DNA from: a virus
DNA: 34,447 bases
Virus record (IMG/VR): IMGVR_UViG_3300025759_000322
Span: 1-34,447 of that record
Reading direction: 5' to 3' (one strand)
Shown: piece by piece, positions 1-34,447 of the stretch
How positions within the stretch are numbered: the first letter of the stretch is position 1
Layout: each line of letters begins with the position of its first letter
Position numbers and translations under genes: made by a program
Notes under the pieces: model-generated
The model's input: only the letters and a program-made list of their open reading frames with translations
The model's database searches: none
Told to the model about the DNA's origin: nothing

Positions 1-641
1 TACAGTTCATACATCTTCTTGGCCTTACGTTCTGAGGATATGATTGATGCAAGTAATGCTTCTACATCTACATGCTTGAGGCTAGTCTTTGCCCAAGCTT
101 TCATCCTAAAGGTCTGCTGATAGAAGTCAGACCGTAGGTTGGATAGTTCTTTGATGAAGTTATCCAAGGAAAAGTTAGATGTGTTCTTCCTACGGATCTT
201 ATCATGCTCACCATAGATGCAACCATTTAGACAGAAGCCATCAATAGCACCAAAGAATACTTGGTTGGAACATGACCCATCAATACCATGCAGTGATATG
301 ATACGGTTCTTTACCTCAGTTTCATGTCGATCAGTTTCTATAACTGTCTTCATGCTAGGCAATGTGATGTCGAGCATAGCCCAAGCACCACCACGAGCAG
401 TTCTAAAGTTAAACTCTGCATCATGTAGATCACCTTCTTGTAACTCCTGAGTTGCAGTGTCTACAACATTACGAAAGAAATCACCATGATTGGCACAGGT
501 AAAGTCCTTGCCTACAATACCAAGGTATTCACCTGTATTAGTATTGATTACATACTTCTTATCTTTGAATTTAGTTTCCTCAAACTCTACTTCAAAGTCC
601 AAGTGCTCTGGTACGAATGATGTTGTTGTATCGAATGGCAT
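1..641 (-). CDS. DUF932-like phage protein, C-terminus beyond window
   Basis: Leftward open frame starting with ATG at 641 and still open at base 1 (213 codons visible). An AAGGAG ribosome site sits at 649-654, inside the stop region of the gene upstream. The visible product starts MPFDTTTSFVPEHLDFEVEF and contains a central segment with SCSNQVFFGAIDGFCLNGC followed by a His/Lys-rich stretch. This pattern of an Asn-Gly-Cys motif before a basic segment matches the DUF932 (plasmid/phage YfjQ-type) family as I know it. The molecular function of that family is not established. It is the last visible member of the leftward small-gene array, and the partial length prevents comparison with the family. 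Confidence 0.72.
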   Translation of the reverse strand, partial: MPFDTTTSFVPEHLDFEVEFEETKFKDKKYVINTNTGEYLGIVGKDFTCANHGDFFRNVVDTATQELQEGDLHDAEFNFRTARGGAWAMLDITLPSMKTVIETDRHETEVKNRIISLHGIDGSCSNQVFFGAIDGFCLNGCIYGEHDKIRRKNTSNFSLDNFIKELSNLRSDFYQQTFRMKAWAKTSLKHVDVEALLASIISSERKAKKMYEL

Positions 642-652
642 TTTGTTTCTCC

Positions 653-1351
653 TTAATGCTCAGATAAGTGTACAATTTGTGTACGATTGATAGTCTTTTG
701 TGCAAAGCAACCTGCCTTGCAGTCCTTGCAGTGACCCTTCAAACCCTTATGGGTCTTGGGACATGGGAACATTCTTGTTCCATAGACAGGATCAGATGTC
801 AAGTCATCATCGCCATAGAACATAATATTCCAATCGTCATCAATCAACATCTTCCATTCAGCCTTGCTGTTGGATGGGTCGAGTGATGCATTAATAGCAC
901 AGTTAGGCAAAGGCATAAGCTCTTTCTCAATCAAAGCTTTGAGCCTAGTATTACGCCATGCTCTGGTGGGTATCCACCATAGTGTATCAGGATTGAGTAG
1001 GCACATAGTCTTGACACGATACACATCTGTTACATTCTTGAAGGCTTCGCCTCTTGTCATGTGACGAACACGACTAGTATCGTACCGTTTACGACTAAAG
1101 AATTTTGTAAACTCGGAATTTCCGTGATTAAGTTTCTGCCAGATTGTCTCACATCTATCATCACGTTTAGACATGTTCGGATATATCTTATATAACTTAA
1201 CGTTATAGCAGGTATCATCGCAGTATGATGTACGATGGTCACAAGAACCAGTGTGGTTCTCGGTGTCATTGATAGGTCGATCAGTTGCAGCCATACCTAT
1301 ATCAGCACAGTATCTGAATAGATCGTTAAGCTCTTGAGTTGTTACAGTCAT
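653..1351 (-). CDS. GP88-like cysteine-rich phage protein
   Basis: A 232-residue protein. An N-terminal cluster C37-x6-C44-x3-C48 and a C-terminal cluster C197, C208, C211, C215 flank a middle segment with RHMTRGEAF and IPTRAW. This arrangement (early Cys triad, an R-x-x-x-GE-F segment, late CPxxxx...CxxCxxxC) resembles phage gene product 88 proteins, whose role is unknown; the cysteines suggest metal or Fe-S binding by inference. The start ATG at 1349-1351 lies directly after a palindromic motif copy (1352-1370) whose GGAGA serves as the ribosome site, eight bases upstream. A second motif copy (1112-1130) lies inside the coding sequence. The stop at 653-655 overlaps the ribosome site of the downstream gene, so the two are probably co-translated. 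Confidence 0.68.
   Translation of the reverse strand: MTVTTQELNDLFRYCADIGMAATDRPINDTENHTGSCDHRTSYCDDTCYNVKLYKIYPNMSKRDDRCETIWQKLNHGNSEFTKFFSRKRYDTSRVRHMTRGEAFKNVTDVYRVKTMCLLNPDTLWWIPTRAWRNTRLKALIEKELMPLPNCAINASLDPSNSKAEWKMLIDDDWNIMFYGDDDLTSDPVYGTRMFPCPKTHKGLKGHCKDCKAGCFAQKTINRTQIVHLSEH
1112..1130 (-). promoter_or_regulatory. palindromic motif, copy 1 (intragenic)
   Basis: On the minus strand this reads TAATCACGGAAATTCCGAG, with the dyad CGGAA-A-TTCCG. It lies inside the GP88-like gene and encodes the residues NHGNSE there. It is nearly identical to the copy ahead of the next gene, so the sequence seems conserved for a reason other than coding. Confidence 0.55.
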
Positions 1352-1370
1352 TCTCGGAATCTCCGTGATT
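1352..1370 (-). promoter_or_regulatory. palindromic motif, copy 2, abutting a start codon
   Basis: Minus strand AATCACGGAGATTCCGAGA immediately followed by the ATG of the GP88-like gene. The GGAGA in the centre can act as Shine-Dalgarno sequence, so any protein or RNA structure occupying the dyad would also control translation. Confidence 0.6.
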
Positions 1371-1378
1371 GGTTTCGT

Positions 1379-1795
1379 TTAATATCTGAACACCTTTATG
1401 ACAGGTTTATTTTGTTTGTCAAGGTAGAGATAAGCTACCTCGGCATGGTGGATCGGCTCATCGTACTCATCCACAAACGTGTTCGCATGGTACGGATTGT
1501 ACCGTACACGTTCAAGCCTATCCCAATCAGCCTCGTCATGTTCAGGATCTTCCCTGAACCAGATCTTAGCATCCACCTCAAGGCTTTGAGGTCTTACGAA
1601 TGCATGTACATTCTTGACTTGTTCATCTTGAGTCTTTGCCCACCCTGCAGGTTGCACTGCAAACGTAGGTTTGTCAGCTATGATACTGTCAGTGTGATAC
1701 CATACCTTGCCACCTCTTTTCCTGACAGAAAAGATTCCTTTATGTAGGTTGAAGTATATCTCCGACTTCGGGTTGCTGTTTTTAAACTCGTACAT
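1379..1795 (-). CDS. hypothetical protein
   Basis: A 138-residue protein starting MYEFKNSNPKSEIYFNLHKG and ending in LDKQNKPVIKVFRY. I do not recognise a family. It is soluble-looking, rich in aromatic and charged residues, with no signal peptide or membrane segment. The start at 1795 is preferred because GGAG lies six bases upstream. An in-frame ATG at 1807 (four residues longer) directly abuts motif copy 3 and would be the alternative. It is part of the leftward array between the GP88-like gene and other small unknowns. Confidence 0.7.
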   Translation of the reverse strand: MYEFKNSNPKSEIYFNLHKGIFSVRKRGGKVWYHTDSIIADKPTFAVQPAGWAKTQDEQVKNVHAFVRPQSLEVDAKIWFREDPEHDEADWDRLERVRYNPYHANTFVDEYDEPIHHAEVAYLYLDKQNKPVIKVFRY

Positions 1796-1807
1796 TGTAC
1801 TCTCCAT

Positions 1808-1827
1808 TCTCGGAATTTCCGTGATTA
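1808..1827 (-). promoter_or_regulatory. palindromic motif, copy 3
   Basis: Minus strand TAATCACGGAAATTCCGAGA followed directly by ATG (1807). Its first three bases, TAA, are the stop codon of the gene upstream (1825-1827), so the motif fills the whole junction between the two genes. Confidence 0.6.
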
Positions 1828-2217
1828 CTTCAGTTGAAGTTTAATTTCTAGCTCATGCCAACCAACAGGCATACATACATATGCCTTATCTTCTTGCAGG
1901 TTAACAACTATGTTGCCAACAGACAGGCTAGTGCCACCACCATTGATAGACACAACTCTGGCCTTGTTTGAATAGCCATTCCCTGCTGCAAAGACTTCTT
2001 CCATAGGTGAGAAATGATCTGATAATACACCCATGTGTATGAACTTGGTTGGGTAATACATGTCGGCATACACTGCATCAAGGACAGTACTACCTACTGT
2101 CTTATCATTCAGCAACAGCAAATCAAATGCAATCTGTGCTACATCTGAGTCCCTATCGGTTTGCATAACCTCATAGACTTCTGGTCTGAGTTGGTAAACG
2201 AGATATGAATTTGGCAT
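1825..2217 (-). CDS. hypothetical protein
   Basis: A 130-residue protein starting MPNSYLVYQLRPEVYEVMQT. The start at 2217 is chosen because AAGGAG sits seven bases upstream. A longer in-frame ATG at 2259 has no comparable site and its extra residues overlap another plausible gene. The C-terminal half (GNIVVNLQEDKAYVCMPVGW) looks like a beta-rich domain. No family recognised. The stop codon is shared with motif copy 3. Confidence 0.68.
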   Translation of the reverse strand: MPNSYLVYQLRPEVYEVMQTDRDSDVAQIAFDLLLLNDKTVGSTVLDAVYADMYYPTKFIHMGVLSDHFSPMEEVFAAGNGYSNKARVVSINGGGTSLSVGNIVVNLQEDKAYVCMPVGWHELEIKLQLK

Positions 2218-2368
2218 TGGGGTTCTCCTTGTTGCCGTGAATTTCCTTAGTTCTGCCATAGGCTTTTTTAAATGTCAAGGGTCTTTGCCACATGACCATT
2301 TGTTGCAGCCAAATAGACTTCCAAAATTTATCTGCCCTTTGTGCAGACCTATCCCTTCTATGCATCAT
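2171..2368 (-). CDS. small basic hypothetical protein, overlaps both neighbours
   Basis: A candidate 65-residue product starting MMHRRDRSAQRADKFWKSIW. It fills the otherwise non-coding gap 2218-2357, overlaps the stop of the upstream gene by 11 bases and runs 47 bases into the start of the downstream gene. A GGGGG run lies just ahead of the start as a weak ribosome site. The Arg/Lys/Trp-rich composition is plausible for a small phage protein, but no family is recognised and the long overlap lowers confidence. The second Met (2365) is an alternative start. Confidence 0.42.
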   Translation of the reverse strand: MMHRRDRSAQRADKFWKSIWLQQMVMWQRPLTFKKAYGRTKEIHGNKENPNAKFISRLPTQTRSL

Positions 2369-2594
2369 CACCCCCGAACATGTCATCCCATTCCTCCGGG
2401 GTGATCCCAGACATGAGGAACTCACGTTGGTCTGCAGTCAGGTCAGGCATAACATCCTGTATCAGTTTACCTGATTGCATCCAATACTCTATCTTGCCTT
2501 GGGTTGTAGGGATCACCATCGTATTGATGTGACCTGTTGCTGTTGATTGTTTGTGAACAAACACTTTGTTCTCTGCGATGTGTTCAATTATCAT
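2358..2594 (-). CDS. hypothetical protein
   Basis: A 78-residue protein starting MIIEHIAENKVFVHKQS and ending in the acidic tail EEWDDMFGGDDA. AAAAGGA lies eight bases ahead of the ATG at 2592-2594, which overlaps the stop of the upstream gene in an ATGA junction, so translation is probably coupled. The middle segment LTADQREFLMSGITPEEWD looks helical. No family recognised. Confidence 0.65.
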   Translation of the reverse strand: MIIEHIAENKVFVHKQSTATGHINTMVIPTTQGKIEYWMQSGKLIQDVMPDLTADQREFLMSGITPEEWDDMFGGDDA

Positions 2595-2737
2595 TTCATA
2601 TTCCTTTTCATTCTCGGATTTTCCGTGATTAGTTTTGCTGATGGAAAATGTTTCAGTATCTTTGATACTTCATACATGTCACGACAGGTACGATAGGCAA
2701 ACATGAAGCCTTGGTCATCATAGAACTCTACCCTCAT
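2591..2737 (-). CDS. small hypothetical protein
   Basis: A 48-residue product starting MRVEFYDDQGFMFAYRTCRD. Its ATG at 2735-2737 overlaps the upstream stop as ATGA, which argues for translational coupling, and its own stop overlaps the next start in the same way. The last residues, ITENPRMKRNMK, are encoded by palindromic motif copy 4 and the bases after it, so this tail may be a by-product of the regulatory sequence. No family recognised. Confidence 0.55.
   Translation of the reverse strand: MRVEFYDDQGFMFAYRTCRDMYEVSKILKHFPSAKLITENPRMKRNMK
2612..2631 (-). promoter_or_regulatory. palindromic motif, copy 4
   Basis: Minus strand TAATCACGGAAAATCCGAGA followed directly by ATG (2609-2611), as in copies 2 and 3. 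Here that ATG opens only six codons in frame with the upstream gene. The real downstream start lies at 2594. Confidence 0.55.
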
Positions 2738-3012
2738 ATGTCTCTCACATAATCTACTGCATGTCTTAACGCACGAGATAAGTCCTCGGCATTGAGCCAT
2801 CCCTCTACATCTACTGTTTCATAGCCCTTACGCCATGCAGGATCAGGCTCATACAACCATTGAGCCATAGGTACAAACTTCCATACGTCATTGCGGTCAT
2901 CTATGAGGGCAATTTCAACCACACCATTTTCAGAACCTGCACCAACATTCTGGGCAATAGAGAACTCAAAACCTTTACCAAGGTTTATGTGTATGTTTTG
3001 TGGTTCATCCAT
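2734..3012 (-). CDS. hypothetical protein
   Basis: A 92-residue protein starting MDEPQNIHINLGKGFEFSIA. The start at 3012 overlaps the upstream stop (ATGGATGA) and has AAGGA eight bases ahead. A longer in-frame ATG at 3051 lacks these features. The sequence DPAWRKGYETVDVEGWLNAEDLSRALRHAVDYVRDI ends in a likely amphipathic helix. No family recognised. Coupled to both neighbours. Confidence 0.65.
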   Translation of the reverse strand: MDEPQNIHINLGKGFEFSIAQNVGAGSENGVVEIALIDDRNDVWKFVPMAQWLYEPDPAWRKGYETVDVEGWLNAEDLSRALRHAVDYVRDI

Positions 3013-3223
3013 TATCAACGTCCTTCCAAGCATAGGTTGCTTTAACTTCAAATATTTTACCTGTCAAGCCTTTATCATAGCCCATGCGCCATTCTTCTGA
3101 CAAGGCACATTCAGCAGATGCAAAAGACCAATGCTTTTCGTAGTCATCTACATCTTGGATTTCATCATCATCTTGAAACCATTTTCTAACTATCCAAAAG
3201 GTTTCGATTTGTTGCTTATCCAT
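3005..3223 (-). CDS. hypothetical protein
   Basis: A 72-residue acidic protein starting MDKQQIETFWIVRKWFQDDD. AAGGAG sits eight bases ahead of the ATG at 3223. An upstream in-frame GTG (3232) is too close to that site. Trp, Tyr, Asp and Glu are abundant and there is no membrane segment or known motif. It resembles the neighbouring protein in having a WRxGY segment (EWRMGYDKG here, AWRKGYETV next door), so the two may share a distant origin. Confidence 0.65.
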   Translation of the reverse strand: MDKQQIETFWIVRKWFQDDDEIQDVDDYEKHWSFASAECALSEEWRMGYDKGLTGKIFEVKATYAWKDVDNG

Positions 3224-3235
3224 GCCATACACTCC

Positions 3236-3421
3236 TTACAGTTGTGTCAGTTGAAACTTAAAAGTATCTATTACTTCAAAAGTAGTCTCACATATCTTAT
3301 GTATTACTGCTTCTTCTGTAGGAAAATTAGGATCATTTAAAGCATGTTCCTTTAAATCATTTTCGTCCATCATGGTGAGAGTAGTTCTCTCATTGTTTTC
3401 CCAAAAAATTGCTATGAACAT
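3236..3421 (-). CDS. small hypothetical protein
   Basis: A 61-residue protein starting MFIAIFWENNERTTLTMMDE. CAGGAG lies eight bases ahead of the start and the stop is directly followed by the ribosome site of the next gene. It is the first gene after the terminator at 3543-3563, so it needs a promoter in 3422-3542, where motif copy 5 and a hairpin sit. No family recognised. Confidence 0.62.
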   Translation of the reverse strand: MFIAIFWENNERTTLTMMDENDLKEHALNDPNFPTEEAVIHKICETTFEVIDTFKFQLTQL

Positions 3422-3490
3422 AGTTCATTCTCCTGTATCAATAGGCCATGCCATCCGACATTCAATCGCCTGTGTGTGGAAAGAAAAATC

Positions 3491-3511
3491 AATCACGGAT
3501 TTTCCGTGATC
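3491..3511. promoter_or_regulatory. palindromic motif, copy 5, fully symmetric
   Basis: ATCACGGATTTTCCGTGAT here is a perfect inverted repeat with 8-base arms and a three-base centre, the most symmetric copy. It lies in the 144-base gap upstream of the 3236-3421 gene. Next to it (3516-3532) is a second perfect hairpin, ACACTTC-TTT-GAAGTGT. A dimeric DNA-binding protein site is the simplest reading. Confidence 0.6.
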
Positions 3512-3542
3512 AACTACACTTCTTTGAAGTGTAAACAAAAAA

Positions 3543-3563
3543 AAGCTCCCCGAAGGGAGCTTC
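3543..3563 (-). terminator. rho-independent terminator, possibly bidirectional
   Basis: Stem AGCTCCC / GGGAGCT. On the minus strand the loop is UUCG closed by C-G, a very stable tetraloop, and the stem is followed by a run of eight T. On the plus strand the 3' side is TTCTTTT. It sits just after the stop of the leftward gene 3566-3781. Confidence 0.85.
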
Positions 3564-3565
3564 TT

Positions 3566-3781
3566 TTAGATGTATCCGATTGCTAATAAGCAATCTATAA
3601 AGCCTTCGGCTTTCTCAAAGGTATCTACTACCAGTAGATCCCCATGACGATCACATAGCAGTGTGCCGCCGTAAACCAAAACCAAATCCCCAAAGGGATT
3701 GTTGGAAAGATCTATCCGAACAAGGTCTGCGACCTTTTCGTTTTTGGTATCATAGATATCAACACCTTGGTATTTCTTCAT
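3566..3781 (-). CDS. small hypothetical protein
   Basis: A 71-residue protein starting MKKYQGVDIYDTKNEKVADL. GGAG lies seven bases ahead of the ATG at 3781 inside a short inverted repeat (AAATC-GGA-GATTT). An upstream in-frame start at 3808 would run through motif copy 6 and is rejected. The product is beta-strand rich (GDLVLVYGGTLLCDRHGDLL) with no known domain. The gene is a stand-alone transcription unit, with terminators on both sides (3543-3563 after it, 3828-3847 before it), so it should have its own promoter in 3782-3827. Confidence 0.65.
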   Translation of the reverse strand: MKKYQGVDIYDTKNEKVADLVRIDLSNNPFGDLVLVYGGTLLCDRHGDLLVVDTFEKAEGFIDCLLAIGYI

Positions 3782-3803
3782 TTTAAATCTCCGATTTAAG
3801 TTG

Positions 3804-3821
3804 ATCACGGAATTTCCGAGA
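3804..3821. promoter_or_regulatory. palindromic motif, copy 6
   Basis: Plus strand ATCACGGAATTTCCGAGA, the opposite orientation to copies 1-4. It lies between a terminator and the start of gene 3566-3781, exactly where that gene's promoter or operator must be. Confidence 0.58.
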
Positions 3822-3827
3822 AAGAAA

Positions 3828-3847
3828 AAGCCCCCCGAAGGGGGCTT
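3828..3847 (-). terminator. rho-independent terminator with UUCG tetraloop
   Basis: Perfect 8-bp stem AAGCCCCC / GGGGGCTT. On the minus strand the loop is UUCG and the stem is followed by TTTTTC. It is placed six bases after the stop of the leftward gene 3853-4470. Confidence 0.88.
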
Positions 3848-3852
3848 GATGA

Positions 3853-4470
3853 TTACTTCTTGAAGAGCTTGGCAAGCTCTTTTGCGAACTCAGATCTTTT
3901 GAAGCCTCCAGCTTGTAGGGCATCGAAGACTTGCTCTGCAAGTTCTTTTTCATTTTTGGCGATTACAGTCTCAAAGACTGTATTTTTAATCACCTCTTCA
4001 GCCTTACTAGGCTGTTTGTCATCGCCACCTTTTCCTTTGGAGGTGTTCCCTGCCGAGTTGTTTTTCGGCTTTTTACGAAGCTCTGGATGAGCTTCTAGGA
4101 CAATCTTCCGTATCGAAGATACGCCGAGGGCTGAAAGCTTGCCAGATTTATTCAAGCTCTGGACTTTAGTCCAATGGGTGGCGATCCACTTGGCATCGTA
4201 TTTATCAGCAGTGCTGATATTTTCATTCGACATATCAGTAGTACTGATAAAGGAGCCGTAGGCTTTTTTGTCACCGCCGAATAATGCTTCAATTTGAAGC
4301 AGGATATTACCGAGTTCTCGGTAAAGGTTTAACTGATCTTCTTGGATCAGATAAAGTTGATCGTAGCAAGCTACGCCTTGAGCTATGGCATCAGCCATTG
4401 TATAGGACTTACGTCCTACTTTGAATTTGCTGTCCAAGGATACCTTCGGTAGGGTTGCTGCTTTAGCCAT
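3853..4470 (-). CDS. hypothetical early protein, weakly DUF3102-like
   Basis: A 205-residue protein starting MAKAATLPKVSLDSKFKVGR. The middle segment (YRELGNILLQIEALFGGDKKAYGSF) resembles the helix-loop pattern of DUF3102-type phage proteins, and IATHWTKVQSLNK plus ALGVSSIRKIV look like further helices that could bind DNA. This is inference from pattern only. A Lys/Ser/Gly/Asp-rich linker (about 132-155) separates it from a C-terminal helical tail rich in Lys and Glu. The start is supported by GGAG in a small inverted repeat (TAATC-GGA-GATTA). It is the first gene of the leftward array, next to the divergence zone, which fits an early regulator or replication factor. Confidence 0.6.
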   Translation of the reverse strand: MAKAATLPKVSLDSKFKVGRKSYTMADAIAQGVACYDQLYLIQEDQLNLYRELGNILLQIEALFGGDKKAYGSFISTTDMSNENISTADKYDAKWIATHWTKVQSLNKSGKLSALGVSSIRKIVLEAHPELRKKPKNNSAGNTSKGKGGDDKQPSKAEEVIKNTVFETVIAKNEKELAEQVFDALQAGGFKRSEFAKELAKLFKK

Positions 4471-4526
4471 TTTGTAATCTCCGATTACTAGAGTTGAAAT
4501 CTGCCAAGCCAGAACGACTTGACCCC

Positions 4527-4558
4527 CTTATAAAGCCACATCGAAAACACATTGTCAA
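4527..4558 (-). promoter_or_regulatory. possible leftward early promoter
   Basis: Minus strand TTGACA (4553-4558) and TATAAG (4527-4532). The spacing of 20 bases is longer than ideal. It lies upstream of the first leftward gene and beside motif copy 7, so the location is right even though the match is imperfect. Confidence 0.35.
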
Positions 4559-4863
4559 CCCCAAGGGGGTTGGTTGATCTCGGAAATTCCGTGAATGAAC
4601 TTCCCCTTTAGGGGAAAGAGGTTGAAAAAAAGTTTCATCTTTTGGTGGGCATTATGCGCAAGGAAAAGCATGGGGTGTGATCATGTGGAAATCCCCAAGG
4701 GGGATATGCATCAAAAACCCCTTTAGGGGTTACTGCTCAGAAACCCCAATAAAATACTTGTATTTTCGAGTCCAAGAAAGGTTTATTGTTTGTAAAAACA
4801 ATGCAAATCAGTGCTTTACGTGCACATATTGGCTAGATCTTCCCCAGATTCCCAAGGGGAATC
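4556..4863. repeat. array of C/G hairpins with two loop types
   Basis: Five perfect inverted repeats of a C-run and G-run. Three have an AAG loop: CAACCCC/GGGGTTG (4556-4572), ATCCCC/GGGGAT (4691-4705) and GATTCCC/GGGAATC (4847-4863). Two have a TTTA loop: TTCCCC/GGGGAA (4601-4616) and AACCCC/GGGGTT (4716-4731). The flanking pair differs each time but remains complementary, indicating that pairing is preserved. Confidence 0.7.
4577..4594. promoter_or_regulatory. palindromic motif, copy 7
   Basis: Plus strand ATCTCGGAAATTCCGTGA, the copy nearest the divergence zone. It lies some 20 bases upstream of the possible -35 box of the leftward promoter. Like copies 5 and 6 it shares GATCAAC on one flank. 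Confidence 0.55.
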
Positions 4864-5069
4864 CCTACACGGACAGGGGGGCATGGGCCATGCGGGGGGT
4901 GTACGTACACGTATACACGTAATGACAGAGAGGGGTATTTTTTAGCTGTTAACCACAATAGTTACCGGGTCATATGTAGTATTCTCTGTTAAAAAACAAG
5001 GGGTTAACCCCAATATTGGTAACGAAGTACCCGGCGAAAGGAAAAACCCGGGGAGATTACGTGAAGTAT

Positions 5070-5096
5070 GTTACAATATGGGTAACAAATTGTTAC
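5070..5096. promoter_or_regulatory. GTTAC/GTAAC palindromes, operator-like
   Basis: GTTAC at 5070-5074 is followed by the perfect palindrome GTAACAA-A-TTGTTAC (5082-5096). Single half-sites occur upstream at 4961-4965 and 5019-5023. The cluster lies about 100 bases ahead of the strong rightward promoter, a suitable place for a repressor or activator site. Confidence 0.4.
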
Positions 5097-5195
5097 TATC
5101 TGGACTTATAACTTTATAAATCTGGACTTACTTAGGGTTTTCCTTCTGGTAAATAAAAAATATTAATAATTAAGTAATAATTCTTATATTAAGGC

Positions 5196-5223
5196 TTGAC
5201 AAAGAATTGAAGTGCGGTATAAT
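5196..5223 (+). promoter_or_regulatory. strong sigma70-type rightward promoter
   Basis: Consensus TTGACA (5196-5201), 16-base spacer, consensus TATAAT (5218-5223). The upstream 80 bases are very AT-rich. It is the best promoter in the window and should drive the lysis block and probably the genes beyond it. Confidence 0.85.
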
Positions 5224-5226
5224 ATA

Positions 5227-5301
5227 CTTAAAGGAATACTAAGAGTACTAAATACTAATAGTAAATTAGTTAATAATTAGTATTTAAGGAAATCCTTTAA
5301 G
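5227..5301 (+). promoter_or_regulatory. nested hairpin leader at transcript start
   Basis: Outer arms CTTAAAGGA (5227-5235) and TCCTTTAAG (5293-5301), inner arms AATACTAAT (5251-5259) and ATTAGTATT (5276-5284), both perfect 9-bp pairs. The expected transcription start for the 5218-5223 box is about 5230, so the structure forms the 5' end of the mRNA. Confidence 0.5.
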
Positions 5302-5339
5302 GATAGTGTCGATTTTTCCTTTTGTCGTAGGAAAAAGAG

Positions 5340-5367
5340 TTGACTTCCTTTTTTAACCTGCTATAAC
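5340..5367 (+). promoter_or_regulatory. second rightward promoter
   Basis: TTGACT (5340-5345), 16-base spacer, TATAAC (5362-5367) followed by TAAGGACA. Transcripts would begin near 5374, after the AAGGA ribosome site (5369-5373) of the 5381 gene, so this promoter would serve genes further downstream or make a nearly leaderless message. Confidence 0.55.
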
Positions 5368-5380
5368 TAAGGACAAATAA

Positions 5381-5638
5381 TTGCCCAAAATGTATATCTC
5401 CGATAATGTGCTAGAGGAATTTTATAAAGCTCTGGCAGACGAGGACGAAGGAAGACTTCGTAGAGTTCACATCCCTCGTTCAGACGTTTTTTACGTAAGA
5501 GAGAAAATATTTCAAGACACTGGCACTAAGTATTCTCTAGATAGGGTTGAGAGAGCTATGTATCTAGAGGGATATCTTAGTGCCAGTGACGTTTTTGATC
5601 CCTATAGAAAGAAAGAGTATGGCTCACACGATAATTGA
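5381..5638 (+). CDS. small hypothetical protein, first late gene
   Basis: An 85-residue charged protein starting (TTG) MPKMYISDNVLEEFYKALAD, rich in Asp, Glu and Arg, with no membrane segment. The TTG start at 5381 is chosen because AAGGA lies seven bases upstream. The ATG at 5390 is the alternative. It may be an adaptor or regulator, but no family is recognised. Its 3' end overlaps the next gene by 20 bases. It is the first gene of the rightward programme. Confidence 0.65.
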   Translation: MPKMYISDNVLEEFYKALADEDEGRLRRVHIPRSDVFYVREKIFQDTGTKYSLDRVERAMYLEGYLSASDVFDPYRKKEYGSHDN

Positions 5639-5834
5639 TGACTACAAGATCTTCCCACGACTAATGATGTTAGTTGTAACCGTCCTAACTTACCAATCAG
5701 TACACTGGTACATGTCTCTATCTGATCCTAGTAATGGTCAGGCCGGGCTAGTATCAGTGTGTATGGGTGCATTAACAGGTTGTTTCGGCATCTGGATGAA
5801 CAAAGAAGCAAAAACAGATAGAGGTAGTAAATAA
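5619..5834 (+). CDS. two-TM holin-like membrane protein
   Basis: A 71-residue protein starting MAHTIIDDYKIFPRLMMLVV. Two hydrophobic segments, about residues 13-30 (RLMMLVVTVLTYQSVHWYM) and 40-57 (GLVSVCMGALTGCFGIWM), with a charged C-terminus (NKEAKTDRGSK). The order of a short hydrophilic head, two TM helices and a basic tail, right before an endolysin cassette, is typical of small phage holins. I recall similar proteins under DUF7940, but that name is from memory. The start at 5619 excludes an out-of-context N-terminal extension that overlaps the upstream gene. The stop overlaps the next start in TAATG. Confidence 0.7.
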   Translation: MAHTIIDDYKIFPRLMMLVVTVLTYQSVHWYMSLSDPSNGQAGLVSVCMGALTGCFGIWMNKEAKTDRGSK

Positions 5835-6190
5835 TGAAAACTTTAGTATTAGCATCAGCACTAACACTGGCTGCAACAGCAGCAACATCTGCTGATCTTA
5901 TTGGTGGCTTGACGTTTGACACAGAAACAGACGTTAGCTACACCACAGGTGTAGAAGAATGGTCTGCTACTTTTACCCCAGAGCTAGGTTGGGGAATGTA
6001 TGGCATTGACTTGGGAGTGTCAACTACAGTTGACATCATGGGTCTAGATCAAGAACAGATTTTTAAAGGTCTGGACTTTAAAGCTGAGTATGAACTATAT
6101 AGCACAGGTATAAAAGCCTACGGCAAAGTATCTTCAGATGCAGATTTTCAATTCGGTGATATTACTGTCGGTGCTAAACTATCTTTTTAA
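5834..6190 (+). CDS. exported small beta-barrel-like (porin-like) protein
   Basis: A 118-residue protein with a clear Sec signal peptide (MKTLVLASALTLAATAATSA, cleavage expected after Ala20). The mature part is made of alternating polar/apolar beta stretches (YTTGVEEWSATFTPELGW, IDLGVSTTVDIMG, FKAEYELYSTGIKAYGKV, FQFGDITVGAKLSF) and ends in a C-terminal Phe, the usual outer-membrane barrel insertion signal. It is far shorter than a true porin, nearer the size of small 6-8-strand barrels. Its place between two holin-like genes suggests a part in outer-membrane disruption or in altering the infected cell surface, but the function is inferred only. Confidence 0.65.
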   Translation: MKTLVLASALTLAATAATSADLIGGLTFDTETDVSYTTGVEEWSATFTPELGWGMYGIDLGVSTTVDIMGLDQEQIFKGLDFKAEYELYSTGIKAYGKVSSDADFQFGDITVGAKLSF

Positions 6191-6202
6191 GGAGTAAGGC
6201 AA

Positions 6203-6589
6203 ATGATACAGGCATTAGTAGGACCAATATCTAGTTTAGTAGGAACATGGCTCAACGGAAAAGTTGAAACAAAGGCTGCAGAAACTAAAGCAAAGGTTGC
6301 TAAAGCTGAAGCTGAAGCACAGATTATGTTAAGTCGAGCTACAAGTGAAGCTGATTGGGAAAAGATTATGGCTCAAGGTAGCCAGAACTCTTGGAAAGAC
6401 GAATGGCTAACTATCTTATTTTCAATCCCATTGATCTTAGTATTCATCGGGGATTTTGGTAGAGAGATTGTAGCTAATGGCTTTGTGGCTTTAGAGACAA
6501 TGCCTGAGTGGTATCAGTACACACTTGGGGTGATTGTAGCTGCAAGCTTTGGTGTACGTTCAGCAACTAAATTCTTTGGGAAAAAATAA
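6203..6589 (+). CDS. holin of the GTA three-TM type
   Basis: A 128-residue protein starting MIQALVGPISSLVGTWLNGK. A hydrophobic N-terminus, an Ala/Lys/Glu-rich helix (about 22-50) and two strong TM segments (about 69-86, LTILFSIPLILVFIGDFG; about 105-122, YQYTLGVIVAASFGVRSA) match the holin family of gene transfer agents (GTA_holin_3TM), which forms inner-membrane holes for endolysin release. GGAG lies eight bases ahead of the start, and the stop overlaps the start of the endolysin. The family is common in alphaproteobacterial phages and GTAs, one of the host hints here. Confidence 0.82.
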   Translation: MIQALVGPISSLVGTWLNGKVETKAAETKAKVAKAEAEAQIMLSRATSEADWEKIMAQGSQNSWKDEWLTILFSIPLILVFIGDFGREIVANGFVALETMPEWYQYTLGVIVAASFGVRSATKFFGKK

Positions 6590-7104
6590 TGCATAAGAAC
6601 TTTGACAAATGTTTATCTATGTTATTACATCACGAAGGTGGATTTGTAAATCACCCAAAAGATCCGGGCGGCATGACAAATCTTGGAGTTACCAAGAAAG
6701 TATATGAAGCTTGGGTAGGTAAAGAAGTAGATGAAGAAACAATGAGGGGGCTTACTTTTATAGATGTAGCCCCTTTATATAAAAAGAAGTACTGGGATAA
6801 AGTTCGGGGGGACGATCTTCCTTCTGGTGTAGATTGGTGCGCCTTTGATTGGGCTGTTAACTCTGGTTCTGGTCGCCCTGCTAAAGCAATTCAACGTGCA
6901 GTAGGAGCAACAGCAGATGGGGCTATTGGTCCTATGACACTTCAGTCTGTTATGAATAATGACCCGGAAATGATTATAGGTAGTGTGTATGATCAACGTC
7001 AAAAGTTTTACGAGTCTTTAAAAACCTTTGAAACCTTTGGTCGTGGTTGGACTAGGCGTAACAAAGAAACATTAACCCAAGCATTGGACATGTTAGATGA
7101 GTAG
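6589..7104 (+). CDS. endolysin, GH108 family with PG-binding C-terminus
   Basis: A 171-residue lysozyme-type enzyme that cuts the glycan chains of peptidoglycan. The catalytic Glu is E16 in LLHHEGGF, followed by the typical HPKDPGGMTNLGVTKKVYE. The C-terminal half (CAFDWAVNSGSGRPAKAIQRAVGATADGAIGPMT) matches the predicted peptidoglycan-binding domain paired with GH108. The length is normal for the family. No signal peptide is present, so release should depend on the holins directly upstream. The start overlaps the holin stop and the end overlaps the next gene by eight bases. Confidence 0.93.
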   Translation: MHKNFDKCLSMLLHHEGGFVNHPKDPGGMTNLGVTKKVYEAWVGKEVDEETMRGLTFIDVAPLYKKKYWDKVRGDDLPSGVDWCAFDWAVNSGSGRPAKAIQRAVGATADGAIGPMTLQSVMNNDPEMIIGSVYDQRQKFYESLKTFETFGRGWTRRNKETLTQALDMLDE

Positions 7105-7393
7105 CACTCCTGAACGAGTTAAAACTAAAATGAAAGAAGAGGGGCTAAAAGGTGTAAACAAACCTAAACGTACCCCTGACCACCCTAAGAAGTCACATTG
7201 TGTGATGGCAAAGGAAGGCAGCACATATAAGTTTATTCGTTTTGGTCAGCAAGGTGTAAGTGGTGCAGGTAAAAACCCTAAGTCTGCTAAAGATAAAGCA
7301 CGTAAGAAAAGCTACTATGCCAGACATAATGCACAGGACTCTAAGCCAAGTAAGTTAAGTGCTCGTTACTGGAGTCATAAAGTCAAGTGGTAA
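7097..7393 (+). CDS. conserved basic phage protein (DUF6321-like)
   Basis: A 98-residue lysine-rich protein. The conserved features are SHCVMAKEGSTYKFIRFGQQ, GAGKNPKSAKDKARKKSY and the terminal RYWSHKVKW. This pattern recurs in marine phages and I associate it, from memory, with DUF6321. The role is unknown. The high positive charge suggests contact with DNA or with the capsid interior. It overlaps the endolysin stop by eight bases and heads a run of small basic proteins. Confidence 0.7.
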   Translation: MSSTPERVKTKMKEEGLKGVNKPKRTPDHPKKSHCVMAKEGSTYKFIRFGQQGVSGAGKNPKSAKDKARKKSYYARHNAQDSKPSKLSARYWSHKVKW

Positions 7394-7605
7394 GTTTGAT
7401 TTCACATTTTCCTTTACCTGCTATGCCTTTTGATACGCATACAAATATAGTCTTTGAATCTGGTAAAAGTGAACTGGTAAAAGAAACGGCAGCAGCCGTA
7501 GATAAAAAGGCAGATAAGTACAGATATGAAAGTGCTTATGCCTATCATCCTTATAATAGACAACAATTAAGACAGGGTGAAACCGTAGACTTTGTAGTAG
7601 CATAA
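7387..7605 (+). CDS. small hypothetical protein
   Basis: A 72-residue product from a GTG at 7387 overlapping the upstream stop. A later ATG at 7423 (MPFDTHTNIVFESGKSELVK) would give a 60-residue protein and is also possible. GGAG at 7371-7374 is slightly far from the GTG. The sequence is polar, with the tail RQQLRQGETVDFVVA. No family recognised. Confidence 0.5.
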   Translation: MVSLISHFPLPAMPFDTHTNIVFESGKSELVKETAAAVDKKADKYRYESAYAYHPYNRQQLRQGETVDFVVA

Positions 7606-7616
7606 GGAGAATAATC

Positions 7617-7769
7617 ATGCCTACAGTAGGAAAAAAAGAATACCCTTACACAAATAAGGGGATGGCTCAAGCAAAAGCTGCAGCCAAGAAATCAGGTAAA
7701 CCAATGAAGAAAAAATCTGGTTATAACAAAGGTGGCATGGCAAAATGCGGTGCTTCATATAAAGGGTAA
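7617..7769 (+). CDS. very small basic phage protein
   Basis: A 50-residue protein starting MPTVGKKEYPYTNKGMAQAK and ending KSGYNKGGMAKCGASYKG. AAGGAG lies about seven bases ahead of the ATG. Lys, Gly, Ala and Met dominate. The YNKGGMAK segment is of a type repeatedly seen at the ends of marine phage virion proteins (compare GPMNKGGLMKKK at the end of the 1448-residue protein here). Function unknown. Confidence 0.68.
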   Translation: MPTVGKKEYPYTNKGMAQAKAAAKKSGKPMKKKSGYNKGGMAKCGASYKG

Positions 7770-7774
7770 AACAA

Positions 7775-8311
7775 ATGGCTGTATCACTACGTACATATCT
7801 AAACAACAAACTAAAAGAAAAGGGTATGACTGTTGCCCAAGCTAAAAAGAATGCAGGTAAATACAAAAGTATTGCTGCAGCTAAAAAAGCAGGTTCACTA
7901 TACTATACCGATAAGAACGGTAAAGTAATGGCTGCTGTATATGCAGAAGATCTTAAAAAGCCTGTTCGTCCAAAAGCACGACCAGAACCTAAAGTAGCAA
8001 AGACTGCTTCTCAACCTAAAGTAACAACTAGCACACTTAGTGATACTAGAGGTGGTCGAGGCGATGGCACAATGGAAAGAAACAAACGTCTTCTAGATCC
8101 AAAGTCTCCACAAAATAAATCTAAACCTAAAAACAAACCTAGCTTAAAACAGAGAATATTAGCTGTACCAAACCCTTTTCTAAAGAATGATAAAGCTAAA
8201 GCATCTAAATGGAAAACTTGGTTTAATAAAAACAAAGGTGATTATCAAAAACCTAATGGCGACATTAATATGAATAAAGCTATGAAAGATTTTAAGAAAT
8301 CTATTAAGTAG
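7775..8311 (+). CDS. basic hypothetical protein, possibly virion-associated
   Basis: A 178-residue protein starting MAVSLRTYLNNKLKEKGMTV. The N-terminal third has a compact helix-strand unit (AQAKKNAGKYKSIAAAKKAG, SLYYTDKNGKVMAAVYAEDLK). The rest is a Lys/Pro-rich low-complexity linker, then a helical C-terminus (NPFLKNDKAKASKWKTWFNK). The very high Lys content suggests DNA binding or packing with the genome. It is the last gene before an internal promoter, so the transcription unit may end or be reinforced here. Confidence 0.6.
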   Translation: MAVSLRTYLNNKLKEKGMTVAQAKKNAGKYKSIAAAKKAGSLYYTDKNGKVMAAVYAEDLKKPVRPKARPEPKVAKTASQPKVTTSTLSDTRGGRGDGTMERNKRLLDPKSPQNKSKPKNKPSLKQRILAVPNPFLKNDKAKASKWKTWFNKNKGDYQKPNGDINMNKAMKDFKKSIK

Positions 8312-8324
8312 CTGCATATCGGGG

Positions 8325-8353
8325 TTGCAATATTATCTGTAGTATGTTATAAC
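8325..8353 (+). promoter_or_regulatory. internal rightward promoter
   Basis: TTGCAA (8325-8330), 17-base spacer, TATAAC (8348-8353) in the gap before the DUF1127 gene. The box continues as TATAACTA, like the promoters at 5362 and 18845. The start would be about 8360, immediately before a hairpin. Confidence 0.55.
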
Positions 8354-8365
8354 TAAATGTGTAAA

Positions 8366-8410
8366 ACTATCTCCATAAAAGGCAGGAATGCCTAAACATA
8401 AAGGAGATAG
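8366..8410 (+). promoter_or_regulatory. 5' leader hairpin that buries the ribosome site
   Basis: CTATCTCC (8367-8374) pairs perfectly with GGAGATAG (8403-8410), which contains the Shine-Dalgarno site of the DUF1127 gene. Inside is a second hairpin, AGGCA (8380-8384) / TGCCT (8389-8393), with a GGAA (GNRA-type) loop. The folded form would block translation initiation at 8414. Confidence 0.65.
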
Positions 8411-8413
8411 AAC

Positions 8414-8554
8414 ATGTTTAAACGATTTGTAAAAGCAATCCAAAAAGGCCAAGAACGTAGGGCAGCATACTGGCAACTAAAGAATATGTCAGATAAACAA
8501 CTACGTGATATAGGAGTGTCTCGTGCCGAAATCGAAAGCAAAGTCTACCGTTAA
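8414..8554 (+). CDS. DUF1127 (YjiS-like) small Arg-rich protein
   Basis: A 46-residue protein, MFKRFVKAIQKGQERRAAYW followed by QLKNMSDKQLRDIGVSRAEI and a short tail. The second segment is the hallmark of DUF1127: L-x-x-(L/M)-SD-x-QL-x-DIG-(V/L)-(S/T)-R-x-(D/E)-I. In Alphaproteobacteria such proteins are abundant small regulators linked to growth and nutrient responses, possibly through RNA binding. That role is literature knowledge, not visible here. It has its own promoter and a ribosome-site hairpin upstream and overlaps the next gene by 32 bases, so it is regulated apart from its neighbours. Confidence 0.85.
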   Translation: MFKRFVKAIQKGQERRAAYWQLKNMSDKQLRDIGVSRAEIESKVYR

Positions 8555-8708
8555 TGCGGCAGGAAATTATACTAAGCCTAGTATGCGTAAACGTCTTGTT
8601 GCATCCGTTAAAGCAGGTAGCAGTGGTGGAAAGCCCGGACAGTGGTCGGCTCGTAAAGCCCAAATGGTCGCAAAGCAGTACAAAGCAAAAGGGGGAGGGT
8701 ACAAATGA
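8523..8708 (+). CDS. small conserved basic phage protein
   Basis: A 61-residue protein from a GTG start at 8523, with GGAG six bases upstream, inside the 3' end of the DUF1127 gene in another frame. The conserved tail GGKPGQWSARKAQMVAKQYK, ending in GGGY, is a motif I know from many marine phage proteins, but I cannot name its family safely. Lys/Arg/Gly-rich; role unknown. The stop overlaps the next start as ATGA. Confidence 0.7.
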   Translation: MPKSKAKSTVNAAGNYTKPSMRKRLVASVKAGSSGGKPGQWSARKAQMVAKQYKAKGGGYK

Positions 8709-8779
8709 AACGTTATATTAAAAGACTATGGTGTGCAATAATCAATCGTAGGTGCAACCCACAATGTGAGTGCTGCTAG
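8705..8779 (+). CDS. 24-residue cysteine-rich microprotein
   Basis: MKRYIKRLWCAIINRRCNPQ followed by CECC: five cysteines in 24 residues with a basic amphipathic N-terminus. The ATG overlaps the upstream stop (ATGA) and the stop codon directly abuts the start of the next gene, so the frame exactly fills the junction. This argues that it is translated. The CxxxCxCC tail could bind metal or attach to a membrane; there is no direct evidence. Confidence 0.5.
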   Translation: MKRYIKRLWCAIINRRCNPQCECC

Positions 8780-9055
8780 TTGGCACTTGCTAAATCTCAA
8801 AAGAGCTTAAAGTCTTGGGGAAAACAGAAGTGGCGTACTAAAAGTGGCAAGCCTAGTGCTAAAACTGGTGAACGTTATTTACCTGATAAGGCTATTAAGT
8901 CTCTTAGCAATGCTGAGTACGCCTCTACAACCGCAGCTAAACGAAAAGGCAGTAAGGCAGGTAAGCAGCATGTGGCTCAACCTAAAAGCATCGCAAAGAA
9001 AACCAAACCCTTTAGAGCCGCCAAGGGTGGAGTGGTGAGAAAGAAAAAGAAATGA
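8780..9055 (+). CDS. conserved basic phage protein (DUF5872-like)
   Basis: A 91-residue protein from a TTG start at 8780, directly after the preceding stop. KSQKSLKSWGKQKWRTKSGK, TGERYLPDKAIKSLS, AKRKGSKAGKQHVAQPK and IAKKT follow the conserved order of a family I recall as DUF5872, of unknown function. The TTG start is favoured because homologues of this type begin shortly before the SLKSW segment and no ATG is available there. It overlaps the small terminase start by four bases, and the genetic context suggests a role near packaging or head assembly. Confidence 0.7.
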   Translation: MALAKSQKSLKSWGKQKWRTKSGKPSAKTGERYLPDKAIKSLSNAEYASTTAAKRKGSKAGKQHVAQPKSIAKKTKPFRAAKGGVVRKKKK

Positions 9056-9417
9056 GTCGTAACCTTACAGAAAAACAACAGAAATTTTTAGATGTACTAT
9101 TTGAAGAAGCCCAAGGTAACTTAGCTCAAGCAAGAAAACTTGCAGGTTATGCTGAGACTGTCGCAACATCTTCTGTTGTAAACTCTTTACAGGAAGAGAT
9201 TGCAGATTTAACAAAACGATTTATTGCTTCTAGTGCTACTAAAGCTGCTTATTCTATGAAACATATTATGGATAACCCTACAGATTTGGGCAACAAAGAA
9301 AAAATGGCAGCAGCTAAAGATGTTTTAGATCGTAGTGGATTTAAAGCTACTGATAAAGTAGAAGTAACTGCAGCAAGCCCCCTGTTTATTTTACCCCCTA
9401 AAAATGAAGAAGATTAA
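9052..9417 (+). CDS. terS: terminase small subunit
   Basis: A 121-residue protein starting MSRNLTEKQQKFLDVLFEEA. The LTEKQQKFLDVLFEEAQGNL-AQARKLAGYAE segment is the classic N-terminal helix-turn-helix of phage small terminases, which recognise packaging sites on the phage genome. The remaining helices would form the oligomerisation core, and the Pro/acidic tail (PPKNEED) would contact the large subunit. Its position directly upstream of the large-terminase reading frames supports the call. Four-base overlap with the gene before it. Confidence 0.82.
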   Translation: MSRNLTEKQQKFLDVLFEEAQGNLAQARKLAGYAETVATSSVVNSLQEEIADLTKRFIASSATKAAYSMKHIMDNPTDLGNKEKMAAAKDVLDRSGFKATDKVEVTAASPLFILPPKNEED

Positions 9418-9820
9418 TAAAACATGGACATTACCTGCACCCAAACCAGAAGAAGAGTTTGAGTGGAGAAAAGTAGTAAGAGTTGGAAGAGTAGTGCCAT
9501 TTGGGTATAGACAAGACCCTGATGATTGTGATATACTATTACCTATCCCAAAAGAGTTAGATCTCTTAGAGGAAGCAAAAACATACCTAAAACAATATAG
9601 TTATAGAGATGTGTCTGCTTGGTTAAGTGAACAATCAGGTAGGTATATCTCTCATGTAGGTCTAATGAAAAGAGTTTCAATTGAAAGAAAACGTCAGAGA
9701 GAAGCTTCAAACCAACGCCACCTTGCTGAAAAATACAAAACGGCCCTCCAAAAAGCGGAAAAACTCGAAGCCGAAAGGCTCGGTGGAAAAGAAACAAGAA
9801 CCTGTTCAAGTCCAATATGA
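9404..9820 (+). CDS. N-terminal part of a split large terminase, or separate packaging protein
   Basis: A 138-residue product starting MKKINKTWTLPAPKPEEEFE. It contains VVRVGRVVPFGY, a helical region ending YSYRDVSAWLSEQSGRYISH (a helix-turn-helix-like unit) and a Lys/Glu coiled region (AEKYKTALQKAEKLEAERLG). From memory, this block forms the N-terminus of one-piece large terminases in related marine phages, directly ahead of the segment equivalent to PNPGPQTEFLAS. Here the ATPase lies in the +1 frame and the frame stops at 9820 after ETRTCSSPI. It could reflect a real gene split, programmed +1 frameshifting, or a sequence error in an A-rich run. Confidence 0.6.
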   Translation: MKKINKTWTLPAPKPEEEFEWRKVVRVGRVVPFGYRQDPDDCDILLPIPKELDLLEEAKTYLKQYSYRDVSAWLSEQSGRYISHVGLMKRVSIERKRQREASNQRHLAEKYKTALQKAEKLEAERLGGKETRTCSSPI

Positions 9821-11225
9821 AGAGGACTTTAGTTACAGGGAAGTTATATTTGAACCTAATCCCGGCCCACAGACAGAGTTCTTAGCCTCTACAGAGCAAG
9901 AGGTTCTATACGGTGGTAGTGCAGGTGGTGGTAAGTCTTACAGCCTAGTCGCAGATCCTGTACGATACTTTAACAATCCTAATGCTAGAATGTTAATAGT
10001 ACGTAGGAGCACTGAAGAGCTACGAGAACTTATCTCTGTATCTAAACAACTTTACCCTAAAGCTGTTCCGGGAATTAGATTTATGGAACGAGACAAGACT
10101 TGGGTAGCACCATCAGGTGCAACACTGTGGATGTCTTATCTTGATCGTGACGATGATGTTATGCGTTACCAAGGTCAAGCATTTAACTGGATTGGTTTTG
10201 ACGAACTTACTCAATGGCCTACCCCCTATCCGTGGAACTATATGCGTTCTCGTTTAAGGAGTACAAGAGCTAGTGGGCTACCGTTATACATGAGAGCCAC
10301 AAGTAACCCCGGTGGCCCCGGACACCAATGGGTTAAAAAAACTTTTATTGATCCCACCTCTCCTAACAAACCTTTTTGGGCTACTGACCCAGAAACTGGA
10401 GAAACAATATGTTGGCCCAAGGGACATACAAAAGAAGGTGATCCCCTGTTTAAACGCAGGTTTATTCCTGCAACTTTGTTTGACAATCCCTACTTAGCAG
10501 AAGATGGTATGTATGAAGCTAATCTTCTGTCGTTACCAGAGCATCAACGTAGACAGCTTTTAGAAGGTGATTGGGATATAAATGAAGGGGCAGCATTCCC
10601 TGAGTTTAACAGGCAGATACATGTAGTACCTCCATATGATATACCTAATAGTTGGGCTAAATTTAGAGCTTGTGATTATGGGTACGGTTCTCATACTGGA
10701 GTTGTCTGGATTGCTGTTACACCGTCTGAACAACTTGTAGTATATAGAGAGTTGTATGTAAGTAAAGTTATTGCTACTGATTTAGCTGAAATGATCTTAG
10801 ACTTAGAAGATGGAGAAAAGATACGGTATGGAGTTCTTGACTCTTCTCTTTGGCATAATCGTGGTGATACTGGCCCTAGCCTTGCTGAACAAATGATTAT
10901 GAGAGGCTGTAGGTGGCGACCTGCAGATAGATCTAAAGGTTCTCGTGTTGCAGGTAAAAATGAAATACATAGAAGACTTCAAGTTGATGAGTTTACTGAA
11001 GAGCCAAGACTTGTATTTTTTAATAATTGCCTTAACACCATATCTCAATTACCTGCACTACCTCTTGATAAAAATAACCCAGAAGATGTAGACACACATG
11101 CAGAAGATCACTTGTACGATGCTTTAAGGTACGGTGTGATGACTAGGCCACGTAGCAGTCTCTTTGATTACAATCCTGCTACATCAACAGGTTTTCAAGC
11201 AAGCGACCCGACTTTCGGTTATTAA
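9783..11225 (+). CDS. terL: terminase large subunit, ATPase and nuclease
   Basis: A 480-residue motor protein that pumps DNA into the procapsid and cuts it. Walker A GGSAGGGKS (44-52), Walker B with acidic pair WIGFDE (D140-E141), then the RNase H-like nuclease domain with candidate metal ligands D298 (CDYGYG), D353 (VLDSS) and D446 (YDALRYG). The frame stays open upstream to 9681, but those residues overlap the coding frame of the preceding gene and look unconserved. GTG at 9783 is a tentative start with a weak AAAGG site. If the preceding frame is the true N-terminus, this protein is its continuation by a +1 shift. Confidence 0.88.
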   Translation: MEKKQEPVQVQYEEDFSYREVIFEPNPGPQTEFLASTEQEVLYGGSAGGGKSYSLVADPVRYFNNPNARMLIVRRSTEELRELISVSKQLYPKAVPGIRFMERDKTWVAPSGATLWMSYLDRDDDVMRYQGQAFNWIGFDELTQWPTPYPWNYMRSRLRSTRASGLPLYMRATSNPGGPGHQWVKKTFIDPTSPNKPFWATDPETGETICWPKGHTKEGDPLFKRRFIPATLFDNPYLAEDGMYEANLLSLPEHQRRQLLEGDWDINEGAAFPEFNRQIHVVPPYDIPNSWAKFRACDYGYGSHTGVVWIAVTPSEQLVVYRELYVSKVIATDLAEMILDLEDGEKIRYGVLDSSLWHNRGDTGPSLAEQMIMRGCRWRPADRSKGSRVAGKNEIHRRLQVDEFTEEPRLVFFNNCLNTISQLPALPLDKNNPEDVDTHAEDHLYDALRYGVMTRPRSSLFDYNPATSTGFQASDPTFGY

Positions 11226-11234
11226 GGAAACAAT

Positions 11235-13325
11235 ATGGAAGAAGAAGAATTTTTTGAAGAATCTCTAGAAGCAGAAGAATCATCTGCACTAGATGACAGT
11301 AAAAAAGATACGTATGACGATCCTTCTGCAGGGACTATTGTTGGTCTTGTAAATGGAAAGTATAAAAAAGCTTCTGATGCTAGAGAAACAGAAGAACATC
11401 GTTGGATTCAAGCTTATCGTAACTACCGTGGTTTGTATGGCCCTGATGTACAATTTACATCTACTGAAAAATCTAGGGTATTTGTAAAAGTAACTAAGAC
11501 AAAAGTTCTTGCTGCATATGGTCAGATTATTGACGTACTCTTTGGCAACCATAAGTTCCCAATTACTGTTGACCCAACTACTTTACCTGAAGGGGTAGCA
11601 GAATCAGTTTACTTTGAATCTAATGATAAACTAAGGGATGCCCCTAGTATTTCTGCTGAAGACACAAAACTTCTTCCGGGTGAAACTGTTACAGATTTAC
11701 AAGAACGTCTTGCAGGTTTAAAGTCTAGGCTTTCACCTGTCGCAGATATTCTTAAAGAAGGTCAGGGTAAAACTCCTACTGAAGTTACTTTCCATCCTGC
11801 AATGGTTGCAGCAAAGAAAATGGAAAAGAAAATACATGATCAGTTAGAAGAATCAAATGCTAATAAACAACTACGTGTAGCAGCATTTGAAATGGCACTA
11901 TTTGGTACTGGTGTTATGAAAGGTCCATTTGCTCTAGACAAAGAGTACCCTAATTGGTCTGATGATGGTGAGTACTCCCCTTCAATTAAAACTATTCCTC
12001 AAACATCAAGTGTTTCTATCTGGAACTTCTACCCAGACCCTGACGCATCTAATATGGATGAAGCTGAATATGTAGTAGAACGTCATAAGATGTCACGTTC
12101 ACAGCTACGTAGTTTAAAGAAACGTCCGTTCTTCCGTTCTAATTCTATTGATACTGCTATTACTATGGGTGAGTCCTATGTAAAAGAATGGTGGGAACAG
12201 GCAATGGAAGATGATGCCCAAGAGTCAAAGTCAGAACGTTATGAGGTTCTAGAGTTCTGGGGTAATGTAGATACAGAGATTCTAAAAGAACATAAGATTG
12301 ATATCCCAAAAGAACTAAAAGATGCTGATGAATTAAACGTCAATATTTGGGTTTGTAATGATCAAGTACTTAGATTAGTAATGAATCCCTTTACTCCATC
12401 TGTAATCCCATACTATGCAGTTCCATATGAAATAAGTCCTTACAGTCTTTTTGGTATAGGTCTTGCAGAAAACATGGATGATACCCAAACATTAATGAAT
12501 GGGTTTATGAGAATGGCAGTTGACAATGCTGCATTATCTGGTAATATGCTAATTGAGATTGACGAGACTAACCTAGTTCCGGGGCAAGACTTATCTGTGT
12601 ATCCGGGAAAAGTGTTTCGGAGACAAGGCGGTGCGCCGGGACAGGCCATCTTTGGAACTAAGTTTCCTAATGTATCTAACGAGAACATGCAGATGTTCGA
12701 TAAAGCAAGGGTCTTAGCCGATGAAAGTACAGGATTTCCTTCGTTTGCACATGGGCAAACTGGAGTATCAGGAGTGGGAAGGACTGCTTCTGGCATCAGT
12801 ATGCTTATGTCTGCAGCTAACGGCAGTATACGAAATGTTGTCAAGAACGTAGATGACTATCTACTTAGCCCACTAGCTAAATCTTTCTACAGCTTTAACA
12901 TGCAGTTTGACTTTGATGAAGAGATCAAAGGTGATTTAGAAATTAAAGCTCGTGGCACAGAAAGCTTGATGGCTAACGAAGTGCGTAGTCAACGACTGAT
13001 GCAGTTCCTTGGTGTCGTACAGAATCCTGTACTAGCTCCGTTTGCTAAAATGGATTATATTATTCGTGAGATTGCTAAAGCAATGGATCTTGATCCTGAC
13101 AAGCTTACAAACTCTATGACTGATGCTGCAGTACAAGCTGAGATACTTAAAAAGTTCCAAGCAGAAAACCCACCTGAACCCCAACAAGCTCCACAGCAAG
13201 CTCCTGCAGGTGCTCAGGTTCAGGATACTCAAGGTAGTGGTGGGGGTACTATAGGAACTGGTACTGCTCCTCAACCGGGAGAACAGGGCTTCTCAGGTAA
13301 TACAGGTGGAGTACCTGTACAATGA
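11235..13325 (+). CDS. portal protein
   Basis: A 696-residue protein that forms the dodecameric channel at the capsid vertex (family knowledge). An acidic N-terminus is followed by HRWIQAYRNYRGLYGPDVQF and SRVFVKVTKTKVLAAYGQII, typical of portals of short-tailed marine phages. The mid region has NFYPDPDASNMDEAEYVVER and the stem region YSLFGIGLAENMDDTQTLMN. The C-terminus is Gln/Pro/Ala/Gly-rich (about 655-696). The length is usual for this portal type. It follows the terminase by nine bases and overlaps the next gene as ATGA. Confidence 0.85.
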   Translation: MEEEEFFEESLEAEESSALDDSKKDTYDDPSAGTIVGLVNGKYKKASDARETEEHRWIQAYRNYRGLYGPDVQFTSTEKSRVFVKVTKTKVLAAYGQIIDVLFGNHKFPITVDPTTLPEGVAESVYFESNDKLRDAPSISAEDTKLLPGETVTDLQERLAGLKSRLSPVADILKEGQGKTPTEVTFHPAMVAAKKMEKKIHDQLEESNANKQLRVAAFEMALFGTGVMKGPFALDKEYPNWSDDGEYSPSIKTIPQTSSVSIWNFYPDPDASNMDEAEYVVERHKMSRSQLRSLKKRPFFRSNSIDTAITMGESYVKEWWEQAMEDDAQESKSERYEVLEFWGNVDTEILKEHKIDIPKELKDADELNVNIWVCNDQVLRLVMNPFTPSVIPYYAVPYEISPYSLFGIGLAENMDDTQTLMNGFMRMAVDNAALSGNMLIEIDETNLVPGQDLSVYPGKVFRRQGGAPGQAIFGTKFPNVSNENMQMFDKARVLADESTGFPSFAHGQTGVSGVGRTASGISMLMSAANGSIRNVVKNVDDYLLSPLAKSFYSFNMQFDFDEEIKGDLEIKARGTESLMANEVRSQRLMQFLGVVQNPVLAPFAKMDYIIREIAKAMDLDPDKLTNSMTDAAVQAEILKKFQAENPPEPQQAPQQAPAGAQVQDTQGSGGGTIGTGTAPQPGEQGFSGNTGGVPVQ

Positions 13326-13516
13326 GCCAAATAAAACTAGTTGTAAATAATAAACCACAGTGGGATGCAATGTTAGAAGAAATTTTTGTTCGCATTGCAT
13401 TTGCACACAAACAACTAGAGCAATACGATGATCCCTCTGAGATATATAGATTTCAGGGGGAGATACGTGCACTAAGATCTTTAGCTAAACTTAGGGACAA
13501 GGTTAATAATGAATAG
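13322..13516 (+). CDS. small helical head-associated protein
   Basis: A 64-residue protein starting MSQIKLVVNNKPQWDAMLEE, almost entirely helical, with heptad-like leucines (FAHKQLEQYDDPSEIYRFQG, then EIRALRSLAKLRDKV). The short proteins placed between portal and the next large virion gene in similar phages are conserved but uncharacterised. It could assist portal or scaffold assembly. Coupled to the portal (ATGA) and to the next gene (8-base overlap). Confidence 0.7.
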   Translation: MSQIKLVVNNKPQWDAMLEEIFVRIAFAHKQLEQYDDPSEIYRFQGEIRALRSLAKLRDKVNNE

Positions 13517-16500
13517 CCAAACACAAAAAGCTTTCGGTACAAAAAAAGGTTTAAGCTACGGTGAAATAATCCTAGATAATATTCTTGGATTAGATAATGA
13601 GTATGAATCTTTTGGTGAACAGCTTGGTAAGGCTATCAATGAAGATGAGATAAGATTTTTAAAAGATGCTGCTGTAGGTTTATATGAAGGGACTAAAGAA
13701 TTTATAGCTAATCCTGTAGATACTACAAAAGAAGTTGTAGTAAATATAAAAGACAGTGTGCAAAGACTAGGAACAGAAAACTTAGATGCACGTATTAAAA
13801 GAATGTATAATGTATCCTACGATCAAGCAACTGATCAACAGGTTACTTCTGCAAAAGAAGCTGTATTCGGTGATGCACTTACAGCATTAGAATTAATACC
13901 TGCTGCTAAAGCAGGTACAGTCACAGCTAGGGCAGCAGTATCTGCTATACCTAGTGGAGTTAAAGCTGATGTGGTTGGTCAGACTAAAGCACTGCTTACT
14001 GGTGACACAGAGTTTTTAAAAGGTACACCAACAGAACGTTCTACTACCGTAGGTGTTGGTGCAGAGGTAGTTGACCAAGATGGTGTAAATCTTGATGATA
14101 TTGCTGAGTATATGGATTCAGAAATAAAACCTACTAAACCTAAAAAAGAAACAAACCCTTTAGTCAGAGAGACAGATTACTCTAGTACAAGGGTTGGAGA
14201 TACAGCAAATTTTAAAAGTTCTGTTCTTGGTTCTTTAGATAATCTTGCCATTGGTAAAGATGGCATGTCTGGTTTTCAGATTAAAAAGTTTTTTGAGAAA
14301 AGAGCACCAAAAATAAATAAAACAGAGTTGTATTGGTCAGGTCTTTTAGAAAATTTAGATGACAATAAAAAATATACTTCAAAAGAATTAGAAAAAATTG
14401 TAGATAGAAATGTTCCTCGAATATCTGTTGTAGTAAAAGACACTCCTACAGAGTTTGATTATGAAGATATGCAAAGATTAGCATTAAACATTGAAGGCCA
14501 AGGTTTTCAATCTCAAAATTACAGAGAAATACTTCTTAGAAATAATAACCCTAAAGGTAACTTTTATGAATCTTCTGTCAATCATTGGGGTGATGGGGCT
14601 ATTATAGCTCATATAAGAGGTAGTATTGTTGAAAGTTTTTCTAGGTCTAAAGAGCCTTCCCAAGTTGGTAAAGGTAGAATCATTAATAGAGAAAAAGTAT
14701 TTCTTGTTGAAGAACTTCAAAGTGATGCGGTACAAAAACATGTAGTCGCAAGCAAAGACTCTGCAAAAGAAGTTAAAAAAGTAAAAGATAGCTTAATGGC
14801 ATTTGACGAAATGAAGGGCTACTTTAATGATGAAATTTCAGAATTTGTTACTACTTATCATCTTAACGCAGGTAGTGCGGAAGATAATTTAAACTTTACA
14901 AATAAATTTATAAAAGATATAGAAAGCCATAATTACGATTTTAACTCTATTGCAGATATAGACACTGCTGAACAGGCGATAGAACTTGGATTAGGAAAAA
15001 CTGTTGAGAAAATTTCAGACTTAAAGTATAGGTTTGAAAGAGCAGAGATAAATAAACAAGAACTTTTAGAAGAAATTAAATCTGAGTTTAATTTAAAACC
15101 TTCTTCAGTTTCTAGGAGAAACATAGAAGAATTAAATGAAATTGATAATATTCTTGCAAACACTCTTAGTGATTATGTTTTTGGAAAATCTTCTGTAAGA
15201 AAATACAATAAAGACTCATCAAACTCAGTAAAAGAAGACTTAGTAAATTTGTTTGCATCAATAGAAGATCAAAGATCAGAACGTTTATCTAATTTATCTC
15301 CTGCTTCACTATCAGATACAATTAAAATATCCTTACTTACAGTAATTAAAGAGGCTAAAGCTGAAGGTATAAATAAAATATACATACCTAGTCCTGAAGT
15401 AATGGCATATACCCACGATTTAAGTAGAAAAGCTTCTAAAAATACTTATGGCGATGGGGTTAAAAAAGTTTTAAGAACACTTAATAGTGAAACAGACGGT
15501 AAAATAAAATTTAAAAATAAAAATCCTGAAAGTATTAAGTACTATGCTGATTTAAATTCAGTGGGAATAGAAATAGATATTACAGATTTTGAGTTGCCCG
15601 ATAATCCACAGTTTAGATTTAACATGGGTGGACTAACAGTTGGGCCTATGTCTGAGTTGGAAAGACAGAGGGAAACAAATATAGCTGAACAGATGTCTAC
15701 TCTTCCTAAGTCTGTAAATCTTGACAAACCAAAACAATTAAAACTTCCACAAAAAGTAGAACAAGAAGTAGAAGAGTATCTTAGACCAAAAGCAAAACCA
15801 GAAGGTTTACCTACTGTCTACGAAACAAGTACTCCAATAGACAAGGTTTTAAGTTTAGGATATCTTTTAAAAGACAAGCAACCTCAAGTTAAAGGTAAAC
15901 AAAAAATTGTTTCTGGTTTAGATGAAGATAATCCTATGCACCAAAAAACTATTAAAGGGTTTTTTGATAATGCAATAGGTTCTGATTCAGGTTACGATCC
16001 TACTGAACAAGCTTGGTGTGCAGCTTTTGTCCATCATATCCTTACAGAAATGGATGCGGATACACTTCAAACAAAAGACCCTTATGACAGACTCAGAGCA
16101 AATAAATATAAAGAGTATGGGCAACCTGTTAATATTGAAAATATCCAAGAAGGGGATATAGTAATTTTTGATTGGAAGAAAGACGGAAATGCAGACCATG
16201 TGACATTTTATGCAGGGGGTCGAATTACAGATCAAGGTAAAGACCAGTACATAAATGTTGTTGGTGGCAATCAGGGTTTAGGTGGTAAAGTCTCTCTTAG
16301 AGAAAATAACTCTCTATATGTATTAGATAATGTTGCAGCTATAAGAAGAATTACTTATGATGGTGATGCATACAAAATAGCTCAAACCCACAAAGACTCT
16401 GACCCTATTTTTAAATCTTTTCTACCAGAGGAAGTAGCAAGTAATTTTGCCGAAGGAGGCACAGTGATGAACGAACAAATGAAGATGGCATTTATGCAAG

Positions 16501-17855
16501 AAGGTGGACTTAGAGATGATGGGATGAGAGTAGATCCTGTATCTGGCAATGAAATTCCTCCGGGATCTATGGCTAAAGAAGTACGAGATGATATTCCTGC
16601 ACAGTTGTCTGAAGGTGAATACGTTGTACCTGCTGATGTCGTACAATACTTCGGTGTAAAATACTTTGAAGATTTACGAATGGAAGCAAAAAGAGGCTTG
16701 CAAGGAATGGAAGTTGATGGTAGAATAGGTGGACAACCAGTAGATAGCTCTCAACAAACTGTGTCTGATGAAGAACTTGAAATGCTTATTCGTCAGGAAA
16801 TGGGTCAACCCAACATGAATGAAGGTGGCTTGATGGGTTATCAAGAAGGTGGTACACCTGCAGCACCAGTTTCAACATTTGATCCAAGTGGGTTTGGTAC
16901 ACTAGGTTCTACTACTTTTGGTCCTGCTGCTAATCCCACTGCAGGTGGAGCTACACAAGTAGTAGTTCTTTATGCACCTGATGGGACACCAATTACTTTA
17001 GTACTACCTAGAGACAAGGGAACATACGACCAACTACTGGCCCAAGGATACACACTAGAAAAACCAGAAGAAGAAAAAGAAGAACCTAAAAAAGATAGTG
17101 GTGGATCAAGTGCTCCTGAAGTTGAAAGCAAACCTTGGTACGAAAGTATTAACTGGGAAAATCCTGTAGAGCAAGCTAAAGGAATGTTTAAACAAAAAGA
17201 TTCTTCTGGCATAGGACTAATGTCTGTTCTATCTGGAGTTCAGGATTTAAGTAATGTTGCTAAAATGAGAGCAACAGTAAACTTACTTGAGTCTGCAGGT
17301 AGGAAAGATGAAGCAGATGAGATCAGAGGTTTAGTAGAAGGTTTTGTTGATACCTCTTCTACTATGTTCCAAACAGCAGCAAACTCTCTAGCACCGGGAA
17401 CATGGAATACTAACAAAGGTATGACAGATCTTGATACAAACTTAGATGGTATATTAGATGCTAATGACAAACTAATAATTCCCGGATTATTTAAAACTGC
17501 TACTGTAACACCTACAGCCCCAGAATCTGTAGTAACACCTAACACAAATTCAGGTACATCAAGCAGTAGTGATAACAAACCCTCTGTTGCAGAACGTTTG
17601 ATGCAAGAAAGAAAACAAAAAGAAAAAGAAGATAAAACTTCACGAATCAAAACTTCTACTTTCCAATCTAGTATGCCCAGTGCTACGCAAAAACGAAAAG
17701 CTCAAAAAGCTGCACAGAAAAAACAAGTTTCAACAAAAACTAAAAAAGAACTTTCAGGTGCACAAATGAAAGCAGGTCTTGGAGTCGGATCTGGTAAAGG
17801 TGGAAGAAACGTAGCAGGACCGATGAATAAAGGCGGCTTGATGAAAAAGAAATAA
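13509..17855 (+). CDS. 1448-residue polyvalent virion protein with cysteine-peptidase domain
   Basis: A large multidomain protein. Around residues 250-640 is a domain recurring in phage polyvalent proteins, with HWGDGAIIAHIRG (about 359) and VEELQSDAVQKH (about 400), then AKAEGINKIYIPSPEVMAY (about 614). Residues about 805-930 form an NlpC/P60- or CHAP-like (TIGR02594-type) domain with C837 in AWCAAF, H897 in DHVTFYAG and NVVGGNQG, suitable for cutting peptidoglycan peptides at DNA entry. Next is GEYVVPADVVQYFGVKYFED (about 1035), a segment frequent in marine phage proteins. A dockerin/EF-hand-like calcium loop, DTNLDGILDAND, is at about 1309. The tail is basic (GPMNKGGLMKKK). It is probably ejected or portal-proximal; this is inferred from its domains and position. 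Confidence 0.75.
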   Translation: MNSQTQKAFGTKKGLSYGEIILDNILGLDNEYESFGEQLGKAINEDEIRFLKDAAVGLYEGTKEFIANPVDTTKEVVVNIKDSVQRLGTENLDARIKRMYNVSYDQATDQQVTSAKEAVFGDALTALELIPAAKAGTVTARAAVSAIPSGVKADVVGQTKALLTGDTEFLKGTPTERSTTVGVGAEVVDQDGVNLDDIAEYMDSEIKPTKPKKETNPLVRETDYSSTRVGDTANFKSSVLGSLDNLAIGKDGMSGFQIKKFFEKRAPKINKTELYWSGLLENLDDNKKYTSKELEKIVDRNVPRISVVVKDTPTEFDYEDMQRLALNIEGQGFQSQNYREILLRNNNPKGNFYESSVNHWGDGAIIAHIRGSIVESFSRSKEPSQVGKGRIINREKVFLVEELQSDAVQKHVVASKDSAKEVKKVKDSLMAFDEMKGYFNDEISEFVTTYHLNAGSAEDNLNFTNKFIKDIESHNYDFNSIADIDTAEQAIELGLGKTVEKISDLKYRFERAEINKQELLEEIKSEFNLKPSSVSRRNIEELNEIDNILANTLSDYVFGKSSVRKYNKDSSNSVKEDLVNLFASIEDQRSERLSNLSPASLSDTIKISLLTVIKEAKAEGINKIYIPSPEVMAYTHDLSRKASKNTYGDGVKKVLRTLNSETDGKIKFKNKNPESIKYYADLNSVGIEIDITDFELPDNPQFRFNMGGLTVGPMSELERQRETNIAEQMSTLPKSVNLDKPKQLKLPQKVEQEVEEYLRPKAKPEGLPTVYETSTPIDKVLSLGYLLKDKQPQVKGKQKIVSGLDEDNPMHQKTIKGFFDNAIGSDSGYDPTEQAWCAAFVHHILTEMDADTLQTKDPYDRLRANKYKEYGQPVNIENIQEGDIVIFDWKKDGNADHVTFYAGGRITDQGKDQYINVVGGNQGLGGKVSLRENNSLYVLDNVAAIRRITYDGDAYKIAQTHKDSDPIFKSFLPEEVASNFAEGGTVMNEQMKMAFMQEGGLRDDGMRVDPVSGNEIPPGSMAKEVRDDIPAQLSEGEYVVPADVVQYFGVKYFEDLRMEAKRGLQGMEVDGRIGGQPVDSSQQTVSDEELEMLIRQEMGQPNMNEGGLMGYQEGGTPAAPVSTFDPSGFGTLGSTTFGPAANPTAGGATQVVVLYAPDGTPITLVLPRDKGTYDQLLAQGYTLEKPEEEKEEPKKDSGGSSAPEVESKPWYESINWENPVEQAKGMFKQKDSSGIGLMSVLSGVQDLSNVAKMRATVNLLESAGRKDEADEIRGLVEGFVDTSSTMFQTAANSLAPGTWNTNKGMTDLDTNLDGILDANDKLIIPGLFKTATVTPTAPESVVTPNTNSGTSSSSDNKPSVAERLMQERKQKEKEDKTSRIKTSTFQSSMPSATQKRKAQKAAQKKQVSTKTKKELSGAQMKAGLGVGSGKGGRNVAGPMNKGGLMKKK

Positions 17856-17912
17856 GACCATATAATAATAAGGCTACTCAGCTACGGCTGACCCCAACAT
17901 AAGGAGAAAGAT

Positions 17913-18818
17913 ATGCCTGAACTAGCAGAAGTGGAAACCCCAAAGACTGCAGGATTTGTTGAACGTGGATCAAACTATATGAAACGCCAACAAAAAATAC
18001 AAGATGAAGAAGAGGAGATCAAACGTCTTGAATCTGAACGGCGAGGAGAATCTGAATCAGAAGAAGAACAAGCAACTGAAGAAGAAACTACCGAAACGAA
18101 AGAGGCCGATACAAATAATAAAGAAGAAACGTTATCTCCAGAAGAAAAATCTTTCAAAAAACGTTATGGTGACCTAAGACGGCACATGCAACAGAAAGAA
18201 AAGGAATGGGACACAAAGCTCTCAAACCTACAGCAAGCCTCTAAGAAAGCAGGTATTATCCCACCTAAGTCTGATGAAGATATAGAAGAGTGGGCTAAAG
18301 AGTATCCTGATGTAGCAGGAATTGTAGAAACTATTGCTGCTAAAAAAGCACAGGAAATGTTTGAAAAAGCTGACACTCGTTTAAAAGAACTTGACGATGC
18401 CCAAGCAGAAGCTTATCGTGTTAAAGCAGAGAATCAAATACGTAAAGATCATCCAGACTTTGATGAGCTACGAGATTCAGATGGTTTCCATGATTGGGCA
18501 GATGAACAACCTAAGTGGGTTAAAGATGCCTTGTATGAAAATGCAGACGATGCAGCTTCCGTATCTCGTGTAATTGATCTTTATAAAGTAGATAAAGGAA
18601 TTACTAACAAAGATAAGAAGGCAAATAAAAAAGCAGCAGCATCTCCAATTACTAAACGTAGTAAAACAGAAGTAGATGTAGATGATGCTAACGGTACAAT
18701 TCGAGAGTCAGATGTAGCAAAAATGTCTGACAAAGAATTTGAGAAACGTTCAGATGAAATTAATACTGCAATGCGTAGTGGTAAATTTATCTATGACGTA
18801 TCTGGCAGTGCCAGATAA
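17913..18818 (+). CDS. scaffolding protein
   Basis: A 301-residue, very acidic, coiled-coil protein. Glu-rich N-terminus (EEEEIKRLESERRG and an E/T-rich stretch, about 30-75), then SFKKRYGDLRRHMQQKEKEW, the pattern of marine podovirus scaffolds, a Pro/acidic segment (IPPKSDEDIEEWAKEYPDVA) and a basic tail. It guides capsid protein assembly before packaging and leaves afterwards (family knowledge). It is located directly upstream of the capsid gene. AAGGAG precedes the start. A small hairpin TCAGC-TACG-GCTGA (17878-17891) lies in the leader. Confidence 0.82.
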   Translation: MPELAEVETPKTAGFVERGSNYMKRQQKIQDEEEEIKRLESERRGESESEEEQATEEETTETKEADTNNKEETLSPEEKSFKKRYGDLRRHMQQKEKEWDTKLSNLQQASKKAGIIPPKSDEDIEEWAKEYPDVAGIVETIAAKKAQEMFEKADTRLKELDDAQAEAYRVKAENQIRKDHPDFDELRDSDGFHDWADEQPKWVKDALYENADDAASVSRVIDLYKVDKGITNKDKKANKKAAASPITKRSKTEVDVDDANGTIRESDVAKMSDKEFEKRSDEINTAMRSGKFIYDVSGSAR

Positions 18819-18822
18819 GCTA

Positions 18823-18850
18823 TTGACAAATATGTAATCAATAGTATAAC
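18823..18850 (+). promoter_or_regulatory. promoter for the major capsid gene
   Basis: Consensus TTGACA (18823-18828), 16-base spacer, TATAAC (18845-18850). The expected start near 18857 places transcription about 200 bases ahead of the capsid start codon. A dedicated promoter fits the very high dose of capsid protein needed. Confidence 0.75.
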
Positions 18851-18852
18851 TA

Positions 18853-18983
18853 GGGACATAAAGCAAAAGCCTCATTTGACTACCTTTTGCTTTATCCCAA
18901 ATTTCAATAAAGTCTAAACTAGAAGAACTACCTGTTCAAGTACAGGCCCATGTATCTATAGGTTGGCCGACCTTAACTACATG
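18853..18983 (+). promoter_or_regulatory. three-hairpin 5' leader of the capsid mRNA
   Basis: First hairpin: TAAAGCAAAAG (18859-18869) / CTTTTGCTTTA (18884-18894), extended by GGGA/TCCC with a two-base bulge. Second: CCTGT/ACAGG (18931-18946). Third: CATGTA/TACATG (18949-18983) with inner AGGT/ACCT. The first begins at or next to the predicted transcript start, so it may protect the 5' end from decay. Confidence 0.6.
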
Positions 18984-19053
18984 CACCCTAGAAAAGTAAC
19001 AGCCTCTTATTGGTATTAGCTTTTAACAAAGCCAACTATCAGGAGGATTTATC

Positions 19054-20127
19054 ATGGCTTTTACAACAGCAAGTGGACACGGTAACTTACCTAACGGTAA
19101 CTTTAGTTCCGTGATCTATTCCAAAAAAGTACAGCTTGCTTTCCGCAAGAGTACTGTTTGTGGTGATATTACTAACTCTGATTATTTTGGGGAGATTTCT
19201 GCCCAAGGTGACACAGTGAAAATCATCAAAGAACCTGAAATTTCTGTAAGCTCATATGCTCGTGGAACTCAGGTTAATGCACAAGATCTTGACGATGAAG
19301 ATTTTTCATTGGTTATAGACAAAGCTAATTACTTTGCCTTTAAAATTGATGATATCGAAGAAGCTCACTCACATGTGAACTTTATGGATCTTGCAACTAA
19401 TCGTGCAGCTTATCGTTTGGCTGACAATCACGACCAAGAAGTTCTTGGTTACTTGGCAGGTTACAAGCAGACTGCCCTTCATGCAAATGCAGGTACAGTA
19501 AATGATCAAGTAAACGGTAGTAAAGCAGTTACAACTGCAGGTACAGACGAATTGTTGACATCAATGAAACTCCGTAAGGATTCATTTGCCAATATTACTA
19601 CTACTAGTGCAGGGGATCACTCGATTCCGATTGCTGCTCGTTTGCCCGGTGCTACAGCACTTCCAACTGCAACTATCTCACCTGCAATGCTTGTATCTCG
19701 TATGGCTCGTTTGTTGGATCAACAACAAGTTGACACCCAAGGGCGTTGGCTCGTAATTGACCCAGTAATGATGGAAGTCATGCGTGATGAGGATTCACGT
19801 TTGCTTAATGCAGACTACGGAGACTCAGGTGCTCTACGTAACGGTTTGGTTTTGAATAACTTCCACGGTTTCCGTGTGTATGTTTCTTCAAACTTGCCAT
19901 CAGTTGGTACTGGTTCAGGAACTACAGGTTCTGCAAACCAAAATGCTAACTTCGGTGCTATTGTTGCAGGACATGATTCTGCTGTCGCAACTGCGGAGCA
20001 AATCAACAAGACTGAAACTTATCGTGATCCTGACAGCTTTGCTGACATTGTTCGTGGTATGCATCTATATGGTCGCAAGATTCTTCGTCCAGAAGCTCTT
20101 GTAACTGCAAAATATAATCTGGCATAA
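19054..20127 (+). CDS. major capsid protein
   Basis: A 357-residue protein starting MAFTTASGHGNLPNGNFSSV. VIYSKKVQLAFRKSTVCGDI, the beta-rich GEISAQGDTVKIIKEPEISV and the segment DIEEAHSHVNFMDLATNRAA (strongly conserved in related phages, from memory) identify it as a capsid protein, presumably with the HK97 fold. The C-terminal part (FADIVRGMHLYGRKILRPEA) is also typical. It has an ideal AGGAGG ribosome site, its own promoter and a structured leader, all consistent with the most abundant virion protein. It follows the scaffold. Confidence 0.88.
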   Translation: MAFTTASGHGNLPNGNFSSVIYSKKVQLAFRKSTVCGDITNSDYFGEISAQGDTVKIIKEPEISVSSYARGTQVNAQDLDDEDFSLVIDKANYFAFKIDDIEEAHSHVNFMDLATNRAAYRLADNHDQEVLGYLAGYKQTALHANAGTVNDQVNGSKAVTTAGTDELLTSMKLRKDSFANITTTSAGDHSIPIAARLPGATALPTATISPAMLVSRMARLLDQQQVDTQGRWLVIDPVMMEVMRDEDSRLLNADYGDSGALRNGLVLNNFHGFRVYVSSNLPSVGTGSGTTGSANQNANFGAIVAGHDSAVATAEQINKTETYRDPDSFADIVRGMHLYGRKILRPEALVTAKYNLA

Positions 20128-20140
20128 GGGAGATTAGATT

Positions 20141-20626
20141 ATGGCACTAGGTGATAATACACTTCAGGCGGCACGAGGAAACCAAAACCCCGGCCGTTCT
20201 CCGTACATGGTTCAGACTGTTTTGAACTTGGCTACAGCTTTGTCTGACAAAGGTTCTGCTCTTGCAGCATCTGATGTCATTCCTGTAATTGCAGTAGCTA
20301 AAGGCACTATGGTTATGAATGCAGGTATCGAAGTTGACACTGCATCCGATGGTTCTACTTTTACAGTAGACTTGGGTATGGTTGATGCTGATGCCTTTGT
20401 TGATGGTTTTGATGCTACATCTGCAGCAGCAGTAGTTGCACAGAACCCTGCAGCATATCAGCCTGTAATGGCTGTTGCTAATGACAACATTGATGTAACA
20501 ATTGCTACCCTTTCAGGTGGTGCTGTTACTACTGGTAAGCTCCGTGTATGGGCAGTTCTTATGGATTGTTCTGATATGGGTAATGACGGTACTGCTAATG
20601 AAGTAGACCGTGATACACTCGCATAA
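20141..20626 (+). CDS. probable capsid decoration or head-stabilising protein
   Basis: A 161-residue protein starting MALGDNTLQAARGNQNPGRS, rich in Ala, Val, Asp and Thr, predicted mostly beta (VIPVIAVAKGTMVMNAGIEV, VDLGMVDADAFVDGF). It sits 13 bases after the capsid gene with a GGGAG site. Such Ala/Val-rich beta proteins next to capsid genes usually bind the capsid surface. That function is inferred from place and composition only. A likely terminator follows. Confidence 0.6.
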   Translation: MALGDNTLQAARGNQNPGRSPYMVQTVLNLATALSDKGSALAASDVIPVIAVAKGTMVMNAGIEVDTASDGSTFTVDLGMVDADAFVDGFDATSAAAVVAQNPAAYQPVMAVANDNIDVTIATLSGGAVTTGKLRVWAVLMDCSDMGNDGTANEVDRDTLA

Positions 20627-20638
20627 TTAAAACAAACT

Positions 20639-20666
20639 AAAGGGGCTGCTTTAGGGTGGCCTCTTT
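20639..20666 (+). terminator. probable terminator after the capsid block
   Basis: Stem AAAGGGGC (20639-20646) / GCCTCTTT (20659-20666) with one G-U pair and a 12-base loop, followed by ATTG, so the T-run is weak. Partial termination here would let the capsid and decoration proteins be made in excess over the tail genes. Confidence 0.5.
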
Positions 20667-20689
20667 ATTGCTATATAGAGGATTAAAAA

Positions 20690-21127
20690 ATGGCAATCAC
20701 AACAGCAATGTGCACAAGTTTTAAGTCTGAGCTACTTGGTGGTACACACGACTTAGACACTCACACAATCAAACTGGCTTTAATTAAGAGTGGGATGTCT
20801 GGAACATATGGGGCAGCTACAACAAACTACTCAAATGTTACAGGTAACTCTGATGAGGCTACAGGTACTAACTACACTTCAGGGGGTCAAAATCTTGACA
20901 GTGCTGCTATTACCACATCAGGAACTACTGCCTTAGTAGATTTTGCAGACGAGGTATTTTCTAACGTAACTACTTCTGCAGCAGGTTGTATTATTTATAA
21001 TTCATCTGCATCTAATAAAGCTATTGCAGTAATTGACTTTGGTGGTACAGTCAGTGCTACCGCAGGTGATCTTACTATTGAATTTCCTGCTGCAGGAGCA
21101 TCTACAGCAGTCATTCGTATCGCCTAA
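20690..21127 (+). CDS. structural protein, head or tail associated
   Basis: A 145-residue protein starting MAITTAMCTSFKSELLGGTH. The order of FKSELLGGTHDLDTHTIKLA, a Thr/Ser/Gly-rich middle (TNYTSGGQNLDSAA) and VIDFGGTVSATAGDLTIEFP is shared with small beta-rich virion proteins widely found next to capsid or fibre genes in marine phages. It may serve as an attachment for fibres or capsid decoration. GAGG lies eight bases ahead of the start. No enzyme motif. Confidence 0.65.
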   Translation: MAITTAMCTSFKSELLGGTHDLDTHTIKLALIKSGMSGTYGAATTNYSNVTGNSDEATGTNYTSGGQNLDSAAITTSGTTALVDFADEVFSNVTTSAAGCIIYNSSASNKAIAVIDFGGTVSATAGDLTIEFPAAGASTAVIRIA

Positions 21128-21149
21128 AATAAAAAAGTAGGGGTATACT

Positions 21150-22736
<1,587 letters not shown>

Positions 22737-22737
22737 T

Positions 22738-23160
22738 ATGGCATGGTTTTATTATTTTAATGCAGATAAAAGTTTTGCATACAGATGCGAAAACGAAAAA
22801 CTAAAAGACAGTGAAGTAGTTAAGCTAGGTAATGGTATTACTATGGTAGAGCTTTCAGAACTACCAACAGGGATGCCTGATGATGAGTGGAGTTTTGTTT
22901 CTGTTTTAGCTGATGGGTCAATAGGCATAGAACCCAATCTTATTTTTGGAGGAACTAAAAGATGCAGACGAAATCTAATAGATTATCTTCAAATGTATGC
23001 ACCTCTTTCTGATTTAGATCGTCCCGAAGATTGGAAACAACAATTAGATTGGGCCACATCTGAGTGTGGTGAAACTGTGGTAGAGCAGTTTTTAGCAGAT
23101 AGAGTTATTACTGATACTGAAAAACAGGAGTTGTATAGACTAGCTAATGCCCTTGATTAA
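22738..23160 (+). CDS. hypothetical protein after the collagen-like fibre
   Basis: A 140-residue protein starting MAWFYYFNADKSFAYRCENE. The start at 22738 is chosen over an upstream in-frame ATG because the earlier residues duplicate out-of-frame fibre sequence. The C-terminal half is helical and acidic (DWKQQLDWATSECGETVVEQ, DTEKQELYRLANAL). Its place right behind a fibre gene is the usual spot for fibre-assembly chaperones, so that role is possible, but no family is recognised. It overlaps the next gene by 14 bases. Confidence 0.65.
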   Translation: MAWFYYFNADKSFAYRCENEKLKDSEVVKLGNGITMVELSELPTGMPDDEWSFVSVLADGSIGIEPNLIFGGTKRCRRNLIDYLQMYAPLSDLDRPEDWKQQLDWATSECGETVVEQFLADRVITDTEKQELYRLANALD

Positions 23161-23647
23161 TAAACATAAACCCGACACTTTTATAACCTCTATATTAGAA
23201 CATATTATAGAAGAAGAATCACCAAAAATAAAAAAGGTAGTTGCAAAACGAAACCTCACAAAAGAGGTTTTTTTAGAAAGACCTATCCCACCCTTTGATA
23301 TAAAAGTAAATAGTTCAGGCGTTACTCTTGACCCTAAATATTTTGAAACACTAGACCCTTTAGCATCAACGTTAGGTGCTGTTAATTGTAGTGCTTCTCA
23401 TTATTTACCACCAAACTCTCAATTACCTTGGCATACAAATAGTGATACAGCAGGAAAAAGACTATACTATACTTATGGTGATGGTTCAGGTATTTTTAGG
23501 TATAAAGACTATAACACAGATAAAATACATGAAGACTATGATGAACAAGGTTGGACAGTGAGGGAGTTTTATATACCTTCAGATCAGCTTTTTTGGCACA
23601 CTGTTTATGCAGGAACAGGAAGACACACTTTTGGTTTTAGATTTTAG
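23147..23647 (+). CDS. 2OG-Fe(II) oxygenase-like protein 1 (HxN variant)
   Basis: A 166-residue protein with a double-stranded beta-helix pattern. LPWHTNSDTAGKRLYYTYGD supplies H96-x-N98, FWHTVYAGTGRHTFGFRF supplies a distal H151 and R159 or R165. This matches the His-x-(Asp/Glu)...His...Arg layout of 2-oxoglutarate/Fe(II) oxygenases, except that Asn replaces the acidic ligand, which could mean altered metal binding or activity loss. Similar proteins occur in cyanophages. Overlapped by both neighbours. Substrate unknown; the nearby fibre is the obvious candidate. Confidence 0.6.
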   Translation: MPLINKHKPDTFITSILEHIIEEESPKIKKVVAKRNLTKEVFLERPIPPFDIKVNSSGVTLDPKYFETLDPLASTLGAVNCSASHYLPPNSQLPWHTNSDTAGKRLYYTYGDGSGIFRYKDYNTDKIHEDYDEQGWTVREFYIPSDQLFWHTVYAGTGRHTFGFRF

Positions 23648-24524
23648 TAATCAAGCATTTCTTTGGGGAGAACTTAGAAAAAATAGTCCTAGAAAATTAG
23701 AAAAATTACCTATCGTAAAAAAATGTCTAGGCTCAATAGAAGGCAATTTTAGTCTTAGTTTTGAACAACCTCAAATAAAAGCTGATTATTATTTTTGTGG
23801 TGGGTTTGGAAACTTTGAGCATATAAAATTTACTAAAGGCATTTATTTTACAGACTATCCAGTTACAGAAGATTATAAAAACGCAGACACAAATGAACAT
23901 TACTATGAGTACTTTAAAACATTAGATAACGATAGGTACTCACAGCCTGACCAAGTGTTTGTAAAACAAAGACCTTATAATTTGTTTCCACTTCAGATGG
24001 TATATCCAAAAGACTATCACCAAACATTACATGCTTTAAAGTGGGCAACAGAATCTAAAAGGTACACAATATTTAAAACCCACCCTGCTCATAACGGTGA
24101 TCAAAACTATAAAGCCTTTTGGGGCGTAGCAAAAAAACTAGGAGTTATTTCTGAGTATACAGAGCTAGTTGATAATTACAGGTCTGAAGAGTTAGTTAAT
24201 GAAGCAGATATGATATTTAGTGCTGACAGTGCATTGACATTAAAAGCTGTACTTAAAAATATACCAACTTTTGCTATGCGTAATTTTCAAATGAATGATA
24301 TAGTACCTGTAATACCTGAGATACCTTTAGATATTAAAGTGCCTATAGTAAGTAAAGATAAAGCTATTAAATGGTTTGATTGGTTTTACAGAACTGTATG
24401 TAACGATATAACTAAAGATGACTTTAAAGATAAAATAAACCGCAGACTTAACCTATATAAAAATGGGGTAACAGACAAAGAGTTGCACTCATTAACGTTT
24501 TTAAAAAACAAAGGTTTGGCATGA
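23607..24524 (+). CDS. capsule-synthesis-like (GT-B) protein
   Basis: A 305-residue protein. The segment YTIFKTHPAHNGD (KTHP at 157-160), then a helical stretch, and NEADMIFSADSALTLKAVLK (198-217) follow the order of capsular polysaccharide synthesis proteins (KpsC/KpsS-like), where a K-x-HP motif and a (A)D-x-(I/V)-x-(S)-x-S(A/S)-x-x-x-E/K-A segment bind the nucleotide-sugar. So it is likely a sugar transferase, moderate confidence. Start uncertain: ATG at 23607 lacks a ribosome site, whereas TTG at 23631 has AGGA ten bases upstream. It overlaps the oxygenase gene either way and the next start by four bases. Confidence 0.55.
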   Translation: MQEQEDTLLVLDFSNQAFLWGELRKNSPRKLEKLPIVKKCLGSIEGNFSLSFEQPQIKADYYFCGGFGNFEHIKFTKGIYFTDYPVTEDYKNADTNEHYYEYFKTLDNDRYSQPDQVFVKQRPYNLFPLQMVYPKDYHQTLHALKWATESKRYTIFKTHPAHNGDQNYKAFWGVAKKLGVISEYTELVDNYRSEELVNEADMIFSADSALTLKAVLKNIPTFAMRNFQMNDIVPVIPEIPLDIKVPIVSKDKAIKWFDWFYRTVCNDITKDDFKDKINRRLNLYKNGVTDKELHSLTFLKNKGLA

Positions 24525-25015
24525 ACATATATAAAGAGCCGTGGACGCATATAGTAAAAGAAGATTTTTTTACTAATGTAGAAGAGCTTACACAAAAAAC
24601 AAAAGATGTAATTAAAGAAAGAACTCCATACGGTTTTCATAATAAGTTTACGATAAAATTTCCTTTTAAATATGACTTTCCAGACTTAGTACCTTTACTA
24701 GACTATTTTCCTAATAGAAGAAAGGCTTCAAGTTTAAACACATATTGGGAACTAAATGCAATTAAAGGTAAATACGAGTACCCTATACATGATGAAAACC
24801 CAAAAAAAGTTTTGTCTGTCGTTGTTTACTTAGACCCTATTAATAATTTAGGCACTTCTCTTTACGATAAAAACAAAAAGTTTTCAAAAGATATATTATG
24901 GAAACCTAACACTGCTTTTATTTTTGCAGGTATGACAGGGGAAACATGGCATAGTTATGCATGTAATACAGAAGAACCTAGAATAACTATTAATGGTTTT
25001 ATTCATGCAAATTGA
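24521..25015 (+). CDS. 2OG-Fe(II) oxygenase-like protein 2 (HxE variant)
   Basis: A 164-residue protein. YPIHDENPKKVLSVVVYLDP gives H90-x-E92, WKPNTAFIFAG is the usual strand before the second His, and WHSYACNTEEPRITINGF gives H144 and R154, in the standard order of the family. It follows the capsule-synthesis-like gene with a 4-base ATGA overlap, and the next gene starts within its last ten bases or so. Substrate unknown. The sequence differs from the two other oxygenases here, so they are not recent copies. Confidence 0.68.
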   Translation: MNIYKEPWTHIVKEDFFTNVEELTQKTKDVIKERTPYGFHNKFTIKFPFKYDFPDLVPLLDYFPNRRKASSLNTYWELNAIKGKYEYPIHDENPKKVLSVVVYLDPINNLGTSLYDKNKKFSKDILWKPNTAFIFAGMTGETWHSYACNTEEPRITINGFIHAN

Positions 25016-25940
25016 ACGTGCTGTTATAGAAATAAATGGGGGATGTAATTATTCTTGTGAAATGTGTCCTCAATCAGAAGGGAAAAGACCAAAAAGTTTT
25101 CTTAGGAAAATGCCTTTAAATCAGTTTGAGGATATTGTAGCTGAGTGTGTAGAGCATGGGACTAAAATTGTAAACCTTGAAGGATCAGGAGAGCCTACAT
25201 TAAATAGAAATCTTCCAAGATATATTGAGGTTGTAAGAAAATACGGAGCAAAGGCTTATATATATTCTAATGGTAAGAATATGCGTGGGTCTTTTATGAA
25301 AGAAACCGTTGATGCAGGGCTTAACTTTTTTAGATTTTCTATTATAGGTTACAACGAAGAGACATATAAAAAGTGGATGAACAGCCCTTTCTTTAACTTA
25401 GTCATACAAAATGCTAAAGAGATGCGACAGTATGCTAAAGATAAAGATTGTATAGTCGCAGCATATCATTTAATACTAGATAATGATAATGAGCCAGTAG
25501 AAGTAGAAGCATATAAATCTCTTTTTGATAATATGAATGTTGATATTTGGCGTATGCATAATTGGTCTGGTGTATATGAGTCTGACTATAAAAGAAAAGG
25601 TAAGATAGCAGGATGTGGAAGACCTTTCTCTCCTGATGTAGTCGTTAGGGCAGGAGGTAATGATGGTAATACAGCAGCAGTGCATCCTTGCTGTCAGGTT
25701 TTAGGTAATGATGAGGCTGCAGTATTAGGGCATTTAAGTACAAATACTTTAAAAGAAGTTTGGAATGGTAAGGCTTATAATAAACTAAGAGAACAACACA
25801 GAAATAAAGACTTCCCTGATTACTGCAAGTCGTGTGATTTTTTAGTTGAAGACCCTGAAGTTTTAGTGTATAGTAATAGTGACAGACATATAGGAAATAT
25901 GATTGGCACTAACTTTAATTTGAGGGAATACTATGCATAG
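25005..25940 (+). CDS. radical SAM protein with SPASM-like C-terminus
   Basis: A 311-residue protein. The radical SAM cluster C14-x3-C18-x2-C21 (INGGCNYSCEMCPQSEGKRP; counted from the ATG at 25005) binds the 4Fe-4S centre that cleaves SAM. NLEGSGEPTLNRNL is the SAM-contact GxxEP-like segment. The C-terminal Cys set (CGRPFSP, VHPCCQVLG, FPDYCKSCDF) looks like a SPASM/Twitch auxiliary-cluster domain, usual in enzymes that modify peptides or sugars. An in-frame ATG at 24993 is an alternative start. It lies between two oxygenase genes, overlapping each, which indicates a joint role in a modification pathway. Confidence 0.82.
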   Translation: MQIERAVIEINGGCNYSCEMCPQSEGKRPKSFLRKMPLNQFEDIVAECVEHGTKIVNLEGSGEPTLNRNLPRYIEVVRKYGAKAYIYSNGKNMRGSFMKETVDAGLNFFRFSIIGYNEETYKKWMNSPFFNLVIQNAKEMRQYAKDKDCIVAAYHLILDNDNEPVEVEAYKSLFDNMNVDIWRMHNWSGVYESDYKRKGKIAGCGRPFSPDVVVRAGGNDGNTAAVHPCCQVLGNDEAAVLGHLSTNTLKEVWNGKAYNKLREQHRNKDFPDYCKSCDFLVEDPEVLVYSNSDRHIGNMIGTNFNLREYYA

Positions 25941-26478
25941 ACCACTATGGCAATTATACGAAAACGCAGTAGATGAATTTCTTGTAAATAAAATACATGA
26001 CTTAGCTGAAGAAGAAACATTAAGTAAAGCTAAAACTTTTAATGATAACAATAAAGCTAGGTCTAGTGAAGTTACTTGGTTGTCTCATAATAAAGAACTT
26101 CAAGACTTTTTGTGGGACATAGTTCAAAATGCTAACAGAAATGTGTTTGGTTTTAGAGTAGAAAACTATGCAGACATACAATATACTTTGTATCATGCTG
26201 AACAAAACGGTCATTATGATTGGCATATTGATACAAATTGGTTATCTCAAACTTCTTTTGATAGAAAACTTAGTATAACAGTTCAATTAAGTGACTCGAC
26301 AGAGTATGAAGGTGGAGACTTTAGTTTCGCAGAAGTAGAAAACCCTAATAAAGAAAAACTTAAACAAAAAGGTACTGTCCTTGTTTTTCCTAGTTATCTA
26401 AGTCATAGAGTATCTCCTGTAACAAAAGGTACAAGATGTTCTTTAGTTGCTTGGTTTGAAGGTCCAAGATGGACATAG
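25933..26478 (+). CDS. prolyl-4-hydroxylase-type 2OG-Fe(II) oxygenase (PiuC-like)
   Basis: A 181-residue protein. NGHYDWHIDT gives H98-x-D100, KLSITVQLSDSTEYEGGDFS and GTVLVFPSYLSHRVSPVTKG give H158, and R168 binds 2-oxoglutarate. All ligands are present, in contrast to the two variant relatives nearby. The order matches the P4Hc/PKHD group, which hydroxylates prolines and related residues. Cyanophages carry similar genes. Overlaps the radical SAM gene by eight bases and the following gene by ten. Confidence 0.85.
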   Translation: MHRPLWQLYENAVDEFLVNKIHDLAEEETLSKAKTFNDNNKARSSEVTWLSHNKELQDFLWDIVQNANRNVFGFRVENYADIQYTLYHAEQNGHYDWHIDTNWLSQTSFDRKLSITVQLSDSTEYEGGDFSFAEVENPNKEKLKQKGTVLVFPSYLSHRVSPVTKGTRCSLVAWFEGPRWT

Positions 26479-27158
26479 TAGCATATGGATCACACCATAA
26501 ACATCCTTATAGACTATTACTAAATGAGCCTGAAAGACTTACAAAATCTATAAAAAAAGAGTATGCTAAGTATGACGTAACAGGTCTTTTGCAGTGTCCT
26601 TCTATAGCTGATACTATAAAAGATTATTACGTAATAAACGCCCCTTGCGATTTACTTATAAAGATTACTAAAGGTAAGTCTCATAAAGTTTTTAATACTT
26701 CTGCTGATCCTCATGTGCTAATGGTAAATGAATTAGAAGAAGATGTTAAAAAACATCCAAATGCAATACAGTGGTTAGGTGATTTTTATCTATGTATGTT
26801 TGCACCTACTGAAACTATACTAACTTTATATCCACCGTTTATGCATAAGTCTGATATTTTTGGTGTTGCAGGTTCTTTTGACATAAGTAAATGGTTTAGA
26901 CCAATTAGCTTTTCGTCTATATACATAGGTAATCCTATTGAAATAAAAAAGGGAGAACCTATGGCTTATTTAACTTTTAATAAACAAGTTAAATTTAAAA
27001 GGTGTATTATTACAGAGCCTATAGCAGACATTATTAATAGCTGCCTAAGTTTAAAAAAGTATTCTCCAAAATCTTCTTTATCTTATTGCTATGAAAGATT
27101 TAAAATAAATAGATACAATAAACAAATAATGAAACTAATAAATGAACAACTAGACTAA
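26469..27158 (+). CDS. hypothetical protein, last gene of the modification cassette
   Basis: A 229-residue protein starting MDIVAYGSHHKHPYRLLLNE. FGVAGSFDISKWFRPISFSS, then IYIGNPIEIKKGEPMAYLTF, suggest a beta-sandwich domain. I recall similar sequences in phages and in surface-polysaccharide clusters without a known function. The C-terminus is helical and basic. It overlaps the upstream P4H-type gene and ends before the repeat adhesin, so it belongs to the preceding set. Confidence 0.6.
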   Translation: MDIVAYGSHHKHPYRLLLNEPERLTKSIKKEYAKYDVTGLLQCPSIADTIKDYYVINAPCDLLIKITKGKSHKVFNTSADPHVLMVNELEEDVKKHPNAIQWLGDFYLCMFAPTETILTLYPPFMHKSDIFGVAGSFDISKWFRPISFSSIYIGNPIEIKKGEPMAYLTFNKQVKFKRCIITEPIADIINSCLSLKKYSPKSSLSYCYERFKINRYNKQIMKLINEQLD

Positions 27159-27169
27159 GGATAAACTGA

Positions 27170-29173
27170 ATGTTCGGTTTTACGGCACTATCTGAAGCTC
27201 CCTTTGGTGTATCATCTTCATCTGTATCTCCAGATGTTTCTTTAGGTAGTGTCTCTGCTAGTACTGCAGTAGCAGGTTTATCTGTTGGTGGTTTTGAAGT
27301 TGACATCTCGGAAAGACTTGGGTCTGTAAGTGCTACTGGTGCTGTAGGAACTATAAGTTTTAATACAGAAGAAAAGTTAGGCAGTGTTTCTGGTACAACA
27401 GGTATCAGTTCTGTATCTGTAAACCTAGCCCTGACACCTACAGGAGTACAAAGTACTGGTGCAATAGGTACACTAGAACACAGCAACACAGTTACACTTA
27501 CTGGTGTATTGGGTACAGGTGCAGTAAATACACTAGAAGAAAAACCAACCGAAAGTCTATCTGGTGTAAGTGGTACAGGGCAAGTAAACTCTGTAACAAC
27601 TAATATAGATATCACCCTTAGTTCAGTACAAGGCACTGTATCAGTAGGAACTTTAGAAAATAGTAATACTTTTACTCTTACTGGTGTTTCTTCTACAGGT
27701 TCAGTAGGAACTTTAGAGCATAGTAACACAGCTACACTAACTGGTCTTTCAGCTACAGGTTCAGTAAATACTGTAACAGAAAATATTAATATAGGTGTTT
27801 CTGGTCTTGGAGCTACTACACATTTAGGTCCTATAGAAGTAACAGCTATTGGCAATCTATTAGGCGTACAAGGTACAACATCTCTAGGTACAACACAAGT
27901 TCATATAGCAGAAAGTATAGGGTCAATTTCTGCTTCTGCAAATACTAATGCAGTAACAGTCAACCTCAATTTCGTAACCTCTTCAGTAGAAGCCACAGGT
28001 TTTGTAAATACACTAGAAGAAAAACCAACTGAAGCTCTATCAAGTGTTAGCAGTACAGGGCATATTAACTCTGTAACTGTAAATATAATAGAGTCGTTAG
28101 GAAGTGTAAACAGTACTGGCTCAGTAAATGCTGTCGAAACACTAACAGGTGCAGGTCTTGTAGGTGTAAACACAACTGGTTCTATAGGCACAGTAGAAGT
28201 AAAACTTTCTGAAAAATTAAACAGTGTTAGTTCTACAACCAACCTGAACACAGTACAAATAAACGTTACAGAAAAGTTAGCTAGTGTATCTTCTACATCA
28301 GGTATAGGTACACTTACACTTACTGCAACTTCTAACATAGCCATTTCAAGCAGTGGACTAACTTCTTCTTTAGGAACAATAGAACCTAAAGTAAGTGAAA
28401 GCATTGTTGGTGTTCAGGGTTCTGGTTCTGTTGGAACACTTCAAACCCATACAGCTAGTGGTCTTACAGGTGTATCTTCTACAGGTATAGTAACTTCTGT
28501 ATCTATAAACGGTTTTGAAATTGATGTATCAGAAAGACTACTCTCTGTAAGCTCTACTGGTTCTGTAAATTCTGTATCTGTAAATATTTCAGAAAGTCTA
28601 TCTAGTGTAGTAGGTACAACAGCTTTAGGTTCTGTAGTTGCTAACACATCAGAAGCCTTAAACTCTGTAAGTGCTACAGGTAGTGTAGGTTCTCTAGAAA
28701 TTAGTGTAAGTACAACACTGTCGGGAGTGCAAGGCTCTAGTGCAGTAAACACTTTAAGTGTTGGTGTGGGTAAAATACATACCTTAGTTGGTGTTAGTGC
28801 TTCTGGTAGCATAGGTTCTTTAAAAGTTAATAACTCTGTAATTCCAACAGGTGTAGTTGTTGCAGGTGAAGTTGAGGGCTTAGAAGCTAAAGTTAGTGAA
28901 GTTTTAAATAGTGTCTTTGCAACAGGTTCTATTGGACTTCTTTCTTTCCCTGCAACACAGAGCCTAACATCTGTTGGATTACAAGTAGCATTAGGTCAAC
29001 TTACTGCAACAGGTGTTGTATTTGATTTTGACCCAGATGCTTACAACAGACAAAGAACTCTATACGCAGTAGCACAAGATAATAATAATACAGTTATTAT
29101 ACCACCACAAAATAGAACTTTGTATATACCTAAACAAAACAGAAACACACAAACCATTAAGATTGCAGCCTAA
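27170..29173 (+). CDS. adhesin or fibre with 20-residue repeats
   Basis: A 667-residue protein. After FGFTALSEAPFGVSSS, common at the N-termini of marine phage fibre-like proteins, come about 29 consecutive units of mostly exactly 20 residues, consensus SLSGVSGTGSVGTLEVNVSE (approximate). Strict period, beta-branched residues and Gly/Ser/Thr turns suggest a beta-solenoid or trimeric beta fibre. The C-terminal part (AQDNNNTVIIPPQNRTLYIP, then KQNRNTQTIKIAA) may form a cap. AAGGA precedes the start. Role inferred as host or particle surface binding. Confidence 0.7.
   Translation: MFGFTALSEAPFGVSSSSVSPDVSLGSVSASTAVAGLSVGGFEVDISERLGSVSATGAVGTISFNTEEKLGSVSGTTGISSVSVNLALTPTGVQSTGAIGTLEHSNTVTLTGVLGTGAVNTLEEKPTESLSGVSGTGQVNSVTTNIDITLSSVQGTVSVGTLENSNTFTLTGVSSTGSVGTLEHSNTATLTGLSATGSVNTVTENINIGVSGLGATTHLGPIEVTAIGNLLGVQGTTSLGTTQVHIAESIGSISASANTNAVTVNLNFVTSSVEATGFVNTLEEKPTEALSSVSSTGHINSVTVNIIESLGSVNSTGSVNAVETLTGAGLVGVNTTGSIGTVEVKLSEKLNSVSSTTNLNTVQINVTEKLASVSSTSGIGTLTLTATSNIAISSSGLTSSLGTIEPKVSESIVGVQGSGSVGTLQTHTASGLTGVSSTGIVTSVSINGFEIDVSERLLSVSSTGSVNSVSVNISESLSSVVGTTALGSVVANTSEALNSVSATGSVGSLEISVSTTLSGVQGSSAVNTLSVGVGKIHTLVGVSASGSIGSLKVNNSVIPTGVVVAGEVEGLEAKVSEVLNSVFATGSIGLLSFPATQSLTSVGLQVALGQLTATGVVFDFDPDAYNRQRTLYAVAQDNNNTVIIPPQNRTLYIPKQNRNTQTIKIAA
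27230..28990 (+). repeat. about 29 units of a 60-base / 20-residue repeat
   Basis: Units split cleanly at the (S/T/K/R)-L-x-(S/G)-V signature, for example TLTGVSSTGSVGTLEHSNTA and KLNSVSSTTNLNTVQINVTE. Most are exactly 20 residues, with a few 22-26-residue exceptions. DNA identity between neighbours is modest, but some distant units are almost identical. Confidence 0.8.
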
Positions 29174-29184
29174 AGGATAGTATA

Positions 29185-29502
29185 ATGTCGTACAAGTGGC
29201 CCGATAAAGATAAAGATGAAGTTTTAGATTATAGTATTGATTGGTCACGTTTTCTTGATACCGATACTATTTCTAGTGTTGCATGGCACATAGATGCTGC
29301 TGATGGAACAAAAACAGAAGTATCTTCTAATGATACAGTTAATGGTCTTCAATTTATTCAGGCTACTAACACTACTACTGTAGCTACTACTAGATTTGGA
29401 TTAGGTACTAATAATATTAGATACAAAATAACGTGTAAAATTACTACCAACGGTGGGTTACAATATGAACGTTCTGTATTCCTACGGATTAAGGAGAAAT
29501 AA
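29185..29502 (+). CDS. fibre-tail adaptor-like structural protein
   Basis: A 105-residue protein starting MSYKWPDKDKDEVLDYSIDW. The K-DxDEVLDYSIDWSRFLDTDT segment and the beta-rich remainder ending YERSVFLRIKEK match the small beta-sandwich adaptor proteins that link tail and fibres in many phages. It sits between an adhesin gene and the tail adaptor genes, as expected. AAAGGA precedes the ATG. Confidence 0.72.
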   Translation: MSYKWPDKDKDEVLDYSIDWSRFLDTDTISSVAWHIDAADGTKTEVSSNDTVNGLQFIQATNTTTVATTRFGLGTNNIRYKITCKITTNGGLQYERSVFLRIKEK

Positions 29503-29504
29503 TA

Positions 29505-30194
29505 ATGGCCTACAACTACTTAGCACTAGTAAATGATATTAATCGTAGGTTAAATGAAGTAGAATTAACCTCTTCTAATTTTGCTTCTGCAACAGGTTTT
29601 TATAGTTTAGCTAAAGATGCAGTAAATTCTTCTCTTCGTTACATTAATCAAGAAGAGTTTGAGTGGCCTTGGAATCATGTAGAGGAAACAGAAGTGTTAG
29701 TGGCAGGAGAAATTAGATATAGTGTGCCATATGATTCTAAGACAATTAATATGAATACCTTTCGTATTAAGAGGGACAGTGATTTAAATGTGGAAACTGT
29801 TAAATTAAAAGTACTTAGCTATGAAGAATGGCTTGACAAATATGCTGATTCAGAGTATAACTCTAGCACAAATATACGTTCTGTTCCTACACATGTAGCT
29901 AGAACACCTAGCAGAGAACTTATATTTTATCCTGCTCCCGATAAAGCCTATGAAGTAGTATATGAATACTATACTTTGTCCCATGACTTAGAACTACATG
30001 GAGATGTACCTACTCTCCCAGAACAATATAAATATGTTATTGTCGATGGTGCTATGTACTATGCCTATCAATTTAGAGGTGATACACAAAGTGCTGAGAT
30101 ATCTTTTAACAAATTTACTCAAGGTATAAAACATCTAAGAAGTTTAAATATTAATCGTAATGAATATTTACGTGATACAAGAGTTTACTATTAA
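29505..30194 (+). CDS. head-tail adaptor (tail tubular protein A-like)
   Basis: A 229-residue protein starting MAYNYLALVNDINRRLNEVE. Helical N-terminus with NDINRRLNEVELTSSNF and VNSSLRYINQEEFEWPWNHV, followed by beta segments (YEVVYEYYTLSHDLELHGDV) and a helical C-terminus. This order corresponds to adaptor proteins of short-tailed phages (T7 gp11 / P22 gp4 type), which attach below the portal. Start supported by AAGGAGA. Overlaps the next gene (TAATG). Confidence 0.75.
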   Translation: MAYNYLALVNDINRRLNEVELTSSNFASATGFYSLAKDAVNSSLRYINQEEFEWPWNHVEETEVLVAGEIRYSVPYDSKTINMNTFRIKRDSDLNVETVKLKVLSYEEWLDKYADSEYNSSTNIRSVPTHVARTPSRELIFYPAPDKAYEVVYEYYTLSHDLELHGDVPTLPEQYKYVIVDGAMYYAYQFRGDTQSAEISFNKFTQGIKHLRSLNINRNEYLRDTRVYY

Positions 30195-32119
30195 TGGCAA
30201 CACAATGGCAAACATACCCTATAGAATTTAGGGGTGGACTTATTTCCAATCTTAGCCCACTGCAACAGGGTATTAATGCTGTAGGTTCTGCTACTGTACT
30301 GCAAAATTTTGAACCTAATAAAAATGGTGGGTACAGTAAACTTTTAGGTTTTGAAAAGTACAGTACTACAACTGTACCGGGAACTGGTCCTATCCTAGCA
30401 TTAAAGGTTATTAGTTCTGGTCTTGTAGTAGTAGCACGTAAAGTAGACTCTGCAGCAATTAGTGCTGTAAGTGGGTTAACTTCAGGGGATGATAACAAAA
30501 CAGCTTACTACTATGGTACAGGTACAACATGGACCTTCATGGCAAAAAGTGCTTCTACTAATGGTGGCAAAGCTAAACATGCAGAATTTAATTTAGACGG
30601 TGACGATAAGGCTATTTTTGTAGATGGAACTAGCTATCCTGCTATATACAATACCTCTGGAAATACTACAACATTCCTTACTTCATCTAACAGTTCAGAC
30701 CTTAGTGGTGCAGAACATGTAGCAATGTTTAAAAAACATGCTTTTTATGCTAAAGGTAATAATCTTTATTTTAGTATTCCTTCTAATGTAAGTAACTTTG
30801 GTACAGGCTCTGGAACTATTAATGTAGGACATGACATAACAGGTCTTACAGTTTTTCGTGATCAACTTATTATTTTTACAACAGACACAATACAAAAAAT
30901 TACAGGTAGCTCTGTTAGTGATTGGGCTTTAGCACCTATTACAAATAAAACAGGTTGTATTAATGGAGATACAATACAAGAGGTTGGTGGTGACGTTATA
31001 TACTTAGCTCCTGATGGGATTAGATTACTAAGTGCTACAGACCGTATTGGTGACTTTGCATTGGATGTCGCATCTGATTCAATACATAAAGATGCTGATT
31101 CTTTTTTAGGTACGTCAAACGAATTTTCTTCTATGCTTATAAGAAATAAATCTCAGTATCGTATCTTTGCTTATGTTTCTTCAGAGAGAAACTCTGTTGC
31201 TAAAGGTTTAATAGCTACTAAGTTTATTGCTCAAGGTTCTGAAGGTATTAACTGGGCTTCGACAAAAGGTATAAAAGCCTATATAGCAGACAGTAGATAT
31301 GCAGGAGATCAAGAAACTTCCATGTTTATAAATGATGACGGCTATGTTTATAAGATGGAAACAGGCAGTAATTTTGATAGTGCTAACATTGAGGCTATTT
31401 ATGAATCTCCTTTTATGCCTATTGAAGATCCTCAGATACGTAAGACTTTTTATAAGATGGCCTTGTATGTTACACCTACTGGCTCTACATCAGTAGACTT
31501 AAATCTTACATACGATTTTAACGATGATAAAATTATACAACCACCTACACAAGCTATATCCAGTACAGGTACTTCTGTATTTTCCTATGGGGCATCTGAT
31601 GCTATTTACTATGCTAAAAATATTACTTATGCAGTAACAGTATCTAATCCGGGATCAGGAAATAAATATTATATATCAGATCATACTGGTGCTGCTCCAA
31701 CTTTAAGCCTAACTAGAGGTCGTACTTACAGATTTACACAAGAGGATAATAGTAATTCGAGCCACCCACTAAGATTTTCTACGACAGCAGACGGTACTCA
31801 TGGTGGAGGTTCTGCATATACAACAGGTGTTACTACAAGTGGAACAGCAGGAAGTTCTGGGGCATATACTGAGATAACAATTACAGACAGTACACCTACA
31901 CTATATTACTATTGTACTAATCACAGTGGTATGGGAGGCACTGCTAATATGGTAGAAGCAACAGAAATAACCTATGGTGGTGAACTAGATAAAATATATA
32001 ATACTAATCTAATAGGATCTGGTAAAACAGTAGCTTTACGTATAGCTGACAATTCAACCAATCCCACATTCACTCTTGACACAGCAGTGTTAGAGTACAG
32101 ACAAAACGATAGGCAATAA
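30194..32119 (+). CDS. tail tube/nozzle protein with cupredoxin-like insert
   Basis: A 641-residue protein starting MATQWQTYPIEFRGGLISNL. The beta-propeller-like body (GHDITGLTVFRDQLIIFTTD, LAPDGIRLLSATDRIGDFAL) matches tail tubular B / nozzle proteins of short-tailed phages (T7 gp12 / P22 gp10 type). Residues about 490-592 are a plastocyanin-like domain: H524 (SSHPLRF), C574, H577 and M580 (YYCTNHSGMGG), the type I copper ligand order H...C-x2-H-x2-M. Such domains occur in cyanophage structural proteins. The domain is followed by a short nozzle-like tail (about 593-641). Confidence 0.78.
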   Translation: MATQWQTYPIEFRGGLISNLSPLQQGINAVGSATVLQNFEPNKNGGYSKLLGFEKYSTTTVPGTGPILALKVISSGLVVVARKVDSAAISAVSGLTSGDDNKTAYYYGTGTTWTFMAKSASTNGGKAKHAEFNLDGDDKAIFVDGTSYPAIYNTSGNTTTFLTSSNSSDLSGAEHVAMFKKHAFYAKGNNLYFSIPSNVSNFGTGSGTINVGHDITGLTVFRDQLIIFTTDTIQKITGSSVSDWALAPITNKTGCINGDTIQEVGGDVIYLAPDGIRLLSATDRIGDFALDVASDSIHKDADSFLGTSNEFSSMLIRNKSQYRIFAYVSSERNSVAKGLIATKFIAQGSEGINWASTKGIKAYIADSRYAGDQETSMFINDDGYVYKMETGSNFDSANIEAIYESPFMPIEDPQIRKTFYKMALYVTPTGSTSVDLNLTYDFNDDKIIQPPTQAISSTGTSVFSYGASDAIYYAKNITYAVTVSNPGSGNKYYISDHTGAAPTLSLTRGRTYRFTQEDNSNSSHPLRFSTTADGTHGGGSAYTTGVTTSGTAGSSGAYTEITITDSTPTLYYYCTNHSGMGGTANMVEATEITYGGELDKIYNTNLIGSGKTVALRIADNSTNPTFTLDTAVLEYRQNDRQ

Positions 32120-32120
32120 T

Positions 32121-33929
32121 ATGGCAGGATATTCAAGACAAGATACAGCAAACAACATTGCTAATGGTAAAGTTATTGATGCAGATGACTTAGACAGTGA
32201 GTTTAATGCGGTTGAAACTGCCTTTAACGCATCAAGTGGTCACGTTCACGATGGCACTACAGCTAACGGTGCTCCTATTACTAAGGTTGGCCCTAGTCAA
32301 GATCTTGTTGTATCATCAACTAGTGTGTTACCAAAAACAACAAACACTTTAGATGTAGGTTCAAGTGGTGCACAGTTTAAAGATGCATACTTTGATGGAT
32401 CAGTTAAAGGGCATACACTACAAGCAGGTACTAATGGATACACAACTATTGTTGATAATGAAATTGATGTATCTAGTGGAGATTTAACAGTAGATATTGC
32501 AGGTGATCTTACTATAGACGTTGATGGTGGAGATGTATTATTAAAAGATGCTACTGCTACATGGGGTGGACTAAGTAATAACTCAGGTAATCTTGTTGTA
32601 AAATCTGGTACAACTACAGCAGCTACTTTTACTGGTGCTAATGTAGACTTAGCAGGTACATTAGATGTTACAGGTGCAGCAACTTTAGATAGTACATTAG
32701 GTGTTACAGGTAATGCAACTGTAGGTGGCACTCTAGGTGTTACAGGACTGTCTACTCTAGCAACAGTAGATGTTAATGGTGGTGCTATTGATGGTACTAT
32801 TATTGGTGCTAATACTGCAGCAGCCATTACAGGTACTACAATTACAGGTACATCCCTTGTCGGACCATTAACAGGCAATGCAGCCACAGCTACAAAATTA
32901 GCAACAGCACGTAGCATTACTATTGATGGTGACGTAGATGCATCTGCTACTAACTTTGATGGCACAGGTGACATTACTCTTACTACTACACTAGACACAG
33001 TAAACTCTGACGTAGGTTCTTTTGGTAGTGCTACAGCTATACCTGTACTTACAGTTAATGGTAAAGGGCTTGTTACTGCAGCAAGCACAGCAGCTATTAC
33101 TACCACTCTTACTGTTGGTGCAGATAGTGGCTCAAATGATACGGTTGCTCTTGCAGACGATACACTTAACTTTGCAGGTACAGCTAATGAAATAGAAACT
33201 ACAGTATCCGATAATCAAATACAAATTGGTTTACCTAACAATGTTATTGTAGCAGGTAATCTTACTGTATCAGGTACAACTACTACAGTAAACACTACAA
33301 ACATGACTGTCAGTGATAAACTTGTTGAGTTAGGTAATGGTAGTACAGGTTCTGCTTCAGGTGATTCAGGTCTTGTTATTGAACGTGGTAATGATGCTAA
33401 TGCCTTTATTGGTTTTGACGAAAGTGCAGACAAGTTTACTGTAGGTACAGGTACATTTACAGGTGCATCTACAGGCGATCTTACAATTACTACAGGCACA
33501 CTTGTAGCCAATATTGAAGGTGCTGTTACAGGTAATGCTAGTACGGCAACTACTCTTGCCACAGCTAGAGCTATTGCATTAGCAGGAGATGTTACTGGTA
33601 CTGCTAATTTTGATGGTAGTGGTGATATTAGTATTACAGCTACCGTAGCAGACGATAGCCATAATCATACTATTGCAAATGTAGATGGTTTGCAGTCAGC
33701 ACTAAATGCTAAAGCAGCATTAGCAGGTGCTAACTTTACTGGTGCTGTAGATGTAGATGCTGCACTTACAGCAAACAGTTTTGCTATTGATAACGGTTCT
33801 AATGATTGGACATTTGAAGTAGATAGTAATAACCTTCTTATAAAATATGCCGGGACAAGTAAAATGAAACTAGATAGTTCTGGAAACCTTACTGTAGTAG
33901 GTAACGTAACAGCATACGGATCAATTTAA
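32121..33929 (+). CDS. tail fibre protein, beta-helix type
   Basis: A 602-residue protein starting MAGYSRQDTANNIANGKVID. The N-terminal SGHVHDGTTANGAPI segment and FDGSVKGHTLQAGTNGYTTI are widespread in marine phage fibres. The shaft consists of loose beta repeats (LDVTGAATLDSTLGVTGNAT). The C-terminus (SFAIDNGSNDWTFEVDSNNL) suggests an end domain. Lacks collagen-like triplets, so it is a second fibre type. Starts right after the nozzle gene and overlaps the next start (TAATG). Confidence 0.78.
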   Translation: MAGYSRQDTANNIANGKVIDADDLDSEFNAVETAFNASSGHVHDGTTANGAPITKVGPSQDLVVSSTSVLPKTTNTLDVGSSGAQFKDAYFDGSVKGHTLQAGTNGYTTIVDNEIDVSSGDLTVDIAGDLTIDVDGGDVLLKDATATWGGLSNNSGNLVVKSGTTTAATFTGANVDLAGTLDVTGAATLDSTLGVTGNATVGGTLGVTGLSTLATVDVNGGAIDGTIIGANTAAAITGTTITGTSLVGPLTGNAATATKLATARSITIDGDVDASATNFDGTGDITLTTTLDTVNSDVGSFGSATAIPVLTVNGKGLVTAASTAAITTTLTVGADSGSNDTVALADDTLNFAGTANEIETTVSDNQIQIGLPNNVIVAGNLTVSGTTTTVNTTNMTVSDKLVELGNGSTGSASGDSGLVIERGNDANAFIGFDESADKFTVGTGTFTGASTGDLTITTGTLVANIEGAVTGNASTATTLATARAIALAGDVTGTANFDGSGDISITATVADDSHNHTIANVDGLQSALNAKAALAGANFTGAVDVDAALTANSFAIDNGSNDWTFEVDSNNLLIKYAGTSKMKLDSSGNLTVVGNVTAYGSI

Positions 33930-34447
33930 TGGCATTACCTGCAAGTGGAAATTCTATATCTTTAGACCAGATGCACACAGAAGTATTTAGTACTTCTGGT
34001 AGTTCAGTGTCTATAAATGATGCAGACATAAGGGGTATGATATTTAAATCCTCTGCTTCAGAAATGTCTTTCAGTGAGTGGCATGAAGCAACACCCCCTA
34101 TTGCTGTTACACATATAGCTAAGTATGATTACACAGGTTCAAGTAGTATGAGTGCTACTACAACAATGTCCTTATCAGGGCTTTCATCTAGTCCAACAAC
34201 CCTTGTTATAGGTGCTCATTGGATGGATAAAAACCACTCAGGTTTGTCTCCAAGTTCCCCATCTTTATCCTCTAGTGGTGGTCACACTGTTAATTCTGAT
34301 CTTGTTTTTAATGATGATGCATTTGATGAAAAGAAATATCTAAGGTGGTACAGAGTTTATATTGGAACAGCTACATCTGTTACCCTAACAGGTACAAAAG
34401 GTGGTTTTGGAAGTACTCCTTCAGGGGGTGGTTGGCGTATTTGGGAA
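33929..34447 (+). CDS. fibre-associated protein, truncated by window edge
   Basis: 173 codons visible from ATG 33929, still open at the right edge. It starts MALPASGNSISLDQMHTEVF and continues with SSVSINDADIRGMIFKSSAS and EMSFSEWHEA, a short N-terminal domain common to proteins near the ends of marine phage tail operons. The rest (THIAKYDYTGSSSMSATTTM, LVIGAHWMDKNHSG) is beta-rich. It may be a fibre tip or receptor-binding protein, but the end is missing. Confidence 0.62.
   Translation, partial: MALPASGNSISLDQMHTEVFSTSGSSVSINDADIRGMIFKSSASEMSFSEWHEATPPIAVTHIAKYDYTGSSSMSATTTMSLSGLSSSPTTLVIGAHWMDKNHSGLSPSSPSLSSSGGHTVNSDLVFNDDAFDEKKYLRWYRVYIGTATSVTLTGTKGGFGSTPSGGGWRIWE

Follow-up and report, generated by a model that had tools for sequence, protein, structure and literature searches.

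The window, a 34.4-kb IMG/VR phage contig of 38% GC, codes for an SU10-type portal and a P22-like coat, and its terminase is nearest to those of the roseophages CRP-9 (86%) and CRP-13 (84%). These CRP phages have been placed in the HMO-2011-type group, which has been described as dominant and widespread among marine viruses (PMC9038755). The window itself is likewise of the HMO-2011 roseophage type. The initial annotation had described a host-type DUF1127 regulator in this phage, and the Pfam search confirmed it: the open reading frame scored 36.7 bits against PF06568, above the curated cut-off of 23.3, and is a member of the DUF1127 family. The terminase and portal genes lie just beyond it. 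The phrog_17747 gene overlaps the end of the DUF1127 gene, so translational coupling may hand the control of DUF1127 on to this next gene. The coordinates of all features are collected in Table 1.

Several other features of the window were recorded. A perfect sigma70 consensus promoter (12/12) stands ahead of the rightward arm, with the leftward genes on its other side. The late region includes a cluster of small enzymes; judged by eye only, one of them has the CxxxCxxC motif and the look of a radical SAM enzyme, and the proteins around it are oxygenase-like. A fibre-like protein carries a collagen-type GPTGPTGPT repeat tract, and a 667-aa protein is made of short repeats (like GVSGTGSVGTL), with the strand opposite its gene also holding long open frames.

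Table 1 Features of the DUF1127 locus and other features recorded in the window.
Feature	Position	Strand	Basis or remark
Upstream box GCATATCGGGGTTGC (family consensus GCATAACGGGnTTGC)	8314..8328	+	logo of 44 aligned leaders; candidate activator site
P1, TTGCAA-17-TATAAC, extended TGt	8325..8353	+	sequence; predicted start about 8360
P2 -10 box, TAAAAC in the window	8362..8367	+	predicted start about 8374
5' arm CTATCTCC, anti-ribosome-site strand	8367..8374	+	folding
Inner hairpin AGGCA-GGAA-TGCCT, GNRA loop (stem 8380-8384/8389-8393)	8380..8393	+	folding; not family-conserved
3' arm GGAGATAG with Shine-Dalgarno GGAG (8403-8406)	8403..8410	+	folding
DUF1127 gene, 46 aa	8414..8554	+	Pfam PF06568, E 3.6e-9; phage homologues
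phrog_17747 gene, 61 aa, GTG start	8523..8708	+	32-nt overlap with the end of the DUF1127 gene
Sigma70 consensus promoter, TTGACA-16-TATAAT	5196..5223	+	
Fibre-like protein	21150..22736	+	
Small-enzyme cluster	22624..26478	+	
Radical SAM-like protein	24993..25940		by eye
Short-repeat protein, 667 aa	27170..29173	+	

The leader of the DUF1127 gene had been proposed to bury its ribosome site in a hairpin, and folding bore this out. In the predicted structure an 8-bp stem pairs CTATCTCC with the ribosome site GGAGATAG, and the RNA from 8350 to 8440 has a minimum free energy of -21.8 kcal/mol (z = -4.8), with 0 of 200 shuffles equally stable; here and below, all structure values are RNAfold predictions. 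The ribosome site had an accessibility of 0.20 in the read-through RNA of the window, and the same occlusion was found in 44 dereplicated relatives. A chance hairpin was ruled out by the z score, the occlusion in these relatives and the co-variation of the arms. The GNRA-capped inner hairpin that had also been described, with a 5-bp stem and the loop GGAA, is present in the window but absent from many relatives, and its role as a conserved receptor was rejected because it is not conserved across the family. Rfam covariance models gave 0 matches to the leader at the gathering threshold, indicating that it is not a known leader element, and an intrinsic-terminator-like site was not found between 8300 and 8400 on the + strand. 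An attenuator based on an upstream open reading frame was also rejected, as the only candidate is a 12-codon ATG frame (8357-8395) with no evident ribosome site; by inspection, this frame is missing in the close relative L017.

The initial annotation had further assigned the gene its own promoter. This promoter, P1, is present, with its -10 box TATAAC at 8348, and P1 RNA would carry the full hairpin; its start, like all starts given here, was predicted by counting 12 nt on from where the -10 box begins. A second, family-wide box, P2, had been missed; it is degenerate in the window, where it abuts the 5' arm, and its predicted start coincides with the end of the arm, so that P2 RNA would lack the 5' arm. 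Across the 44 leaders we observed a rigid composite element, in which GCATAACGGGnTTGC is followed by the P2 box 42-45 nt after its CGGG. The GCATAACGGGnTTGC box is an imperfect palindrome centred at about -54 from the P2 start, a position reminiscent of late promoters that depend on an activator, for example phage P2 Ogr. The P2 box reads TATAAY in 41 of the 44 leaders, TATACT in L063, and TAAAAC in the window and L075, and an extended TGn accompanies it in about three quarters of the leaders. P1, as TATAAC exactly +28 from CGGG, was found in about half of the relatives, and the remaining half lack it. P2 lies within the hairpin loop in one group (e.g. L002, L003, L030 and L059), while in the other leaders it adjoins the 5' arm. 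With either placement the predicted RNA excludes the anti-ribosome-site strand: in 43 of the 44 leaders the predicted P2 start falls on (within 1 nt) or downstream of the core of this strand, L093 being the exception.

DUF1127 was found by tblastn in eight CRP phages of the HMO-2011-type group. CRP-1 and CRP-2, overlooked by tblastn, have the gene together with the same promoter element, and CRP-603 is annotated with it (annotation only, its leader being outside the comparison); the gene is present in 11 of the 11 cultured HMO-2011-type roseophages examined. A DUF1127 match was absent from HMO-2011 (SAR116 host), HTVC033P (SAR11 host), a Manatee Spring relative and a Rhizobium relative, and the stretches examined of HMO-2011 and the Manatee Spring phage showed no sign of the promoter element. 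A scan of viral contigs confirmed 309 relatives and provided 80 loci, from which the 44 leaders were obtained by dereplication.

DUF1127 genes also occur in other phages. In the Cobavirinae roseophages SIO1, P12053L, CRP-4 and CRP-5 the gene, unannotated in SIO1, lies between mazG and ribonucleotide reductase genes, and the Autographiviridae roseophage CRP-403 has its copy at the corresponding place, with mazG on one side and the reductase gene on the other. The hairpin and promoter leader is absent at the DUF1127 genes of the Cobavirinae and CRP-403 (L008, L009, L010, L012 and L013, near 3001), which suggests that this arrangement is specific to the HMO-2011-type phage group. A hairpin that covers the ribosome site (CCTTTTTGG/CCAAAAGG) was also predicted for the DUF1127 gene of Sinorhizobium phage phiM12 (L014, near 3001), which lacks the roseophage promoter element.

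Burial of the ribosome site was near-universal and independent of sequence among the 44 dereplicated leaders. Its mean accessibility in read-through RNA was 0.11, versus 0.46 for leader shuffles, which were built on a shorter region, and 0.35 for 19 alphaproteobacterial DUF1127 genes. The mean was 0.42 for 89 other genes of CRP-13, CRP-3 and the window (Mann-Whitney p 2e-13 against the leaders), and modelled RNA from the P2 start was more open (0.74 on average) than its own shuffles (0.65, p 1.6e-4), both p values overstating independence because the leaders share ancestry. The arms of each leader paired better with each other (-14.6 kcal/mol) than with arms swapped between phages (-10.1 kcal/mol), and 0 of 20,000 permutations were as good; several pair types occur at each arm position, so that the arm sequences differ yet co-vary. 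Little occlusion of the motif taken as the ribosome site was seen in L077 and L093.

We also searched IMG/VR with the promoter DNA pattern alone, allowing a spacer of 28-33. Among 199 readable matches the spacer from the box to P2 was 31 nt in 168 and 32 nt in 29, and 198 had enough downstream sequence to be tested. A DUF1127-like gene follows 197 of these 198, including 181 with a recognised DUF1127 motif and 16 of the remaining 17, which were judged by reading to be diverged DUF1127-like frames; L302 is the sole match in front of an unrelated gene. The 77 dereplicated leaders from this search, a set that overlaps in part the first 44, gave accessibilities of 0.17 for read-through RNA and 0.79 for P2 RNA. 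The composite element scored well at a single place each in the window, CRP-13 and CRP-3, and the strict pattern, where it matched full-size records, occurred once per 53-57 kb genome, except for an 80-kb contig that has the locus twice (L069 and L070; IMGVR_UViG_3300046167_000032) and whose assembly may exceed one genome unit. Since the element is found at one place per genome, a general phage promoter serving many genes was rejected. A host origin of the element is likewise not supported, as its pattern occurred 34 times in 115 alphaproteobacterial genomes versus 59 times for the reversed control, which is background. Neither a described promoter or expression control in the literature nor a mapped transcription start in the literature and data searched was found for HMO-2011-type phages; the element described here gives them a well-delimited promoter that is open to testing and linked to a single gene.

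The gene, the complementarity of the arms, their co-variation, the promoter geometry and the uniqueness of the element can all be read from the DNA, and we consider it probable that the leader acts as a lock on translation that is coupled to a promoter, as in T4 gene e (lysozyme). RNA reading through from upstream genes on the same strand would hold both arms, fold and hide the ribosome site, and DUF1127 would not be made from it. RNA begun at P2 would be free of the anti-ribosome-site strand and would be translated. DUF1127 synthesis would in this way be tied to activation of a promoter that precedes the genes for packaging and structure, presumably by an activator acting at the -54 box. Given the place of the gene before those for terminase and portal, release of DUF1127 may signal the onset of late expression. 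In agreement with such a lock, the ribosome site is predicted to be paired in the read-through RNA of both the family and the window, and the promoter transcript is predicted to start past the 5' strand across the family, with a degenerate box in the window. Our confidence is greater for the family than for the window copy, whose P2 is TAAAAC: P1 looks stronger there and its RNA keeps the hairpin, so in the window the open isoform may be in the minority.

The element had been put forward as a compact switch dependent on temperature, a protein or a small RNA. Compact translational control is supported, and the triggers are not: the conserved promoter inside the hairpin points to promoter-coupled control, as in T4 gene e, rather than to any of them. 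A conditional switch on the P1 transcript, whose ever-present hairpin would be opened by a protein, a small RNA or DUF1127 autoregulation, draws on P1 being the better promoter in the window with an RNA that retains the hairpin, on RNA binding by the DUF1127 protein CcaF1 (PMC12501420) and on the regulation of a Sinorhizobium meliloti DUF1127 gene via its leader (PMC12218461). We nevertheless regard it as unlikely, because the leaders share no sequence or loop apart from their complementarity to the ribosome site, with no Rfam match, P1 is missing in about half of the relatives, and such a switch would not account for the P2 box that the whole family has next to the anti-ribosome-site strand. 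A hairpin that serves chiefly to make the message more stable, or to hold translation at a steady low level, with no role in timing, is quite improbable: an inner hairpin would lie near the 5' end of P2 RNA in many leaders, but many relatives have no inner hairpin, and the position of P2 is constrained relative to the arm. Even less credible is a DNA operator for a repressor with the RNA hairpin as by-product; the arms overlap or flank the -10 box, as an operator might, yet it is their ability to pair with the ribosome site that is preserved, and their sequence, spacing and placement vary (around the -10 box in some leaders, downstream of it in others). An RNA thermometer, in which heat would melt the stem and free the buried ribosome site, can be dismissed almost entirely, since the predictions for 4 to 50 C show no melting of the stem and almost constant occlusion, both for the window and for the family mean, and many stems are long and near-perfect.

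Host DUF1127 proteins bind PhoR, and CcaF1 binds RNA (PMC12501420), which makes the suggested role of the phage protein as a host takeover tool plausible. The proposed lock raises the question of why a DUF1127 regulator is under such tight control in these phages. More speculatively, and with low confidence in the whole, the observations could be joined into a two-isoform timing device of HMO-2011-type roseophages, with P1 (closed) and P2 (open) starts 14-15 bp apart, a phage-specific late activator, and late DUF1127 acting on the host sensor kinase PhoR or on RNA.

Fold-back inhibition of the IS10 transposase also relies on a hairpin that forms only in RNA entering from outside; IS10 is a transposon end, whereas a conserved phage promoter is involved here. 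S. meliloti duf1127_1 (PMC12218461) is likewise a DUF1127 gene under leader-RNA control, but it uses a translated upstream open reading frame and probably Rho-dependent termination, and no conserved upstream frame was seen in the roseophage leaders. Host DUF1127 proteins (Agrobacterium SDPs, CcaF1 and YjiS; PMC12501420) belong to the same small arginine-rich domain family; their genes are chromosomal, and the alphaproteobacterial leaders sampled are less occluded (0.35 vs 0.11). The closest precedents for hairpin-guarded ribosome sites are the T4 genes e, soc, 49 and I-TevI (PMC3014915, PMC2988022). For gene e and I-TevI, long early transcripts are silent and transcripts of the hairpin-embedded promoter are translated (PMC3014915, PMC2988022), resembling the roseophage leaders, in which read-through RNA would hide the ribosome site and the gene's own transcript would lack the 5' strand; the two late promoters just upstream of gene e are a further likeness. 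Unlike in T4, the late promoter TATAAATA is absent, and a sigma70-like TATAAY box, mostly extended by TGn, was found instead together with the box at about -54. The guarded gene also differs, being a host-type DUF1127 regulator ahead of packaging genes, and a T4-style hairpin lock would here be present in a phage group unrelated to T4.
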